The notes under the pieces: generated by a model
What the model was told of the DNA's origin: nothing
Seen by the model: only the letters and a program-made list of their open reading frames with translations
Database searches by the model: none
NCBI GenBank assembly: GCA_903893815.1
Contig: CAITNS010000067.1
Coordinates: 1 to 64,000, forward strand
DNA length: 64,000 nt
DNA from: an uncultured Bacteroidota bacterium
GTDB taxonomy: Bacteria; Bacteroidota; Bacteroidia; B-17B0; Aurantibacillaceae
Direction of reading: 5' to 3'
Part shown: one piece after another, positions 1 through 64,000 of the stretch
Numbering within the stretch: the first letter of the stretch is position 1
Layout: each line of letters starts with the position of its first letter
Made by a program: the position numbers and the translations under genes

Positions 1-107
1 ACCTTTACAGCAACGCTCCTAAATTTATTTCGTCGATTAGATATATCCCTAGCAAGTTGCTCGCCAGCAGAGCTTGTTTATGTTTCTATCTAATAGTCAA
101 ATATAAA

Positions 108-162
108 AAAAATAATTTGACACAGTTTAGATTACACTCCCAAGCAAGGAGACAGTCTCGTT
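108..162. repeat. possible end of an IS256-like element
   Basis: Read on the minus strand, this stretch has GAGAC-T-GTCTC followed by a GGGAGTGTAATCTAAACTGTGTCA-like end at about 118-141 (the second part is written here only as a description of its composition). This resembles terminal repeats I associate with IS256/mutator-type elements. No transposase is visible in the window, so any element would extend left of base 1. The rest of 1-179 shows no gene I recognise. Weak call. Confidence 0.22.
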
Positions 163-179
163 TTTAAATACTAATTTTT

Positions 180-1115
180 CTATCTAATTTCCCACTCTTT
201 CCAATCCATTTCCTCACCATTTAGTATGCCTAAATAACTTTGGTAACGTTCTTGAGAAATTTCACCAGTATCAACTGCTTTTAAAATGATGCAGCCTGGT
301 TCATTCACATGTATGCAATTATTAAATTTACAACCGTTCATTCGGGCCATCATTTCAGGAAAGTAATGTGCTACTTCCTCTTTTTTCATTTCTACTAAGC
401 CCAATTCTTTTATACCAGGTGAATCAATGATATTACCACCAAAAGATAAAGGAAATAATTCGGCAAAAGTGGTGGTGTGCATTCCTTTTAAATGTGCTTC
501 TGAAATATCTCCGATTTTTAAATCCAAATTGGTATCTATCGCATTGACTAAAGTACTCTTCCCTACTCCACTGTGACCAGAAATTAAAGTCGTTTTATCT
601 TTTAACAATGTTTTAATAAATTCAATATCTTGTTTATCAAATGAAGAAACAGAATAGCATTCATAACCAATATCGGTATATAATTTCATGATATCATTTT
701 GTAATTCTATCATCTCTTCGTCCAACACATCTTTTTTATTAAACAAAATTTTAGCTGGAATTTCATAGGCTTCTGCTGTAACTAAAAACCGATCAATAAA
801 TCCTAAAGATGTTCGAGGTGCAAACAAAGTTGCTACTAAAACGGCCTGGTCTAAATTACTGGCAATAATATGTGCTTGTTTAGATAAATTGATGGACTTA
901 CGAATGATGTAATTTTTACGAGGGTGAATTCCTGTAATTTGATTACTACCGTCTTTATCTCTATCAATATCTACAATATCACCAACCGCTACAGGATTGG
1001 TTGTTTTACGGTCATCCAAACGAATTTTACCTTTCAAACGGCATTCTATTACCTCTCCGCTATCAATGCGAACAGCATACCAACTTCCAGTAGATTTTAC
1101 AACTAAGCCTGTCAT
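180..1115 (-). CDS. rsgA: ribosome small subunit-dependent GTPase A (RsgA)
   Basis: RsgA is a circularly permuted GTPase that binds the 30S subunit and acts in its late maturation. The protein has an N-terminal OB fold (about residues 1-75). The G motifs come in permuted order: NKKD (126-129), the P-loop GHSGVGKST (180-188) and DSPG (231-234). A C-terminal zinc site uses C262, C267, H269 and C275. The 311-residue length is normal for the family. The gene is divergent from gldA, and the spacer between them holds a terminal-inverted-repeat element at 1139-1255. Confidence 0.96.
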   Translation of the reverse strand: MTGLVVKSTGSWYAVRIDSGEVIECRLKGKIRLDDRKTTNPVAVGDIVDIDRDKDGSNQITGIHPRKNYIIRKSINLSKQAHIIASNLDQAVLVATLFAPRTSLGFIDRFLVTAEAYEIPAKILFNKKDVLDEEMIELQNDIMKLYTDIGYECYSVSSFDKQDIEFIKTLLKDKTTLISGHSGVGKSTLVNAIDTNLDLKIGDISEAHLKGMHTTTFAELFPLSFGGNIIDSPGIKELGLVEMKKEEVAHYFPEMMARMNGCKFNNCIHVNEPGCIILKAVDTGEISQERYQSYLGILNGEEMDWKEWEIR

Positions 1116-1138
1116 TGGCGTAAAGATAATGAATTAAT

Positions 1139-1255
1139 AAATAGAACGCAGATAACACAGATTTACTATGATTTAAAAATGATTTTTGTTTTTAACAAAT
1201 ATTAACCGCTTAATCTTATCAAATCATAACTATCAGTGCTATCTGCGTTCTATTA
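1139..1255. repeat. intergenic element with ~35-bp terminal inverted repeats
   Basis: The left end (1139-1174, starting AAATAGAACGCAGATAACAC) and the right end (1221-1255, ending ATCTGCGTTCTATT) are imperfect reverse complements over about 35 bp. The core between them is non-coding. Related copies lie at 11037-11192 and, as a right end only, at 12440-12479. It looks like a small non-autonomous hairpin repeat. Confidence 0.75.
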
Positions 1256-1273
1256 AATCTAATAAAAAATCAG

Positions 1274-1281
1274 TATTTTTG
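1274..1281 (+). promoter_or_regulatory. -7 element (TATTTTTG) for gldA
   Basis: TATTTTTG matches the Bacteroidota housekeeping -7 consensus TAnnTTTG and lies 18 bases before the ATG at 1300. I did not settle on a clear -33 TTTG partner. Confidence 0.5.
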
Positions 1282-1299
1282 AGATAACAATCTACTACT

Positions 1300-2205
1300 A
1301 TGTCCATTAAAATAAATAACATCACAAAACTATACGGCACTCAAAAAGCGCTAAATAATATATCTTTTGAAATTGGAACAAATGAAATTGTTGGTTTTTT
1401 AGGTCCGAATGGTGCTGGTAAAAGTACTATGATGAAAATTTTAACTTGCTACATTCCACCTTCTGAAGGGTCGGCTAGCGTATGCGGTTTTGATACCAAT
1501 AACCAAAGTATTGAGGTAAGAAAGCAGATTGGTTATTTACCAGAACATAATCCATTGTATTTGGATATGTATGTGAAAGAATTTTTAGAATTTATTGGAG
1601 GTTTATATAAAATTAAAAATACCAAAGAACGCGTTAAGGAAATGATTGAAGCTACTGGATTACAAGTAGAACAAAACAAAAAAATTGGTGCTTTATCAAA
1701 AGGATACCGTCAGCGTGTTGGTTTAGCGCAAGCCATGATTCATGATCCTAAGGTTTTGATTATGGATGAGCCAACAACAGGATTAGATCCAAATCAGTTA
1801 GAAGAAATTCGTGAATTGATTAAAAAATTAGGTAAAGAAAAAACGGTAATGCTAAGCACACACATTATGCAGGAAGTAGAAGCCGTTTGCGATAGAGTTA
1901 TCATTATTAATAAAGGAGAAATTGTAGCTAACGATACTACTGAAACTTTGCAAAAAAACACGACTAAACAAATTATTACAGTTGAGTTTGATAACGAGGT
2001 TTCGGTTAATACACTGAAATCAATTACGGGTGTTGAAGATGCCATATTAATAGATGGTAAAACATGGAAAGTAATTTCGGATTTACAAAATGATGTTCGT
2101 AAAGAATTATTTAACTACGCGGTAAAACACAATTTAAGTGTGTTAACAATGAATAAAGAAGAACAAAAATTAGAAGATGTATTTAAAGCGTTGACTAAAA
2201 AATAA
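1300..2205 (+). CDS. gldA: GldA-type ABC transporter ATP-binding protein
   Basis: This is an ABC ATPase of the gliding-associated GldA type, expected to pair with membrane proteins such as GldF and GldG. It has Walker A GPNGAGKS (35-42), a signature region LSKGYRQR (132-139) and Walker B VLIMDE (152-157). The C-terminal region of about 80 residues after the ATPase fits GldA, and 301 residues is close to the usual GldA length. No gldF or gldG is adjacent; the next gene is a DUF1016 nuclease. A related exporter ATPase of the same subfamily cannot be excluded. Confidence 0.85.
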   Translation: MSIKINNITKLYGTQKALNNISFEIGTNEIVGFLGPNGAGKSTMMKILTCYIPPSEGSASVCGFDTNNQSIEVRKQIGYLPEHNPLYLDMYVKEFLEFIGGLYKIKNTKERVKEMIEATGLQVEQNKKIGALSKGYRQRVGLAQAMIHDPKVLIMDEPTTGLDPNQLEEIRELIKKLGKEKTVMLSTHIMQEVEAVCDRVIIINKGEIVANDTTETLQKNTTKQIITVEFDNEVSVNTLKSITGVEDAILIDGKTWKVISDLQNDVRKELFNYAVKHNLSVLTMNKEEQKLEDVFKALTKK

Positions 2206-2231
2206 TTACAAATAACTAATTTATTTTTTAG

Positions 2232-3308
2232 ATGAAAAAAAATGCACCCATAAAAAAACAAAAAAACACTTTAAAACCTAAAGTTGTAAAGCCTAACTTA
2301 TTTAAAGATATAAAATCTTTAATTGAAAAAACGAAAGTTCAGGTTGCGTATAATATAAATAGTAATTTAGTATTACTTAACTGGCACATAGGAAAAAGAA
2401 TTCAAGAAGAGATTTTAAAAAACAAACGTGCCGAATACGGAAGTCAAATTGTTGCGACACTGTCGCAACAATTAACTAATGAGTATGGTCAAGGATATAC
2501 GAAATCTTCGTTAACTAGAATGCTTGTATTTGCTAAGTATTATAAGTCAACTCAAAAAGTTGCGACACTGTCGCAACAATTCAGTTGGAGTCACATCATA
2601 GAATTTTTAACTATCAAAGATGATTTAGAGCGTTCATTTTACGAACAAATGACACATATAGAAAATTGGGGCGTTAGACAACTTAGAGAAAGAATAAATA
2701 GCATGTTATTTCAACGTACAGCTATCTCAAAAAAACCAAAAACCCTAATTAAACAAGAACTTAAAAAAAATATATCCAATAAAGTAGTTACAAATACTGA
2801 ATTAGTTTTCAAAGATCCATATCTATTAGATTTTTTAGGCCTAAAAGATGCCTATAGCGAAAAAGATTTAGAAAGCTGCATATTAACTTCCTTACAAAAA
2901 TTCATCATCGAGTTAGGTTCTGACTTTGCATTTGTTGCAAGACAGAAACGAATTATCATTGACTCAGAAGATTTCAGGATTGATTTATTATTCTATCATA
3001 GAGGACTTAAACGACTAATTGCAATAGATTTAAAACTAGGGAAATTTAAAGCGTCGTATAAAGGGCAGATGGAATTATATTTACGATGGCTTGAAAAGCA
3101 CGAAGTTAGAGAAGGAGAAAATGCACCAATTGGTTTAATTTTGTGTGCCGAAAAATCAGAAGAACATATTGAGCTACTTCAACTTGAAAAAAGTAATATT
3201 AAAGTAGCTGAATATTTAACTGCTCTACCTCCAAAAAAATTATTAGAGAAAAAATTACATCAAGCTGTAATTACTGCTCAAAAACAATTCAACTTAAAAA
3301 TTAAATAG
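2232..3308 (+). CDS. DUF1016 (YhcG-type) PDDEXK nuclease-domain protein
   Basis: This is a two-domain protein. Residues about 25-165 are a DUF1016 N-terminal helical domain. Residues about 190-345 are a PD-(D/E)XK nuclease-like domain with D251 in FRIDLLFYH and the D266-L-K268 pair. Family members are often found near restriction or mobile loci and their role is unsettled. The sequence VATLSQQ occurs twice (74-80 and 110-116), each time encoded by an identical palindrome (see repeats). The gene starts 26 bp after gldA, and the next gene starts 1 bp after its stop, so it sits tightly in the transcription unit. Codon use is AT-rich like its neighbours. Confidence 0.85.
   Translation: MKKNAPIKKQKNTLKPKVVKPNLFKDIKSLIEKTKVQVAYNINSNLVLLNWHIGKRIQEEILKNKRAEYGSQIVATLSQQLTNEYGQGYTKSSLTRMLVFAKYYKSTQKVATLSQQFSWSHIIEFLTIKDDLERSFYEQMTHIENWGVRQLRERINSMLFQRTAISKKPKTLIKQELKKNISNKVVTNTELVFKDPYLLDFLGLKDAYSEKDLESCILTSLQKFIIELGSDFAFVARQKRIIIDSEDFRIDLLFYHRGLKRLIAIDLKLGKFKASYKGQMELYLRWLEKHEVREGENAPIGLILCAEKSEEHIELLQLEKSNIKVAEYLTALPPKKLLEKKLHQAVITAQKQFNLKIK
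2451..2469. repeat. palindrome copy 1 inside the DUF1016 gene
   Basis: GTTGCGACACTGTCGCAAC has perfect 9-bp arms around a single central C. It encodes the V-A-T-L-S-Q-Q segment. An identical copy lies 108 bp (36 codons) downstream. Confidence 0.95.
2559..2577. repeat. palindrome copy 2 inside the DUF1016 gene
   Basis: Identical to 2451-2469 and in the same reading frame; the identity continues four more bases (AATT) on the right. The DNA between the two copies is not repeated. Confidence 0.95.
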
Positions 3309-3309
3309 A

Positions 3310-4722
3310 TTGAATCAATATCTTATTTATTCAGCAGGCAAATTTATTACCTCAAATCAGGTTCTTGAAGTGAAAAATCCTTTCAACCAATCTTTAGTAG
3401 CTACAACCTATTTAGCAGATCAATTTATTTTAGAAGAGGCGATTATTAAGTCTTTAGCAGTAAAAGAAGAATTACAAAATATAGCCCCACAAAAAAAGCA
3501 TAATATTTTAAAACAAATCTCTAATGAGATTTATGCAAACAGAAAAAGATTAGCAGAAGTTTTAAGTTTAGAAAGTGCCAAGCCTCTAAAATATGCTTTA
3601 GCCGAAATTGATCGATCGGCATATACTTTTGCTATTGCATCCGAAGAAAGTAAAAAAGACAACACGCAGCATCTCGCTCTTAACAGAATAAACAATACCG
3701 ACCAAAGAGAAGGTGTTGTTAATTATTTTCCGATAGGATTAATTGCAGGCATTGCTCCATTTAACTTTCCGATGAATTTAGCGGTACATAAATTAGCACC
3801 TGCTATTGCCAGCGGTTGCCCTATAATTTTAAAACCTGCAAGCCGCACGCCATTATCTTGTTTAGAATTAGCAAAAATTATTGATAGAACAGAACTACCC
3901 AAAGGCTCTGTTTCTATTTTACCAATGGATAGAGCCACTGGAAATATATTAGTAAAAGATGAACGCTTTAAACTATTAAGTTTTACAGGTTCACCAGATA
4001 TTGGCTGGAAAATGAAAGCGGAAAGCCAAAAGAAAAAAATAGTTTTAGAATTAGGAGGAAATGCCGCCACTATTATAACCGAAAGTGCTGATTTAAAAGA
4101 TGCTCTGACAAAATCCTTAATGGGTGCTTTTGCTTATAGCGGTCAAATTTGCATTCACGCGCAACGTTTCATTATTCATACATCCTTGTATCAAAAATTT
4201 ACAGACGAATTAAAAGAGTTGGCTCTTAACTTAAAATATGGCGATCCATTATTCGAAACGACTGATGTATCAAATATGATTGATGAAGAAAATGCCATAC
4301 GAGTTGAAAAATGGATTAATGAAGCAATACAACAAGGAGCTCAATTAATTTGTGGAGGAAAAAGAAATAGAAGTTATGTTGAACCAACTATATTAACTAA
4401 TTGCAATCATACTATGAAAGTATATGCAGAAGAAGTATTTGGTCCTGTTATTTGCATAAATTCATACCAAACAATTGAAGATGCCATTGATCAAGCAAAC
4501 AATACTAAATTTGGTCTGCAATGTGGTATCTTTACTAATAATGAAACAGAATTAAATAAATGCTTTAAACAAATAGAAGTAGGTGGTGTTATCCACAATA
4601 ATGTGCCTACTATTCGTTACGATCAAATGCCTTACGGCGGAGTAAAAGAAAGTGGGCTTGGCAGAGAAGGTGTGAGATATGCCATGCTTGATATGCTAGA
4701 ACCAAAAATATTAGTAAAATAA
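3310..4722 (+). CDS. NAD(P)-dependent aldehyde dehydrogenase family protein
   Basis: This enzyme is predicted to oxidise an aldehyde to an acid or acyl product with NAD(P)+. Visible family features are N152 in FNFP, the FTGS cofactor loop (225-228), the general base E247 in LELGG, and the catalytic C281 in SGQIC. At 470 residues it is typical length. The start is a TTG one base after the DUF1016 stop; no ATG is available upstream in frame, so the two may be translationally coupled. The aldo/keto reductase and CoA-transferase genes that follow suggest a small carbonyl or acid metabolic unit, but the substrate cannot be named. Confidence 0.88.
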   Translation: MNQYLIYSAGKFITSNQVLEVKNPFNQSLVATTYLADQFILEEAIIKSLAVKEELQNIAPQKKHNILKQISNEIYANRKRLAEVLSLESAKPLKYALAEIDRSAYTFAIASEESKKDNTQHLALNRINNTDQREGVVNYFPIGLIAGIAPFNFPMNLAVHKLAPAIASGCPIILKPASRTPLSCLELAKIIDRTELPKGSVSILPMDRATGNILVKDERFKLLSFTGSPDIGWKMKAESQKKKIVLELGGNAATIITESADLKDALTKSLMGAFAYSGQICIHAQRFIIHTSLYQKFTDELKELALNLKYGDPLFETTDVSNMIDEENAIRVEKWINEAIQQGAQLICGGKRNRSYVEPTILTNCNHTMKVYAEEVFGPVICINSYQTIEDAIDQANNTKFGLQCGIFTNNETELNKCFKQIEVGGVIHNNVPTIRYDQMPYGGVKESGLGREGVRYAMLDMLEPKILVK

Positions 4723-4732
4723 TAAAGATTAA

Positions 4733-4816
4733 AGTTTTTGGTTATTAGTTGTTTGAACACAAACTTATAACAAAACCAAAACTCAAATAACAAACAACTG
4801 AAATCAAACAACAAAC
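4733..4816. repeat. self-complementary intergenic spacer
   Basis: The left part (GGTTATTAGTTGTTTGA, about 4740-4756) is largely the reverse complement of the right part (TCAAATAACAAACAAC, about 4783-4798), and a second right-arm copy follows at about 4804-4815. The same words (GTTGTTTGA / TCAAACAAC) recur at 53757-53808. Confidence 0.6.
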
Positions 4817-4819
4817 ATT

Positions 4820-5806
4820 ATGGAATATAGAAGACTAGGAAAATCAGGATTACAAGTAAGTGCATTATCATTTGGATCGTGGATTACATTTGGCAAACAA
4901 ATAGAAAATAATACAGCTGACGAACTATTGACCATTGCTTACGATAATGGCGTTAACTTTTTTGATAATGCAGAAATATATGCAGCAGGGAAATCAGAAG
5001 AAGTGATGGGCAAAATTTTAAAACAAAAAAATTGGGCTCGTAGTTCTTACTGCGTGAGTAGTAAAGTATACTTTGGATATGAAGATAAAAAACCAAATCA
5101 AATAGGTTTATCTCGTAAGCATATTATTGAAGGTTGTCACGCTGCTTTAAAACGTTTACAAGTGGATTATATTGATTTGTTTTTTTGTCACCGTCCTGAT
5201 AAAAATACACCGATTGAAGAAACCGTTTGGGCAATGAATACCTTAATACAACAAGGCAAAATTTTATATTGGGGGACCAGCGAATGGGCAAGCGACGAAA
5301 TTATGGCGGCCTTTGTTTTTGCGGAACGTAACAGATTAATTGGCCCAACCATGGAGCAACCACAATACAATATGTTTGAAAGAACTAAACTAGAAAAAGA
5401 TTATTTGTTATTGTTTAGAGATTTTGGAATGGGAACAACTATTTGGAGTCCGTTAGCGTCTGGTTTACTATCTGGTAAATATAATAACGGTATTCCTGAA
5501 GATAATCGTCTACATATAGAGGGAATGGATTGGTTAAAAGAAAGAACTTTAGGTGAAGAATCTAAAATTGAAAAAACTAAAAAACTATCCTTTCTAGCAA
5601 ACGAACTAGGAACTTCTGTAGCTAAATTATCTATTGCTTGGACTATTAAAAATCCAAATGTGAGTACAACTATTTTAGGTGCTTCAAAAAAAGAACAGTT
5701 GATAGAGAATTTAAAAGCCCTAGATGTTGTTTCGTTAATTACTCCTGAAGTAACAGAAAAAATAGAATTGATTTTAAATAATAAACCGGTACAAGCTCAA
5801 TTTTAA
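4820..5806 (+). CDS. aldo/keto reductase, KvAB (potassium-channel beta-subunit-like) subfamily
   Basis: This NADPH-dependent TIM-barrel oxidoreductase reduces aldehydes or ketones to alcohols. The AKR tetrad is visible as D49, Y54, K82 and H124 (in FFCHRPD). The C-terminal cofactor region includes TILGASKKEQL. Length (328 aa) and the N-terminal YRRLGKSGLQVSALSFGSW pattern match the channel-beta-like bacterial branch. The gene lies about 100 bp after the aldehyde dehydrogenase and 5 bp before the CoA-transferase gene. The physiological substrate is unknown. Confidence 0.9.
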   Translation: MEYRRLGKSGLQVSALSFGSWITFGKQIENNTADELLTIAYDNGVNFFDNAEIYAAGKSEEVMGKILKQKNWARSSYCVSSKVYFGYEDKKPNQIGLSRKHIIEGCHAALKRLQVDYIDLFFCHRPDKNTPIEETVWAMNTLIQQGKILYWGTSEWASDEIMAAFVFAERNRLIGPTMEQPQYNMFERTKLEKDYLLLFRDFGMGTTIWSPLASGLLSGKYNNGIPEDNRLHIEGMDWLKERTLGEESKIEKTKKLSFLANELGTSVAKLSIAWTIKNPNVSTTILGASKKEQLIENLKALDVVSLITPEVTEKIELILNNKPVQAQF

Positions 5807-5811
5807 TTGAC

Positions 5812-6876
5812 ATGAACAAACCTTTTTCAGATTTAAAAGTCATTGAATTGGCTGGTGTATTGGCAGGGCCATCCGCTGGTTTATTTTTTGCTGAATTAGG
5901 TGCAAGGGTTATTAAAATTGAAAATCCCAAAACTGGAGGTGATGTAACAAGAAGTTGGAAATTACAATCAGAAAATAAAGAAGATAAAACGAGTGCTTAT
6001 TTCTGGAGTATAAATGCAGGTAAAGACGTTTTATTTTTAGACTTATCCATTGATAAAGATTTAGAAAGCTTTTATGACTTAATTAAAAGCGCAGATATTT
6101 TAATTACGAATTACAAATTAGGAGATGATATTAAATTAAAAGTAGATTATACTACTTTAAAAGCAATTAACCCAACCTTAATTTATGCGTCTATCAATGG
6201 ATTTGGAAACGATAATCCTCGCACCGCGTATGATTTAATTTTACAAGCCGAAAGTGGGTTTATGTTTATGAACGGCGAAAAAAATGCAGCTCCATTAAAA
6301 ATGCCCGTTGCTTTAATTGATATTTTAGCTGGACATCAACTCAAAGAAGCTATTTTAATTGCACTACTCAATAAATACAAAACAAACAAAGGCTCGCATC
6401 TTACTGTTTCGTTATTCGATACTGCTGTCGCTTCATTAGCAAACCAAGCTACTAATTGGCTCATTGCACATCATTTACCAGCAGCTCAGGGTTCTTTGCA
6501 TCCAAACATTGCGCCTTACGGAGAAATATTTACTACAAAAGATCATCATCAAATAACTTTTGCCATTGGCAGTAATAAGCAGTTTAAACAACTATGCGAT
6601 ATTTTAAATATTGAGATAACATCCGACTATCAAAATAATCAACTACGCATTAAAAATAGAGAAGCTTTATTTCTTGATCTAAATAAACACATTCAAACTT
6701 TTAATTTTGATATTTTATTTAAGGAGTGTTTAAAACATGATGTGCCTATTGGTAAAATCAGAAATCTAAAAGAAGTATTTGAATTACCCGAAGCTAAAAA
6801 CCTTATAAATAGATTTCATTACGAGAATACTGTTGTAAATTCGGTAAAATCAATAAGCTTTACATTTGAAGCTTAA
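5812..6876 (+). CDS. CaiB/BaiF class III CoA-transferase family protein
   Basis: Class III CoA-transferases move CoA between carboxylic acids through an aspartyl-CoA thioester; some relatives are acyl-CoA racemases. The N-terminal VIELAGVLAGPSAG pattern and the downstream ARVIKIE segment are typical. D170 in ALIDILAGHQL is the expected catalytic aspartate by family alignment (inference). At 354 residues it is slightly short for a family that commonly runs near 400. It starts 5 bp after the aldo/keto reductase, so the two are probably co-transcribed. Confidence 0.88.
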   Translation: MNKPFSDLKVIELAGVLAGPSAGLFFAELGARVIKIENPKTGGDVTRSWKLQSENKEDKTSAYFWSINAGKDVLFLDLSIDKDLESFYDLIKSADILITNYKLGDDIKLKVDYTTLKAINPTLIYASINGFGNDNPRTAYDLILQAESGFMFMNGEKNAAPLKMPVALIDILAGHQLKEAILIALLNKYKTNKGSHLTVSLFDTAVASLANQATNWLIAHHLPAAQGSLHPNIAPYGEIFTTKDHHQITFAIGSNKQFKQLCDILNIEITSDYQNNQLRIKNREALFLDLNKHIQTFNFDILFKECLKHDVPIGKIRNLKEVFELPEAKNLINRFHYENTVVNSVKSISFTFEA

Positions 6877-6968
6877 ATCTTATTTTTTGAATAAAATGAA
6901 GTAAATGTCAATATCATTTGATAGTATATATTTGATATTATTTGTAAACTTGTTAAATAAAAATTTAT

Positions 6969-7610
6969 ATGATTCGCAGCTTATTTTACACGTTAATACT
7001 CACTGTTTTTGTTATTTCATCTAAAGCACAAAATAAAGACACCATTTTATTAATGAATGGTAATGTAGTTGTTGAAAAAGTGTTAGACACTCTTATAGGT
7101 GCCGTAACAATAGTTAATCCAGCAAACGTTGCAGAAAAATTGCATTACGAGTATGATGACATTTATTGTGTAAAATACGCTGTAGGTTTCACTGATTATT
7201 ACTATTCACAAGATACTTTAAAAGGAAATTATTTTACACGTGATGAAATGCTTTACTACATTTATGGAGAACGTGATGCTAGAAAAGGATTTAAAGCACC
7301 GGGAGCCTTAATTGGTGCAGGAGTTGTTGGTTTAGTGAGTGGAGGATTAGGAATATTTTTTGCTCCCGTTTTCCCTTATGGCTACATGGCCTTAAGCGGA
7401 ATTACAAAAGTAAAAATTAAGCATAAAACAATTAGTAACCCTAACTACATTGACCAGGATGCTTATATATTAGGTTATGAGCGTGTATCGCGCAGTAGAA
7501 GAAGAATAAAAGCATTAATTGGAGGTACTATTGGCTTAGCGGCAGGATACGGATTGTATTTTGGTCTTCTAAAACAAAACTTACCAGAAACACTTAAACT
7601 TAGATTTTAA
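6969..7610 (+). CDS. secreted/membrane protein of unknown function
   Basis: I do not recognise this family. An N-terminal signal peptide ends near SSKAQ (residue ~20). A small beta-rich segment follows (residues 25-95), and then two hydrophobic segments: residues ~113-138, rich in Gly ([19 protein letters not shown]), and residues ~180-200 ([18 protein letters not shown]). The region between them is basic ([10 protein letters not shown]). This layout is common among Bacteroidota envelope proteins. The stop lies 2 bp before purT. Confidence 0.7.
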
Positions 7611-7612
7611 AA

Positions 7613-8803
7613 ATGAATCGTCAAAAAATTTTATTACTAGGATCAGGAGAATTAGGAAAAGAGGTGACTATTGCCTTGCAACGTTTAGGACAATATGTAA
7701 TTGCAGTTGATTCTTACAAAGATGCGCCAGCGATGCAAGTAGCTCATGAATGTGAAGTTATTAATATGCTAGATGGAGAAGCTTTAGATGCTATTGTTGC
7801 AAAACATAAACCAGATTTAATAGTTCCAGAAATTGAAGCGATTCGTACAGAACGTTTTTATGATTATGAAAAACAAGGTGTCACCGTAGTACCAAGTGCT
7901 AAAGCCGCTAACTTTACCATGAATCGTAAAGCTATTAGAGATTTAGCATCAAAAGAATTAGGATTAAGAACTGCCAATTATTTATATGCAACTACCTTAG
8001 AAGATTTTAAAAAAGCGGTTGCTGTGATTGGCATTCCTTGTGTTGTAAAACCATTAATGAGTAGTAGTGGCAAAGGGCAAAGCATTATCAAAACAGACGC
8101 TTCGACTCCGCTCAGCGTGACAATAGAAAACGCTTGGAACTATGCAATAGAAGGTTCTCGCGGTGATTACAAAGAAGTAATTGTAGAAGAGTTTATTAAA
8201 TTCAATTCAGAAATTACATTACTAACGGTTACTCAAAGAAATGGCAACACATTATTTTGCCCGCCAATAGGCCATCGACAAGAGCGTGGCGATTACCAAG
8301 AAAGTTGGCAGCCATGCGCTATCAGCGATAAAGATTTAAGAGAGGCGGAAGAAATGGCAGCGAAGGTTACAAAAGAATTAAGTGGTGCAGGTTTGTGGGG
8401 CGTTGAATTTTTCTTAACAGATAAAGGTGTTTATTTTTCTGAGTTATCGCCTCGTCCTCATGATACAGGTATGGTGACTTTAGCGAATACACAAAACTTA
8501 AGTGAATTTGAATTACACGCGCGTGCTATATTAGGTTTCCCTATTCCTAATATTCAATTAAAACAACATGGCGCTTCGGCTGTATTATTAGCAAGTGCCG
8601 AAGGAACTAGTTACAACTTTAGTGGAGTTGAAGACGTTTTAAATAATCCAAATACAGATTTACGTTTATTTGCAAAGCCCACTACTCGTCCTTACAGAAG
8701 AATGGGAGTTGTATTAACTTACGATAATTTACAATCAGATGTAAATGTGGTGAAACAAAAAGCAATGGATTTATCAAAACTAATTACGATTACTTGTAAT
8801 TAA
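7613..8803 (+). CDS. purT: formate-dependent phosphoribosylglycinamide formyltransferase (PurT)
   Basis: PurT is an ATP-grasp enzyme that makes N-formyl-GAR from GAR, formate and ATP in purine synthesis. Visible features are the N-terminal nucleotide-binding GSGELGKE, the ATP-grasp loop [15 protein letters not shown], the [15 protein letters not shown] segment and [11 protein letters not shown]. The 396-residue length is normal. Compared with my recollection of E. coli PurT there are about six extra residues at 162-170 (DASTPLSVT), encoded by a REP-like repeat lying in frame. purH is also in the window, about 10 kb away. Confidence 0.95.
8100..8122. repeat. REP-like repeat inside purT
   Basis: CTTCGACTCCGCTCAG followed by CGTGACA is nearly identical to the reverse complement of the intergenic repeat at 48750-48772. 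Here it is read in frame as part of PurT residues 163-170. Confidence 0.85.
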
Positions 8804-9264
8804 ATTAATTCCATTTGATACAAATCTAAATCTTTGCCCCAATGATCTTTTTCGTAGGCTACGGTTTTAAATCCGTATTTTTCAAAAAATTGATAGGTAT
8901 GCTGAGTAGTTCCTAAAGCAATTTTAATTCCAGGATATATTTCTTTAGCTTGCTCAATTCGTTGCAATAAAAGCACTTTCCCAAAGCCTTCTTTGTGATG
9001 TTTATTGTCAACCATGCCCCAAGTCATAATAACGTGCGGTTCATTGGTGTATTTAGTTGGCTGATTTAAAGCAATACCTCCACAACCAACAATTTTATCC
9101 TCTTTAAAAACAATGGAGTAAGGTCCGCGAGTACTAGCATCTCTATCTAAAAAAGCATCAAATAATGCCACTTCTTCGTCAGCAAAATACAATGGCATAT
9201 TGCTTTTAAAGATTTCCAATAAAGCAGTTTTATATTCCGGTAAATATGTCTTAATGGTTATCAA
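8800..9264 (-). CDS. GNAT family N-acetyltransferase
   Basis: The protein has the GNAT fold that transfers an acetyl group from acetyl-CoA to an amine. The acetyl-CoA-binding region follows the strand that ends in [20 protein letters not shown] (about 85-105), giving the H-x-E-G-F-G-K version of the Q/RxxGxG/A loop. The 154-residue length is typical for a single-domain member. It is convergent with purT, overlapping it by 4 bp, and overlaps the start-side neighbour gatC by 14 bp, which suggests co-transcription with gatC. The substrate is unknown. Confidence 0.88.
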
Positions 9265-9550
9265 TTACTTTAGGCACTTTAAAGTAATCCGAATCTTTTT
9301 TAGGAGCGTTTTTCAAAGCTTCGTTTTGAGTTAAAGTATCTTTCGATTCATCTTCACGCATCACATTTTTCTCGTCTGTCATGTATATTAATGGTTCAAC
9401 ACCATCGGTATCCATTTCGTTTAACTTATCTACAAAAGCCAACATACGATTCATATCATTTAAAATATCAGCTTTACCTTCTTCCGTAAATTCCAAACGC
9501 GCCAAATGCGCCACTTCTTCTACTGTTTTGATATCAATTTTTTGTGCCAT
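9251..9550 (-). CDS. gatC: Asp-tRNA(Asn)/Glu-tRNA(Gln) amidotransferase subunit C
   Basis: GatC is the small wrapping subunit of GatCAB, which amidates mischarged Asp-tRNA(Asn) or Glu-tRNA(Gln). The opening pattern with VEEVAHLARLEFTEEGK, the helix around MLAFVDKLNEMDTDGVEPL and the tail MREDE...KNAPKKDSDYFKVPKV are characteristic. It is 99 residues, as expected. gatA and gatB are not in the window. The 5' end overlaps the upstream acyltransferase gene by 17 bp. Confidence 0.94.
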   Translation of the reverse strand: MAQKIDIKTVEEVAHLARLEFTEEGKADILNDMNRMLAFVDKLNEMDTDGVEPLIYMTDEKNVMREDESKDTLTQNEALKNAPKKDSDYFKVPKVIDNH

Positions 9551-10286
9551 TGTATTCGTGTAATGTATCGTTAATTAATTTAAAAACGCGTTCTCGCAAA
9601 TCTACTAAATTTTCTTCAGTCATGCCTTTGGTTTCAATAGGCTCTAAAATAACTGTTTTTGCAACACCAAAGCATCCATTGCTCTTAAAATAGCCTCCGT
9701 TTTGCAATAATTCCCAATTATTTAAATTTACTACAGGCACGATGGGCACCTGTTTCTCAATCGCTAATTTAAAAGGTCCATTCTTAAAAGGTCTTAATTT
9801 ACCATAAGTAGAAATGGTTCCTTCTGGATAAATCACCATACTTCTGCCTTTATCAATCTCTTCGCCAGCTTTAATAAATGCACGGTGCGAATCCTTAATA
9901 CTTTTACGATTAACCGTAATATCCATTCCTTTAAAAAAGGTTTTAAATAAAGGCGCTTTTAATAATTCTGCCTTACCCATGTATAAAGCTAAATGATCAA
10001 TGTAAAAAGTACTCAATACTATATCTAAATACGACGTATGATTCCCCACAAAAACACAGGGTTGAGGCATTTTTTTAGATTTAGATTTATAAATCAATTT
10101 TGGAAATACAAAAGAGCCGTAAGCTATACAAGCCGACCAAATACGCTTTATTTTAAAGGTTGTATTTAAGTGCTGCGTTTTAATGGTGATGTAAAAAAAC
10201 GGGTACAGTAATACAAAAGAGATGACAAACACAGTAAAGAACCATGTTTTCCATATAGGAGCGAATATGCGTTTGATTAATTTCAA
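9534..10286 (-). CDS. plsC: 1-acyl-sn-glycerol-3-phosphate acyltransferase family protein (PlsC-like)
   Basis: This inner-membrane enzyme is predicted to acylate lysophosphatidic acid in phospholipid synthesis. The NHX4D motif is NHTSYLD (H83, D88) and the glycerophosphate-binding motif is YPEGTIS (E155-G-T157). One membrane segment spans about residues 15-37. The 250-residue length fits. Its 3' end overlaps gatC, so plsC, gatC and the GNAT gene form an overlapping minus-strand unit. A related lysophospholipid acyltransferase is possible. Confidence 0.9.
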   Translation of the reverse strand: MKLIKRIFAPIWKTWFFTVFVISFVLLYPFFYITIKTQHLNTTFKIKRIWSACIAYGSFVFPKLIYKSKSKKMPQPCVFVGNHTSYLDIVLSTFYIDHLALYMGKAELLKAPLFKTFFKGMDITVNRKSIKDSHRAFIKAGEEIDKGRSMVIYPEGTISTYGKLRPFKNGPFKLAIEKQVPIVPVVNLNNWELLQNGGYFKSNGCFGVAKTVILEPIETKGMTEENLVDLRERVFKLINDTLHEYNGTKN

Positions 10287-10307
10287 GGGGATAAAGATAC
10301 AAATTTT

Positions 10308-10340
10308 AGAGATAAGTTATGAGGTATGAGTTATGAGATA
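10308..10340. repeat. TTATGAG-type repeat upstream of plsC
   Basis: AGTTATGAGGTATGAGTTATGAG is a short run of direct repeats of GAGTTATGAG-like words. The same words form the inverted repeats around the four-helix-bundle gene at 16681-17122. Confidence 0.55.
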
Positions 10341-10397
10341 AGCACCTAAGATCCAGCTAAAAAATGTTACTTTTACTCAAAATTCACAAATAAAGGA

Positions 10398-11030
10398 TTG
10401 CAAAATACAATTGATATCAAACTCTCTAGTGCTGGAAAAAAATTTGGCAGAGAATGGATTTTCCGAAAGGTAAATTTGGATATTGCAGCAGGACAAAAAA
10501 TAGGCATCTTAGGTTTAAATGGTTCTGGGAAATCCACCTTATTGCAAGCCTTAACAGGTTACTTAACACTGAACGAAGGAGAGCTCACCTACTCCAATAA
10601 TCAAGAAAAAATAGAAGAAGAAAAACTATACGCATATATTAGTCTAGCATCGCCTTATTTAGAATTAGTAGAAGATTTTACCTTACAGGAACAAATAGAA
10701 CACGCCGCTATTTACAAAGCATTTTCTAATAAACTAACTACAGAAAATATTGTGGAATTATCTGGTTTAGCTGCTCACAAAGACAAATACATTAAATTGT
10801 TTTCGAGTGGTATGAAACAACGCTTAAAATTAACATTGGCGATTTTAGCAGACGCTCCTATTTTATTTTTGGATGAACCGACTACTAATTTGGATGCCAC
10901 GGTAATTGATTGGTACAAAAACATGATTGCAAACTATGCCCTGCATAAAACTATTGTCGTTTGTTCAAACTCTATTAAGGATGAATATAGTTTTTGTGAT
11001 AAAGTAATTACTATGGAAGACTTTAAATAG
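10398..11030 (+). CDS. ABC transporter ATP-binding protein
   Basis: This is a short ABC ATPase (210 aa) with Walker A GLNGSGKS (39-46), signature SSGMKQR (136-142) and Walker B LFLDE (156-160) followed by PTTNLD. The start used is TTG; no in-frame ATG lies nearby. No permease gene is adjacent, so the partner is unknown. Relatives in Bacteroidota often resemble CcmA-type heme-exporter ATPases, but nothing in the neighbourhood supports that role here. Confidence 0.85.
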   Translation: MQNTIDIKLSSAGKKFGREWIFRKVNLDIAAGQKIGILGLNGSGKSTLLQALTGYLTLNEGELTYSNNQEKIEEEKLYAYISLASPYLELVEDFTLQEQIEHAAIYKAFSNKLTTENIVELSGLAAHKDKYIKLFSSGMKQRLKLTLAILADAPILFLDEPTTNLDATVIDWYKNMIANYALHKTIVVCSNSIKDEYSFCDKVITMEDFK

Positions 11031-11036
11031 TATATT

Positions 11037-11192
11037 TAATAGAACGCTGATAGAGCAGATGGTTATGATTTTAGATGATAATACAAAGAGTGTATCATTT
11101 AACTCTAAAAATAACAAATGTATTTATTGATTTAGTCATCTAAAAAAATCATATTTAATCATATTAATCAGCGTCATCTGCGTTCCATTCTA
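11037..11192. repeat. intergenic element with terminal inverted repeats (same family as 1139-1255)
   Basis: The left end (TTAATAGAACGCTGATAGAGC at about 11037) and right end (AATCAGCGTCATCTGCGTTCC, about 11166-11186) are imperfect reverse complements, and internal GATTTTAGATGAT / AGTCATCTAAAAAAATC segments also pair. It fills the gap between the ABC ATPase and the SixA-like gene. Confidence 0.7.
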
Positions 11193-11202
11193 AACCAAAA
11201 AC

Positions 11203-11676
11203 ATGAAACAACTTTTCCTTATACGCCATGCAAAATCTGATTGGACAAATCCCGAACTAAAAGACATTGAACGTTACCTAAACGAACGTGGTTATAGCAA
11301 TGCCAATATGATGGCCGCTAAGTTTAATCATAAACCTGATTTAATTATTTCGAGTCCTGCTATCAGAGCTATTAGTACTGCTTTAATATTTGCACGTCAT
11401 ATTAATTACAATCCAAACACTATTGTAATTAAACAAGAGTTATACGAATCATCAGTAAAAGATTATCTACCCGTTATAAATGCTATTGACAATAATTTTA
11501 ATACCGTTTTACTATTTGCACACAACCCCACCATTAGCGATGTTGCAAAAACATTAACACAAGCCTTACCAATGGAAATGCCAACCTGCGCCATTGCAGG
11601 AATTAATTTTGACACCAATGATTGGAAAAAAGCAAAAACAGGGGAATTGTGTTTGTTTGATTATCCGAAGAAGTAA
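11203..11676 (+). CDS. SixA-like histidine phosphatase family protein
   Basis: This is a small phosphoglycerate-mutase-fold phosphatase. The catalytic RHG-type motif is R8-H9 in LIRHAKSDW, and the second histidine is in FAHNPTISD (about residue 107), as in SixA-type phosphohistidine phosphatases. The 157-residue length matches SixA. The target phosphohistidine protein is unknown; no histidine phosphotransfer protein is adjacent. The gene lies between two copies of the right end of the TIR repeat (11150-11192 and 12440-12479), together with the following gene pair. Confidence 0.87.
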   Translation: MKQLFLIRHAKSDWTNPELKDIERYLNERGYSNANMMAAKFNHKPDLIISSPAIRAISTALIFARHINYNPNTIVIKQELYESSVKDYLPVINAIDNNFNTVLLFAHNPTISDVAKTLTQALPMEMPTCAIAGINFDTNDWKKAKTGELCLFDYPKK

Positions 11677-11723
11677 CCTGTTTTTTGTTTTCAAATAATT
11701 TGCTTAAATTTAGTGTAACTAAA

Positions 11724-11969
11724 ATGGAAGAAAACAACAAAAATAATAAAGCCAACGAGCCTTTAATACCTTATACTAAAACGCTACATATCTTTCATTC
11801 TTTTGAAGAACAGGAGGCGCATGAATTAAAAGAAATGGCAGCTTTTTCATCTATAGAAATTTTACAACATTTACGACAATGCATCAACGTAGCGTATGGT
11901 ATGCATGGCTATAATCCTAACAACTTACCTAAAAAACATACCATCACAAATATTAAATATATTGACTAA
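11724..11969 (+). CDS. small protein, possible antitoxin partner of the downstream nucleotidyltransferase
   Basis: This 81-residue soluble protein is of a family I do not recognise. I place the start at the ATG of MEENNKNNKANE rather than a TTG 39 bp upstream, because the ATG is preceded by the A-rich leader usual here. The body is mostly helical (SFEEQEAHELKEMAAFSSIEI). Its stop overlaps the ATG of the nucleotidyltransferase gene (TAATG), so the two are translationally coupled. The pair arrangement resembles nucleotidyltransferase toxin-antitoxin operons; that role is inference. Confidence 0.65.
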   Translation: MEENNKNNKANEPLIPYTKTLHIFHSFEEQEAHELKEMAAFSSIEILQHLRQCINVAYGMHGYNPNNLPKKHTITNIKYID

Positions 11970-12451
11970 TGAATATTTTTGATGATTACACATATGACGT
12001 ATTAGAAAAATGCATTCAAAATAATGTTCAATTTTTAATTGTTGGTGGCTACGCTGTTAATTTTTATGGTTTTGAACGAACAACGGGAGATATTGATTTA
12101 TGGATAAAACCAGACAACGACAATAAAATAAATATTATTAATGCTTTAAAGGAGTTAGGTATAGAAGAAAATGCCCTTGCTCAACTGATGCTAATGGATT
12201 TTACCAAGCATTTAGTATTTAGTGATGGAATAGCACCTTTTAAAATAGACTTCATGACACATATCTCTGGCGTATCATTTGAAGAAGCGTACCCTCAAAA
12301 AACAATAACCGAAATAGATGAATTAAAAATTCCTTTTATCCATTTAAAACATTTAATCATTTCTAAAATAGGAACCGGTAGGCCTAAAGACAGCATCGAT
12401 ATTGACCAACTTCAAAAAATTAGTCAAATTAAGAATTCAAAAAAATCATAA
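11969..12451 (+). CDS. nucleotidyltransferase-fold protein (AbiEii/MNT-like)
   Basis: This 160-residue protein has a nucleotidyltransferase core: the GG motif (26-27) in IVGGYAVNFYG, the metal ligands D41 and D43 in TGDIDLW, and a third acidic residue D94 in FKIDF. These are the residues expected for an active enzyme. It is coupled to the small gene upstream by a TAATG overlap. Its last codons and stop lie in the right end of a TIR-type repeat (from 12440), so the C-terminus has been shaped by that repeat. It may be a toxin or a housekeeping transferase. Confidence 0.78.
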   Translation: MNIFDDYTYDVLEKCIQNNVQFLIVGGYAVNFYGFERTTGDIDLWIKPDNDNKINIINALKELGIEENALAQLMLMDFTKHLVFSDGIAPFKIDFMTHISGVSFEEAYPQKTITEIDELKIPFIHLKHLIISKIGTGRPKDSIDIDQLQKISQIKNSKKS

Positions 12452-12479
12452 GCAATCCGCATCATCAGCGTTCCAATTT
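12440..12479. repeat. right-end-only copy of the TIR repeat
   Basis: AAAAATCATAAGCAATCCGC and ATCATCAGCGTTCCAATTTA match the right end of the 11037-11192 element. It supplies the stop codon of the nucleotidyltransferase gene and also reaches the stop codon of the convergent gene at 12478. Confidence 0.6.
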
Positions 12480-12729
12480 ATTTAAACAAATCCGTAATAT
12501 CTACGCCTATAGCATATAGTTGCAACCGCTGCTCATCAGGTTCCATAATAGCAATATCTTCTAATTGATTGGTGTGGGCATTATAAAACACTTCTACATA
12601 AGTATCATCTACAATAAACAAACTTATTTTAAAAGCATACTGCTTAATAGATGATATATAATCGCCATCACAAAACACAATGGCTGCCCTACCGTGCAAA
12701 TCTGATTTAGAAAACAATTGATGATTCAT
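12478..12729 (-). CDS. conserved hypothetical protein, 83 aa
   Basis: I do not recognise a domain. The protein is soluble and mixed alpha/beta, with a central segment (QYAFKISLFIVDDTYVEVFYN) and an acidic C-terminal half. No signal peptide is present. Similar short proteins occur in Bacteroidota with no assigned role. It stands alone on the minus strand, convergent with the nucleotidyltransferase gene, with an ATG start and no Shine-Dalgarno. Confidence 0.6.
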   Translation of the reverse strand: MNHQLFSKSDLHGRAAIVFCDGDYISSIKQYAFKISLFIVDDTYVEVFYNAHTNQLEDIAIMEPDEQRLQLYAIGVDITDLFK

Positions 12730-12824
12730 GCAACAAAGTTAGTTCAAGACCTTATCGCTTTGTGCTACGATTTGTAGCAAAATGAAAAAAATCTAATAGT
12801 GGTAGAACGAAGAAATTAAATTCA

Positions 12825-13037
12825 TTACTTGTTTGGTTTGTTTAGATTTCCAGGTTTATCATCTACTTCACATTGCCCCAACAATAAACACTTATTTAAT
12901 GCACCAAATACAAGAATAATAAACCCTACTATCCCCATGCCCCAAATACCATTTATATAGGCATAAATAATAATGATTAACCCTATTGGAATTAAAGTCA
13001 ATCTAAAAAAACCGATTTTATCAATAAAGTTTCGCAT
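12825..13037 (-). CDS. DUF2892-like small membrane protein
   Basis: This 70-residue protein has two hydrophobic segments (about 12-30 and 33-48) and the pattern GIWGMGIVGFIILVFGALNKC, which resembles the DUF2892 inner-membrane family also found fused to rhodaneses. The C-terminal tail is hydrophilic and has a second cysteine (LGQCEVDD). It lies 9 bp downstream of the APC permease gene and is probably co-transcribed with it. Function unknown. Confidence 0.65.
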   Translation of the reverse strand: MRNFIDKIGFFRLTLIPIGLIIIIYAYINGIWGMGIVGFIILVFGALNKCLLLGQCEVDDKPGNLNKPNK

Positions 13038-13046
13038 CTTTTCAAA

Positions 13047-14687
13047 TTATGCTACGTTCAATTTACTCTTTTTGTAACCGTACATGAGGTATACAACTAA
13101 GCCAATAACTAACCATACACCAAACATCATCCAGTTTGTCCAGCCCATGCCAGTTAGCAGGTAGCAGCAAGATAATAAACCTAAAACAGGAATTAAAGAA
13201 TAATTCTTGATAAATGAGAAGATTGCTATCGTAATCCATACCAAATAAAACACAATCATTGGAATGTTATAAGAACCATTTTCATTCACTATCATACTCA
13301 CATGATTAGAGAAAATAATAATTAATGAAATAATGGTAATTGCAGGAACAATGTACTTTGAATTGACATAAGGCATTTTAAATTTCCCCTTTTCTTTTGC
13401 GTCCATGTTACGAGGTAAAATTAAGACGCCACCGCATACTAATACAAAAGCAAACAACGTTCCGATACTTGTAAAATCTAAAACAAATTTTGGTGTCACA
13501 AAAAAGATAGGAATACCAACTACTAAACCTGTAATTAAAGTAGAAAACGCAGGCGTTTTATATTTTGGATGAATCTCAGCAAATTTCTTTGGTAATAAAC
13601 CATCTCTACTCATTGCCATCCAAATACGAGGCTGCCCCATTTGAAACACTAAAATCACACTCGTCATAGCAACAACCGCTGCAATCGATACAATAAAAAG
13701 CATCCATTTTATTCCTTTTAAAGCAAATACTTCTGCTAGTGGATCAGACACATTTAAAGCTGTGTAAGACACCATGCCAGTTAAAACCAAGGCCAAAATA
13801 ATAAACACAACTGTACAAATAATTAAAGAATATATCATACCACGTGGTAAATCACGTTGTGGATTTTTACTTTCTTCTGCTAAAGTAGAAACCGCATCAA
13901 AACCAATATAAGCAAAGAAAACGCCCGATACGCCTGCCATTACTCCGCTAAATTGATTTGGCATAAAGGGTGTCCAATTATCAATATCTACATAAGATGC
14001 TCCAACAATAATAACCAACAAAATAATAGCTAGCTTAATAATTACCATCACATTACTTGCATTACGAGATTCCTTAGTACCAACATACACTAACCAAGTC
14101 ACTAAAATATTAATCATAATAGCTGGCAAGTCTATGATGAATTTCACACCAGCTATAATTGGTGCAGTATTCCAAGCATCACTCATTTTACCAGCTGTGC
14201 CATCTAAAAATGCTTGATGAGAATCAGAATAATTATTTGTTAACCAAACAGGAATATGTAATCCTACACTTTCAATCAAATTTACAAAATAGCCACTCCA
14301 TGAAAAAGCTACATATATATTACCAATAGAGTATTCCATTAATAAAGCCCACCCAATAATCCAAGCCGCTAATTCACCAAACGATACATACGCATAAGTA
14401 TAAGCGCTCCCTGATGCCGGAACTCGAGTAGCAAAGTCAGCATAACACATAGCAGTAAAACCACAAGCAACGGCGCAAATGATAAATAAAAAAATAACGG
14501 CTGGTCCACCCGAAAAACAGGCAGAACCAATACTACTAAAACTACCAGCACCAATGATGGCTGCAATACCAAAAAATGTTAAGTCTCTAACGGTTAACAC
14601 ACGGTGTAATCCCGAATCGTGACTTTCAGCATCAGTAATTGCTGTAACTGGCTTTCTACGTAATAAATTATTAAAAATAAAACCCAT
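13047..14687 (-). CDS. APC superfamily amino acid permease (cationic amino acid transporter-like)
   Basis: This 546-residue polytopic permease has about 12-14 membrane segments. The first segment carries the APC pattern GIAAIIGAGSFSSIG (unwound helix 1, Gly-rich), and helix 6 has FFAYIGFDAVSTLAEESKNP, typical of the CAT/YfnA branch. Family members import amino acids by proton coupling or exchange. The substrate cannot be read from the sequence. It has its own ATG after a 32-bp spacer from the upstream gene. Confidence 0.9.
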   Translation of the reverse strand: MGFIFNNLLRRKPVTAITDAESHDSGLHRVLTVRDLTFFGIAAIIGAGSFSSIGSACFSGGPAVIFLFIICAVACGFTAMCYADFATRVPASGSAYTYAYVSFGELAAWIIGWALLMEYSIGNIYVAFSWSGYFVNLIESVGLHIPVWLTNNYSDSHQAFLDGTAGKMSDAWNTAPIIAGVKFIIDLPAIMINILVTWLVYVGTKESRNASNVMVIIKLAIILLVIIVGASYVDIDNWTPFMPNQFSGVMAGVSGVFFAYIGFDAVSTLAEESKNPQRDLPRGMIYSLIICTVVFIILALVLTGMVSYTALNVSDPLAEVFALKGIKWMLFIVSIAAVVAMTSVILVFQMGQPRIWMAMSRDGLLPKKFAEIHPKYKTPAFSTLITGLVVGIPIFFVTPKFVLDFTSIGTLFAFVLVCGGVLILPRNMDAKEKGKFKMPYVNSKYIVPAITIISLIIIFSNHVSMIVNENGSYNIPMIVFYLVWITIAIFSFIKNYSLIPVLGLLSCCYLLTGMGWTNWMMFGVWLVIGLVVYLMYGYKKSKLNVA

Positions 14688-14719
14688 AAAAAATAAATTA
14701 ATGCTTTAAACAAATATAA

Positions 14720-16243
14720 CTATTTAACTAAACGATTGATAAACGGAATCTTTTTTATACGCTCAGTATCCAAAAATAATAATGGAATCATTAATAAAAA
14801 AGGAATAAATGGGATTTTATACCTTACAATAGCTCCTAACACAGTGGTTGTTAATCCCACTAAAATAAAAGAAGTCACAACAAGTGAAATACAAAGTAAA
14901 AGTAAATTTATATCTATTTTATTCTTGGTTCTAAACCAAAAACACAACGTAAAAAAAACAAGGAATACTAAATTCTCAAGCGAGGCTACTAATTCTAAAA
15001 TGGAACGACTATCGTAAAAAAAAGGCCTACATAATACATTATAAAAAGACTGAGGAATTAATTTAACGAAAGAGCCAAATGAATAGTCTAATCTTTCCAT
15101 ACTAATGGCAGAACCCGAAGGCGTTACTCTACTGATGAATCTAAAGGTAGATGTATCTCTATTATTAGTTTCATAAATAGTATCTCGTAAATTGTTATTA
15201 CGCCAATACATAAAAGCAGAATGAGGATTTAATTTATATAAATTTCGCTTTGCATCCACTACTTCATAGTGAGTGGTATCAGTAATTTCGAAACGCACAT
15301 ATTTTTCGTCATTTAAAAAAAACGTTCCACCATGGCTTAAATTAATAAAATCATTTTGACGAACCACAATCGTTTGAATGACATCTTTATGTAATACAAT
15401 TTTCAATACAAACACTACACCTCCAAACAAAAACAATATAATGGTTAAATAAAATAGAGCAACTCTTTTGATTTGAAAATGTTTTACTATAGCGAAAATG
15501 AATAATGGAACAATTAAAAGAATTAATATATAAGGCTTAAGTATTAAGAATAAAAGTGATGTGGAAATCAATAACAATATGTATTTTATTTTAAATTGAT
15601 AATTAACAAACAACTTCATAAAAGCATACACAAACAATCCAAGTAGGCCAATAGCCATAGGTTCTTTTAAAACACCAGATGTCCAGAATAAAACGGAAGG
15701 TGTGATGAAAATAATTAAAGCTAATAAAATTTCTTTTTTAGGAAAATAAGATTTAAAGGCTTTATAAAAAGCAAACTGCCCAACAAACGAAAACATCAAC
15801 ATCACAAAAGCGTGCACCGTATAACTACCAAATGAAAACAACATAATAATAGCGTTGATACGAATTGGTGTTCGGTTATCGTTTAAAAAAAAGTTAGAGC
15901 TCACATCTGCCCTGCCCCATTTTTCGATTTGATGAAAATACGGTTTGTATAAAGGATCCGTATCTAAATCAGAGTGCAATCCTAAAACCATTTTAAAAAA
16001 ATCAGTTGGATGATTTGGCAAAGCATCGTACATAATTTTAGCATCATGCAAAGTTGATACACTATCACCGTTAAAGCCCGCAGGGTAATAACAAAAATAC
16101 ACCCAGTAATAAGCAAAACAAGCAAGACTCTTAATAATTAAAATAGTGAAAATAATTTTCAGAGAGAGCACATCATCTTTAAAAAAAGTTAGCTTACTTA
16201 TCAAAAAGTAAAAAAGTAAAAAATATATGGTGGCTAAAATCAA
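14720..16243 (-). CDS. polytopic membrane protein, possible GT-C-type glycosyltransferase
   Basis: This 507-residue protein has about 10-11 hydrophobic segments. A large extracytoplasmic loop after the second helix contains NGDSVSTLHDA (acidic, like the first-loop aspartate of GT-C enzymes), and a soluble loop follows at about 290-375. The helical core TPSVLFWTSGVLKEPMA resembles polysaccharide assembly membrane proteins. I did not find a defining family motif. Its first 4 bp overlap the upstream GNAT gene. It may act in cell-surface glycan assembly; this is inference. Confidence 0.6.
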   Translation of the reverse strand: MILATIYFLLFYFLISKLTFFKDDVLSLKIIFTILIIKSLACFAYYWVYFCYYPAGFNGDSVSTLHDAKIMYDALPNHPTDFFKMVLGLHSDLDTDPLYKPYFHQIEKWGRADVSSNFFLNDNRTPIRINAIIMLFSFGSYTVHAFVMLMFSFVGQFAFYKAFKSYFPKKEILLALIIFITPSVLFWTSGVLKEPMAIGLLGLFVYAFMKLFVNYQFKIKYILLLISTSLLFLILKPYILILLIVPLFIFAIVKHFQIKRVALFYLTIILFLFGGVVFVLKIVLHKDVIQTIVVRQNDFINLSHGGTFFLNDEKYVRFEITDTTHYEVVDAKRNLYKLNPHSAFMYWRNNNLRDTIYETNNRDTSTFRFISRVTPSGSAISMERLDYSFGSFVKLIPQSFYNVLCRPFFYDSRSILELVASLENLVFLVFFTLCFWFRTKNKIDINLLLLCISLVVTSFILVGLTTTVLGAIVRYKIPFIPFLLMIPLLFLDTERIKKIPFINRLVK

Positions 16244-16677
16244 TACTCTTCAAAAAATTTAATGCTCATAAAACGTTTATTTCCTTCCTGACTTTCAAAA
16301 CCAAATTGAGCATACAAACTATGCGCATCTAATGTCGCTAACATAAAACGACGCAATTTTTTAATCACCTCTTGCTCCATAATAAATTTCATCAACTCTT
16401 TTGATAATCCTTTACCTCTGTAATTCTTATCAATAAACACATCCGCTAAATAACCAAAAGTAGCGTAATCTGTAATGACTCTTGCAAAACCAATTTGCTT
16501 ACCTTGATGATACACTCCAAAACAAAAACTTCCTTCAATAGATGTGTTTACAAGTTCTATTGGAATATTTTTTGCCCAATAACTTTCTTTACTCAAAAAA
16601 TAGTGAATGTAATTAACATCTAACTTAGCTCGGTCAGTAGAGATAATATAGCTGTCTATTTTTTTTTCAGAAATCAT
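16240..16677 (-). CDS. GNAT family N-acetyltransferase
   Basis: This 145-residue GNAT protein has a clear acetyl-CoA-binding segment: FIDKNYRGKGLSKELMKFIM, carrying the R-G-K-G loop. The preceding strand (FGYLADVFI) and the following LRRFMLATLDAHSLYAQFGF are standard for the fold. The substrate is unknown. It is the first gene of an overlapping pair with the membrane protein at 14720-16243. The four-helix-bundle unit lies directly upstream. Confidence 0.9.
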   Translation of the reverse strand: MISEKKIDSYIISTDRAKLDVNYIHYFLSKESYWAKNIPIELVNTSIEGSFCFGVYHQGKQIGFARVITDYATFGYLADVFIDKNYRGKGLSKELMKFIMEQEVIKKLRRFMLATLDAHSLYAQFGFESQEGNKRFMSIKFFEEY

Positions 16678-16680
16678 AAT

Positions 16681-16715
16681 TATAGATATAAATTATAAGA
16701 TATGAATTAAGAGTT
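16681..16715. repeat. inverted repeat, left side of the four-helix-bundle gene
   Basis: This 35-bp segment is the imperfect reverse complement of 17086-17122 (shared blocks AACTC, TAATTCAT, TCTTATAA, TCTATA). It covers the last codons of the four-helix-bundle gene. Confidence 0.75.
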
Positions 16716-17063
16716 TTTTTGTTTCATTTTTAATATCGAACTTCTTATCATTTTCAATAATTCATTAGCACTAAATTGCAATCCTTCAAATTCAATTTGA
16801 TTGATATACTCTGTTTCTTTTAATAATTCTAACCAATAGATGGTTTCATCGCATTCTTTTTGAGCAATAGCTAATTTATGGATAAAATCTTTAGTGCTCT
16901 CTGCATTTTGAGCTTCTCTTACTAATGCGCCTACAGCGGTCCCACTTCTTAACAACTGTTTACTTAAAACAAACTCTTTTTTGTTTTCAATCAAATACTT
17001 GCAAAGTTTTACAACACGAATTGAAAACACAAAACTCTTATCTTTTATTATGCTCTTACTCAT
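16707..17063 (-). CDS. four helix bundle protein (23S rRNA intervening-sequence family)
   Basis: The 118-residue protein belongs to the family first seen encoded in 23S rRNA intervening sequences. The signature is the LRSGTAVGALVREAQNAESTKDF-type segment (residues ~40-62, written only in part here) followed by KECDETIYWLELL. It is all alpha-helical and basic. Function in the family is unknown; a relative (Avd) accompanies diversity-generating retroelements, but no reverse transcriptase is present here. The gene is bounded on both sides by imperfect inverted repeats (16681-16715 and 17086-17122), like a free-standing intervening-sequence hairpin. Confidence 0.9.
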   Translation of the reverse strand: MSKSIIKDKSFVFSIRVVKLCKYLIENKKEFVLSKQLLRSGTAVGALVREAQNAESTKDFIHKLAIAQKECDETIYWLELLKETEYINQIEFEGLQFSANELLKMIRSSILKMKQKNS

Positions 17064-17085
17064 ATTTTATAACATTAAGCGTACC

Positions 17086-17122
17086 AACTCATAATTCATC
17101 TCTTATAACTCATAACTCTATA
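17086..17122. repeat. inverted repeat, right side of the four-helix-bundle gene
   Basis: AACTCATAATTCATCTCTTA and the following TAACTCATAACTCTATA pair with 16681-16715 with a few mismatches and a 2-bp gap. It overlaps the stop codon of the TolB-like gene at 17118. Related words occur at 10308-10340. Confidence 0.75.
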
Positions 17123-17978
17123 AATTACTGACTATTGCTAATTGCTTTGTTTTACTATCAAACACAAAACGAGTAATTTTTTTAATTCCTAAATTAGAAA
17201 AAGAGAATAATACTTCCCAAGCTTTAGATTGTTCATTATAACGCATCAAATCTGCATTCTCAGATTTAATGAGCCCTAATTCAGGATGCCAAATAAAATC
17301 TTCGTTAGCAGTTGGATAAGTTGTATAAACTTTACTTTCTCTTAACGCGGGGTTATAAATTCTAAATTCTGTATGAACAGAATCTTTCATAGCATAAAGG
17401 AAATTTGAGGAAAGACCTATTTTCTTAAATGCTCTCGTTGGATGGTCGCACAACCAATAGTCTTCATTTGATTTTACATTCAATATTCTTAACGAATGTG
17501 GATTGGTTAATTTATAGTATAATAAAGTATCGTTATTTAACCATGTGTGGTAACCAATAGAATCAGTGCCTTCGTGAGCAATGCTATGAAATTTACCATC
17601 AAAATTAAATTTCCAAACTCGTTGTGATGAATCTTTTTCAACTACCACGCAACTAAATCCTAATCCATTAGGCAATATAGTTGGAGAATATTCAGACACT
17701 TCCGACTTGGTTAAATTAAGTGTTGCATTTTTATTGATGTTATATTGATAAATATCGGCTTGTTTTGTAGAATCAATGACTACATATAAAATAGATTTTC
17801 CATCTAAACTAAAAGTAGGCTGATTATCATAACCTACTCTATGAGTAACGTTTAAAGGATTTGTGTATAAGTACACATTTTCTTTCTTCTCAATTTTAAA
17901 CAACCAAATATCCGTTTCGGGCAATTGCCCCAAAACACTACTTGCAAAAAAAAGACTTATGATGAATATTCTAATCAT
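17118..17978 (-). CDS. secreted TolB-like beta-propeller protein
   Basis: The 286-residue protein has a signal peptide (cleavage near SSVLGQ, residue ~18) and PD40-like repeats such as NQPTFSLDGKSILYV (about 51-65) and SPTILPNGLGFSCV. These are beta-propeller blades like those of TolB. It is probably periplasmic or surface-associated; the binding partner is unknown. Its start overlaps the stop of the PAP2 gene by 1 bp (ATAATG-type junction), so the two are co-transcribed. The 3' end runs into a repeat arm. Confidence 0.72.
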   Translation of the reverse strand: MIRIFIISLFFASSVLGQLPETDIWLFKIEKKENVYLYTNPLNVTHRVGYDNQPTFSLDGKSILYVVIDSTKQADIYQYNINKNATLNLTKSEVSEYSPTILPNGLGFSCVVVEKDSSQRVWKFNFDGKFHSIAHEGTDSIGYHTWLNNDTLLYYKLTNPHSLRILNVKSNEDYWLCDHPTRAFKKIGLSSNFLYAMKDSVHTEFRIYNPALRESKVYTTYPTANEDFIWHPELGLIKSENADLMRYNEQSKAWEVLFSFSNLGIKKITRFVFDSKTKQLAIVSNL

Positions 17979-18562
17979 TATACTTCAACGGTTTCGTGAA
18001 ATTGTTGTTTAAAGATATATTGTATTAATCGATACACCACATAACCCCAAAATATACCCACTACTAAACCTACAAAAATATCAGAAGGATAATGAACCCC
18101 CAAATAAATGCGAGAATATGAAATAATAGCTGCCCAAGCAAAAAAGGCACTCCTAAATAATTTCGATTCTTTGCTAAATATTAAAAATAACAACATGGCA
18201 ACGCCAAAGGTATTAGTAGCGTGACCAGAAAAGAAGCCATACGTTCCACCCTTGTAATTATTGATGGTATGCACTTGTGACTGTATTTCTAAATTATGAC
18301 TTGGACGGTAACGTTTAATGGCATGTTTGGTTTGATTGGCCGTTTGATCAGTTAAAACAATTAAGAATACTAAAAAACCAATCAAAATAACTAGCTTTTT
18401 TAAGCCATAACGCCTAAACACCATAAATAACCAATAAGCAAAAACCGGTGCAAACACCCAAATTTGAGAAATATAATACATCACATTATCCAAAATAGGA
18501 GCATGACAAGCATTAATAGCCAAAAACAAGGCTCTATCAAATAATTCTAATTTGTCTAACAT
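17978..18562 (-). CDS. PAP2 family phosphatase
   Basis: This inner-membrane lipid phosphatase family removes phosphate from phosphatidic acid, undecaprenyl pyrophosphate or similar lipids. All three motifs are present: KHAIKRYRP (79-87), FSGHA (111-115) and SRIYLGVHYPSD (150-161, catalytic H157). Five or six membrane segments are predicted. The 194-residue length is typical. A role in undecaprenyl phosphate recycling is possible but not shown. The next gene, a TolB-like protein, overlaps by 1 bp. Confidence 0.92.
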   Translation of the reverse strand: MLDKLELFDRALFLAINACHAPILDNVMYYISQIWVFAPVFAYWLFMVFRRYGLKKLVILIGFLVFLIVLTDQTANQTKHAIKRYRPSHNLEIQSQVHTINNYKGGTYGFFSGHATNTFGVAMLLFLIFSKESKLFRSAFFAWAAIISYSRIYLGVHYPSDIFVGLVVGIFWGYVVYRLIQYIFKQQFHETVEV

Positions 18563-18721
18563 GTTTTAAAAGTAGAAAAAAAGAATTAAAAGTCAGATTT
18601 TTCGATTAAAATCAAATTGTTAAAAACTTGTTATTAATTGATATACACACATTTTTAAGGACTTTTCAACAAAACCTTAATATCATTCTCGAACAATTAT
18701 CTTTGTGGATTAGAACAACTT

Positions 18722-20251
18722 ATGAGCGATACAAAGAAAATAAGCAGTGCATTGATTTCTGTTTTCTATAAAGATAATTTAGAACCTGTTATCAAAAAAT
18801 TAAACGAATTAGGAGTTACCATATACAGTACCGGTGGTACTCAAACGTTTATCGAAAATCAAGGAGCACCAGTAAAATCAGTAGAAGGATTAACTTCTTT
18901 TCCTGAAATTTTAGGTGGGCGAGTTAAAACATTACACCCAAAAATATTTGGTGGAATTTTAGGTCGCAGAAAATTAGACACTGATGTTGCTCAAATGGAA
19001 CAACATGAAATCCCTGCTATTGACTTGGTAATTGTAGATTTATACCCATTTGAAGAAACATTAGCAAGTGGTGCTTCGGAAGAAGATATCATAGAAAAAA
19101 TTGATATTGGTGGTATTTCACTAATTAGAGCAGCAGCAAAAAATTACAATGATGTAGTGATTGTTTCTTCAAGAAATGATTATTCATCATTATTAAATTT
19201 GTTGAACGAAAAAAATGGTTCATCAGATTTAGCAGATCGTAAAACATATGCTGCTAAAGCATTTGCTATGAGTAGTCATTACGACTCTGCTATTTTTAAT
19301 TATTTCAATACAACTGAACAATTACCAATTTTAAAACACAGCATCAATGATGGTGTAACATTACGTTACGGAGAAAATCCTCATCAAAAAGGTGTTTTTT
19401 ATGGTGATATGAATGCCATGTTTGAAAAATTAAATGGTAAAGAATTATCTTACAATAATTTATTAGATGTAGATGCCGCCGTAAATTTAATGGCTGACTT
19501 CACTTCTGAACCAACTTTTGCTATTTTAAAACACAACAATGCTTGTGGAGTAGCAAGCCGTGCAAAAATAATGGATGCATACTTAGACGCATTAGCTGGA
19601 GATCCAGTTTCTGCTTTTGGTGGCATTTTAATTAGTAATACCGAAATTGATTTTGAAACAGCAGAAGAGATTCATAAACTGTTTTGTGAAGTAGTGATTG
19701 CTCCCTCTTATTCAGCAACTGCATTAACGTTATTGAAATCAAAAAATAACCGTATCATTTTGGTTCAAAAACCAATAGCGCTTCCGACAAAACAAATCAG
19801 AACGTTATTAAACGGAATTGTAGAACAAGATAAAGATGCTGTAAGTGAAACTGAAACTAATTTAACAGTAGTGACTAACGTAGCACCAACTGAGGCACAA
19901 ATCAAAGATTTACTATTTGCTAATAAATTAGCAAAACATACTAAATCCAATACAATCGTTATTGCAAGAAACAATCAATTAATTGCAAGTGGCACTGGTC
20001 AAACATCTCGTGTAGATGCTTTAAAACAAGCTATTAACAAAGCATTAGCTTTTGGATTTGATTTAAAAGGCGCGGTGATGGCAAGTGATGCATTTTTTCC
20101 GTTTGCTGATTGTGTAGAGATTGCTCATAAAGTTGGTATCGATACAGTTATTCAACCAGGAGGTTCTATTAAAGATAAAGATAGTATAGAGTATTGCAAT
20201 GCAAAAAATATGAGCATGGTATTTACTGGTACTCGTCACTTCAAACATTAA
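18722..20251 (+). CDS. purH: bifunctional AICAR formyltransferase / IMP cyclohydrolase (PurH)
   Basis: PurH does the last two steps of IMP synthesis. The N-terminal cyclohydrolase domain (about 1-190) has STGGTQTFIE and LGGRVKTLHPKIFGGIL. The C-terminal transformylase domain has LRYGENPHQKG, AILKHNNACGVA and VDALKQAINKAL. The 509-residue length is normal. It stands alone on the plus strand, and mreB follows after a 100-bp spacer with a self-complementary repeat. Confidence 0.97.
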   Translation: MSDTKKISSALISVFYKDNLEPVIKKLNELGVTIYSTGGTQTFIENQGAPVKSVEGLTSFPEILGGRVKTLHPKIFGGILGRRKLDTDVAQMEQHEIPAIDLVIVDLYPFEETLASGASEEDIIEKIDIGGISLIRAAAKNYNDVVIVSSRNDYSSLLNLLNEKNGSSDLADRKTYAAKAFAMSSHYDSAIFNYFNTTEQLPILKHSINDGVTLRYGENPHQKGVFYGDMNAMFEKLNGKELSYNNLLDVDAAVNLMADFTSEPTFAILKHNNACGVASRAKIMDAYLDALAGDPVSAFGGILISNTEIDFETAEEIHKLFCEVVIAPSYSATALTLLKSKNNRIILVQKPIALPTKQIRTLLNGIVEQDKDAVSETETNLTVVTNVAPTEAQIKDLLFANKLAKHTKSNTIVIARNNQLIASGTGQTSRVDALKQAINKALAFGFDLKGAVMASDAFFPFADCVEIAHKVGIDTVIQPGGSIKDKDSIEYCNAKNMSMVFTGTRHFKH

Positions 20252-20261
20252 AATAATTTGG

Positions 20262-20322
20262 CGATGAGTCAATTCGACAAATTGCCAATTGAAAAATAAT
20301 TATTATAAACATTGACTAATCG
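20262..20322. repeat. self-complementary spacer between purH and mreB
   Basis: CGATGAGTCAAT (20262-20273) pairs with ATTGACTAATCG (20311-20322), 11 of 12 positions. It is another of the self-complementary spacers in this window and may fold between the two genes. Confidence 0.55.
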
Positions 20323-20351
20323 TCACATAAACTAATTAACTCATTTAAAAT

Positions 20352-21374
20352 ATGGCATTGTTCGACTTTTTAACGCAAGATATTGCAATTGACTTAGGTA
20401 CTGCAAATACCATTATTATCCACAACGAAAAAGTAGTAGTTGATCAGCCAAGTATTGTAGCGGTTGACAGAACCACTGGAAAGGTAATTGCTGTTGGTAA
20501 GCAAGCACAAATGATGCATGGTAAAACCCATGAAAACATTAAAACGATTCGTCCTTTAAGAGATGGGGTTATTGCCGATTTCCAGGCAGCTGAAGAAATG
20601 ATTAAAGGAATGATCAAAATGATTAATACTGGCAATCGTTTTTTTAAACCTTCTTTAAGAATGGTAATTTGTATTCCGAGTGGAATTACAGAGGTAGAAA
20701 AACGTGCGGTACGCGATAGCGCTGAGCACGCAGGAGCAAAAGAAGTTTATATGATTCACGAGCCAATGGCAGCTGCTATTGGTATGGGAATAGATGTAGA
20801 AGAACCAATGGGAAATATGATTATTGATATTGGTGGTGGTACTTCCGAAATTGCGGTTATTGCTTTAGGTGGTATTGTGTGTGATAAATCAACACGTATT
20901 GCGGGTGACGACTTTAATGCAAACATTGAAGAATATATGCGTCGTCAACATAACATTTTAATTGGTGAGCGTAGTGCGGAACAAGTGAAGATTGAAGTGG
21001 GTGCAGCTATGACAGAAATTGAAAATCCGCCAGCTGATTATGCCGTTCAAGGACGAGATTTAATGAGTGGTATTCCAAAAGAAGTATTCGTCAGTTATGT
21101 AGAGATTGCTCACTGCTTAGATAAATCGATTTCTAAAATTGAAGAAGCTATTTTGAATGCCTTAGAGATGACGCCTCCTGAGCTAGCAGCCGATATTTAC
21201 CGCACTGGTATATATATGGCAGGTGGCGGTTCTTTATTAAGAGGACTTGACAAACGTATTTCTTTAAAAACAAAATTACCTGTTCATGTATGCGAAGATC
21301 CATTAAGAGCAGTAGCTCGTGGAACTGGCATCGCTTTGAAAAATGTGCACAAATTCCCTTTCTTAATCAAATAA
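20352..21374 (+). CDS. mreB: rod shape-determining protein MreB
   Basis: MreB is the bacterial actin that positions the elongation machinery under the inner membrane. The sequence shows the actin-fold phosphate loops DLGTANTII (about 15-23) and DIGGGTSEIAV (about 160-170), and the adenosine motif AGGGSLLRGL. The 340-residue length is standard. It heads the cell-shape cluster; unusually, an outer-membrane barrel gene lies between it and mreC. Confidence 0.97.
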   Translation: MALFDFLTQDIAIDLGTANTIIIHNEKVVVDQPSIVAVDRTTGKVIAVGKQAQMMHGKTHENIKTIRPLRDGVIADFQAAEEMIKGMIKMINTGNRFFKPSLRMVICIPSGITEVEKRAVRDSAEHAGAKEVYMIHEPMAAAIGMGIDVEEPMGNMIIDIGGGTSEIAVIALGGIVCDKSTRIAGDDFNANIEEYMRRQHNILIGERSAEQVKIEVGAAMTEIENPPADYAVQGRDLMSGIPKEVFVSYVEIAHCLDKSISKIEEAILNALEMTPPELAADIYRTGIYMAGGGSLLRGLDKRISLKTKLPVHVCEDPLRAVARGTGIALKNVHKFPFLIK

Positions 21375-21392
21375 GAATAAATCAAACGTATC

Positions 21393-22037
21393 ATGAAAAA
21401 ACAAATCGCCCTAGCATTAGCATTATGTATTTTTTTATTAAACACAAAAGTGCAAGCACAAGATGAATCTGCATTTGATAAAGGTACTACAGTTATTACA
21501 GCGGGATATGGATTTCCAGATCTTTATAGAACAAGTTTAAGAATATCATACAACGCTTACTCCTCAGCCAAAGTAAGCGGTATTGGTCCTATCATATTGA
21601 AAGGGGATTATGGTATTGTTAAATTCAAATGGGGACATGCAGTTGGTGCTGGTATTGTTATTGGATATAATGCTACAAACATAAAATTTACAGGTACTTA
21701 TTATGACTATAATAACTTTATATATTCAACTAAAACATATTCCGAAACACACAAATACAAAACTATTACCGTTGGAGCTAGAGGGACATACCACTTTTTC
21801 ACAAAAGAGAAATTTGATTGTTATGCTAGTATCGGATTAGGTTTCAATATCAACACGGCATCTCGTACAACAGATAATCCAAATGGGTACACAAGCTACG
21901 CCTCCGCTCGATCAGGTGTATATAGTGCTTTTACGGTATGTATTAGGTATTATTTCACTAAAAACTTTGGTGTATATTCTGAACTTGGATGGGATAATTC
22001 TACTCCAATACAAGCTGGCTTAGCATTAAAATTTTAA
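21393..22037 (+). CDS. outer-membrane beta-barrel protein
   Basis: The 214-residue protein has a signal peptide (cleavage near KVQAQ, residue ~23). Alternating beta strands with aromatic residues follow, ending in ELGWDNSTPIQAGLALKF, which finishes with a C-terminal phenylalanine as expected for BAM substrates. The protein resembles small OmpW/porin-like barrels. It starts 18 bp after mreB and ends 32 bp before mreC, so it looks like an operon member. Its role in cell shape is unknown. Confidence 0.8.
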   Translation: MKKQIALALALCIFLLNTKVQAQDESAFDKGTTVITAGYGFPDLYRTSLRISYNAYSSAKVSGIGPIILKGDYGIVKFKWGHAVGAGIVIGYNATNIKFTGTYYDYNNFIYSTKTYSETHKYKTITVGARGTYHFFTKEKFDCYASIGLGFNINTASRTTDNPNGYTSYASARSGVYSAFTVCIRYYFTKNFGVYSELGWDNSTPIQAGLALKF

Positions 22038-22069
22038 TTATTACTATAATCTGTTCTATAAAATCATAA

Positions 22070-22909
22070 ATGAAAAACCTTTTAAATTTTCTATATAAAA
22101 ACAATTTCTTTTTTGTGTTTTTATTTTTAGAAATTATCTGTGGTTTTATTTTAATTAAAAACAATGGCTTCCAAGGCTCAAGTTTATTAAACTCTTCAAA
22201 TAAAGTAAGTGCTAATATTTATAAAATTGAAGCAAGTGCTAAAGAATATTTATTGCTAAAAGATGAAAACGAGCGTTTAGCAAAAATGAACGCATTTTTA
22301 TTAAACCGAATAAAACTGGGTTATGCAGCTATTCCATTAAAAATTTACAAAAAAAACGATACACTTTATAAACAAGAATATGAGTTTATGAATGGTAAAG
22401 CTATTAATAGCAGCGTAAATAAAAGAAGTAATTATTTAACTCTTAATATTGGTGCGCAACAAGGCGTAAGTCGTGATATGGCAGTAATAACAAGCGACGG
22501 TATAATTGGCATTGTAAAAGATGTGTCCGAAAATTTTTCATCAGCCATGTCGATTTTACATAAAGATGTTAGAGTAAACTGCCAATTAAAAAAAGATGGC
22601 ACTTACGGTCCGCTTATTTGGGATGGTTCTGATTACCGTTTTTCTAACCTAACGGATATTCCAACACATGCAAAAATAAAAAAGGGAGATACGGTTATCA
22701 CAAGTTCGCTATCTGGAATTTTCCCAGAAGGAATTTTAGTAGGCTTTGTAGATAGCTTTGAACAAAGACCAAACGAGTCGTTTTATACAGTAAAGGTAAA
22801 ACTGAGTGCGGACTTCAAAAAAATAAATCACGTATCAGTTATAAAATATAATTACAAAACCGAAAGAGATAGTTTAGAAATTAAATCGCAAGTACAAAGT
22901 GATAAATAG
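22070..22909 (+). CDS. mreC: rod shape-determining protein MreC
   Basis: MreC is a periplasmic scaffold linking MreB to PBP2 and RodA. It has one N-terminal membrane segment (about 10-30), a coiled coil (about 45-75, DENERLAKMNAFLL) and the C-terminal beta-domain with LTLNIGAQQGVSRDMAVIT and GIVKDVSENFSSAMSILH. The 279-residue length is normal. Its 3' end overlaps mreD by 11 bp. Confidence 0.94.
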   Translation: MKNLLNFLYKNNFFFVFLFLEIICGFILIKNNGFQGSSLLNSSNKVSANIYKIEASAKEYLLLKDENERLAKMNAFLLNRIKLGYAAIPLKIYKKNDTLYKQEYEFMNGKAINSSVNKRSNYLTLNIGAQQGVSRDMAVITSDGIIGIVKDVSENFSSAMSILHKDVRVNCQLKKDGTYGPLIWDGSDYRFSNLTDIPTHAKIKKGDTVITSSLSGIFPEGILVGFVDSFEQRPNESFYTVKVKLSADFKKINHVSVIKYNYKTERDSLEIKSQVQSDK

Positions 22910-23417
22910 CATTATTAAAAATAGCATTCGGTTTGTCATATTAGTGCTTCTTCAAGTTCTAATCGTTCAAAATATTCGCTTGGGATCGTTTATGATTTTA
23001 TTCCCTTACGTGTTATTTATTCTATTACTTCCATTCGAGACTCCAAAATTAGTTGTCTTATTTGCTTCTTTTTTTCTTGGACTAACTATTGATATGTTTT
23101 ACGATACTGCAGGTATGCATGCCGCCGTTTGTACTTTAATTGGTTTTTTGAGGTATTATATTTTAAAATTATTATCGCCTCGAGAAGGCTATGAATCTGG
23201 ACTGATTCCTAATGTAGATTCCATGGGGCCAGTATGGTTTATCACCTACTCTGCTTTAATCATATTTATTCATCATTTAATTTTCTTTTATTTAGAAATA
23301 TTCAGATTTAATGAATTTTTCACCACATTATTGAGAGTTATTTTAAGCACCATTGGTACTTTCTGTTTCGTTTATGTTGTTCAGTTTTTGTTTTACAAAA
23401 CAGATAAAAATAAATAA
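22899..23417 (+). CDS. mreD: rod shape-determining protein MreD
   Basis: This 172-residue inner-membrane protein has about five hydrophobic segments and the pattern GLTIDMFYDTAGMHAAVCTLIGF, typical of MreD in Bacteroidota. The start is GTG, overlapping the end of mreC by 11 bp; its stop overlaps the ATG of mrdA (TAATG). The context between mreC and mrdA makes the call secure. Confidence 0.92.
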   Translation: MINSIIKNSIRFVILVLLQVLIVQNIRLGSFMILFPYVLFILLLPFETPKLVVLFASFFLGLTIDMFYDTAGMHAAVCTLIGFLRYYILKLLSPREGYESGLIPNVDSMGPVWFITYSALIIFIHHLIFFYLEIFRFNEFFTTLLRVILSTIGTFCFVYVVQFLFYKTDKNK

Positions 23418-25294
23418 TGAACAACAATTCTCATTTAGCAGATAGAAAATATATTGTCAGCGGTTTTTTTATCGTTGTGGCCATGGTATATATCTGCCGA
23501 TTATTTTACATTCAAATAGTTGATGAACAATATAAATTAGATGCTAGGAATAATGCCTTTAGAAATAGAACCGAATATCCTTTAAGAGGCTACATTTACG
23601 ATCGTAATGGAAAACTACTAGTACAAAATGTATTGTCATACGATTTATTGGTAACGCCAAAGTTGGTAAAAGACTGTGATACGGTGGCTATTTGTCAAGT
23701 ATTAGAAATTACGAAAGAAGAGTTTTTAAAGAAAATGAAAAAGGCTTGTCAGGCTCCAAACTCACCAAGAAAAGAAAGTATTTTTGAAAAACAACTCTCC
23801 AATAAAGTATATGCTGCTCTTCAAGAAAAATTATATCGATTCAAAGGCTTTGATGTTCAATCAAGAACCGTTAGAAAATATCCTCGACCTGTTGCAGCAC
23901 ATTTATTAGGTTATGTTAATGAAGTTACAAAAGAAAAAGCTGCAAAAGACCCTTACTATATTGAAGGTGATTATATTGGGGCTAGTGGAATTGAACGTGG
24001 ATACGAAACAGAATTAAGAGGAAAAAAAGGGAAACAAATTGTAATGGTTAACGTTCATGGTAAAACAAAAGGACGTTATATGAATGGCTTTTTCGACACA
24101 GCTGCTGTTGCTGGCAAACCTTTGTTTTGCAGTATTGATGTTGACCTTCAGGAATATGGTGAGAAATTATTAAAAGGAAAACGCGGCGCTATTGTAGCCA
24201 TTGAACCAAGCACAGGAGAAATCTTGTGCTTAATCTCAGCACCTGGTTACGATCCAAATTTATTAGTTGGAGGCAAAGAGCGGTCGCGAAACTTTACTAA
24301 ATTATTTTATGATTCTCTAAACCTTCCCTTATTTAACAGAGCTTTAACTGCTATGTATCCTCCAGGATCAACCTTTAAATTAATTGATGCTTTAATTGCT
24401 CAAAAAGATGGTTTAATTGATAGATCTACAGTTTTTCCTTGTCATGGAGGTTACCCTCCAATGGGCGGCAGGCCAAAATGCCATCCTCACCCTTCTACGG
24501 ATTTACCTGGATCGATTGCTACTTCTTGCAACTCTTATTATAGTTATGTGTTTTGTAAAATTGTCGATCAAAAAGCCTTTCCAAATTTTGTAGATGGTTA
24601 TAATCACTGGAGAGATGCTGTTCGTTCATTTGGACCTGGAACAAAATTAGGAACTGATTTACCTTTTGATAAACCAGGCAATGTTCCGTCGGTTGAATAT
24701 TATAATAAAGTATTTGGCAAAAACCATTGGAGAAGTAATACTGTTGTTTCTCTTGGAATTGGTCAAGCCGAATTACTATTGGTGCCATTTCAAATGGCCA
24801 ATGTGGTTGCAATAGTTGCCAACAAAGGATATTTTTACACCCCACATTGCATCAAAGGTGTTGGCATAGAAAAAGCACTTGACAAGAAGTTTAAAGAAAA
24901 ACACCTAACCTATGTTCAAGAATACAAATACTATGAAGTAGTTCACGATGGTATGCAAAAATGTTTTGACGCAGGTACAGCTACCGCTTCAAAAATACCA
25001 GGAATTGTAGCATGTGGTAAAACAGGAACAGCCGAAAATCCTCACGGTAAAGATCATGCTGTATTTTTAGCTTTTGCTCCAAGAGATAAACCGAAAATTG
25101 CGATGGTATGTTTTATTGAAAATGCAGGATTTGGAGGAACATGGAGTGCACCAATCGTCAGTTTAATGATTGAAAAATATTTAACAGGTAAAGTCACTCG
25201 TCCTGATTTAGAAAAAAGAATGATGGAAGCTGATTTAATTGGTGGAAAAAATTTGTTGGGTAAAAAAACAGTAGAAAAGAAAAAAACAAATTGA
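23417..25294 (+). CDS. mrdA: penicillin-binding protein 2 (transpeptidase)
   Basis: PBP2 cross-links lateral-wall peptidoglycan with RodA. It has one N-terminal membrane helix (about 13-33), a dimerisation domain (about 50-215) and a transpeptidase domain with S318-TF-K321 in PPGSTFKL, S370-C-N372, and K535-T-G537 in CGKTGTAE. The 625-residue length is normal. The start overlaps mreD by 1 bp and the stop overlaps rodA's TTG start by 4 bp. Confidence 0.96.
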   Translation: MNNNSHLADRKYIVSGFFIVVAMVYICRLFYIQIVDEQYKLDARNNAFRNRTEYPLRGYIYDRNGKLLVQNVLSYDLLVTPKLVKDCDTVAICQVLEITKEEFLKKMKKACQAPNSPRKESIFEKQLSNKVYAALQEKLYRFKGFDVQSRTVRKYPRPVAAHLLGYVNEVTKEKAAKDPYYIEGDYIGASGIERGYETELRGKKGKQIVMVNVHGKTKGRYMNGFFDTAAVAGKPLFCSIDVDLQEYGEKLLKGKRGAIVAIEPSTGEILCLISAPGYDPNLLVGGKERSRNFTKLFYDSLNLPLFNRALTAMYPPGSTFKLIDALIAQKDGLIDRSTVFPCHGGYPPMGGRPKCHPHPSTDLPGSIATSCNSYYSYVFCKIVDQKAFPNFVDGYNHWRDAVRSFGPGTKLGTDLPFDKPGNVPSVEYYNKVFGKNHWRSNTVVSLGIGQAELLLVPFQMANVVAIVANKGYFYTPHCIKGVGIEKALDKKFKEKHLTYVQEYKYYEVVHDGMQKCFDAGTATASKIPGIVACGKTGTAENPHGKDHAVFLAFAPRDKPKIAMVCFIENAGFGGTWSAPIVSLMIEKYLTGKVTRPDLEKRMMEADLIGGKNLLGKKTVEKKKTN

Positions 25295-26595
25295 GACAAG
25301 ACGAACATAAATTATTTTTTGGGGTAGATAAAATCACCATCCTCACCTACGCACTACTCGTGTTTATGGGGTGGTTAAATATTTATGCCGCTGTATATAA
25401 CGAAGAACATCAAAATATTTTTGATACTTCACAAAAATACGGCATGCAACTAGTTTGGATTGGTAGTGCTTTTTTAATTGCCATTTTTATATTAATCATT
25501 GACGCAGGCATTTACACGGTGTTTGCCTACTTTTTTTATATTTTTTTATTAGTGGCATGTATTGCAGTGCCTTATGTCGGAAGATCAATAAAAGGGAGTC
25601 GATCATGGTTTGGCTTTGGGTCTTTTGGTGTTCAACCTGCTGAGTTCATGAAATTTGCAACAAACTTAGCATTGGCAAAATATTTAAGTAACGTTAATAT
25701 AGAAGTAGAAACTTCTTCACGTAGAAACAGAATCTCTGATTTATTAAAAAATTATAAGAACACAATTATCGCAGTTATCATTTTAGGGTTTCCCTTGCTA
25801 ATCATTAAAGTGCTACAGGACGAAACTGGCTTGGCGCTTGTTTTAATGGCTTTTATTATAACATTGTACAGAGAAGGTTTATCTGTTAATTTTTTAATTT
25901 TTGGCTTATTATCAATTTTACTATTCATTCTCTCATTAGTCATTGAATCTCAAACATTGATTATTGCAATAGCCATTATTTCTGCTTTGGCACTTTTGTT
26001 TATAAAACGTTCTCGCAAAAATTTAATTATTATTGCTATTGCTTTTTCTGCAGCAAGTGGTATTGTATTAGGGACAAATTATGTCTATAATAAACTAGAA
26101 CCTCATCAAAGAGACAGAATCGATATTTTATTGGGAAAAAAAATTGACCCAAAAGGTATAGGCTACAATGTGAAGCAATCCAAAATTGCTATTGGCTCCG
26201 GCGGTTTTTTTGGAAAAGGTTATTTACAGGGGACGCAAACTAAATATGATTTCGTACCAGAACAGGAGACTGATTTTATTTTTTGCACCGTAGGGGAAGA
26301 ATGGGGCTTTTTAGGAACTAGTGTCGTTATACTACTTGAACTCTTTTTAATTATTCGCGTTATTTTTATGGCAGAAAGACAACGCTCGCCTTTTAGTAGG
26401 ATTTATGGTTATGGAGTTGCTTCCGTTTTATTTTTTCATCTAGCAGTTAATGTGGGTATGACTATTGGTTTAATGCCTGTAATTGGGATTCCGCTTCCAT
26501 TCTTTAGTTATGGAGGGTCTTCGCTTTGGTCCTTCACCATTTTATTATTTATTTTTATAAAATTAGATGCTAATAGGCTTGTGATTTTAAGATAA
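25291..26595 (+). CDS. rodA: rod shape-determining protein RodA (SEDS glycosyltransferase)
   Basis: RodA is the SEDS-family peptidoglycan polymerase paired with PBP2. The pattern GSRSWFGFGSFGVQPAEFMKF (about 97-118) and the C-terminal GLMPVIGIPLPFFSYGGSS (about 390-408) are family hallmarks, with about ten membrane segments. The 434-residue length is longer than many RodA proteins; the extra residues lie in the middle, around 205-260. The start is a TTG overlapping the mrdA stop. Confidence 0.95.
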   Translation: MRQDEHKLFFGVDKITILTYALLVFMGWLNIYAAVYNEEHQNIFDTSQKYGMQLVWIGSAFLIAIFILIIDAGIYTVFAYFFYIFLLVACIAVPYVGRSIKGSRSWFGFGSFGVQPAEFMKFATNLALAKYLSNVNIEVETSSRRNRISDLLKNYKNTIIAVIILGFPLLIIKVLQDETGLALVLMAFIITLYREGLSVNFLIFGLLSILLFILSLVIESQTLIIAIAIISALALLFIKRSRKNLIIIAIAFSAASGIVLGTNYVYNKLEPHQRDRIDILLGKKIDPKGIGYNVKQSKIAIGSGGFFGKGYLQGTQTKYDFVPEQETDFIFCTVGEEWGFLGTSVVILLELFLIIRVIFMAERQRSPFSRIYGYGVASVLFFHLAVNVGMTIGLMPVIGIPLPFFSYGGSSLWSFTILLFIFIKLDANRLVILR

Positions 26596-26668
26596 AACTC
26601 TACAAAAATTTATTAAAACATATTATTAAATTTTGTAAATTACAGCTATAAATAATCAAAAAGGTTCT

Positions 26669-27043
26669 ATGTCAACAAAAACAACAGCTCATATGAATTT
26701 GTTAAGAGATAAAATTGAAGAAATTTTAGTTAAAGAAAACTATACATTTAGTCAATTAGCTGATTATTTAAATTTATCTGAAGAACAGTTGGAAGATGGT
26801 TTAGCTAACAAAACCCTTGAATTAAGATATTTAGAAGATATCTCAAAAAACTTAAAAGTACCTTTGTATAGCTTTTTTAGAGATACTAATCAAAAGACTA
26901 ATTATACAGAAAAGCCTTATTTTGTAAACAAACTTTGGAACGACGGAGAAGAAGTGAGTCCACAAAAATTAATGGAAGAAATTGAGCTTTTAAAACAAGC
27001 GATTGCTCAAAAAGAAGCAGAATTAGCCCAAAAACTGAAGTAA
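26669..27043 (+). CDS. XRE-like helix-turn-helix protein with C-terminal coiled coil
   Basis: This 124-residue protein has a helix-turn-helix domain at about 10-70 (YTFSQLADYLNLSEEQLEDG, then LEDISKNLKVPLYSFF) and a C-terminal coiled coil at about 98-124 (LMEEIELLKQAIAQKEAELA). The coiled coil suggests dimerisation. It could be a DNA-binding regulator; the target is unknown. It has its own ATG about 70 bp after rodA. No toxin-like partner gene is adjacent, so I do not call it an antitoxin. Confidence 0.72.
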   Translation: MSTKTTAHMNLLRDKIEEILVKENYTFSQLADYLNLSEEQLEDGLANKTLELRYLEDISKNLKVPLYSFFRDTNQKTNYTEKPYFVNKLWNDGEEVSPQKLMEEIELLKQAIAQKEAELAQKLK

Positions 27044-27085
27044 TACTCACTGCAACATTCCTTTCAAAATCTCCAATTCAATTGC

Positions 27086-27093
27086 TATATTTG
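27086..27093 (+). promoter_or_regulatory. -7 element (TATATTTG) upstream of the CNNM-like gene
   Basis: TATATTTG matches TAnnTTTG and lies 20 bases before the ATG at 27114. Confidence 0.5.
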
Positions 27094-27113
27094 CATAAGG
27101 ATATTTTTTACAT

Positions 27114-28421
27114 ATGTTAGCAAGTTTATTTCTTACTTTTTTATTAGTTCTATTAAATGGTTTTTTTGTAGCTGCAGAGTTTGCCTTGGTTAAAGTACGA
27201 GCTTCACAATTAGATATTTTAATTCAAAAAGGGAGCGGTCGTGCAGAGGTAGCCCGTTCATTACTAGAAAAACTAGACGCTTATTTATCTGCCACTCAAC
27301 TTGGTATTACTTTAGCCTCTTTAGCTTTAGGTGCTATAGGAGAAGAAACCATTTCACACATTGTCATAAATCTATTTCAAAAATATGATTTAGGTGTAAA
27401 CATGGTTACTGTGCATAGTATTTCGCTTCCTATTGCTTTAACCTTACTAACCTTTTTTCACGTAACACTTGGCGAGCAGATTCCTAAAATGATTGGTATT
27501 AAATATTCTATGGATACAGCTTTATTGATTGCATGGCCTATACGCATCTTCTATATCGTTTTTAGTCCGTTTATTTGGCTATTAAACAAATCTTCAAATA
27601 TAATTTTAAGAATTGTTGGTATTAAAAAAATTGGAGATGAGGATGTGCATACCGAAGAAGAATTACGCTTAATTTTAACAGAAAGTGAAGAAGGTGGCGC
27701 TATTAAACCAAGTGAAAATGAATTGATTCAAAATGTATTTGATTTTGATGACCGTTTGGTGAAACAAATTATGGTTCCTCAAAACCGTGTAACCGCTATT
27801 GATGTAGAAGCTTTAGATAGAGATGGTATTATTCAAAAAATATCTGACGAAGGTTTTTCTCGTTACCCCATTTATTTAGGCGATATTGATAATATCATTG
27901 GTGTAATATATGCCAAAGATTTATTCAAAGAACTAATTTCCAAGAAATTTAAAACTATTAAAGATATTATGCGTCCTGCTCATTTTGTGCCGGAGTCGAT
28001 GAAAATTAATGATTTATTGCGTGATTTCCAGAAGCTACACATGCAAATTGCCATTGTTACCAACGAATTTGGAGCAACAGCCGGTATAGTAACTATGGAA
28101 GATATAATTGAAGAATTAGTTGGTGAAATACAGGATGAACATGATGAAGAGAAACCAACCGTAGAAAAGAAAAGCGAAACTGAATATATTGTTAATGCTC
28201 ATAGTAGTATTGGTGATGTAAACGAATCGTTACCAATGGCTATCCCGGAAAATCCTAAATACGAAACGATATCAGGTTTGATAAATTTTTTATGGGGAAG
28301 AATCCCTGGAGTAAACGAAAAAAGACAATATGGTGGTTATGAAATCACTGTTCTCCAGCGAAAAAAACAAACGGTTGAGTCTGTTAAACTAAGAGTTTTA
28401 GAAACTGATAAAGTTGAATAA
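27114..28421 (+). CDS. CNNM/CorC-type hemolysin family transporter protein
   Basis: This 435-residue membrane protein has an N-terminal DUF21 domain (about 1-190, three to four membrane segments, start LLNGFFVAAEFALVKVRASQL), a CBS pair (about 205-330, VPQNRVTAIDV and PAHFVPESMKINDLL), and a C-terminal CorC/HlyC domain (about 345-430). Family members are linked to magnesium or other cation efflux; older names call them hemolysins. The ligand is not established here. Confidence 0.92.
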   Translation: MLASLFLTFLLVLLNGFFVAAEFALVKVRASQLDILIQKGSGRAEVARSLLEKLDAYLSATQLGITLASLALGAIGEETISHIVINLFQKYDLGVNMVTVHSISLPIALTLLTFFHVTLGEQIPKMIGIKYSMDTALLIAWPIRIFYIVFSPFIWLLNKSSNIILRIVGIKKIGDEDVHTEEELRLILTESEEGGAIKPSENELIQNVFDFDDRLVKQIMVPQNRVTAIDVEALDRDGIIQKISDEGFSRYPIYLGDIDNIIGVIYAKDLFKELISKKFKTIKDIMRPAHFVPESMKINDLLRDFQKLHMQIAIVTNEFGATAGIVTMEDIIEELVGEIQDEHDEEKPTVEKKSETEYIVNAHSSIGDVNESLPMAIPENPKYETISGLINFLWGRIPGVNEKRQYGGYEITVLQRKKQTVESVKLRVLETDKVE

Positions 28422-28425
28422 ACCC

Positions 28426-29697
28426 TTAATTATCTAAATAAATCCTACCCTGTCTCCACATGTCTACTGCTTCATACCATCTTTCTTTATAAAGCTCACT
28501 TCTTTCTAAATAAAAATCATTATCTGTAAAAGGATTAATAATTTTTATAAAAGAAAACGAGATGGATGTTGGATTATTAGGTTCACCATAAATCCATACT
28601 TCTCCATTTTTTCGTTTAGATACTTTATTAGGTGCGCCAAAAACAATGTAAATCATTCCTCTATCGGTTTTCCATCCTTCCTGAAAACTCGTAAATAATT
28701 TATTACTTTCTTGAACGCGCAAATAATATTTTCTGATCAGTTCTTTTGCTCTTTCAGTACTACCTGCAATCTCAACCCAAAATTTATCAATAGCACTTTT
28801 TTGATCAGGCGATTGTAGGCAATTGTCAAATTCTTTTTTAGCCATAATATAACGTGTAGCTAAAATCATTTGTTCAGTATTTTTTATTTTAGGATAACTT
28901 GTTTCATATACAAAAAATGTCACACCATCTTTAGTTGCCATATTTGTTTTCAAATGAAAAAATCCTTTTGCTGGAAGAGCTAATTCAATTTTCCCATTTG
29001 TTTCGTATACACTGAACGTAGAATCTGGCTTGTAATTAAACTTCGGCATTAATTCAACAGAAAAAGGTGGAAGTGCCAGTTTGAACTTTGGTTTAAAATA
29101 ATCTACTTCATATAACTTCTCTCTATTGCGCACCGATTGTATATATACAAAATCATTAGGTTTATAATAAACTGATGAAAGCACTTCGTCGCGAGAATTA
29201 GTAATCAAAAAGTTTTGTCGCGACTCAATAGAGCTTTTGTTTGAATATAAGTTATCGGTATACTCTGTTTTTTTATTAACGTCATACACATTCACATTAA
29301 CATAATAATTAAAATTAGATTTTAATTTAAAATACAAACTACCACTCAACTGCTTGATAATAGCATCTGTTTGTCTATCAATAATGGTAATGGAGGTGGT
29401 ATCGCTTATCGCACTTAAATCATCTTCAGCATTAACATCTAACTGAATTTTTATATGGCCATAAAAAAAATTACTTGTATCTGTTTTTTTATAAAGTAAA
29501 ACTTCGTTTGAAATCTCATAAAACAATTGGCTAATACTATCGTTGATATGATAAATAGTATATCTAGCATCCAATTCATTATTAGATTTTTTATACAATC
29601 TGTCTGTAGTAGATTGATTTACTTTTTGAGATGTACAAGAAATTAATCCTAAAAAAGTAAGAGAAATAATGCTAGTTATAATTTTAATATAATTCAC
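28426..29697 (-). CDS. GWxTD domain-containing lipoprotein
   Basis: The GWxTD motif is visible as GWKTDRGMIYIVFGAPNKV in the C-terminal third, followed by EVWIYG. The N-terminus is a lipoprotein signal with the lipobox LGLISC. I place the start at the GTG at 29697, giving a 21-residue signal; an upstream in-frame GTG at 29727 would add ten residues. The domain is typical of Bacteroidota envelope proteins and has no known activity. It is convergent with the CNNM-like gene, 4 bp apart. Confidence 0.85.
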   Translation of the reverse strand: MNYIKIITSIISLTFLGLISCTSQKVNQSTTDRLYKKSNNELDARYTIYHINDSISQLFYEISNEVLLYKKTDTSNFFYGHIKIQLDVNAEDDLSAISDTTSITIIDRQTDAIIKQLSGSLYFKLKSNFNYYVNVNVYDVNKKTEYTDNLYSNKSSIESRQNFLITNSRDEVLSSVYYKPNDFVYIQSVRNREKLYEVDYFKPKFKLALPPFSVELMPKFNYKPDSTFSVYETNGKIELALPAKGFFHLKTNMATKDGVTFFVYETSYPKIKNTEQMILATRYIMAKKEFDNCLQSPDQKSAIDKFWVEIAGSTERAKELIRKYYLRVQESNKLFTSFQEGWKTDRGMIYIVFGAPNKVSKRKNGEVWIYGEPNNPTSISFSFIKIINPFTDNDFYLERSELYKERWYEAVDMWRQGRIYLDN

Positions 29698-29762
29698 TCG
29701 AAAATAGATGATTAAAAAATCAATCACCTTAAATTACAAATAAAAATTAAATACAGGAAAAT

Positions 29763-30110
29763 TTATTTTAATTCGAAAGGCTTACGCTCATATTGGCAAC
29801 AATCTTGAAGCTTACCATAAGCATAATCATCTCCATAATAACCATCATTATCATAACCAGATTTGGCAATTAATTGTTGAATACCATCTAAAGTGATTTT
29901 AGTAGTGTCAAATTTAACAGTCATCAAAGTAGATTCTGCATCCCATTTTTTTTGAGTAACACCGTCAACAGCAATTGAACTTTCAATAGTTGCTTTGCAT
30001 TTTTCACAATTTCCCCAAACCTTAAACATTTCTGTTTTTTCTGCGGTTTGTGTTTTGCAAGAAAATAGCCCTAAGCTTAAAAAAAATAATATGTAATAAA
30101 GAAATCTCAT
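29763..30110 (-). CDS. HMA-domain lipoprotein (putative metal binding)
   Basis: A heavy-metal-associated domain covers residues ~28-95 with the metal motif GNCEKCK (C35 and C38). The N-terminus is a lipoprotein signal with lipobox LGLFSC (C18). I use the ATG at 30110 because it gives a normal signal peptide and avoids overlap with the upstream gene; an ATG at 30134 is possible. A second cysteine pair (DCCQY) lies near the C-terminus. It probably binds copper or a similar ion on the periplasmic face. Confidence 0.82.
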   Translation of the reverse strand: MRFLYYILFFLSLGLFSCKTQTAEKTEMFKVWGNCEKCKATIESSIAVDGVTQKKWDAESTLMTVKFDTTKITLDGIQQLIAKSGYDNDGYYGDDYAYGKLQDCCQYERKPFELK

Positions 30111-30120
30111 TTTAATTGAA

Positions 30121-30732
30121 TTATAGCATTGCAAATTTATAATTTAATTTCAGAAAATGTTCAATATATTGAGGAAGGGCAAATTTTAAGTTTTTTTGGG
30201 CTTTTATATTGTCATGAAATACTATAATACTACCATTTCTAGTATATTTAATACTATTATCTAAACATTTTTTAGATGAAGTTAACTTATCATAATCATA
30301 ACTCAATACATCCCAAAACACTACCTTATAATTCTTTACCAATAATTTATACTGACTTTTTTTAATTCTTCCGTAGGGAGGTCTAAATAAATTTGTTTTA
30401 GTTAACTCTTGGCACTTTTCGATATTTTCAATGTACAAAGAATTTTTCAATTCCCAACCTTTCATATGGTTAAATGTATGATTACCAACCTGATGTCCTT
30501 CAAATTTAATCCTCTCGAATAATTTTGGGTATTTTACAATATTATCTCCCACACAAAAAAAGGTGGCCTTAATACCATATTCTTTTAAAACATCTAGCAC
30601 CCATTCCGTTAACTCTGGAATTGGACCATCATCAAAAGTGAGGTAAATAGTGGGTTCATTTTTATCCATTCGCCATAAAGACCCTTTATATAAAGCTCTC
30701 AATAATTGTGGTGGACGAACCAATAATTTCAT
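30121..30732 (-). CDS. polysaccharide deacetylase family protein (NodB homology)
   Basis: The NodB domain covers most of this 203-residue protein: motif 1 TFDDGP with D34 and D35, motif 2 HQVGNHTFNH with H85 and H89, and motif 3 FRPPYGR. Members remove N-acetyl groups from chitin-like polymers or peptidoglycan. No signal peptide is visible, so it may be cytoplasmic or exported in another way. The HMA lipoprotein follows 10 bp downstream. Confidence 0.9.
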   Translation of the reverse strand: MKLLVRPPQLLRALYKGSLWRMDKNEPTIYLTFDDGPIPELTEWVLDVLKEYGIKATFFCVGDNIVKYPKLFERIKFEGHQVGNHTFNHMKGWELKNSLYIENIEKCQELTKTNLFRPPYGRIKKSQYKLLVKNYKVVFWDVLSYDYDKLTSSKKCLDNSIKYTRNGSIIVFHDNIKAQKNLKFALPQYIEHFLKLNYKFAML

Positions 30733-30877
30733 TCTTATTTTTTTTCGTTTTAAAGATAACTATTTCAGATAAAAACTATTAAAAAAATGTTAAATAAAAC
30801 ACCTAAATGGATACAAATAATAGCGTTCAATAAACAGATACTAGTGTTTACGAACTCATACGACTTACTTAATCAGA

Positions 30878-30891
30878 TACAGTTAACTGTA
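30878..30891. promoter_or_regulatory. 14-bp perfect palindrome upstream of the giant repeat protein
   Basis: TACAGTTAACTGTA is a perfect palindrome 50 bp before the ATG at 30941. A second dyad, TAAACA (30831-30836) / TGTTTA (30845-30850), lies just upstream. These could bind a dimeric regulator; no protein is assigned. The 208-bp spacer (30733-30940) holds nothing else I recognise. Confidence 0.45.
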
Positions 30892-30940
30892 ACAAGAATT
30901 ATAGTTATTTTTAGGAGTTTTACTACATAAAAAATTTATA

Positions 30941-33900
30941 ATGAAACTGTCAAAATATTTAATTCTATTACTTACTTCTATTTCAATTTTTGGAATTGCT
31001 CAAAATCAATACGATGATTTATCTATTGAAGACAAAATCATAATTAAAGAAAGCAAATTACCTATTTTTTCAACTTACAAGCTAGGATCTGGAGCCAATC
31101 CTGTTGTGCTAACTACCGGACCTGAACAACAATGTAATAGTGCAATACCTGTTTGTCAAAATATATATACTACTTCAACTTCATATTCCGGTAATGGTTC
31201 ATCTCAAGAAATACCAGGAAACTCCTGTTTAGGAAGTAACGAATTAAACTCTGTTTGGTATACGTTTACGAGCAGTTCAGCCGGTAATATTGCTTTTAAT
31301 ATTACTCCAAATGTTTTAGGACAAGATTATGATTTTGCTTTATACAATCTTACAGGGACAAATTGTTCGGCGATTAGTAGTGGTGCATTAACCCCAATTC
31401 GTTGTAATTTCTCAGCAACAGGAGGTGTTACCGGTTTATCTTCGTCTGGAACTAATCCATCAGAACCAGCAAGTGGGCCAAATCAAAGTACTGTACTCGC
31501 AACTACTGTTGGACAAACGTATGTATTAATTATTAGTAACTATTCATCATCCGCTAATGGATACCAATTAGATTTCACTCCAGGAACTGCAAGTATTTTT
31601 GACGTTACTCCACCCACATTAGCTAGTGTTTCTGCACCTTGCGGAAGCAATGTTTTAACATTAAACACAAGTGAACAAATAACTTGTGCTTCAATTGCAG
31701 GTAATGGTTCTGATATATCTATTTCTGGAACTGGCGGTCCTTACACTATTACTGGAGCAAATGGCGTAAACTGCGGCAGTTCAACAGCTCAAATTCAATT
31801 TACTATTACTCCTGCATTAACAGGAGGTGGACCATGGATACTCAATGCTCATTCTGGTTCTGATGGAGATAGTTTTATTGATAATTGCGGCAATGCAATG
31901 CCTACAACAACTGTTTCTTTTAACGTTGCTCCTGCAACACCCGTTATTACTGGACCTGCAAATGTTTGTAAAGGCACTACTTTTGCTTTATCGTCGTCAA
32001 GTGCGGTATCTTACACATGGACAGGAGCTGCGGTACAGGCTGGACAGCAAAATCAACAAACAATAACAGTCACTGCAACTACTTCAGCAACAATGAATTT
32101 TCAATTAGTAGTAAGTTACGGGGCATGTGGTACGGCAACAGTTACTAAAGCTGTTACAGTTACAGATGCACCAATTGCTAACTTCACTGCTCTTCCTTCT
32201 TTAACTGTTTGTGCAGGATCTCCAGTAACATTTACAAACACATCTACTTATCCTTGTAGTACAGGAGGTTTGGGTCTTAATCAATGTAATTGTGGTTCTT
32301 TTTTATGTAACACAACTTCCAACCAAGGTACATTTGCAACCTATTTATGGACATTTGGAGATGGTGGGACTGCTTTTTATATAGGCGGAAGTCCAGCTAG
32401 CTCTTTCAGTCCTGTGCATACTTACACCGCACCAGGAACTTATAATATAAGTTTAAATGCCTCTGGTTTGATTAATACTTGTAGCAATACAAAAAATTTA
32501 ACCATTACCGTTTTACCTGCAACGCCCAATTTAACTATATCACCAACTACAACTATTTGTCCTGCTCAAAGCAGTACATTAACTGCAACTGGTGGCACAA
32601 CTTATACTTGGACTCCAGCAGCTTCATTAAATACAACCAACGGAGGAACTGTTATTGCTTCACCCGCAGCTACTACAATTTATACTGTAAGTACACCAGG
32701 TTGTTCTGGTAATCAAACAGCAACAGTGCAAGTTGTTGTAGGAGGAACTCCCCCAGCTATTGGGGCAATTAGCGGATCTACTCTAATTTGTCCAAACTCA
32801 ACTGGTATTACTTATTCCGTTACTAACGTAGCAGGTACTAACTATACATGGACAGTTCCTGCTGGCGCAACCATAACTTCTGCTCCTACTAACTCAAATG
32901 CAATTACAGTAAACTTTGGTGCAAGTGCAGGAACGGTTTCTGTTATTGCGGTTGGAACTTGCGGTTCTGCTACAGCTGCTATTAACGTTAGTTTGAGTCC
33001 AGCATTAAACTTAACTGTTACTCCAAATACATCAACGGTATGCGCGGGTAGTTCATCTACATTAACCGCCAGTGGGGCCACAAATTATACATGGAGTCCT
33101 GCTGGTTCTTTAAGTTCAGCTATTGGAACAAATGTTGTAGCAACTCCAACCATAACAACCATTTACACAATTATTGGTTCTACTGGCACTTGTACTGGCT
33201 CAACTACATCAACAGTAACAGTTGGTAGTGCCTTAACTTTAACCATTACTCCAAATACATCTACGGTTTGTCCGGGAACTCCAGTTACATTATCGGCCAG
33301 TGGAGCAACCAATTACACTTGGAGTCCGAGTGCAACATTAAGTTCTACTAATGGTAGCACGGTTACTGCAACCCCATCTGTTAATACAACTTATACAGTA
33401 CTTGGTGCTACTGGCACTTGCACTGGTTCCGCAACTGCAAACATATCTATGTCCGCTGGTTTAACTTTAACATTGACTTCAAATACACCCACAATTTGTC
33501 CAGGTGGTTCAGCATTATTAGATGCTAATGGTGCTATAACTTACACCTGGTTTCCTTCTGCTACTTTAAGTTCAGCAAATGGATCAAACGTAACTGCATC
33601 TCCATTAGTAAATACAACCTATACAGTTTTGGGCTCTACCGGAACTTGTAATGGTGTTGCAACTATTAACGTTGGTATTGGCGTATGTGTATCGAGTGCT
33701 TGTGATTTAGCGTTAATACGCTCAACCTTAACGGGAGCTGGAAATATTGAATTATTAGGAATGAATAATACGTGTAGTTTATATTTTATCAATCCTCAAT
33801 TCATGACTGGTCCTCAAGCTCAAGTATACGCTCAAACCTTTGGAGCAAATTTAATTTCTGTTCAATCCGCCATCGAAAATGCTGATTTAGTTCAAGCATT

Positions 33901-36900
33901 ATCAAATCAAGGATACGCGGGTCAGGTAATTTGGATTGGTTATAGCGATGCAGTTACTGAAGGTAGTTATGTTTGGTATGATGGTGCTCCACTTAGTTAT
34001 TCGAACTGGGCACCTGGTGAACCCAATGATGCAGGTGGTGTTGAAGATTGTACTCAAATATATCCAGACGGAAGTTGGAATGATTTGAATTGCGTAGGTT
34101 ATAACTCCTTATCAGTTATTGAAGTTAACATTTGTCCTCAGGTTTCTGTGGTTAACGTCCCTCCTACTCATTGCCCATTAACTAACGTGACAATGAATGC
34201 GAGTACACTTTTAGGTTCTCCTAATTATACTTATACTTGGGTACAATCTGGAATTTCTTCATTTACAACTACTAGTACAGGCAGTAGTTTAAACGATCAA
34301 ATAACTGTAACCTCAACAGGAGCTAATACATTTACAGTTTTCACTGAAGATAGATACTCTTGCCCTCAATCAACTACTGTTTCATTAAACGTTTTTCCAA
34401 CTCCTACAATTACTGTAAATAGTTCAACTATTTGTATAGGGCAACAAACTGCAACATTAACCGCAACTGGCGCCGACACATATACTTGGGCTCCAGCAAC
34501 AGGTTTAAGCGTAACTACTGGATCCATTGTAAATGGCGCACCCGCTTCAACACAAAACTATACCATAAGTGGTACTGACATTAATGGCTGTATTAATGAT
34601 ACAACTGCATCCATAACTGTTAACACATTACCTACCGTTACCGTAAATAGTGCATCTATTTGTATTGGACAACAAACCGCAACCTTAGTTGCAAACGGTG
34701 CATCCACTTATAGTTGGACGCCAGCGTTAAACTTAAGTTCTTCATCTGGAACAACAGTTACAGGAACACCTGCGGCTACTGAAAGTTATACCATTATAGG
34801 AACTGATCTAAATGGTTGTTTTAACAATACAACATCTACAATAACCGTTAACTCATTACCTACTATTACAGCAAATAATTCTACAATTTGTTTAGGGCAA
34901 CAAACAGCCACATTAACAGCAAATGGAGCTGCAACATATAGTTGGATTCCAGGAACAGGTTTAAGTGCAACTACTGGATCTGTTGTTACTGGAACTCCTA
35001 GTGCTACAGAAAACTACACAGTTGTAGGAATGGATGCAAACGGCTGTATTAGTGGAACTATATCAGCCATCACAGTTAATCCTTTGCCTACTTTAACGGC
35101 AACAAGTGCCACGATATGTGTTGGGCAACAAACCGCAACATTAACGGCATCGGGAGCAACAACTTATAGTTGGATTCCAGGCACAGGATTAAGTGCAACT
35201 ACTGGATCAGTTGTAACTGGCACACCAAGTGCTTCTCAAAATTATACAGTTGCAGGTATAGATGCCAATGGTTGTATAAATGGAACTATAACTGCTATAA
35301 CAGTTAACCCATTACCTACCATTACAGTTTCGCCCGATATGACGATTTGTCCATTAGCTTCAAATACATTAACCGCTAGTGGTGCTAGTTCTTATACTTG
35401 GACTCCAAACATATTCTTAAATACTAATTTAGGAGCAAATATTATTTGTACACCATCAATAACAACTACTTATACAATTGATGGAACATCTGCCGCCTCT
35501 TGCACTAACTCAGCGGTCATGACTATTGCTGTAGCTAATACTGTTGTTGTGAATGCATTAGCTGGTGCAACACCATCTACTACAATTTGTCCTTTAGGCA
35601 GTGCTATTTTATCCGCTAGTGGGGCTACTTCATATACTTGGACACCGAGTTTGAACTTAAGTTCAGCAAATGGAGCTTCGGTAACTGCATCACCAGCAAC
35701 ATCAACCACTTATACAGTAATTGGATCAACTAGTACTTGCACTAACTCTGCTCAGGTAGTAGTGACGCTCACTGTAAATCCAACACTTACCGTAACTCCT
35801 AGTCCATCGGTTATTTGTAGCGGAAACACATCTGTCTTAACCGCTAATGGAGCTAGCAATTATACTTGGTCTCCATCAGCTACATTAAATTCTGCAAATG
35901 GCGCAGCGGTTAATGCTAATCCTAATACAACAACCGTTTATAATATTACTGGAACAAGTCCATTAGGTTGCTTAGGCTCAACAACAACAACTGTATCTGT
36001 AATTCCTAAACCATCACTCAATGTAATATCAAGTCCAGGTGTTATTTGTGCTAATAGCAGCTCTACATTATCTGCTTCTGGTGCAACTAATTATACATGG
36101 TCGCCAAGTGCCAATTTAAGTAATGTAAATAGCAACACAACGGTTGCAACGCCTCCACTTACCACAACATTTACTATTATTGGATCTAATGGTATTGCCC
36201 CATTTGTTTGTATAGATACAAAAACAGTTCAAGTAACCGTTATTCCTAATCCTACTTTAACCCCTGGACCAGATGTTCCAATTTGCGAAGGGCAATCTAC
36301 TTTAATGTATGCTACTGGAGCTAATACTTATACCTGGAGCCCAACTATAGGAGTTAGTGATATAAATGATTCAACAACATCTGTGCAACCTCCATTACCT
36401 GGTGTATATATTTATACTGTAACAGGTACTACTAATAATTGTACTGGCACAGCAACTGTAGAAATTACGGTGAACGCATTACCAATTTTAGATGCAGGCA
36501 TAGATAGCACTATAAATATTGATGAAACCATTACATTATTTGCTTCGGGTAACACTCCCGTAGGATTTATTAATGCCTCTTCTGGTGTTCCGTTTGAATG
36601 TAATTACTGTCCAACTGTAACCGTTAACCCACAAGAAAATACTTGCTACACTATAGAGGGAATTTCGAGCTTCGGTTGTAGAAATACAGATGTCGTTTGC
36701 ATTACAGTTACTAAAGATTGGGATGTTTTTATTCCTAATGCTTTTACGCCTAACGGAGACATTAATAATGAAGTTTTTGCTCCAAAAGGTTATGGTATAG
36801 ATAAAATTCGACTAGCAATTTTTGATCGTTGGGGTCATCAATTATTTAATGAAGAAGGGCAAACTGTTGGCTGGGATGGAACCTACAAAGGTAAAATATG

Positions 36901-37000
36901 CGAGCAAGGTGTGTATATATTTAAACTTGAAGTAACTGCCATGTCTGAAAAAAAACGATATAAAACAGGACATGTAACTTTACTTGGAAAAGTAAAATAA
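30941..37000 (+). CDS. giant secreted repeat protein with C-type lectin domain and type B T9SS C-terminal domain
   Basis: This 2019-residue protein has a signal peptide (cleavage near IFGIAQ), a secreted N-terminal region, a PKD-like domain (about 409-527, LWTFGDGG), many Ser/Thr-rich beta repeats of about 70-85 residues (about 527-940 and 1090-1900, each with a core like ATSYTWTPSLNLSSANG), a C-type-lectin-like domain (about 944-1066, ending CTQIYPDGSWNDLNC), and a gliding-motility-associated C-terminal domain (about 1926-2019, VFIPNAFTPNGDINNEVF). It is expected to be exported by the type IX system and act as a surface adhesin. Some repeats are nearly identical at DNA level, indicating recent duplication. 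Confidence 0.93.
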   Translation: MKLSKYLILLLTSISIFGIAQNQYDDLSIEDKIIIKESKLPIFSTYKLGSGANPVVLTTGPEQQCNSAIPVCQNIYTTSTSYSGNGSSQEIPGNSCLGSNELNSVWYTFTSSSAGNIAFNITPNVLGQDYDFALYNLTGTNCSAISSGALTPIRCNFSATGGVTGLSSSGTNPSEPASGPNQSTVLATTVGQTYVLIISNYSSSANGYQLDFTPGTASIFDVTPPTLASVSAPCGSNVLTLNTSEQITCASIAGNGSDISISGTGGPYTITGANGVNCGSSTAQIQFTITPALTGGGPWILNAHSGSDGDSFIDNCGNAMPTTTVSFNVAPATPVITGPANVCKGTTFALSSSSAVSYTWTGAAVQAGQQNQQTITVTATTSATMNFQLVVSYGACGTATVTKAVTVTDAPIANFTALPSLTVCAGSPVTFTNTSTYPCSTGGLGLNQCNCGSFLCNTTSNQGTFATYLWTFGDGGTAFYIGGSPASSFSPVHTYTAPGTYNISLNASGLINTCSNTKNLTITVLPATPNLTISPTTTICPAQSSTLTATGGTTYTWTPAASLNTTNGGTVIASPAATTIYTVSTPGCSGNQTATVQVVVGGTPPAIGAISGSTLICPNSTGITYSVTNVAGTNYTWTVPAGATITSAPTNSNAITVNFGASAGTVSVIAVGTCGSATAAINVSLSPALNLTVTPNTSTVCAGSSSTLTASGATNYTWSPAGSLSSAIGTNVVATPTITTIYTIIGSTGTCTGSTTSTVTVGSALTLTITPNTSTVCPGTPVTLSASGATNYTWSPSATLSSTNGSTVTATPSVNTTYTVLGATGTCTGSATANISMSAGLTLTLTSNTPTICPGGSALLDANGAITYTWFPSATLSSANGSNVTASPLVNTTYTVLGSTGTCNGVATINVGIGVCVSSACDLALIRSTLTGAGNIELLGMNNTCSLYFINPQFMTGPQAQVYAQTFGANLISVQSAIENADLVQALSNQGYAGQVIWIGYSDAVTEGSYVWYDGAPLSYSNWAPGEPNDAGGVEDCTQIYPDGSWNDLNCVGYNSLSVIEVNICPQVSVVNVPPTHCPLTNVTMNASTLLGSPNYTYTWVQSGISSFTTTSTGSSLNDQITVTSTGANTFTVFTEDRYSCPQSTTVSLNVFPTPTITVNSSTICIGQQTATLTATGADTYTWAPATGLSVTTGSIVNGAPASTQNYTISGTDINGCINDTTASITVNTLPTVTVNSASICIGQQTATLVANGASTYSWTPALNLSSSSGTTVTGTPAATESYTIIGTDLNGCFNNTTSTITVNSLPTITANNSTICLGQQTATLTANGAATYSWIPGTGLSATTGSVVTGTPSATENYTVVGMDANGCISGTISAITVNPLPTLTATSATICVGQQTATLTASGATTYSWIPGTGLSATTGSVVTGTPSASQNYTVAGIDANGCINGTITAITVNPLPTITVSPDMTICPLASNTLTASGASSYTWTPNIFLNTNLGANIICTPSITTTYTIDGTSAASCTNSAVMTIAVANTVVVNALAGATPSTTICPLGSAILSASGATSYTWTPSLNLSSANGASVTASPATSTTYTVIGSTSTCTNSAQVVVTLTVNPTLTVTPSPSVICSGNTSVLTANGASNYTWSPSATLNSANGAAVNANPNTTTVYNITGTSPLGCLGSTTTTVSVIPKPSLNVISSPGVICANSSSTLSASGATNYTWSPSANLSNVNSNTTVATPPLTTTFTIIGSNGIAPFVCIDTKTVQVTVIPNPTLTPGPDVPICEGQSTLMYATGANTYTWSPTIGVSDINDSTTSVQPPLPGVYIYTVTGTTNNCTGTATVEITVNALPILDAGIDSTINIDETITLFASGNTPVGFINASSGVPFECNYCPTVTVNPQENTCYTIEGISSFGCRNTDVVCITVTKDWDVFIPNAFTPNGDINNEVFAPKGYGIDKIRLAIFDRWGHQLFNEEGQTVGWDGTYKGKICEQGVYIFKLEVTAMSEKKRYKTGHVTLLGKVK
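34860..35330. repeat. recently duplicated repeat units within the giant gene
   Basis: Two adjacent units share long near-identical DNA: AGTTGGATTCCAGG then ACAGG[T/A]TTAAGTGCAACTACTGG occurs at about 34940-34980 and again at about 35170-35205. This points to tandem expansion and a risk of misassembly. Confidence 0.75.
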
Positions 37001-37052
37001 TTTTTAGGCAATAAAAAGGCCGATGCTTACACAGCGGGTTTCTTTTGTATAC

Positions 37053-37337
37053 CTAAAGTGAAATTTTATGTACTCTATTGATTGGAATTACAACTCCTTT
37101 TTTTAAAATAACTCGTTTATCAGTAACTCCCCAAACAGTAGTTTCTACTAATTTAAGAGATTGATTGTCTTCAAAATAAATTTTAATTTTTGTATGTTCT
37201 AGATTCCCTAAAGCCAATGCTCTGTTTAATTCCGACTCCCGTTCTTTAATTTGTTCCTTATCAATTAATACGTCTTGTGCAGGAAATTTTAAAGCTTCGA
37301 TTTTCTCTTTTTCTATCGGTTCAAATGTAGTAGTCAT
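37053..37337 (-). CDS. conserved hypothetical protein, 94 aa
   Basis: No assigned function. The protein has an N-terminal helical half (IKERESELNRALALGNLEH) and a C-terminal beta half (KIKIYFEDNQSLKLVETTVWGVTDKRVILKKGVVIPINRV), which looks like a small SH3-like barrel. No signal peptide. I recall similar short proteins across Bacteroidota without annotation. It stands alone between the giant gene and rlmD. Confidence 0.7.
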   Translation of the reverse strand: MTTTFEPIEKEKIEALKFPAQDVLIDKEQIKERESELNRALALGNLEHTKIKIYFEDNQSLKLVETTVWGVTDKRVILKKGVVIPINRVHKISL

Positions 37338-37427
37338 GATTTATTATTATTAAGTGGGTGAATAACTATATCATTAAACCATAATTTTCAATAAATGGTT
37401 ACATTAATATAAAAATAATAATGAACA

Positions 37428-38834
37428 TTATTTTCTTTCCAATAAAACTACATTTTCTACATGAGCAGTTTGTGGAAACATATCTATAGGTTTTATTTCT
37501 TTAATATCGTAATGCCCTACCATCATTGCTAGATCTCTAGCTTGAGTAGCGGGATTACAGCTTACATAAACAATTTTTTGTGGAGCTGCTTTTAAAATCA
37601 CACTTATTACATCTTCATGCATGCCAGCTCTTGGCGGATCTGTTATAATAACATCAGGTTGTCCGTGCGTCTTAATAAATGATTCATTCAAAACATCCTT
37701 CATATCACCTGGATAAAATAATGTATTTGAAATATTATTAAAATCTGAATTATTTTTTGCGTCAATCACGGCATCTTCTACATACTCTACTCCCACTACT
37801 TTTTTTGCTTTTTTTGCCACAAAATTAGCAATCGTACCTGTACCCGTGTATAAATCATAAACCACCTCGTTACCCGTTAAGCCACATAAATCTCTAGTAA
37901 TTTTATATAATTCGTAAGCTTGAGGTGAATTTGTTTGATAGAATGATTTAGCTGAAATCTTAAATTTCAAACCTTCCATTTCTTCAAAAATATGATCTCT
38001 GCCGCTAAAAGTGATAATCTCTAAATCCTGTAACGTATCATTTCCTTTTTGGTTAATCACGTATTGCAAGGAAGTAATTCGAGGAAAGGTGTTTTTTAAA
38101 TGGTTTAATAATAAAGTGATGTTTTCGGGTTGGTTTTCAAAAAACTGAATCAATACCATTAATTCGCCATTACTAGAAGAGCGAATCATCAATGTTCTCA
38201 ATAAACCTGTTTTATCTCTTACTCCAAAAAAAGTCATCCCATGTTTATTGGCGAAATCACGAATTTCGTTTCTGATAGAATTAGAAGGTTCCTCTTGTAA
38301 GTAGCAGTTTTTAATATCCAAAATTTTATCAAACATTTTAGGAATATGAAATCCTAATGCATTACGATTATCAATTGCTACGCCACTCTTTACTTCTTCA
38401 TTGGTTAGCCATTTTTTATCCGAAAACGAAAACTCTAACTTATTACGATAAAAATAACTTTCTTTATTTGGAAAAATTGGTTTTAAGGTAGAAATATCTA
38501 AATGTCCGATGCGGGTTAAAGCATCTTCTACTGTTTTTTGTTTAAAAACTAATTGCGTATCGTAGGTCATGTGTTGCCATTTGCAACCACCACAATAACC
38601 AAAATGCTCACATTTAGGTTCTATTCTATTTGCTGAAGGTTTTTTAAGGGTTACAACATGACCTTCTGCATAATTGTTTTTTTTACGCGTAATCATCACA
38701 TCAGCTATATCACCTGGCACGCCGCCGTCCACAAAAATAACCATTCCATCTACTTTGGCTACTGATTTCCCTTCCGAAGAAATATCTACTATCTCTGCAT
38801 TTTCAACAAAAATATTTTTCTTTATTTTACTCAT
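37428..38834 (-). CDS. rlmD: 23S rRNA (uracil-5-)-methyltransferase RlmD (RumA)
   Basis: This SAM-dependent enzyme methylates a uridine in 23S rRNA. It has an N-terminal TRAM domain (about 1-60), an iron-sulfur cysteine cluster in CEHFGYCGGCKWQH, and a C-terminal methyltransferase domain with LYTGTGTIANFVAK, ITDPPRAGM and the catalytic-loop CNPATQARDL. The 468-residue length is normal. It could be another member of the TrmA/RlmC/RlmD group. It is divergent from the OstA-like gene. Confidence 0.9.
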   Translation of the reverse strand: MSKIKKNIFVENAEIVDISSEGKSVAKVDGMVIFVDGGVPGDIADVMITRKKNNYAEGHVVTLKKPSANRIEPKCEHFGYCGGCKWQHMTYDTQLVFKQKTVEDALTRIGHLDISTLKPIFPNKESYFYRNKLEFSFSDKKWLTNEEVKSGVAIDNRNALGFHIPKMFDKILDIKNCYLQEEPSNSIRNEIRDFANKHGMTFFGVRDKTGLLRTLMIRSSSNGELMVLIQFFENQPENITLLLNHLKNTFPRITSLQYVINQKGNDTLQDLEIITFSGRDHIFEEMEGLKFKISAKSFYQTNSPQAYELYKITRDLCGLTGNEVVYDLYTGTGTIANFVAKKAKKVVGVEYVEDAVIDAKNNSDFNNISNTLFYPGDMKDVLNESFIKTHGQPDVIITDPPRAGMHEDVISVILKAAPQKIVYVSCNPATQARDLAMMVGHYDIKEIKPIDMFPQTAHVENVVLLERK

Positions 38835-38947
38835 AAGGATACAAAGATAGAAGTTTTAAGAAGTAAGATTTAAGAATTAAGGACATTTCTTAAAAAACTA
38901 TAACATTTCCACAAATACAATATATATCATTAAATTTATGGCTGAAA

Positions 38948-40525
38948 ATGACCTTCATAAAAAGCCCAATTAGACTATTACATAGCAAATACATAATTGT
39001 ATTTGCTTTCTTTTTAGCATGTATTCATTCTGGATTTTCACAATCGCAGGTTAAGGTTGGAGATGGGAAATCAGAAAAAACAATTTTCATAAGACATGCT
39101 AAACGATTAGCTTATGATAAATCTTTAGGGGTTGATGCGAGACGTTTAATTGGTGATGTAGAATGTGAGCATCAAGGCGCTGTGATGCGCTGCGATAGTG
39201 CTTATTTATTTAGTGATAAAAAACTAATTGCATATGGTCATATCAGTATTATTAAAGGCGATAGTATTTTTTTATATGGAGATTCGTTGCGATATGATGC
39301 AACGAGTAAATTAGCAAACATGAAAGGCAATGTGCGTTGTATTGAAAAAGATATGACGCTTACAACAAACACCTTAATTTACGATGTTGGAAACTCAGTT
39401 GCTAGTTACTACAATGGCGGAAAAATAGTAAACAAAGAAAATACCTTAACTAGTAAAAATGGACATTATTATTCAGCAAGTAAAGATTTAACATTTCATT
39501 ATGATGTAGTCCTTATTAATCCTGATTATCAGATGAAAGGTGATACTTTAAGATATAATACTATTAATAAAACATCATATTTCATTGGTCCATCAATCAT
39601 TACAAGTAAGGCAAATTATATTTATTGCGAAAATGGTTGGTACGATACAGAGAATGAAATCTCTCGCTTTAGTAAAAACGCCATTATTGTTAGCGAAAAA
39701 CAAAAATTAACAGGAGATAGTATTTATTACGATCGTAAAAAAGGCTATGGCAGAGCCACAAAAAATGTTCGTATTATTGACACCACTCACAAATCCTTTA
39801 TTGTAGGTGACTTTGCTGAACATTACGAAAAAGGAAATAAAGCCATCGTTACTGGCCACGCTATTTATGGAAGAAGAATAGAGAAAGACACTCTATTCAT
39901 GTCGGCCGATACTTTATTTTATGAGCAACCCGATTCTATCAAAACCTTTGTAAAGGCTTTTAGACATGTGAAAATATTCAAAACAGATTTACAAGGGATG
40001 TGCGATTCGTTAACGTATTTGTTACATGATTCATTAATGACGATGTACAACTCACCAATTTTATGGACCAATAACGGACAAGTTACTGCAAAATTAATTA
40101 AAGTAACAGCAGGCCAATCTACTATAAAATATTTTGAATTATTGAATAATGCCATTGTGATTCAAAAAGTTGATAGCTTGGATGATAAAAAATACAATCA
40201 AATTGAAGGAAAAAAAATAGAAGGTTTTTTTGCAAAAGATTCTCTAGGAGAACAAAATATAAGGAAACTAAATGTGATTGGCAATGCTGAGATTATCTAT
40301 TATGTGAAACAAAAAAAGAATTATAAAGGAGTAAATAAAACTGCCTGCAGCGACTTAACTGTTTGGTTTAATGAGGAAGGTGTTGATAGAACAACTTTTA
40401 GAAATAAACCCGAATCAACTGTTTATCCATTAAAAGACATTAATGATGAGGACATGCGATTAAAACATTTTTCTTGGATGGAAAATAAACGGCCAAAAAA
40501 GAAAAATGACATTTTAATCAGATAG
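38948..40525 (+). CDS. OstA/LptA-like organic solvent tolerance protein
   Basis: The 525-residue protein has an N-terminal signal or membrane segment (about 17-32) and repeated OstA-type beta-jellyroll strands (about 45-330, such as DSAYLFSDKKLIAYGHISIIKGDSIFLYGD, cited here in part). OstA-like proteins in Bacteroidota are thought to take part in lipopolysaccharide transport to the outer membrane. The C-terminal third is longer than LptA and of unclear role. The start is ATG; no obvious promoter consensus was identified. Confidence 0.87.
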   Translation: MTFIKSPIRLLHSKYIIVFAFFLACIHSGFSQSQVKVGDGKSEKTIFIRHAKRLAYDKSLGVDARRLIGDVECEHQGAVMRCDSAYLFSDKKLIAYGHISIIKGDSIFLYGDSLRYDATSKLANMKGNVRCIEKDMTLTTNTLIYDVGNSVASYYNGGKIVNKENTLTSKNGHYYSASKDLTFHYDVVLINPDYQMKGDTLRYNTINKTSYFIGPSIITSKANYIYCENGWYDTENEISRFSKNAIIVSEKQKLTGDSIYYDRKKGYGRATKNVRIIDTTHKSFIVGDFAEHYEKGNKAIVTGHAIYGRRIEKDTLFMSADTLFYEQPDSIKTFVKAFRHVKIFKTDLQGMCDSLTYLLHDSLMTMYNSPILWTNNGQVTAKLIKVTAGQSTIKYFELLNNAIVIQKVDSLDDKKYNQIEGKKIEGFFAKDSLGEQNIRKLNVIGNAEIIYYVKQKKNYKGVNKTACSDLTVWFNEEGVDRTTFRNKPESTVYPLKDINDEDMRLKHFSWMENKRPKKKNDILIR

Positions 40526-40619
40526 CATTCCTAAATTTTTTAGTAATATATAATCATAGATGTGTAAGATTTAACCTTAAAAAGTTTGAATTTATTTTTT
40601 TCCGATGTAATTTAGTCAA

Positions 40620-42491
40620 ATGATGAAAAATGTACTTACAATTTTAGGAATTTTAATTTCAGCTTTTTCATTTTCTCAAACGGGACCTGCTGGAGTTGGC
40701 TCTTCGTCAAATAATGTATTTTGGTTAAAAGCAGACGCAGGCACTTCAAGTACAACTAATAATACACGTATTTCTTCATGGAGTGATCAGTCTGGAAACG
40801 GAATTAATATGACTCAAACAGTAGCTGTTCAGCAACCTTCATTTGCTACAAGTGTGATAAACGGCATGCCTGCTATTCAATTTGATAACGTGAGCACTAC
40901 AAATGATAAAATGATTAGCAGTGATTCGCCTATTTTAGATAACACATCAGGATATTCATTTTTCAATGTAATAAGGCCTCAAAATGTAGACAATGAAGCT
41001 AGATCTATTGTTTCAAAAAGAACAACCGTTGGAGTAGATCAGTCATTTATGCTGTTCTTTTTTACTGGAAGCAGGTATTATGTTGATTTACAAACAACTA
41101 ACAATAGATTTAACACAACTACTACTTATACGGCAAACAATAACTATATTTTAAATACAGTCTATAATGGAACTATAGCCGCTGCATCACGAGCTAGGGC
41201 TTACACGGGAGAAACATTAGAGATTACAGCAACAGAAACAAATACTTTAATACCTGATAATGCTTCACCATTATTAATAGGCACTACAGACGCGACAGAC
41301 GGCAGACCATTTGGCGGTTATATTGCTGAAGTTATTATTTATACAGTTACTGTTAATGATGCACAAAGAATTCTGGTAAATAATTATCTTTCATCTAAAT
41401 ACGATATTGCCTTAAGTGCTAATGACAAATACAGCGGAGACACACCAGCTAATGGAGATTATGACAGAAGTGTAGCAGGAGTTGGTGCCGAAGCATCGGG
41501 CTCAAGTCCTACTTTTTCAGCTTCTGCTGCCTCAGGATTAGGTATTAGAACGTTATCGGGATTAGGAACTGGCGACTATGTTTTAGCTGGGCATGCAGTT
41601 CCTTCAAATTCGGTAATTACATCGGATATCATTGGCTTATCTGGCACAAATCCTGCACGATGGTCGCGTATTTGGTATATTGATGTTACAAATGCAGGAG
41701 CTGTTTTACAAGCAGATGTAGAGTTTGACATGGTTGCTGGTGGCATGAGCGGAACAACACCTGCCACAGCATCAAATTATAAACTATTATACCGTGCGGG
41801 GACTTCGGGCGCATGGTCTGAAGCCGCCACTGCTAGTTCTATATCTGGAACAAAGGTTATTTTTGCATCTTATAATTTCAACAATAATGCTGATGATGGT
41901 TATTACACAATTGGTACCATGAATAACGCCCTAAGCCCTCTGCCAATTGAACTTCTTAGCTTTGATGCCATCATGAATGATAAACACGTCGATATTACTT
42001 GGGCAACCGCTACTGAAATAAATAATGATTATTACACCATTGAAAAAAGTAAAGATGGAATTAATTTTGAAACCTCATCAATTGTTGACGCCGCAGGAAA
42101 TAGTGTATCACTGATTAATTATAAAGATGTTGACACAAATCCATTTGAGGGCATTTCATACTACCGTTTAAAACAAACTGATTTTAATGGAACATTTTCT
42201 TATTCGAAAATTGTTTCCGTAAATTATACGTTGTCGAATGATGGTATTAGTGTTTTTCCAAATCCAACAGACGGAGAAATAAATATTAATATTAAAGATT
42301 TAGAAGGCAAAGAGGTATTAGTTGTTATACGAGATATAACAGGTAAAGAATGTTTTTCTAAAGTTATTATTAGTCAAGAAAATCTACAATTAATTGCAGT
42401 TGATAGCGAACAAAAATTAGCAGCTGGTACATACATTGTTACTGCAAGTACAAGCAACAAACTTTATAGTAAAAAAATTATTGTTAAGTAA
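40620..42491 (+). CDS. secreted protein with lectin-like domain and type A T9SS C-terminal domain
   Basis: The 623-residue protein has a signal peptide (near AFSFSQ, residue ~20), a concanavalin-A-like lectin region (about 30-265, VFWLKADAGTSSTTNN and NYLSSKYDIAL), a middle beta-rich region, and a C-terminal sorting domain (about 540-623, SVFPNPTDGEININI to YSKKIIVK) of the Por-secretion type A. It should be exported by the type IX system and anchored or released at the surface. The ligand is unknown. The second codon is also ATG. Confidence 0.88.
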   Translation: MMKNVLTILGILISAFSFSQTGPAGVGSSSNNVFWLKADAGTSSTTNNTRISSWSDQSGNGINMTQTVAVQQPSFATSVINGMPAIQFDNVSTTNDKMISSDSPILDNTSGYSFFNVIRPQNVDNEARSIVSKRTTVGVDQSFMLFFFTGSRYYVDLQTTNNRFNTTTTYTANNNYILNTVYNGTIAAASRARAYTGETLEITATETNTLIPDNASPLLIGTTDATDGRPFGGYIAEVIIYTVTVNDAQRILVNNYLSSKYDIALSANDKYSGDTPANGDYDRSVAGVGAEASGSSPTFSASAASGLGIRTLSGLGTGDYVLAGHAVPSNSVITSDIIGLSGTNPARWSRIWYIDVTNAGAVLQADVEFDMVAGGMSGTTPATASNYKLLYRAGTSGAWSEAATASSISGTKVIFASYNFNNNADDGYYTIGTMNNALSPLPIELLSFDAIMNDKHVDITWATATEINNDYYTIEKSKDGINFETSSIVDAAGNSVSLINYKDVDTNPFEGISYYRLKQTDFNGTFSYSKIVSVNYTLSNDGISVFPNPTDGEININIKDLEGKEVLVVIRDITGKECFSKVIISQENLQLIAVDSEQKLAAGTYIVTASTSNKLYSKKIIVK

Positions 42492-42581
42492 TTACGATAA
42501 CAGAGCGCTTAAAACTTTAGGATTACTTTAAATTATTATAAAATGATAATTTGTATATTTATCATTTAATTTTAAAACTAT

Positions 42582-43331
42582 ATGAAGTTATTACAAAATA
42601 AAGTAGCCATCATTACTGGCGCGTCTCGTGGCATTGGAAAAGGAATTGCCGAAAAATTTGCAGAACAAGGTTGTAACATTGCTTTCACCTTTTTATCATC
42701 TTTAGAAAAAGCTAAAGCTTTTGAAACTGAATTAGCAACTAAATACGGTGTAAAAGTAAAAGGATACCAAAGCGATGCGGCTGATTTTAAAGCTGCAGAT
42801 CAATTAGTAACAGATGTAGTTGCTGAATTTGGAACAGTAGATGTTTTAGTAAATAACGCCGGTATTACTCGCGATACCTTATTAATGCGCATGAGTGAAC
42901 AACAATGGGACGAAGTTATGAATGCTAACTTAAAATCTGTATTCAATTTAACAAAAGCAGTTCAAAAACCCATGTTAAAAGCACGCAGTGGTTCTATTAT
43001 CAATATGAGTTCTGTGGTTGGTGTAAAGGGAAATGCGGGCCAGGCTAATTACTCGGCATCAAAAGCAGGTATTATTGGTTTTACAAAATCTGTAGCTTTA
43101 GAATTAGGCTCTCGTAACATCAGAAGCAATGCGATTGCTCCAGGTTTTATTGAAACTGAAATGACGGGTGCTTTAGATGAAAAAGTAGTTCAACAATGGA
43201 GAGATTCTATTCCTTTGAAACGCGGTGGCTCTGCCGAAGATGTAGCAAACTTAACTTTGTTTTTAGCAAGCGACATGAGCGCATACATTACTGGCCAATG
43301 CATTAATGTTTGCGGAGGAATGCTTACTTAA
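42582..43331 (+). CDS. fabG: 3-oxoacyl-[ACP] reductase FabG
   Basis: FabG reduces 3-oxoacyl-ACP with NADPH in fatty-acid elongation. It has the Rossmann motif TGASRGIG (12-19), NNAG (91-94), and the catalytic S144, Y157 and K161 in SSVVG and YSASK. The 249-residue length is normal. It stands alone before a membrane-protein gene. Another short-chain dehydrogenase role is possible, but the FabG pattern is strong (GNAGQANYSASKAG). Confidence 0.94.
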   Translation: MKLLQNKVAIITGASRGIGKGIAEKFAEQGCNIAFTFLSSLEKAKAFETELATKYGVKVKGYQSDAADFKAADQLVTDVVAEFGTVDVLVNNAGITRDTLLMRMSEQQWDEVMNANLKSVFNLTKAVQKPMLKARSGSIINMSSVVGVKGNAGQANYSASKAGIIGFTKSVALELGSRNIRSNAIAPGFIETEMTGALDEKVVQQWRDSIPLKRGGSAEDVANLTLFLASDMSAYITGQCINVCGGMLT

Positions 43332-43334
43332 AAG

Positions 43335-43393
43335 TTAGATTTTAGAAGTAACTATAAATCTAAAATCGCACCTCAAAAATCGTAAATCGCAAA
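43335..43393. repeat. self-complementary spacer with TCTAAAATC words
   Basis: TTAGATTTTAGA pairs with TCTAAAATC; the right part repeats ATCGTAAATCGC-like words. It fills the gap between fabG and the VWA-like gene. Confidence 0.5.
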
Positions 43394-45454
43394 ATGGAAT
43401 TTATCTCTAACTATCCTTGGTATTACACCCTGTTATGTTTCTTAGCAGGGTTTGTTTTTAGTGCCTTATTTTATGTTCGAGATAAACAAAACACAGAACG
43501 TTCAAAGGTTTTATTGTATAGTTTAGCCGCTTTACGCTTTGCGTCTATCAGTATCATAGCCTTATTATTGCTTGATGTATTTATTAAGCGTTTAGTAAAT
43601 GAAACGGAAAAGCCTGTTATTATTTTAGCTCAGGATAATTCCTCATCTTTAATTGCAGGAAAAGATTCTACAGAAATAAAAAATGAGTATACAAAAGCAA
43701 TCGCTTCTTTTGCAAATGCCATAAAAGACAAATACGATGTAAAAACATATCAGTTCGATTCTGAATCTAAACCTTCTGAAACATTTGATTTTAAAGGAAA
43801 AGAAACAGACATTTCAAAGTTATTTTTAGACTTAGAAAACAACTACGCTAACAAAAACATTGGCGCTATTATTTTAGCGACTGATGGTATATATAATAAA
43901 GGAACAAACCCTTTATATAGTATTAGTAAATTTAATGCGCCTATTTACACTATTGCTTTAGGAGATACGGTTCCTTTAAAAGATGCCTGGATACAATCTA
44001 TCAATCATAATCAAGTTGCATATTTAGGCAATTCATTTCCTGCAGAAGTTATTGTAAACGCGATTGATTTAAAGGATAAATCAATTACCGTTACTTTATC
44101 ACAAGCTGGCAAATTATTAAAATCCGAATTGTTGGCAATTAATTCAAACAACTTTAGTTCTACGCTTAGCTTTTTATTAGATGCTGATAAACCAGGTATT
44201 CAAAAATACACGGTATTTATTTCGACATTAGAGGAAGATAAGAATAAACAAAACAACAGTCAGTCATTCGTCATTGATGTGATTGATAATAGAGAGAAAG
44301 TATTAATCTTAGCCAATGCACCTCATCCTGATATTGCAGCTCTTGAACAAAGTATTTCATCAGCTCAAACCTATGAGGTAGACGTGGCATTAATTAATGA
44401 TTTTACAAAACCACTAAAACCATATTCATTAATCATATTACATCAAACTCCAACATTAACTCAGCGTATTACGAACGAATTAAAAGCTAATAATCAATCC
44501 GTATTTTATATTGGGAATGATGTCATTAATTATGCTACAGGACAAAACATCAAAAGAATCGGTGACTCGCGCAAAAATGATGTGGAAGCAGCCTTTAAAA
44601 AAGAATTCCCATTATTTAATATCAGTAGCGAATTACAAAATTATTTTAAAGAATTTCCTGCGGTAAAATGTAACTTTGGAAATACCTCAATAACAAACGG
44701 TGCAAACGCTCTATTAAATCAAAAAATTGGTGTGGTAGAAACCGATGAACCCTTAATGGTATTTTCAGAAACTAATGGCGTTAAAACATGTGGCTTTTTA
44801 GGAGATGGTTTATGGAAATGGCGAATGAGAGATTTTGCAGATCACAGCAACCACAATTTGTTTAATGAATTAATTAGCAAAACAGTCCAGTACTTATCGG
44901 TGAAAGCAGACAAAAGTTTTTTTAGAGTCTTTACCAAAAAAATCATCAATGAAAATGAAGCGATTGATTTTACCGCAGAAGTATACAACCAAAGTTATGA
45001 GTTAGTAACAGAACCAGACGTGACATTGATTTTAAAAGATGATAAAAGCAAAACTTACAATTATACATTCAATAAAAAACAAACGATGTATAGCTTATCT
45101 GCTGGGCAATTTACAGCGGGCGAATATAGTTATGAAGCCAAAGTAAAATTTGGAGATAAATTGTATACAAAATCAGGAATTGTAATTATCAAGGAAATTG
45201 TTTCTGAAAAAATAAATACGGTTGCTAATCATCAATTACTATATCAAATTTCAAAGCAAAGTGGCGGTAAATTATTTTACAAAAATCAATTAGAGCAATT
45301 ACAAAAAGACATCCTTTCTTCTGATTCTATCAAATCAATTACTTATTCTCATAAGCAATTAACAGATTTGGTAAACCTAAAATGGATATTTGGCATTATC
45401 ATTTTACTACTTTCGATTGAGTGGTTTTTGAGGAAACACAATGGAAAAGTGTAA
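43394..45454 (+). CDS. membrane protein with VWA-like domain
   Basis: This 686-residue protein has two N-terminal membrane segments (about 9-27 and 38-60) and one at the C-terminus (about 660-678). The periplasmic part begins with a von Willebrand A-like domain (about 75-190) with the DxSxS site in ILAQDNSSS and TDGIYNKG. The large middle region (about 300-500) has a glutamine-amidotransferase-like flavour but no motif I can assign. Such proteins are common in Bacteroidota near BatA/BatB sets, but no bat operon is present here. Confidence 0.75.
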   Translation: MEFISNYPWYYTLLCFLAGFVFSALFYVRDKQNTERSKVLLYSLAALRFASISIIALLLLDVFIKRLVNETEKPVIILAQDNSSSLIAGKDSTEIKNEYTKAIASFANAIKDKYDVKTYQFDSESKPSETFDFKGKETDISKLFLDLENNYANKNIGAIILATDGIYNKGTNPLYSISKFNAPIYTIALGDTVPLKDAWIQSINHNQVAYLGNSFPAEVIVNAIDLKDKSITVTLSQAGKLLKSELLAINSNNFSSTLSFLLDADKPGIQKYTVFISTLEEDKNKQNNSQSFVIDVIDNREKVLILANAPHPDIAALEQSISSAQTYEVDVALINDFTKPLKPYSLIILHQTPTLTQRITNELKANNQSVFYIGNDVINYATGQNIKRIGDSRKNDVEAAFKKEFPLFNISSELQNYFKEFPAVKCNFGNTSITNGANALLNQKIGVVETDEPLMVFSETNGVKTCGFLGDGLWKWRMRDFADHSNHNLFNELISKTVQYLSVKADKSFFRVFTKKIINENEAIDFTAEVYNQSYELVTEPDVTLILKDDKSKTYNYTFNKKQTMYSLSAGQFTAGEYSYEAKVKFGDKLYTKSGIVIIKEIVSEKINTVANHQLLYQISKQSGGKLFYKNQLEQLQKDILSSDSIKSITYSHKQLTDLVNLKWIFGIIILLLSIEWFLRKHNGKV

Positions 45455-45504
45455 ATAGCTCTTAAAAAACACCCTTTTAAGAATCCAATTTTAAACCTCT
45501 ATTA

Positions 45505-45519
45505 TGGCACTTTTATTGC
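45505..45519 (+). promoter_or_regulatory. sigma-54-type promoter (-24/-12) for the TlpA operon
   Basis: TGGCACTTTTATTGC matches TGGCAC-N5-TTGC with the invariant GG-N10-GC spacing. It lies 48 bp before the ATG of the thioredoxin gene at 45568. No enhancer-binding site was identified upstream. Confidence 0.6.
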
Positions 45520-45567
45520 CTTAATAAATCATCAAATCATTACATTTGTTTAACTAAATCTCATACA

Positions 45568-46086
45568 ATGAAAAAATTACTTATTCTATCTTCCGCAATC
45601 ATCCTTTCTTTATCTGCTTTCAGATCTTCTGATGGAGATAAAATACCTTCTGCAACAGTAAAAAAGTTAGATGGTTCTACCACTAATTCAAATACATTTT
45701 CTAACAATGGGAAACCAATCATTATTAGTTTTTGGGCCACTTGGTGTAAACCTTGTAAAAAAGAATTAGATGCAATTAATGAAGAGTATGCTGAATTGGT
45801 AAAAGAAACTGGTGTAAAACTAATCGCAATATCAATTGATGATGCGCGTAGCTCAGGAAAAGTAGTAACTGATGTTAAAGTAAAAGGCTGGACATATGAA
45901 GTATATATTGACGAAAATCAAGACTTTAAACGCGCGATGAACGTTAATAATGTACCTCATACTTTTTTAGTTGATGGTGAAGGTAAAATTGTATGGAGTC
46001 ATAACTCTTATGCAGAAGGCGACGAAGAAAAATTATTTGAACATGTTAGAAAATTAGCCAAAGGCGAAAAAATAGCAGGGCACTAA
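45568..46086 (+). CDS. TlpA-like periplasmic thioredoxin
   Basis: This 172-residue protein has a signal peptide (about 1-19) and a thioredoxin fold with the redox motif CKPC (C60, C63) in FWATWCKPCKKE, and the cis-proline segment NVPHTFLV. It should reduce or exchange disulfides in the periplasm. It heads a three-gene run with DUF6029 and Omp28-like genes, behind a sigma-54-like promoter. The Omp28-like product also has a CxxC, so they may act together. Confidence 0.9.
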   Translation: MKKLLILSSAIILSLSAFRSSDGDKIPSATVKKLDGSTTNSNTFSNNGKPIIISFWATWCKPCKKELDAINEEYAELVKETGVKLIAISIDDARSSGKVVTDVKVKGWTYEVYIDENQDFKRAMNVNNVPHTFLVDGEGKIVWSHNSYAEGDEEKLFEHVRKLAKGEKIAGH

Positions 46087-46119
46087 TTCCTATTTTAATT
46101 ACCTAACCATTAACATTAT

Positions 46120-47838
46120 ATGTCTGTAAAATCTATTACACGCTTTTTAATTATTTCTTCTGCTGCATTATTCTGCAATACAGCTAACTCTCAAATATTA
46201 AATGAGTTAGGTTCGGTTCACGGTAATTTTCAGATAGATGCTGCCTATTATCAAAAAGACACTATTATAGATGCCGATCCGGGCAGCGAATTATTTAGAT
46301 ACAATGCCTTTGGAAACATTAATTATTCAAAAGGTGGTTTTAGTGCGGGTGTTCGTTTCGAAAGTTATAATCCACCATTATTAGGTTATTTGCCAGGCTA
46401 CAAAGGTTCTGGTGTTCCTTATCGCTTTGCCAGATATCAGCACAAAGATATTGATATTACAGTTGGTAATTTTTATGAGCAATTTGGTAGTGGAATTACT
46501 TTAAGAGCTTATGAAAATCGTGGACTGCTTTACGATAATGCCTTAGACGGAATGCGCGTTATTTTTACTCCAAAAAATGGTATTACCATTAAAGGTTTAG
46601 TGGGTAAACAACGTACATATTTTTCTTTATCACCTGGAGTAGTTCGTGGAATTGACGCAGAGGTAAATATCATGGATTTATTTGATTCTATTTTAGGGAA
46701 ATCTAAAACAAAAGTAATTATAGGCGGAAGCTTTGTAAGTAAATATCAAGAAGATCAAAATCCAACATTAGTTTTGCCGCAAAATGTGGCAACAGGTGCT
46801 GGACGTATAACTATCATTAGAGGCGGATTTAATTTTAATGCAGAGTATGCCAATAAAGCAAACGATCCATCGTATCAAAATAAATACAGCTATCAGCAAG
46901 GACACGCTGTCATTGCCTCTGCATCGTATGGAACAGATGGATTTTCAGCAATGCTTTCTGGAAAAATGTTAGACAACATGAGTTTTAGAAGTGATAGAGA
47001 TGCGCAAAATACGATTGCCATGATTAATTACCAGCCAGATTTTAGCAAATTTCATACGTATTCATTAATGGCATATTACCCATATGCAACTCAACCTAAC
47101 GGCGAAGTTGGTGGAACGGGAGAGATACAATATAAAGTAAAAAAAGGAACTTGGTTAGGAGGTAAATATGGAATGGACATTACACTAAATGCATCAGCAT
47201 ATTTCGCAACTGATACTATTGGAATAGCTCCAATTAACGATACTTTGAGAAACTTTAAATATTCAACCAATTACAGTAACCTTGGAGAAGAATATTATCA
47301 TGACTTTAACATTGAAATTACTAAAAAATTAAATAAAAAACTAAAATTGACAGTCATGTACGCTAATCAATTTTTAAATCAATCCATTGTACAATTTAAT
47401 ACTCCTGATAAAGAGGAACACCCAGATATTAAATCTCATATTGGCGTAATAGATCTTACTTGGAGATACAAAACTGGCTCTGCTATTCGCTTTGAAGCAC
47501 AAGGTTTTTTTGCAGATTATGATTATAAAGAACATGCCATTGATGCGAATGGAAATAAAAACATTACTAGTAACACAGGCTCTTGGGCTTCTGCTTTAAT
47601 TGAATGGACCCCAAATACACATTGGAGCATTACTGTTGCAGATCAATACAATTACAACAATCCAGTTATTTCAAAAAGAGTGCATTATTATTTTGGAATG
47701 ATTGGATATACAAATGGACCTACAAGAGTTTCTGTAAGTTATGGTCGTCAGCGACAAGGTATTTTTTGCGCCGGTGGTGTTTGCCGGTTTGTGCCTTCAT
47801 CAAGTGGTTTAAATATTAGTATTTCATCCAGTTTTTAA
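46120..47838 (+). CDS. DUF6029-type outer-membrane beta-barrel protein
   Basis: This 572-residue protein has a signal peptide (cleavage near NTANSQ) and a long run of amphipathic beta strands, ending in SGLNISISSSF with the terminal phenylalanine of outer-membrane barrels. The opening VHGNFQIDAAYYQKDTIID and FYEQFGSGITLRAYENRGL match proteins annotated DUF6029. It lies between the TlpA and Omp28-like genes, a combination I remember from other Bacteroidota. The role is unknown. Confidence 0.82.
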   Translation: MSVKSITRFLIISSAALFCNTANSQILNELGSVHGNFQIDAAYYQKDTIIDADPGSELFRYNAFGNINYSKGGFSAGVRFESYNPPLLGYLPGYKGSGVPYRFARYQHKDIDITVGNFYEQFGSGITLRAYENRGLLYDNALDGMRVIFTPKNGITIKGLVGKQRTYFSLSPGVVRGIDAEVNIMDLFDSILGKSKTKVIIGGSFVSKYQEDQNPTLVLPQNVATGAGRITIIRGGFNFNAEYANKANDPSYQNKYSYQQGHAVIASASYGTDGFSAMLSGKMLDNMSFRSDRDAQNTIAMINYQPDFSKFHTYSLMAYYPYATQPNGEVGGTGEIQYKVKKGTWLGGKYGMDITLNASAYFATDTIGIAPINDTLRNFKYSTNYSNLGEEYYHDFNIEITKKLNKKLKLTVMYANQFLNQSIVQFNTPDKEEHPDIKSHIGVIDLTWRYKTGSAIRFEAQGFFADYDYKEHAIDANGNKNITSNTGSWASALIEWTPNTHWSITVADQYNYNNPVISKRVHYYFGMIGYTNGPTRVSVSYGRQRQGIFCAGGVCRFVPSSSGLNISISSSF

Positions 47839-47861
47839 TAAATAGATTAAATAATAGTACT

Positions 47862-48716
47862 ATGAAAAAAATAATTTATCAAATCACCATCTTAATTGCA
47901 ATTATATTAATTATTGTAAGTTGTGATAAAGTTAAAAATGTAAAAGATCCAAACGCTGAACCAATTATTGGAAACAGAAAAGTTTTTGTAGAAGATTATA
48001 CTGGACATAAATGTGGAAATTGCCCCGCAGCAGCTGATACTTTAAAATACTTAACAAAAAAGTATCCAGGTCAAGTTGTTGCCTTGGCTATTCATGCAGG
48101 ATTTTTCGCTAATATAAATGCTACATACCCTACAGATTTAAGAAATCCTACTAGCACGGCTTACGACAATACTTTTGGCGTTTCTTTAGCAGGAAATCCA
48201 AATGGATTAATCAATAGATCTGGATTTGGTTCAGCTAATTTCATCAAAGCCTATACAACATGGGAAGGTGAAGTAACTCAAATGCTTAGCAGACCAGCAA
48301 AATTTGAAATTAAGATTAGAAATACCTTCACAACATCAAACAATAACTTAAACACTAGTATTACTGTTAAATCATTAACAAATAATGCTGGTATTTACAA
48401 ACTAGTTATATTATTATCTGAAGACAGTATTATTGCCGAACAACTAGATTATAGATTACCATCAGGAAGTCAATTAATTCCAAATTACGAGTTCAATCAT
48501 GTTTTAAGAGAAGCTGTTAATAGTTCTTTTGGCGATCCTATTTTTACTAGTGGCGCTGTAGCAAATGACTCAGCGGTAAAAGCTTTCCCTAATTATTCAA
48601 TTAATTCAGCATATAACGCATCAAAATGTCATATCATTGCTTATGTATATGATGCGGATCCTAATAGCCCAACCTATTACGAAGTGTTACAGGTTGAAGA
48701 AGCGCACGTGAAGTAA
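47862..48716 (+). CDS. Omp28-related outer-membrane lipoprotein
   Basis: The 284-residue protein has a lipoprotein signal (lipobox IIVSC, about residue 21). It then shows VFVEDYTGHKCGNCPAAADTL, the Omp28 opening with a CxxC (about 52-55), and a thioredoxin-like fold with a beta extension. Omp28 family members are surface proteins; several have a redox-like CxxC. It is the third gene of the TlpA/DUF6029/Omp28 run and is likely co-transcribed. Confidence 0.87.
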   Translation: MKKIIYQITILIAIILIIVSCDKVKNVKDPNAEPIIGNRKVFVEDYTGHKCGNCPAAADTLKYLTKKYPGQVVALAIHAGFFANINATYPTDLRNPTSTAYDNTFGVSLAGNPNGLINRSGFGSANFIKAYTTWEGEVTQMLSRPAKFEIKIRNTFTTSNNNLNTSITVKSLTNNAGIYKLVILLSEDSIIAEQLDYRLPSGSQLIPNYEFNHVLREAVNSSFGDPIFTSGAVANDSAVKAFPNYSINSAYNASKCHIIAYVYDADPNSPTYYEVLQVEEAHVK

Positions 48717-48749
48717 TTAATTCACAAATTCAATTTGTCAGTTCCATCT

Positions 48750-48772
48750 GTCATCCTGAGCGGAGTCGAAGG
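48750..48772. repeat. REP-like intergenic repeat
   Basis: GTCATCCTGAGCGGAGTCGA followed by AGG is the intergenic form of the repeat found inside purT (8100-8122, inverted). I recognise this word as common in Bacteroidota intergenic regions. Confidence 0.8.
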
Positions 48773-48848
48773 TCGAGAACTAACAACATTAATTTCCCTT
48801 TTGCAAAGCTCTTTATAAATGTATATTTTTACACATTAGAATACATTT

Positions 48849-50237
48849 ATGAAACCATCCATTCCAAGAGGCACCAGAGATTTCGGGCCTGCAGAAATGC
48901 AGAAACGTCAATATATTTTCAATATTCTGAAAACCAATTTTCAATTGTTTGGTTATGCTCCTATTGAAACGCCAACCATGGAAAACATTACAACCTTAAC
49001 TGGTAAATATGGCGAAGAAGGCGATCAATTAATTTTTAAGGTTTTAAATTCTCGAATACACGAGAGTAAAGACGATAAAAAAGAATTACTCAAAAAAGAA
49101 TTCAATACCTCTTTAGAAAAATCATATAACTCGGAAGCATTAACCGAAAAAGCCTTACGTTACGATTTAACGGTTCCCTTTGCACGTTATGTGGTGATGA
49201 ATAATCACGCACTCACCTACCCTTTTAAACGTTATCAAGTACAGCCAGTTTGGCGTGCCGATAAACCACAAAAAGGTCGTTACCGTGAATTTTACCAATG
49301 TGATGCCGATGTGATTGGCTCTAACTCATTAATTAATGAGTTAGAATTAATTGCCATGATGGATAAATCGTTTTCTGAATTAAATATTCCTGTATTGGTT
49401 AAATTTAATAACCGAAAAATATTAAGTGGCATTGCCGAAATCTTAAATGCCAGCGATAAAATCATTGACATCACAGTTGCTATTGATAAACTTGATAAAA
49501 TTGGTAAAGACGGCGTCGTAAAAGAATTACAAGAAAAAGGAATTTCAGAAACTGCTATTAAACAATTAGAACCCTTAATTGATTTATCAGGTTCAAATGA
49601 AAATAAAGTAAGCACTTTAAAAACATTTTTAGCAAATAGCGAAGTAGGAAAAAAAGGAATTGAAGAAATTGAATTTTTATTAAATAATTTAACTACGCTT
49701 AAAATCAAACACATTAGCGTAGAGTTAGATATCACGTTAGCTCGCGGATTAAATTATTATACAGGAACTATTTTTGAAGCCAAAGCCAATGCTGGAACAT
49801 TTACGCCAAGTATTTTAGGTGGTGGTCGTTATGATGATTTAACGGGTATTTTCGGACTAAAAGGTTTATCAGGCGTTGGTATTTCTTTTGGCGTTGATCG
49901 TATTTATGATGTGATGGAAGAATTAAATTTATTTCCTGAAGCTGTAAATAGAGTATCTACCACAAAAATATTATTAGCCAATTTTGGTGAAGCCGAATTA
50001 ATGCACTGCGTAGGCTTAGTTTCTAAATTAAGAGCTTTAGGAATTAATGCTGAAGTATATCCAGATGTGGTGAAGAAAATTGCCAAACAATTTGAATATG
50101 CTGATAAAAAACAAATTCCTTTTGTGGGAGTTGTTGGCGGAAACGAAATGACCAACAATACCGTGATGTTAAAAAACATGGCTTCCGGAACTCAGGAAGA
50201 AGTTGGTTTTGAAAAATTAGTGGAGAGTTTGAAATAA
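48849..50237 (+). CDS. hisS: histidyl-tRNA synthetase
   Basis: HisS charges tRNA(His). The class II motifs are visible: motif 1 around RQYIFNILKTNFQLFGYAPIETP, motif 2 in RYREFYQCDADVIG, and the histidine motif LARGLNYYTGTIFEAK and GGGRYDDLTG. The 462-residue length is normal. The insert and anticodon-binding domains follow in order. It is convergent with paaE, with a bidirectional terminator between them. Confidence 0.96.
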   Translation: MKPSIPRGTRDFGPAEMQKRQYIFNILKTNFQLFGYAPIETPTMENITTLTGKYGEEGDQLIFKVLNSRIHESKDDKKELLKKEFNTSLEKSYNSEALTEKALRYDLTVPFARYVVMNNHALTYPFKRYQVQPVWRADKPQKGRYREFYQCDADVIGSNSLINELELIAMMDKSFSELNIPVLVKFNNRKILSGIAEILNASDKIIDITVAIDKLDKIGKDGVVKELQEKGISETAIKQLEPLIDLSGSNENKVSTLKTFLANSEVGKKGIEEIEFLLNNLTTLKIKHISVELDITLARGLNYYTGTIFEAKANAGTFTPSILGGGRYDDLTGIFGLKGLSGVGISFGVDRIYDVMEELNLFPEAVNRVSTTKILLANFGEAELMHCVGLVSKLRALGINAEVYPDVVKKIAKQFEYADKKQIPFVGVVGGNEMTNNTVMLKNMASGTQEEVGFEKLVESLK

Positions 50238-50260
50238 ATATTTCTAAAATTAATAAAACA

Positions 50261-50289
50261 AAAAAGGCTTCGTTAACGAAGTCTTTTTT
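50261..50289. terminator. bidirectional terminator between hisS and paaE
   Basis: AAAAAGGCTTCG-TTAA-CGAAGTCTTTTTT is a hairpin with A-tract and T-tract on the two sides, so it can serve hisS on the plus strand and paaE on the minus strand. Confidence 0.8.
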
Positions 50290-50307
50290 GTTTATAAATG
50301 TATAATT

Positions 50308-51384
50308 TTAAATTGCATCAAAATCAACAACTAACTTTTCGGTTAATGGATGTGCTTGGCAAGTTAAAATAAAACCATCTTCAACCTCAGCATCAGTTAA
50401 GGCGAAGTTTGCATCCATTTTTGCTTTTCCTTCAATAACCTTTGCACGGCAAGTACAACACACTGCGCCTTTACAGCTAAACGGAGCGTCAACACCTGCA
50501 TCAATAGCTGCATCTAAAATAGTTAAACCTGCAGTATTTAATTTCATCGTCGTTTCAATACCATATTGTATAACGGTCACCTCGCTGTTTACATCAGCAC
50601 CAGTTACAACTGCACCTTCTGCTTTTGAAACCGCATCAGCCACCGCACTAAAATATTCAATATGAACTTTTTCTTTGGCAATATTTAATCCTTCTAGAGC
50701 TTGCTTAATATTTTCCATCATTGGTCCTGGACCGCAAATAAAATATTCATCTGCGTTAACGCCACCGTAATTTTCAATAATAGCTTTTACTCTATCAACT
50801 GATAGTAAACCTTTTTGTAAATCGCTCACTTGTGTTTTAGGCGTGTCGTATACATTTAATACTTTTACTCTATCTGCATTTTCAGAAACAATTTTCTCAA
50901 TCTCCGTTTTAAAAATAACTGAATCTTCATTACGGTTTGCATAAACTAGAGTAACGTTACTTTGTTTTTCGATGTATAAAACACTTTTTAAAATACTCAT
51001 CATGGGTGTAATACCACTTCCACCGGCAAATAACACATAATGCTTTTTGTTATTACCTGATAAAATTGAACTAAAATTTCCCATTGGAGTCATGACCTCA
51101 ACCGCATCACCTACTTTCCAAGTTCGGTTCATTAAAGTTGAAGCTCGTCCGTCTTGTACTTCTTTTACAGCTACGCGTAATTCTTTTTCGCTATAAGGAC
51201 TCGTGCAAATACTATATGAACGACGCAATTCTTCGCCATTTACATTTAATTTAACTGTAATATATTGACCTTGTTTAAATTGGTATTCGTGTTGAATTGC
51301 TAGAGGGATATCAAAAGCAATGGAAACGGCATCAACTGTTTCTCTGCGAATATCTTTTACTTTTAAGGTGTGGAATCTTGCCAT
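50308..51384 (-). CDS. paaE: phenylacetyl-CoA epoxidase subunit PaaE (reductase)
   Basis: PaaE passes electrons from NADPH to the PaaABCD epoxidase. It has an N-terminal FAD domain (about 1-105, RRSYSICTSP), an NAD(P) domain (FAGGSGITPMMSILK, then YFICGPGPMM), and a C-terminal plant-type [2Fe-2S] domain (about 265-355, CKGAVCCTC and LTCQAHP). The 358-residue length is normal. It is divergent from paaA, so the cluster is split into two transcription units. Confidence 0.95.
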   Translation of the reverse strand: MARFHTLKVKDIRRETVDAVSIAFDIPLAIQHEYQFKQGQYITVKLNVNGEELRRSYSICTSPYSEKELRVAVKEVQDGRASTLMNRTWKVGDAVEVMTPMGNFSSILSGNNKKHYVLFAGGSGITPMMSILKSVLYIEKQSNVTLVYANRNEDSVIFKTEIEKIVSENADRVKVLNVYDTPKTQVSDLQKGLLSVDRVKAIIENYGGVNADEYFICGPGPMMENIKQALEGLNIAKEKVHIEYFSAVADAVSKAEGAVVTGADVNSEVTVIQYGIETTMKLNTAGLTILDAAIDAGVDAPFSCKGAVCCTCRAKVIEGKAKMDANFALTDAEVEDGFILTCQAHPLTEKLVVDFDAI

Positions 51385-51482
51385 TTTTTAAATTTTAGTT
51401 GCGCAAAAATAAAATATTAATGTGATAATTAAACAGTAAATGATTTTTATTGTTTAAACAGTTATAAAATGAGGATAAAACC

Positions 51483-51514
51483 TTTGAAAAAAAGCGGTCA
51501 AAAGCTTATATTTG
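51483..51514 (+). promoter_or_regulatory. promoter of the paaABC operon
   Basis: The -33 element is TTTG (51483-51486) and the -7 element is TATATTTG (51507-51514), with a 20-bp spacer. The ATG follows at 51536. It is one of the clearest promoters in the window. Confidence 0.7.
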
Positions 51515-51535
51515 TATAATTCATAAACAAAAACG

Positions 51536-52477
51536 ATGGAACTTACTCAATTTGAAGATGTATTTGAAGGCAAATTAGCCAAAAATGAAATGGTGGAGCC
51601 TAAAGATTGGATGCCGGATAATTACCGTAAGCATTTAATTCGCCAAATATCACAACACGCGCACTCTGAAATAGTGGGGATGTTACCAGAAGGTAACTGG
51701 ATTACTCGTGCGCCAAGTTTACGCGCTAAAGTAGTTTTATTAGCTAAGGTGCAAGACGAAGGTGGACATGGTTTATATTTATACACTGCTGCCGAAACTC
51801 TGGGTATTAGCCGCGATGAATTATTAGATAATTTACATACCGGTAAAGCAAAATATTCGTCTATTTTTAATTATCCAACTTTAACTTGGGCAGATATTGG
51901 TGCAGTGGGTTGGTTAGTAGATGGTGCTGCCATTATGAATCAAGTGATGTTGCAACGTACTTCTTACGGACCTTATGCACGTGCTATGGTGCGTATTTGC
52001 AAGGAAGAAAGCTTTCACCAACGTCAAGGTTTCGAAATTATGACTCACTTGTCATTTGGCACTGCTGATCAAAAAGCAATGGCACAAGATGCGTTAAACC
52101 GTTGGTGGTATCCAACAATGATGATGTTTGGTCCACCAGATGCAGAATCACCCAATAGCGAAAATGCAATGAAATGGCGTATTAAGCGTGAAACAAACGA
52201 TCAATTACGTCAAAAATTCGTTAACCAAACTGTTCCTCAAGTAGAATATTTAGGATTAACAGTTCCGGATGCAAACTTAAAATGGAATGAAGCTAAAAAA
52301 GGATACGATTATAGCGAACCAAATTGGGCTGAGTTTAAACAAGTAATTAGTGGAAACGGTCCTTGTAATAAAGAACGCTTAGCAGCTCGTAACAAAGCGC
52401 ATGATGACGGCGCTTGGGTAAGAGAAGCTGCACAAGCCTTTGCTAAAAAACGTAAAGAAGTTTACGAAGCAGCGTAA
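51536..52477 (+). CDS. paaA: phenylacetyl-CoA epoxidase catalytic subunit PaaA
   Basis: PaaA is the di-iron subunit that epoxidises the ring of phenylacetyl-CoA. Its metal-binding helices are visible as [12 protein letters not shown] and [13 protein letters not shown]. The opening ends in [20 protein letters not shown] and matches the family. The 313-residue length is normal. It starts the paaABC-[sORF]-DG operon. Confidence 0.96.
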
Positions 52478-52489
52478 GTAAATTTTGAG

Positions 52490-52567
52490 TGTTGATTTAT
52501 TAGTTTTAAATAATCTTCTAACCAACTCTCTTTGATATTAAAAACTAAACACTAATAACTAAGCACT
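52490..52567. repeat. self-complementary spacer between paaA and paaB
   Basis: AGTGTTGATTTATTAGTTT on the left pairs with ACACTAATAACTAAGCACT on the right. It is one of several such spacers in the paa operon. Confidence 0.5.
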
Positions 52568-52574
52568 ATTAAAA

Positions 52575-52862
52575 ATGAGTGATAATCAAGGCCCAGTTTG
52601 GGAAATATTTTTACAAAAAAAAGCAGGACAACCTTTTGTACACTGCGGAAGTTTACATGCGTTTGATAAAGAAATGGCTTTGCAAAATGCTAGAGATTTA
52701 TACACTCGTCGCGGAGAAGGTGTTTCTATTTGGGCAGTACCCTCTAATGCTATTGTAGCGAGTAGCCCAGAAGATATTGGTCCTTTCTTCGAGCCTTCAA
52801 ACGATAAAGTATATCGTCATCCTACGTTTTATCAAATTCCGGATGCTATAGGGCATATGTAA
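52575..52862 (+). CDS. paaB: phenylacetyl-CoA epoxidase subunit PaaB
   Basis: PaaB is a small structural subunit of the epoxidase. The protein (95 aa) begins with WEIFLQKKAGQPFVHCGSLHA and continues ARDLYTRRGEGVSIWAVP, both characteristic. Its place between paaA and paaC confirms the call. An ATG start follows a spacer without a Shine-Dalgarno. Confidence 0.94.
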   Translation: MSDNQGPVWEIFLQKKAGQPFVHCGSLHAFDKEMALQNARDLYTRRGEGVSIWAVPSNAIVASSPEDIGPFFEPSNDKVYRHPTFYQIPDAIGHM

Positions 52863-52880
52863 TTTTTAGACACAAGATAC

Positions 52881-52980
52881 AAGACTTAAGATATAAGACT
52901 TAAGATATAAGACTTGTTTATCTTATTATCAAAAAATTAATTACTAAAAAAATCTGCGGTAATTTGCGAAATCTGCGGGA
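52881..52980. repeat. tandem 14-bp repeat and AATCTGCGG words between paaB and paaC
   Basis: AAGACTTAAGATAT is repeated two and a half times (52881-52915). After a short gap, AATCTGCGG occurs at about 52950 and again in AAATCTGCGGGAC at about 52968-52980. Confidence 0.65.
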
Positions 52981-52988
52981 CAAACAAA

Positions 52989-53747
52989 ATGACAACACAA
53001 GAAGCATTATTTAATTATACATTACGATTAGGAGATACTAACTTAATTTTAGCACAACGTTTAAGTGAGTGGACAGGCCACGGCCCTTTTTTAGAAGAAG
53101 ATCTAGCTTTAACTAACATTGCTCTAGATATTACAGGTGCAGCAAAATCATTATTAGAATATGCTTCAACAATCGAAAATAAAGGCAGAAGTGCCGATGA
53201 TTTAGCTTATTTCAGAAATGATAGACAGTTTTTTAATGCCCAAATAACAGAACAACCAAATGGCGATTATGCCAAAACCATTGCTCGTCAGGCAATCATG
53301 GACTGTTTTGATTATTATTTTTTTACAGAATTAGCAAAAAGTAAGGACGAAACTTTAGCTGGAATTGCCCAAAAATCAATTAAAGAAGTAACCTATCATT
53401 TACGTCATACCTCATCTTGGTTAGAACGTTTTGGTGATGGTACTGAAGAAAGTCATAATAAAACACAAACTGCTATTAACCAATTATGGCAATATACTGG
53501 CGAGTTATTTGAAATGACTGAAGTTGATGAAATTTTATTAAAAGAAGGTATCGCTGTTGATTTGAATTTAGTGAAAGCCAAATGGGAAAACCACATGGCT
53601 GATTTATTAGCAAAATGTACTTTAATACAACCAGAAAATGTATTTATGCAAACTGGTAGCCGCAAAGGAATTCATACAGAGCATTTGGCATTTATTTTAG
53701 CAGAGATGCAAGCGTTACCGCGAATGTATCCGGATGCGAAGTGGTAA
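52989..53747 (+). CDS. paaC: phenylacetyl-CoA epoxidase subunit PaaC
   Basis: PaaC pairs with PaaA and keeps the ferritin-like fold but not the metal site. The opening LRLGDTNLILAQRLSEWTG and the segment VTYHLRHTSSWLERFGDGT are family features. The 252-residue length is normal. The downstream gap holds a 35-aa membrane peptide before paaD. Confidence 0.94.
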   Translation: MTTQEALFNYTLRLGDTNLILAQRLSEWTGHGPFLEEDLALTNIALDITGAAKSLLEYASTIENKGRSADDLAYFRNDRQFFNAQITEQPNGDYAKTIARQAIMDCFDYYFFTELAKSKDETLAGIAQKSIKEVTYHLRHTSSWLERFGDGTEESHNKTQTAINQLWQYTGELFEMTEVDEILLKEGIAVDLNLVKAKWENHMADLLAKCTLIQPENVFMQTGSRKGIHTEHLAFILAEMQALPRMYPDAKW

Positions 53748-53756
53748 TCAATAGTT

Positions 53757-53808
53757 GTTGGTTGTTTGAAAAAAGTTTTTTGATTTTTAATTAAATGTCA
53801 AACAACAA
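53757..53808. repeat. inverted repeat after paaC
   Basis: TTGTTGGTTGTTTGA pairs with TCAAACAACAAAT. The words are shared with the spacer at 4733-4816. Confidence 0.55.
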
Positions 53809-53835
53809 ATCTCCTATAATAAAAAACAAATATTA

Positions 53836-53943
53836 ATGAACTTTAAAGAATCCTGGAAAAAAATATCGCCCTACTTTGTAGATGTTTGGCAATACATTGT
53901 GATTATCATCATCATGATTATTGCAGCGATATTTATCTTATAA
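53836..53943 (+). CDS. 35-residue single-pass membrane peptide in the paa operon
   Basis: This small gene is not part of the standard paa set. The peptide has a basic N-terminal half with FKESWKKISPYF and a C-terminal membrane helix of about 17 residues (IVIIIIMIIAAIFIL). It has an ATG start and a TAA stop, on the same strand as paaC and paaD and in the gap between them. It may tether the epoxidase to the membrane or be a regulatory peptide; this is inference. It could also be a chance ORF, but the sharp amphipathic-plus-helix pattern argues against that. Confidence 0.6.
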   Translation: MNFKESWKKISPYFVDVWQYIVIIIIMIIAAIFIL

Positions 53944-53994
53944 TTACCCAATACTTTCTGCGCAAAAAATCTCTGTGATCTTTGCGGTTAAAAT

Positions 53995-54483
53995 ATGAAA
54001 ACCAAAGAAGACATACTTTCATTACTTTCTGAAATTCCCGATCCAGAAATTCCAGTCATTTCTATCATCGAATTAGGCGTTATTAGAGATATTAATATTA
54101 TTGACGAGGTATCGGTTACTTTAAAAATCACCCCTACCTACTCTGGTTGCCCAGCCATGAAACAGATAGAAGATGATGTGCGAAAAAAATTGACAGAAAT
54201 TGGGTTCACCAATATCTCAATTAATACTATTTTCTCTCCACCTTGGACAACCGATTGGATTACAGCTGAAGCCAAAGAAAAACTAAGAATTTACGGCATA
54301 GCACCGCCTGAGCATAGCACCGAAGATAAAAGTTGGCTAACCGGAAAAACAAAAAATATCGCTTGTCCTCGCTGCAAATCTCAAAACACCAAATTAATTT
54401 CTCAATTTGGTAGCACGGCCTGTAAAGCTTTACACCAATGTGAAGATTGTTTGGAGCCCTTTGATTATTTTAAATGTATTTAG
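53995..54483 (+). CDS. paaD: phenylacetyl-CoA epoxidase subunit PaaD (Fe-S assembly-type)
   Basis: PaaD is needed for a working epoxidase, probably for iron-sulfur or di-iron maturation. The N-terminal part (about 1-100) is a MIP18/DUF59 domain with EIPDPEIPVISIIELG and TYSGCPAM. The C-terminus is a zinc-ribbon-like part with CPRC and CEDC. The 162-residue length is normal. The preceding spacer has a TTTCTGCG...GATCTTTGCGG repeat (about 53950-53985). Confidence 0.93.
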   Translation: MKTKEDILSLLSEIPDPEIPVISIIELGVIRDINIIDEVSVTLKITPTYSGCPAMKQIEDDVRKKLTEIGFTNISINTIFSPPWTTDWITAEAKEKLRIYGIAPPEHSTEDKSWLTGKTKNIACPRCKSQNTKLISQFGSTACKALHQCEDCLEPFDYFKCI

Positions 54484-54545
54484 GTTTCAAAATTTCTTTT
54501 TCCAAAAAATAATTCCCAATTTTATCTAACAAAAAAATACTTAAT

Positions 54546-55322
54546 ATGAGTTTTATACTTTCCGAACTTAAAGAAAAAGTAATGGTTATTACTTTAAATC
54601 GTGCAGATAAATTTAATAGTTTTAATAGAGAAATGGCTTTGCAATTGCAAGATGCATTAGATGAAGCAGAAGCTAATGAAAATGTTAGAGCAATTGTTTT
54701 AACAGGAATAGGAAAAGCTTTTTGTGCAGGACAAGATTTAGCAGAAGCTATTGACCCAAACGGACCTGGCATTGCAAAAATAGTTGACGAGCATTACAAT
54801 CCCATTATTTTAAGAATCCGTAAAATCGAAAAACCAATCATAGCTGCGGTTAATGGTGTAGCCGCTGGCGCTGGCGCTAATATTGCTTTGGCTTGTGATA
54901 TCGTAACTGCCACAAACTCTGCTTCTTTTATTCAAGCATTTAGTAAAATTGGTTTAATACCAGATAGCGGCGGAACGTTTTTCTTACCTCGTTTAGTTGG
55001 TTTTCAAAGAGCAACTGCTTTAATGATGACTGGCGACAAAGTAATGGCAACCGAAGCTCAACAAATGGGTATGATTTATAAAGTATTTGCTGATGAAACC
55101 TTTATGACGGATGCTTTGGCTTTTGCCAATACATTAGCCAATATGCCAACAAAAGCAATGGGTTTAACGAAACGTTTATTAAACGAAAGCTTGTTTAACA
55201 CACACGATAAACAATTAGCTCGCGAAGGTATTATACAAGTAGATGCGGCATCTACCGCAGATTACGCCGAAGGTGTAAATGCTTTTTTAGAAAAGCGCAA
55301 GCCTGAGTTTAAAGGAAAATAA
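54546..55322 (+). CDS. paaG: enoyl-CoA hydratase/isomerase, probable PaaG
   Basis: PaaG isomerises the ring 1,2-epoxide to the oxepin form in this pathway. The protein is a crotonase (258 aa) with the oxyanion-hole segments ARAIVLTGIGKAFCAGQDL-like (about 45-65; here VRAIVLTGIGKAFCAGQD) and VAAGAGANIALACDIV (about 99-114), and the PDSGGTFFLPRLVG loop. The position after paaD makes paaG likely over paaF. The later genes paaF, paaH, paaJ, paaK and paaZ are not in the window. Confidence 0.87.
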   Translation: MSFILSELKEKVMVITLNRADKFNSFNREMALQLQDALDEAEANENVRAIVLTGIGKAFCAGQDLAEAIDPNGPGIAKIVDEHYNPIILRIRKIEKPIIAAVNGVAAGAGANIALACDIVTATNSASFIQAFSKIGLIPDSGGTFFLPRLVGFQRATALMMTGDKVMATEAQQMGMIYKVFADETFMTDALAFANTLANMPTKAMGLTKRLLNESLFNTHDKQLAREGIIQVDAASTADYAEGVNAFLEKRKPEFKGK

Positions 55323-55332
55323 GTGGCTTAGC

Positions 55333-55389
55333 GTCATGCTGAACTTATTTCAGCATCTCATGATACCCTGAAACGTTTTCAGGGTAACC
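55333..55389. repeat. double-hairpin REP-like element after paaG
   Basis: Two perfect hairpins lie next to each other: ATGCTGAA-CTTAT-TTCAGCAT (55336-55356) and ACCCTGAAA-CGT-TTTCAGGGT (55365-55385). The GTCATGCTGAAC..TTCAGCATCTCATGA frame is a word I know from many Bacteroidota intergenic regions. It may also serve to stabilise or end the paa transcript. Confidence 0.85.
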
Positions 55390-55470
55390 CTACGTTATTA
55401 AACCTCCTATTGTTTACAATTTTTTTGTATCCCACGCCTTAAAAGTCGTTATAACCTTAATTTTACTGTT

Positions 55471-57213
55471 ATGAAGGCATACAAACTCTTATTTATTTCC
55501 TTTCTTTTTTTAAGCTTCTCAGCTTTTGCACAACCTAAAAAAGAATACTACGATAGTGAACAATTAAAACTAAAATCCGAAACCAATATTGTAAAAGGTA
55601 TGCCACATGGACGCCATGTAGAATATTACAAAAATGGCAACGTATCGCGAAAAGGTTCATTTTACAACGGAAAAGAAGATAGTACGTGGTATTTTTATTA
55701 TGAAAATAAAGTTTTAAAAGCTATCGAAAATTACAATAGAGGTAAAAAAAACGGTCATAATTATTATTATTCCAAAACTAGTGAGTTAGCTCAAGAAACC
55801 GTTTTTAATCAAAATTTACCTGATAGTATTTGGACTTCGTACCATGAAAACAAAACGGTAAAAAGTCGCGAATCCTTTGCTAAAGGAAAAAAAACAGGTG
55901 ATTGGTTATATTATTTTGATAACGGACAATTAGAAAGTTCTGGAAAATTTGAAAATGATTTAAAAGAAGGCGAAGTAAAAACCTTTTATAAAAACGGAAA
56001 ACCTGCTTCTGTTTCCTCATTTTGTAAAGGCAAACCTTGTGGTAAGATTTTAGAATATTACGAAAATGGTCAACAAAAATTAGAAAAAGAATACGTGGAT
56101 TCTGTTGCTTTTGCCATTCACAATATGTGGAATGAATTAGGAAAACAAATTATTACAAATGGTTCCGGAACCATTACGGCACAATACAACAGTGGAATTA
56201 TTAAAGCTCAAGGCGCCTATAAAGAAGGCTTTATGAATGGCTTATGGCGCTACTTTCATCATAACGGGGAATTGGACTATGAAGCTAATTATGAAAAAGG
56301 CGTATTGAATGGTTTCTACTCTTCTTACTACCAAAATCATAAAGAAAAAAGCGAAGGCTGGTTTGTAAACGGAAAGAAAAACGGACTATGGAAATTCTTT
56401 ACCGAAAAAGGTGAAAAAGAAATGGAAGGAACATTAAAAGATGGTTTACGAAACGATAAATGGACTTACTATTACAGTAATGGGAATAAAGAATCAGAAG
56501 GATATTTTTTAGATGATAAACAAACAGGCACTTGGGAATATTTTTATCCAACTACCGAAAAATGGAAACAAGGTAATTTTGACAATGATTTAAAAACGGG
56601 CATTTGGACAACCTGGTTTGAGAACGGAAAAAAATTACAAGAAGGTTCTTATGTTGCTGGCAAAGAAAACGGCCAATGGCAAAGTTGGTATAACAATGGA
56701 CAATTAAAAGATCAAGGAAGTTTTAAAGATGCTCAAATTACGGGGTTATGGGAAGGTTGGTACATGAATGGAAAAGCTAACTACAAAGGAACTTATAACG
56801 AAAAAGGTAAAAAGCAAGGCTTTTGGGAATATTGGTTCGAAACTGGGCAGTACCGAGAAAAAGGTTCTTATGTAAGCGGAATTAAACATGGTCATTGGAC
56901 AAGCTACTACGAAAAAGGAAACTTTATTGATAGTGATGGTAATTACAGCAAAGGAAAACAACATGGCACTTGGACATACTACTATGAAACTGGCGGTATC
57001 ATGAAAACACAAGGCTTTAAAGATGGGCGTTTATCAGGGAAATCCATTTCTTATTTCTCTAACAACAAAATACAATCCGAAAGTAATTACAAAGTAGTTA
57101 GCGAAAAACGAAAAGGTAAAAAACAAAGTGTTGCACACGGCGATTGGGTTTTTTATGATAAAACAGGTAAAGAAATCAGCCGAATTGCCTATAAAAATGG
57201 TGTGAAAAAGTAA
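55471..57213 (+). CDS. secreted MORN-variant repeat protein (YwqK-like)
   Basis: This 580-residue protein has a signal peptide (cleavage near FSAFAQ, residue ~21) and about 20 tandem repeats of roughly 23 residues with the pattern NGx..GxY..GKxxGxWxxYY, of the MORN_2 type. Proteins of this type are often labelled YwqK-family antitoxins, but no toxin is adjacent and a secretion signal is present, so an antitoxin role is unlikely here. It is more likely a periplasmic or surface beta-sheet scaffold. Confidence 0.85.
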   Translation: MKAYKLLFISFLFLSFSAFAQPKKEYYDSEQLKLKSETNIVKGMPHGRHVEYYKNGNVSRKGSFYNGKEDSTWYFYYENKVLKAIENYNRGKKNGHNYYYSKTSELAQETVFNQNLPDSIWTSYHENKTVKSRESFAKGKKTGDWLYYFDNGQLESSGKFENDLKEGEVKTFYKNGKPASVSSFCKGKPCGKILEYYENGQQKLEKEYVDSVAFAIHNMWNELGKQIITNGSGTITAQYNSGIIKAQGAYKEGFMNGLWRYFHHNGELDYEANYEKGVLNGFYSSYYQNHKEKSEGWFVNGKKNGLWKFFTEKGEKEMEGTLKDGLRNDKWTYYYSNGNKESEGYFLDDKQTGTWEYFYPTTEKWKQGNFDNDLKTGIWTTWFENGKKLQEGSYVAGKENGQWQSWYNNGQLKDQGSFKDAQITGLWEGWYMNGKANYKGTYNEKGKKQGFWEYWFETGQYREKGSYVSGIKHGHWTSYYEKGNFIDSDGNYSKGKQHGTWTYYYETGGIMKTQGFKDGRLSGKSISYFSNNKIQSESNYKVVSEKRKGKKQSVAHGDWVFYDKTGKEISRIAYKNGVKK

Positions 57214-57275
57214 CCAATAAATAATATAAATTTAATTTAATAAAAAAGTATATTTACTTAAATAAAAAATACTCT

Positions 57276-58106
57276 ATGCTTTTAAAAATTAAACTTTTTT
57301 TCTTAACCACTTCAGTTGTTATTTTAATAAGTTCGTGCGGAGGAAATAAACAAGAAGAACTAAATACAACAGACGATGAAATACAAGCTGTTGGTCTTGA
57401 TTCTCAAAAAATTTCAGCACAAAATGTATTTAATACGATTTCATCTAGAGCTACCATTTTGGAATTAACAAAATTATCAAATGCAGAATACAATGTTCAA
57501 TTATTAAATAATCCCAACGACGTAAGTAGATATTTATTAGAAAGTAGTAGAGCCCTTAATTTGGGCGTATATGGCGCAGATTTAAACGTAGCAAGCATTT
57601 ACGACCAAACTCAAGAATCGATGTTGTTTTTTAAATGCGTTAGTATTATTGCTAAAAGTATTGGTGTCAGTAATTCTTTTGATGAAAATATGGGAGATCG
57701 CATGACTGCTAATCAATCTAACAGAGATTCAACTTTAAGTATTATTACGCAAGCTTTTAAAAGTGCTGATGAAACTTTAAGAAAAAATAATCGCCCTGGC
57801 ACATCTTCTTTATTAGTTGCTGGTGCTTGGATTGAAGGTCTTTATATAGCATGCCAAACAGCTAAGGAAACTAAAAACGAACCAATCGTAAAAGAAATAT
57901 TCGCACAAAAAGAATCGTTAGATAATTTAATGGAATTGTTACTATCCTCTAAATTACCTGATGAAACCGCTTATGTTTTAGAGGATTTAAAAGCAGTTAA
58001 ACTAATTATAGATTCAAAAACGGATAATGTATTTACATTAAATGCGATGAAAGAATTAGATTCAAAAATTACAGATCTTAGAACTAAAATCATTTCTTCT
58101 AAATAA
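57276..58106 (+). CDS. lipoprotein of unknown function
   Basis: The 276-residue protein has a lipoprotein signal (lipobox LISSC, about residue 21) followed by GGNKQEE. The rest is mainly alpha-helical, with a segment around LLVAGAWIEGLYIACQTAKE, and no domain I can name. It lies 3 bp upstream of the gamma-carbonic anhydrase gene and may be co-transcribed with it. Function unknown. Confidence 0.7.
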   Translation: MLLKIKLFFLTTSVVILISSCGGNKQEELNTTDDEIQAVGLDSQKISAQNVFNTISSRATILELTKLSNAEYNVQLLNNPNDVSRYLLESSRALNLGVYGADLNVASIYDQTQESMLFFKCVSIIAKSIGVSNSFDENMGDRMTANQSNRDSTLSIITQAFKSADETLRKNNRPGTSSLLVAGAWIEGLYIACQTAKETKNEPIVKEIFAQKESLDNLMELLLSSKLPDETAYVLEDLKAVKLIIDSKTDNVFTLNAMKELDSKITDLRTKIISSK

Positions 58107-58109
58107 ACT

Positions 58110-58622
58110 ATGGCATTTATTTTACCTGTTAATGGAATTGAACCCTATTTAGGAAAAAACACCTTTGTAGCGCCTAACGCAACTATTGTTGGCGATGTTA
58201 TTTGTGGCGAAGACTGTAGCTTTTGGTTTAATGCCGTTGTAAGAGGCGATGTAAATTCTATCCGTTTAGGAAATAAAGTTAATATTCAGGATGGTGCGGT
58301 GATACATTGTACTTATCAAAAAACAAAAACAGTATTAGGTAACAATGTTTCAGTTGGGCATAACGCTATTGTACATGGTAGTTTAGTTCACGATAATGTA
58401 TTAATTGGTATGGGCGCAATAGTAATGGATAATTGCGAAATTGGCTCTAATTCCATTATTGCTGCAGGAGCTGTATTAACAGAAGGCACCATTGTACCAA
58501 GTGGTTGTATTTATGCTGGTGTACCCGCTAAAAAAGTAAAAGATATTTCAGAAGAGTTAATTAATGGTGAAATCAATCGCATTGCCAATAATTATTTGAT
58601 GTATAGCGGCTGGTTTAAATAA
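58110..58622 (+). CDS. gamma-class carbonic anhydrase family protein
   Basis: This left-handed beta-helix protein (170 aa) belongs to the family that includes Cam and CaiE/PaaY. The metal ligands expected for an active enzyme are visible as H66 (GAVIH), H84 and H89 (GHNAIVHG). PaaY-type members act as thioesterases near paa clusters, and this gene lies a few kilobases from paaG, but it is not in that operon. The lipoprotein gene upstream ends 3 bp before its ATG. Confidence 0.88.
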   Translation: MAFILPVNGIEPYLGKNTFVAPNATIVGDVICGEDCSFWFNAVVRGDVNSIRLGNKVNIQDGAVIHCTYQKTKTVLGNNVSVGHNAIVHGSLVHDNVLIGMGAIVMDNCEIGSNSIIAAGAVLTEGTIVPSGCIYAGVPAKKVKDISEELINGEINRIANNYLMYSGWFK

Positions 58623-58659
58623 GTTTCCTAGAATTCCAAAAAATACCTTAAAGACATAC

Positions 58660-58840
58660 TCAACATAGAATTCATCTATCATACGTTAGTAAGTGTGCGG
58701 CTGCTTTTGACGAAACGGTGTGAACTACAATTTTTTTGGTGGAATTGCGCAGACCTTTCGAGCGAAAAAAGAATTGGAGTTGGCGTTTCGTCTTGATTTT
58801 TTTTGTTACTTTTTTTCATCAAGGAAAAAAAGTAAATAAT
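58660..58840. repeat. intergenic repeat-like element with a TTTTTTT hairpin
   Basis: No gene. The stretch TTTCGTCTTGATTTTTTTTG (58786-58805) leads into a perfect hairpin, TTACTTTTTTTC-ATCAAG-GAAAAAAAGTAA (58806-58835). I recognise similar sequence from other Bacteroidota spacers. An ORF across it is not convincing. Confidence 0.6.
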
Positions 58841-58863
58841 AATTATATCTTCTATTTAACAAC

Positions 58864-59061
58864 CTATTCTTTCAATTTACATGTAGTTTCGCTCGCCGAA
58901 AGCGACTTGCAATGCTTTTTAGCATAACTCTTTGTTGATTCAATTGTTCCGGCTATATAGGTGCCATTTGAGCTCGAACATTCACAGGTTCTTTCTTTTT
59001 TACAAGAAAAACAAAAAAATAGAGCTGATATGGCACAAATTGTAATAATTTTCATCTTCAT
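58864..59061 (-). CDS. small lipoprotein, cysteine-rich
   Basis: The 65-residue protein has a lipoprotein signal with lipobox FFCFSC (about residues 15-20) and, after it, a short domain with CECSSS, HCKSL and TTCKLKE cysteines. It looks like a small exported protein of a type common in Bacteroidota. Function unknown. It is divergent from rpsU, with a 106-bp gap holding the rpsU promoter. Confidence 0.7.
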   Translation of the reverse strand: MKMKIITICAISALFFCFSCKKERTCECSSSNGTYIAGTIESTKSYAKKHCKSLSASETTCKLKE

Positions 59062-59103
59062 AAGGATTGTAACGCTAAAATAAACAATTAATTGCTAATA
59101 ATT

Positions 59104-59135
59104 TTTGGTTTTTGGCTAATTAGTCTATATATTTG
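59104..59135 (+). promoter_or_regulatory. promoter of rpsU
   Basis: The -33 element is TTTG (59104-59107), the -7 element is TATATTTG (59128-59135), and the spacer is 20 bp. There is no Shine-Dalgarno before the ATG at 59168. Confidence 0.65.
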
Positions 59136-59167
59136 CAACCCAAATTAAAAATTAATAAACTCATATA

Positions 59168-59365
59168 ATGTTAATAGTAGCAGTAAAAGAAGGTGAAAGC
59201 ATCGAAAAAGCTTTAAAAAAGTTCAAAAAGAAATTTGAAAAAACAGGTGTTGTAAAACAATTGCGTTCTCGTAAAAATTTCGAAAAACCATCTATCACAA
59301 ATAGACAAACTCGCATTAAAGCTGTTTACAAGCAAAAAATGCAATTGGGTTTGGCTGCTGAATAG
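59168..59365 (+). CDS. rpsU: 30S ribosomal protein bS21
   Basis: bS21 is a small subunit protein that in Bacteroidota is linked to sequestering the 16S anti-Shine-Dalgarno. The protein (65 aa) opens with VAVKEGESIEKALKKFKKKF and is basic throughout, with an RSRKNFEKPS segment. The gene is followed by a long hairpin (59392-59443) whose T-tract runs into the xerC ATG. Confidence 0.95.
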   Translation: MLIVAVKEGESIEKALKKFKKKFEKTGVVKQLRSRKNFEKPSITNRQTRIKAVYKQKMQLGLAAE

Positions 59366-59391
59366 GCACTTTTCACAAAAATTATATATTT

Positions 59392-59446
59392 AACCTAAGG
59401 TTATTGCGAATTTTAAAGCTAAATTCGTTATAAGCTTAGGTTTTTT
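59392..59446 (+). terminator. long hairpin between rpsU and xerC, terminator or leader
   Basis: AACCTAAGGTTATTGCGAAT...(arm to 59413) pairs with ATTCGTTATAAGCTTAGGTT (59423-59442) over about 22 bp with three mismatches; TTTTTT follows and the ATG of xerC comes at once (59447). It can act as a terminator for rpsU or as an attenuator for xerC. Confidence 0.75.
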
Positions 59447-60337
59447 ATGTTTGATAAGCAACTACATCTATTTTTTGACTACTTAACGTACGAAAAAAAG
59501 TACTCCACTCACACGGTTACTTCTTACAAAAACGATATTGCTCAATTTATAGCCTTTATCAACCCTCAAAACGAGGAAATAAGCTCCGAAGAAATCAACT
59601 ACCAACAAATCCGCGCTTGGGTTTCAGAACTCATTAAACACAAAATAGCCGCCCGAAGTATCAATCGCAAATTATCGGCACTTAAATCTTTCTTTAAATT
59701 CTTGCAGCGTCAGCAAATTATTGAGGTAAACCCGATGTCCAAAATTTCGGGGCCAAAAACACCGAAACGTCTGCCCTCTTTTGTTGATGAACACCAAATG
59801 GAAGATTTATTTACCGAAGTGAAATTTGACGAAGGCTTTGTTGGACAGCGAGATAAATTAATATTGGACCTTTTTTACCAAACAGGCATTAGGCGATCAG
59901 AATTAACGCATTTAAAGGAATTGGATTTGGATTTATTTAACTCTACCATCAAAGTATTGGGTAAACGAAATAAAGAACGCATGCTTCCAATTTCTTTAGC
60001 CTTAAAACGTAACCTTGAAACCTATTTGCAAGTAAAAAAGGAACTAAACTTATCAAATCCTATGTTGTTGGTTAGCGAGAAAGGTACTACACTAAGCGAA
60101 CAAGCTGCTTACAAATTGGTGAAGAAATATCTTTCTCAAATTACCACTATAAAAAAGAAAAGCCCACACGTTTTACGACACACCTTTGCAACGCACCTTT
60201 TAAATAATGGCGCTGATATTAATGCCGTGAAAGATTTGTTGGGGCATGCTAATTTAAGTGCTACTCAAGTTTACACACATAACACGATAGATAAACTCAA
60301 AAAATCATACAAACAAGCTCACCCACGAGGTGATTAA
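59447..60337 (+). CDS. xerC: tyrosine recombinase, XerC-like
   Basis: XerC/D recombinases resolve chromosome dimers. The protein has an N-terminal SAM-like domain (about 1-95) and the catalytic set R149, K173, H241, R244, H267 and Y276 in HVLRHTFATHLL and LGHANLSATQVYTH. The 296-residue length matches the family. The position beside rpsU and hpf is a common housekeeping layout in this phylum, so a mobile-element integrase is unlikely. Confidence 0.9.
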   Translation: MFDKQLHLFFDYLTYEKKYSTHTVTSYKNDIAQFIAFINPQNEEISSEEINYQQIRAWVSELIKHKIAARSINRKLSALKSFFKFLQRQQIIEVNPMSKISGPKTPKRLPSFVDEHQMEDLFTEVKFDEGFVGQRDKLILDLFYQTGIRRSELTHLKELDLDLFNSTIKVLGKRNKERMLPISLALKRNLETYLQVKKELNLSNPMLLVSEKGTTLSEQAAYKLVKKYLSQITTIKKKSPHVLRHTFATHLLNNGADINAVKDLLGHANLSATQVYTHNTIDKLKKSYKQAHPRGD

Positions 60338-60365
60338 AATATTACAATTAACAGAGTATAAACCA

Positions 60366-60394
60366 ATCTGCCTATGCACTAGGCTTCGGCAGAT
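60366..60394 (+). promoter_or_regulatory. hairpin in the hpf leader
   Basis: ATCTGCC (60366-60372) pairs with GGCAGAT (60388-60394). A competing inner hairpin, GCCTA (60370-60374) / TAGGC (60380-60384), shares bases with it. It ends 16 bp before the AGGAGG. Confidence 0.5.
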
Positions 60395-60409
60395 AAAAAA
60401 CACAAAAAC

Positions 60410-60415
60410 AGGAGG
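60410..60415 (+). promoter_or_regulatory. strong Shine-Dalgarno of hpf
   Basis: AGGAGG lies 7 bases before the ATG at 60423. Most genes in this window have no such site; here it decides the start. Confidence 0.7.
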
Positions 60416-60422
60416 ATTTATT

Positions 60423-60743
60423 ATGACAACAAACATCCAATCAGTGCACTTTGATGCAGACAAAAAGTTAATTGAATTTGCTCACGAAAAAATGAACAAA
60501 CTAAAAACCTTTCACGATGGTTTAATAAATGGCGAAGTGATTATGCGTTTAGATAAATCATCTAACAGCGAAAATAAAGTAGCTGAAATAAAAATTTTAG
60601 CAAAAGGTCAAGAATTGTTTTCAAAAAAACAATCGGCTTCTTTCGAAGAATCGATTGATTTGGCTTGCGAAGCTTTAAAATCTCAAATTAAAAAACATAA
60701 AGATAAACAAGCAGGTGCTAAAGTAAATATTGATGATTTATAG
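60423..60743 (+). CDS. hpf: ribosome hibernation promoting factor (HPF/YfiA)
   Basis: This is a short-form HPF (106 aa) that binds the 30S decoding centre and inactivates ribosomes in stationary phase. It opens with TTNIQSVHFDADKKLIEFAHE and continues IKILAKGQELFSKKQSASFEE, as in the family. I choose the ATG at 60423 because of the AGGAGG and hairpin just upstream; an earlier ATG at 60330 would add 31 unrelated residues. A terminator follows. Confidence 0.9.
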   Translation: MTTNIQSVHFDADKKLIEFAHEKMNKLKTFHDGLINGEVIMRLDKSSNSENKVAEIKILAKGQELFSKKQSASFEESIDLACEALKSQIKKHKDKQAGAKVNIDDL

Positions 60744-60763
60744 ATTGTAAATTAATTATTTTT

Positions 60764-60792
60764 AAAAGGAGCTAAAGATTTAGCTCCTTTTT
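60764..60792. terminator. hairpin terminator after hpf
   Basis: AAAAGGAGCTAAA-GA-TTTAGCTCCTTTT with A- and T-tracts. It lies between hpf and the convergent AbiEii-like gene and may serve both. Confidence 0.8.
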
Positions 60793-60822
60793 TATTGCAT
60801 CAAAATCTCATTTTTTCAGTAC

Positions 60823-61479
60823 TTAACTTAAAGTATTTATAAAACTTATTATATCAAGTTTAATTAAAGCCCAATGCTTTCCTCTCATGCAGATAGGTTC
60901 AAAATCATTATCTGCATTTTCAAACTCCTTAAATTTTTGTTTTAATTCATCTCTTTTATGAGCGTATGGATGCCTTTTTTCGTGCAATGCAAACATAGTA
61001 TCAGCGCTATAATAATTCATCAACTCGTGAATATCCCAAAAATCTTTTTTTCTACCTCCTCTGCTAACAACATCTACTTTCATAGCAATAATTTCATCAA
61101 TACTTGCTAACCTAATATTATCAATTAGTACAACATTATCTATAAATGAATCATTGGCGTAAAACACATCAAGCTTTATGCTATTTTCGGCACTCTCTCC
61201 TATGAAATACGATTTACCAAAACCTATAAGGTCATCGTTACTAGTATCGACATAAGGATACGTGTTACGCAAAAAAATATTAATTGCATCAAAATCAATA
61301 GTGCCGTATACAGCATCTGTGAACAAATCTATATCAACCGATTCTCTATGACCTCTGTATAAACTCAAAGCAGTTCCTCCAACCAATCTAAACTCTTTAA
61401 ATTCATCTGCTACCATTAACGTTTTTAGTATGCTGTGAAGTAATGGTGTTACTGTATTATAATATAGTTTATCCGCCAT
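60823..61479 (-). CDS. AbiEii/AbiGii-type nucleotidyltransferase toxin
   Basis: This 218-residue protein has the nucleotidyltransferase core expected of AbiEii toxins: LVGGTALSL (G34, G35) and the metal pair D49 and D51 in ESVDIDLFTD. A further segment IDEIIAMKVDVVSRGGRKKDFWDIHEL is also typical. AbiE-type toxins modify a cellular target, in some cases tRNA. The 11-bp overlap with the antitoxin gene shows they form an operon. Function as a defence or toxin-antitoxin system is inference from the family. Confidence 0.85.
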   Translation of the reverse strand: MADKLYYNTVTPLLHSILKTLMVADEFKEFRLVGGTALSLYRGHRESVDIDLFTDAVYGTIDFDAINIFLRNTYPYVDTSNDDLIGFGKSYFIGESAENSIKLDVFYANDSFIDNVVLIDNIRLASIDEIIAMKVDVVSRGGRKKDFWDIHELMNYYSADTMFALHEKRHPYAHKRDELKQKFKEFENADNDFEPICMRGKHWALIKLDIISFINTLS

Positions 61480-61930
61480 TTGAACTTATAATTTCATTCA
61501 CAATTTCTTTTCCATAAAATCGTGTAATCTCTTTTTTTTCAATCTCATTACCTCGCTCAAAAACTCTTTTAATAACCGCTTTTTTTTGCTTCTTCCAATC
61601 AATTTTCTCCATTTTCGTATCCCAAAACAACACAGGTCTTAACTTTAATAAATCTGGCTGCTCGGTATTTTGTTTTCGCTTCTCTTCCTCTATATCATAG
61701 TAAAGTTGTAATATCATAAAATATCCTTCTTCCATATTAAGCGCTTGCTCTATTTTTAAAGCTAAGCCAATATTCATTTTTCTTTTTGTTTTAGTTATAG
61801 AAACTAAAGTTTGCGGATATTCTTGTAACGACAAAGCAAAACGCCCCTTCGCTAACTTACGTTGTTTAAGTTCTCGTTCAAGTATAATACCAGGATGAAT
61901 GCCTTTAATGATATTAAATTCAGTTTTCAT
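61469..61930 (-). CDS. helix-turn-helix antitoxin of the AbiEii-like pair
   Basis: The 153-residue protein has a helix-turn-helix domain near the N-terminus (about 15-75, HPGIILERELKQRKLAKGRF and LVSITKTKRKMNIGLALKIEQ) and a basic C-terminal region. Its order, upstream of the nucleotidyltransferase with an 11-bp overlap, is that of an antitoxin. The ATG follows a -7 element by only a few bases and lies beside a perfect palindrome, which suggests self-repression. Confidence 0.8.
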   Translation of the reverse strand: MKTEFNIIKGIHPGIILERELKQRKLAKGRFALSLQEYPQTLVSITKTKRKMNIGLALKIEQALNMEEGYFMILQLYYDIEEEKRKQNTEQPDLLKLRPVLFWDTKMEKIDWKKQKKAVIKRVFERGNEIEKKEITRFYGKEIVNEIISSNGG

Positions 61931-61934
61931 ATTA

Positions 61935-61942
61935 CAAATATA
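61935..61942 (-). promoter_or_regulatory. -7 element (TATATTTG) of the AbiEii-like pair
   Basis: TATATTTG on the minus strand, four bases from the antitoxin ATG at 61930. The short leader suggests a nearly leaderless transcript. Confidence 0.6.
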
Positions 61943-61956
61943 AACAATTTTGTTTA
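61941..61956. promoter_or_regulatory. palindromic operator candidate of the AbiEii-like pair
   Basis: TAAACAA-TT-TTGTTTA is a perfect 7-bp inverted repeat with a 2-bp centre, overlapping the -7 element. It is a natural site for the HTH antitoxin. Confidence 0.6.
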
Positions 61957-62089
61957 CATACTTTTGTTAATTTTTGATTTGAATAGTAGCGTTTTGTAAA
62001 CCTTTATTATCACCTCATCCCAAATTTACTGACTTTTTTGCGCTTTTTCTGAATGAAAATCTACGATACATAGTAGATTCTACAAAATA

Positions 62090-62113
62090 TCAATCTTTTT
62101 AATATATTTGAAA
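62090..62113. repeat. direct repeat, left copy, flanking the HipBST-like module
   Basis: This 24-bp segment (AATCTTTTTAATATATTTGA within it) is identical to 63977-64000 at the end of the window. The left copy leads into a broken oxidoreductase gene. Confidence 0.9.
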
Positions 62114-62251
62114 GTGCAACAAAAACCAACCATCAATATTATAGGAGCAGGTATTTCGGGCTTATCAGCTGGATGTTATTTGCAAATGAATGGTTTAAAT
62201 CGCAGATTTTTCGATAATAGTCGTATTATCATAATTAAAAATGCGCTTTAA
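62108..62251 (+). pseudogene. 5' fragment of an FAD/NAD(P)-dependent oxidoreductase gene
   Basis: The reading frame encodes INIIGAGISGLSAGCYLQMN, the first Rossmann strand-helix of a phytoene-desaturase-like FAD enzyme with the GxGxxG motif, then loses resemblance and stops after 47 codons. A TTG at 62108 overlaps a TATATTTG -7-like element, so the GTG at 62114 is a likelier original start. The same upstream sequence occurs at the right end of the window, where the intact gene probably begins. The rest of 61957-62376 holds no other gene. Confidence 0.8.
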
Positions 62252-62302
62252 TACACTTTGCCTGTTTTTCTAAGTAACAACAATTAATACTACAAAAAGT
62301 GC

Positions 62303-62316
62303 ATTTAAATACGCAA
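62303..62316. promoter_or_regulatory. operator candidate 1 of the HipBST-like module
   Basis: ATTTAAATACGCAA, identical to 62352-62365. It lies upstream of the -7 element TATATTTG (62343-62350). Confidence 0.6.
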
Positions 62317-62342
62317 ATAAGCATAAATATGTTTATTATTTA

Positions 62343-62350
62343 TATATTTG
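62343..62350 (+). promoter_or_regulatory. -7 element (TATATTTG) of the HipBST-like module
   Basis: TATATTTG, 26 bases before the hipB ATG and between the two operator copies. Confidence 0.55.
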
Positions 62351-62365
62351 TATTTAAATACGCAA
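62350..62365. promoter_or_regulatory. operator candidate 2 of the HipBST-like module
   Basis: GTATTTAAATACGCAA; the part GTATTTAAATAC is a perfect 12-bp palindrome. It starts at the last base of the -7 element, so binding here would block transcription. Confidence 0.6.
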
Positions 62366-62376
62366 TTTAACGCACA

Positions 62377-62583
62377 ATGAATATAGAAAAAATAAGCGAG
62401 TATTTAAAAAATAGGCGAAATACCTTACGCATACTACAAAAGGATTTAGCAGAGCTTTCGGGAGTTAGTTTACGCACAATTATTCAAATTGAAAATGGTG
62501 CTGGTAATCCTTCTATTGAAACATTAAATAAATTAACAAAGGTTTTGGGTGTGGAGATAGAGTTTAAAATTATTAATAAATAA
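62377..62583 (+). CDS. hipB: HipB-like XRE antitoxin/repressor
   Basis: The 68-residue protein is a single XRE helix-turn-helix domain: QKDLAELSGVSLRTIIQIENG (about 21-41) is typical, ending in KVLGVEIEF. In HipBST modules HipB binds DNA and represses the operon. It lies 2 bp before the hipS-like gene. Two operator-like repeats precede it. Confidence 0.87.
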   Translation: MNIEKISEYLKNRRNTLRILQKDLAELSGVSLRTIIQIENGAGNPSIETLNKLTKVLGVEIEFKIINK

Positions 62584-62585
62584 AA

Positions 62586-62900
62586 ATGTCAAAAGAAGGA
62601 ATTGTATACGTTAATAATGAAGTGGCTGGTAATATTAATTATCAAGATGGGTTCTATATTTTTAAATACAATGATGCTTACTTTAATAACTCTCAAAAAA
62701 AAGCCATAAGTGTAACCTTACCCAAAACACAACAAGAGTATAAATCCAAAACATTATTTCCATTCTTTTTTAATATGTTAAGCGAAGGTGTTAATAGAAA
62801 ATTACAATGTCGCCATTTACAAATTGATGAAAACGATTATTTTGGATTACTGCTTGCAACTAGTGGAACCGAAACTATAGGAGCAGTAAGTGTAATCTAA
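62586..62900 (+). CDS. hipS: HipS-like antitoxin (HipA N-terminal subdomain as a separate protein)
   Basis: This 104-residue protein matches the N-subdomain 1 of HipA (VYVNNEVAGNINYQDGFYIFKY, then SVTLPKTQQEY and FPFFFNMLSEGVNRK). In E. coli O127 HipBST this part is a separate gene, hipS, and is the true antitoxin. The sequence here has no tryptophan, whereas the E. coli HipS mechanism is described as using a Trp (W65). The gene lies between hipB and hipT with short gaps (2 and 27 bp). Confidence 0.85.
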   Translation: MSKEGIVYVNNEVAGNINYQDGFYIFKYNDAYFNNSQKKAISVTLPKTQQEYKSKTLFPFFFNMLSEGVNRKLQCRHLQIDENDYFGLLLATSGTETIGAVSVI

Positions 62901-62927
62901 ATAGCTATCGAGACTTAATATAAAAAA

Positions 62928-63950
62928 ATGAGTGTTCAAATAAAAAATTGCCCAAGTTCTTTAAAAGAAAATTTTTCTTCTTACAGTGGTGCTGCTCTTA
63001 AACGCATGTTTCATAATAAAAAAGTGTATCATGTATTACCATTTTCTTCGCCCGATAAAGAAGGCCCCCAACAAGAAAAATTTATTGAAAACAGAAAACG
63101 TATTTCAATATCAGGTGTACAAGAAAAACTATCTCTTGTTTTAGTAAAAAATAAATTGCAATTAACCGAAATGGGGCAGCAAGGGCAGTATATTTTAAAA
63201 CCTATACCGCGCGATATTTTAAAAGTAAGTCAAGTTCCAGCCAACGAACATTTGACTATGCAGATAGCTCATCAAGTTTACAAAATACATACGGCCGAAA
63301 ATGCTCTTATTTTTTTTGATAATGATAAGCCTGCATACATCACAAAGCGTTTTGATTTAAAACCAAATGGCGGAAAATATTTACAAGAAGATTTTGCGGC
63401 TATTGCAGGAAAAACAAAAGATAATGCAGGCAAAGATTTTAAATACGAATTTAATTATCTTGATTTAGGGAAATTAATTGCAAAGCATATTAACGCAGTT
63501 GAAGTAGAATTAGAAAAATATTATAAACTCGTTTTATTTAATTACTTATTTTCAAATGGCGATGCTCATTTAAAAAACTTCTCCTTAATAGAAACATCGG
63601 ATGGAGATATGATGATGAGTCCGGCTTATGACCTAGTTTGCACACGTATACATGTTAGCGATTCTTATGTTGCATTAAAAGATGGGTTAACCGAAGATTC
63701 ATTCAACCACCCTTCATTTACAGCATTAGGTTATTTTGGATATGATGATTTTTTTGATTTTGGATTACAATTAGGATTAAAAAATGCGCGAATTTTAAAA
63801 ATAATCAATCAAATGCGGACCGAAAATCCAAATGTACATGAATTAATAAACCATTCATATCTTGATGAAGAAACTAAGCAGGAGTACAGAAATTTATACA
63901 AAGATCAATTAGTTAGATTAAACACCTCCTTTAGTAATCGTATTTTATAA
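62928..63950 (+). CDS. hipT: HipT-like serine/threonine kinase toxin
   Basis: The 340-residue protein is a HipA-family kinase without the N-terminal subdomain. The Gly-rich loop is ISISGVQEKLSLVL with the S60-I-S62 pair that in E. coli HipT is a phosphorylation site. Other kinase features are K91 (YILKPIP), E107, the catalytic loop N210-G-D212-AHLKN217 and the DFG-like AYDLV (Y234, D235). The catalytic Asp is D212. E. coli HipT phosphorylates TrpS; the target here is unknown. Confidence 0.88.
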   Translation: MSVQIKNCPSSLKENFSSYSGAALKRMFHNKKVYHVLPFSSPDKEGPQQEKFIENRKRISISGVQEKLSLVLVKNKLQLTEMGQQGQYILKPIPRDILKVSQVPANEHLTMQIAHQVYKIHTAENALIFFDNDKPAYITKRFDLKPNGGKYLQEDFAAIAGKTKDNAGKDFKYEFNYLDLGKLIAKHINAVEVELEKYYKLVLFNYLFSNGDAHLKNFSLIETSDGDMMMSPAYDLVCTRIHVSDSYVALKDGLTEDSFNHPSFTALGYFGYDDFFDFGLQLGLKNARILKIINQMRTENPNVHELINHSYLDEETKQEYRNLYKDQLVRLNTSFSNRIL

Positions 63951-63976
63951 TAGAACTGGTTTTCTTCATTAAAACC

Positions 63977-64000
63977 TCAATCTTTTTAATATATTTGAAA
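63977..64000. repeat. direct repeat, right copy, flanking the HipBST-like module
   Basis: Identical to 62090-62113 and cut by the window end. The intact oxidoreductase gene presumably continues beyond base 64000. Confidence 0.85.

Follow-up and report, generated by a model that had tools for sequence, protein, structure and literature searches.

A gene-specific palindrome within DUF1016/YhcG nuclease genes that changes together with the residues predicted to read it

The window analysed here, the first 64,000 nucleotides of contig CAITNS010000067.1 (assembly GCA_903893815.1) from an uncultured Bacteroidota bacterium, contains a gene whose product is a typical DUF1016/YhcG protein (PF17761 plus PF06250; COG4804; PADLOC PDC-S02). 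The features discussed below are collected in Table 1. In a Pfam scan the protein consists of DUF1016_N and YhcG_C, both scoring far above the curated cut-offs (PF17761, E = 4.4e-43; PF06250, E = 1.9e-47), and the PADLOC profile PDC-S02 matches it with E = 9.8e-126. The nuclease catalytic residues D251 (2982-2984), D266 (3027-3029) and K268 (3033-3035) are intact, and these residues and both domains confirm the view of the first-pass annotation that the palindromes described below lie in a gene for a DUF1016 nuclease of PDDEXK type. Of 200 full-length DUF1016 genes collected without choice by motif, 198 retain the D-[DE]-K residues. Neighbouring ORFs, read by eye, encode an ABC-transporter ATPase and an aldehyde dehydrogenase, and no methyltransferase adjoins the gene. 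The gene is the sole DUF1016_N match in its genome, and 115 of 296 sampled genomes of the same phylum have matches above the cut-off, up to 14 in a genome. The family is widespread, and the literature found assigns no function to DUF1016_N: published work places the nuclease domain close to Holliday-junction resolvases and describes the N-terminal domain as being of unknown function (PMC1189080).

Table 1. Features of the DUF1016/YhcG gene, in window coordinates
Feature	Position	Strand	Basis or remark
DUF1016/YhcG-family gene, 358 aa	2232..3308	+	ORF, Pfam and PADLOC
DUF1016_N domain, read as a ParB/Noc-like palindrome-reading domain	2307..2717	+	Pfam (aa 26-162), AlphaFold and fold matches
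Palindrome site 1, 27 bp, AATTGTTGCGACACTGTCGCAACAATT	2447..2473	.	Core 2451-2469; encodes aa 74-80; confined to the window's subfamily
Codons of aa 92-99, start of helix 91-103 (ParB alpha4 equivalent)	2505..2528	+	92/95/99 covary with d7, 96 with d5
Palindrome site 2	2559..2577	.	Encodes aa 110-116; position conserved family-wide
Codons of aa 120-124, start of helix 119-126 (ParB alpha6 equivalent)	2589..2603	+	Covary with d3/d4
Codons of aa 148-149, start of helix 148-156 (ParB alpha8 equivalent)	2673..2678	+	Covary with d3/d2
YhcG_C PD-(D/E)XK nuclease domain	2805..3257	+	Pfam and conserved columns

The sequence GTTGCGACACTGTCGCAAC occurs twice in this gene, both times in frame and with a spacing of 108 bp (36 codons). 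It is an odd palindrome of 19 bp, in which 9-bp arms flank one unpaired C. A scan of the window that allows up to three mismatches recovers these two sites alone (0.03 expected), and the whole 3.69-Mb genome has one further site within three mismatches, which bears exactly three; the genome-wide count proposed by the first-pass annotation therefore yields no additional copy within two mismatches. With the amino acids VATLSQ fixed and codons drawn as in the other genes of the window, the palindromic codons would arise with a probability of 1.3e-5 per site. Every codon of VATLSQ is set by the palindrome, since each wobble base pairs with a second base of a codon; CTG makes up 1.4% of leucine codons in the window sequence, which is 33% GC. 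With these probabilities, the initial observation of two identical in-frame palindromes 36 codons apart is not attributable to chance. It had also been argued that they are not a simple tandem duplication, and we agree, because the two copies are separated by DNA that is not itself repeated and because sites 1 and 2 can differ in other genes. REP elements are likewise rejected, since dispersed copies are absent from the genome, which has two copies in all. Across homologous genes, site 1, the duplicate, is confined to the subfamily to which the window gene belongs, and the family-wide position is that of site 2.

Searched for exact matches to GTTGCGACANTGTCGCAAC, species genomes yielded at least 119 stretches in many phyla, where about four are estimated by chance in the whole collection. 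Among the matches listed, 79 fall inside a region of DUF1016 similarity or no more than 400 bp from one, almost always at codons equivalent to window amino acids 74 or 110, and three loci carry both copies, also 108 bp apart. Horizontal transfer of one gene does not account for this distribution, because the 19-mer stays while flanks and proteins diverge to ~30-60% identity. Since these loci were selected by the motif itself, homologues were gathered by protein family instead, and this unbiased set underlies the analyses that follow unless stated otherwise.

Palindromicity at one codon position is conserved in the unbiased set. An in-frame (frame-0) palindrome with at least nine of ten arm pairs is present in 99 of 150 non-redundant genes, versus 2 of 150 after synonymous codons are shuffled within each gene, and palindrome centres in frames 1 and 2 behave as the shuffled control does. 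About 9% of the 150 genes have no frame-0 palindrome of at least eight of ten pairs, some of these being insert-bearing or broken genes. The palindromes are gene-specific in sequence (for example, TCGTACCAtTGGTACGA, GTGACGCAtTGCGTCAC and TCTCACCAcTGGTGAGA at the second position), and among 139 genes the site is translated into 93 distinct heptapeptides. The suggestion that protein conservation explains the amino acids is thus correct among close homologues, in which VATLSQ is conserved, but fails beyond them. The accompanying claim, that conservation leaves the identical codons and the palindromic form unexplained, is sustained by both the per-site codon probability and the shuffling. The first-pass annotation would have taken homologues with varied codons and no palindrome as a sign of chance, whereas the homologues found vary their amino acids and keep the palindrome. 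A strong DNA-level constraint is therefore hidden in coding sequence, where amino acids shift so that the palindrome stays.

The two arms change together. Among 63 distinct sites, 88% of pair cells are standard pairs, and both-side changes across the arms number 224 cells versus 80 +/- 7 in shuffled data. The arm covariation score is 0.80 versus 0.19 shuffled, and sliding by 1-3 columns gives ~0.20 or less. These sites were chosen solely for having at least seven of ten pairs, a choice that favours pairing but does not by itself yield such covariation over four pair types. Mismatches at arm positions 3-8 comprise 7 G-U and 18 A-C cases; given this lack of a G-U excess over A-C, the constraint looks like one on double-stranded DNA rather than on RNA.

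Several occurrences of the palindrome stand apart from complete DUF1016 genes. At three loci (L008, L013 and L061) it is intact within short DUF1016 remnants, the remaining gene being gone. In Prevotella (loci L034, L039, L079, L081 and others), the same 19-mer is found in frame, at one or two places in a genome, within unrelated genes for glycosidases, CysS and RAYT-like proteins; GTAT, GTAG or GTGT often precedes it, as in REP elements, and one of these genes has a weak Y1_Tnp match. In Methylobacter/Rhodocyclaceae (L018, L036 and L075), the 19-mer and a half-site lie just upstream of a gene for a small HTH regulator, with no adjoining DUF1016 gene. In one genus of the window's phylum (g49), where genomes reach the maximum number of DUF1016_N matches, the paralogues examined differ in their palindromes. 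We also considered, and rejected, the idea that paralogues in one genome avoid having sites in common: such paralogues share no half-sites, but the same is true of most between-genome pairs of equal divergence.

To relate the site to the protein, mutual information was calculated between half-site bases, numbered by distance from the centre (d), and protein columns encoded outside the palindrome, using 208 genes that include some loci fetched by the 19-mer. Half-site bases covary with protein residues, the strongest pairs being d7-S92 (z = 10.4), d3-V148 (8.9), d5-R96 (8.3), d4-I123 (8.0), d3-S120 (6.7) and d2-R149 (5.3), followed by d4-I122, d4-E124 and d7-T95, with d7-V99 close behind. All of these residues are confined to three short segments (92/95/96/99, 120-124 and 148-149), each tied to particular bases. 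At residue 92, R goes with G (21 of 24 cases), S or T with T (22/30), and K, Q or A with C (15/15). R96 accompanies C (34/40), which is G on the opposite strand, and Y or N at this residue accompanies A (22/22). R149 is found with C in 57 of 58 cases and N149 with A, while R123 pairs with C (14/15) and E124 with G (24/24). These pairings appear chemically sensible and resemble known protein-DNA chemistry. The window fits the same code, having S92, R96, S120, I123, E124, V148 and R149 with a half-site that reads C A G C G T from d2 to d7.

Eight residues also predict which proteins share half-sites. For pairs below 42% identity, similarity at these residues correlates with half-site sharing at r = 0.65, versus 0.15 for overall identity, and none of 1000 matched control column sets reaches this value (best 0.34). 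Because the residues were chosen on the same data, the choice of columns was repeated with whole clusters held out (13 clusters). This gave r = 0.51 versus 0.27 for identity and at most 0.30 for 50 random sets, and the selection repeatedly settled on the same columns. Phylogeny inflates the covariation, in that control DNA windows elsewhere in the gene reach up to 0.33 versus 0.38 at the site, and the case therefore rests on the placement of the hits and on the held-out test.

The predicted structure of DUF1016_N is suggestive of a ParB/Noc-like reader. An AlphaFold model of amino acids 18-166 has pLDDT 91 and pTM 0.81. The covarying residues fall at the starts of three helices (Table 1). The top 15 Foldseek matches of this model in the PDB are all Noc or ParB proteins, with probabilities of 0.66-0.99 but E-values of 0.13-0.9, and with TM-scores up to 0.51 (query) and 0.63 (target). 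Profile comparison of DUF1016_N with ParB by hhalign gives probabilities of 52-71 and E-values of 3.8e-5 to 1.4e-4 over 77-78 columns, and its controls (reversed, and the nuclease domain) are negative. Over 41 genomes, the HTH_ParB model matches two DUF1016 loci (E = 3.7e-4 and 5.3e-4), under the family cut-off. The whole-protein model has no PDB match at E <= 0.001, and a sequence search of the PDB with the window protein returned no match. ParB and Noc read their sites through helices alpha4, alpha6 and alpha8, with alpha4 R173 reading G at site position 1 and alpha6 residue 201 reading position 6 (PMC7383237). If position 1 is the outer base, as we read it, in both families an R in alpha4 would go with a G at a distance of seven bases from the centre. 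The Pfam scan detects no CTP-binding ParB domain in the window protein, which is therefore not a ParB, though it resembles the reader.

Additional copies of a gene's own site recur within genes. Allowing up to three mismatches, 13 of 76 non-redundant unbiased genes have a second copy inside the gene (1.05 expected), at subfamily-specific spacings such as -108, +183 and about -39. Upstream of the start, copies with at most two mismatches are found in 4 of 106 genes (0.7 expected); with so few, classical promoter repression is not general, and we reject a general promoter operator.

Escherichia coli K-12 has one DUF1016/YhcG gene, yhcG (L226:4328-5455), with three palindromes of core CAGACAnTGTCTG 39 bp apart. 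Other E. coli alleles have two palindromes or one, and an in-frame deletion has left O157 with one perfect palindrome. At the first palindrome, K92 alleles have C and R92 alleles have G at d7, as the cross-phylum pairings predict, and the later or secondary palindromes do not all obey this rule. Four E. coli yhcG loci (L250, L251, L252 and L409), E. coli B among them, have IS-associated disruptions at the third palindrome, at gene position about 385 or 406, and, judging from the table of matches, yhcG is truncated likewise in BL21(DE3), C and HS. It may be that insertions target the palindromes.

Within the window's genus, gldA is followed directly by the aldehyde dehydrogenase gene in several genomes, which have no DUF1016 gene there. 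A relative (L368) has retained the gene and both palindromes. In another (L372:437-455), nothing remains of the DUF1016 gene between gldA and the aldehyde dehydrogenase gene but a lone palindrome, GTTGCGACAGTGTGGCAAC. Members of the family are frequent on plasmids (455 records) and also occur in phages.

A palindrome that changes in step with predicted DNA-reading residues strongly suggests that each DUF1016 nuclease recognises its own gene. Self-recognition by DUF1016/YhcG proteins is, in our estimation, very likely, and the proposal of the first-pass annotation that the protein binds its own gene at the palindromes receives strong support from the comparative evidence, namely palindrome conservation and covariation. 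In the model that we favour, a dimer of DUF1016_N would read the double-stranded palindrome, one half-site per monomer, and site and reader would diversify together as lock and key within one gene. Taken as a whole, sequence comparison makes it probable that these proteins combine a ParB-like reader with a PD-(D/E)XK nuclease and use a palindrome in their own gene as a private target, most likely as an intragenic operator.

The purpose of self-recognition is less certain, and we advance autoregulation, which the first-pass annotation likewise raised, tentatively, as a reading that could well be right. The palindrome would be a self-contained operator of its nuclease gene, at which bound protein blocks or loops transcription and so holds a dangerous nuclease at a low amount. 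We rank this reading first because it explains the extra intragenic sites, the occasional promoter copies, the privacy of the sites and their placement amid specificity codons. With the site among those codons, reader and site stay together in transfer and recombination; the switch would travel with the gene, and recombination could not easily part it from the specificity residues. In the window, the two identical sites are ~10.3 helical turns apart, a spacing that would be suitable for a pair of dimers bound to the same helical face.

Next in our ranking comes self-directed action of the nuclease, or its tethering, because the catalytic residues are kept, the family is mobile and it belongs to a candidate defence class. 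It is possible, though we give it less credence than autoregulation, that every member writes a private target into the codons of its recognition domain and uses its nuclease against, or has it checked on, this self-site. We grade jointly the forms that this could take: self-directed cutting, exclusion of kin, or a tether that frees the nuclease once the gene is destroyed.

Taken by itself, the proposal that the palindrome is the nuclease's cutting target, with copies of the encoding gene as the substrate, seems to us rather unlikely. Cutting might exclude incoming kin elements, trigger repair-driven copying, or let the protein limit itself through cuts in its gene. Such roles are consistent with the near-universal catalytic residues, with private targets that have no counterpart within two mismatches elsewhere in the genome, with a family that is found on plasmids and in phages and is present or absent at one site in the window's genus, with the palindrome that survives gene loss in L372, and with those E. 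coli disruptions that break at the palindrome. However, an active enzyme would cut its own chromosome, where the window has no adjacent methyltransferase and the sites have no common fixed short motif for one methylase to protect, and the E. coli breakpoints are explicable by the insertion preferences of IS elements.

Also improbable, and more so than cutting, is a tether or integrity sensor, in which the gene itself would keep its bound nuclease inactive until damage to the chromosome, or its degradation by a phage for instance, sets the enzyme free to act. PADLOC lists the family as a candidate defence system (PDC-S02), the site lies among specificity codons and active nucleases are kept, all as such a sensor would have it. 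Deletion of yhcG is reported to be synthetic-lethal with dnaB, dnaN and parE alleles (PMC2672614), so YhcG probably acts in DNA metabolism; together with the likeness to Holliday-junction resolvases (PMC1189080), this makes action on palindromic cruciforms conceivable. Against the tether, one or two sites per genome would demand very few molecules.

It is very unlikely that the conserved feature is an mRNA hairpin serving transcript stability, translation or processing. Both window copies fold as strong RNA hairpins (-16.3 and -11.7 kcal/mol) and the arms covary, but the mismatches lack a G-U preference, and a hairpin leaves unexplained both the residue covariation in three helices and the ParB-like fold. 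Chance, or protein conservation with biased codons, is practically untenable despite the conserved VATLSQ of close homologues, being refuted by the codon probabilities, the synonymous shuffles, the arm covariation and the many heptapeptides with which the palindrome is kept.

If genes specify their own targets, the palindromes would reveal the site of each member, and binding, cutting and regulation thus become testable with the exact sequence, including in K-12. The family would also provide a natural protein-DNA recognition code of more than 100 reader-site pairs, each linked in one gene, which is useful for studying the evolution of DNA specificity.

Parts of this arrangement resemble known systems. 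No mention of the palindromes was seen in the literature found on DUF1016, YhcG, PDC-S02 and intragenic operators, which was drawn mostly from outside subscription journals and bioRxiv; within the same bounds, the intragenic palindrome and recognition code are absent from PMC1189080 and the other descriptions of the family. Type II restriction-modification systems have a cognate methyltransferase beside the nuclease, which the window locus lacks. Like REP/RAYT systems, DUF1016 associates a nuclease or transposase with short palindromes, but REPs are dispersed, whereas the DUF1016 site is private to its gene and fixed within the recognition domain; the Pfam scan detects no Y1_Tnp domain in the window protein. 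Homing endonucleases are also mobile nuclease genes with long, rare targets. Their target is interrupted by the gene, whereas the DUF1016 target is intact inside it, and the empty sites between gldA and the aldehyde dehydrogenase gene in the window's genus do not have the palindrome, unlike a homing target.

The closest likeness is to ParB-parS and Noc-NBS, in which a dimeric reader also recognises a short palindrome, although for DUF1016 we infer both the dimer and the recognition; the covarying DUF1016 residues lie at the starts of the three corresponding helices. In Bacillus subtilis, a parS site lies within spo0J itself. DUF1016 differs in that its predicted reader is fused to a nuclease and lacks the CTP-binding domain, and in that its sites are odd-centred, variable and private to nearly each gene, whereas parS is one conserved site; neither the parS nor the NBS consensus is matched by DUF1016 sites, which differ from them in sequence and centre. 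Intragenic operators, such as those of the lac O2 type, place a repressor site within coding sequence, as the putative DUF1016 operator would, and autoregulation alone, if true, would make the system less of a departure from known kinds. We know of no intragenic operator that acts as a family-wide, phylum-spanning constraint and reshapes the encoded amino acids. The parts are of known kinds; new, as far as we can tell, would be a family of nucleases that each carry, within the recognition domain, a diversifying target of their own.
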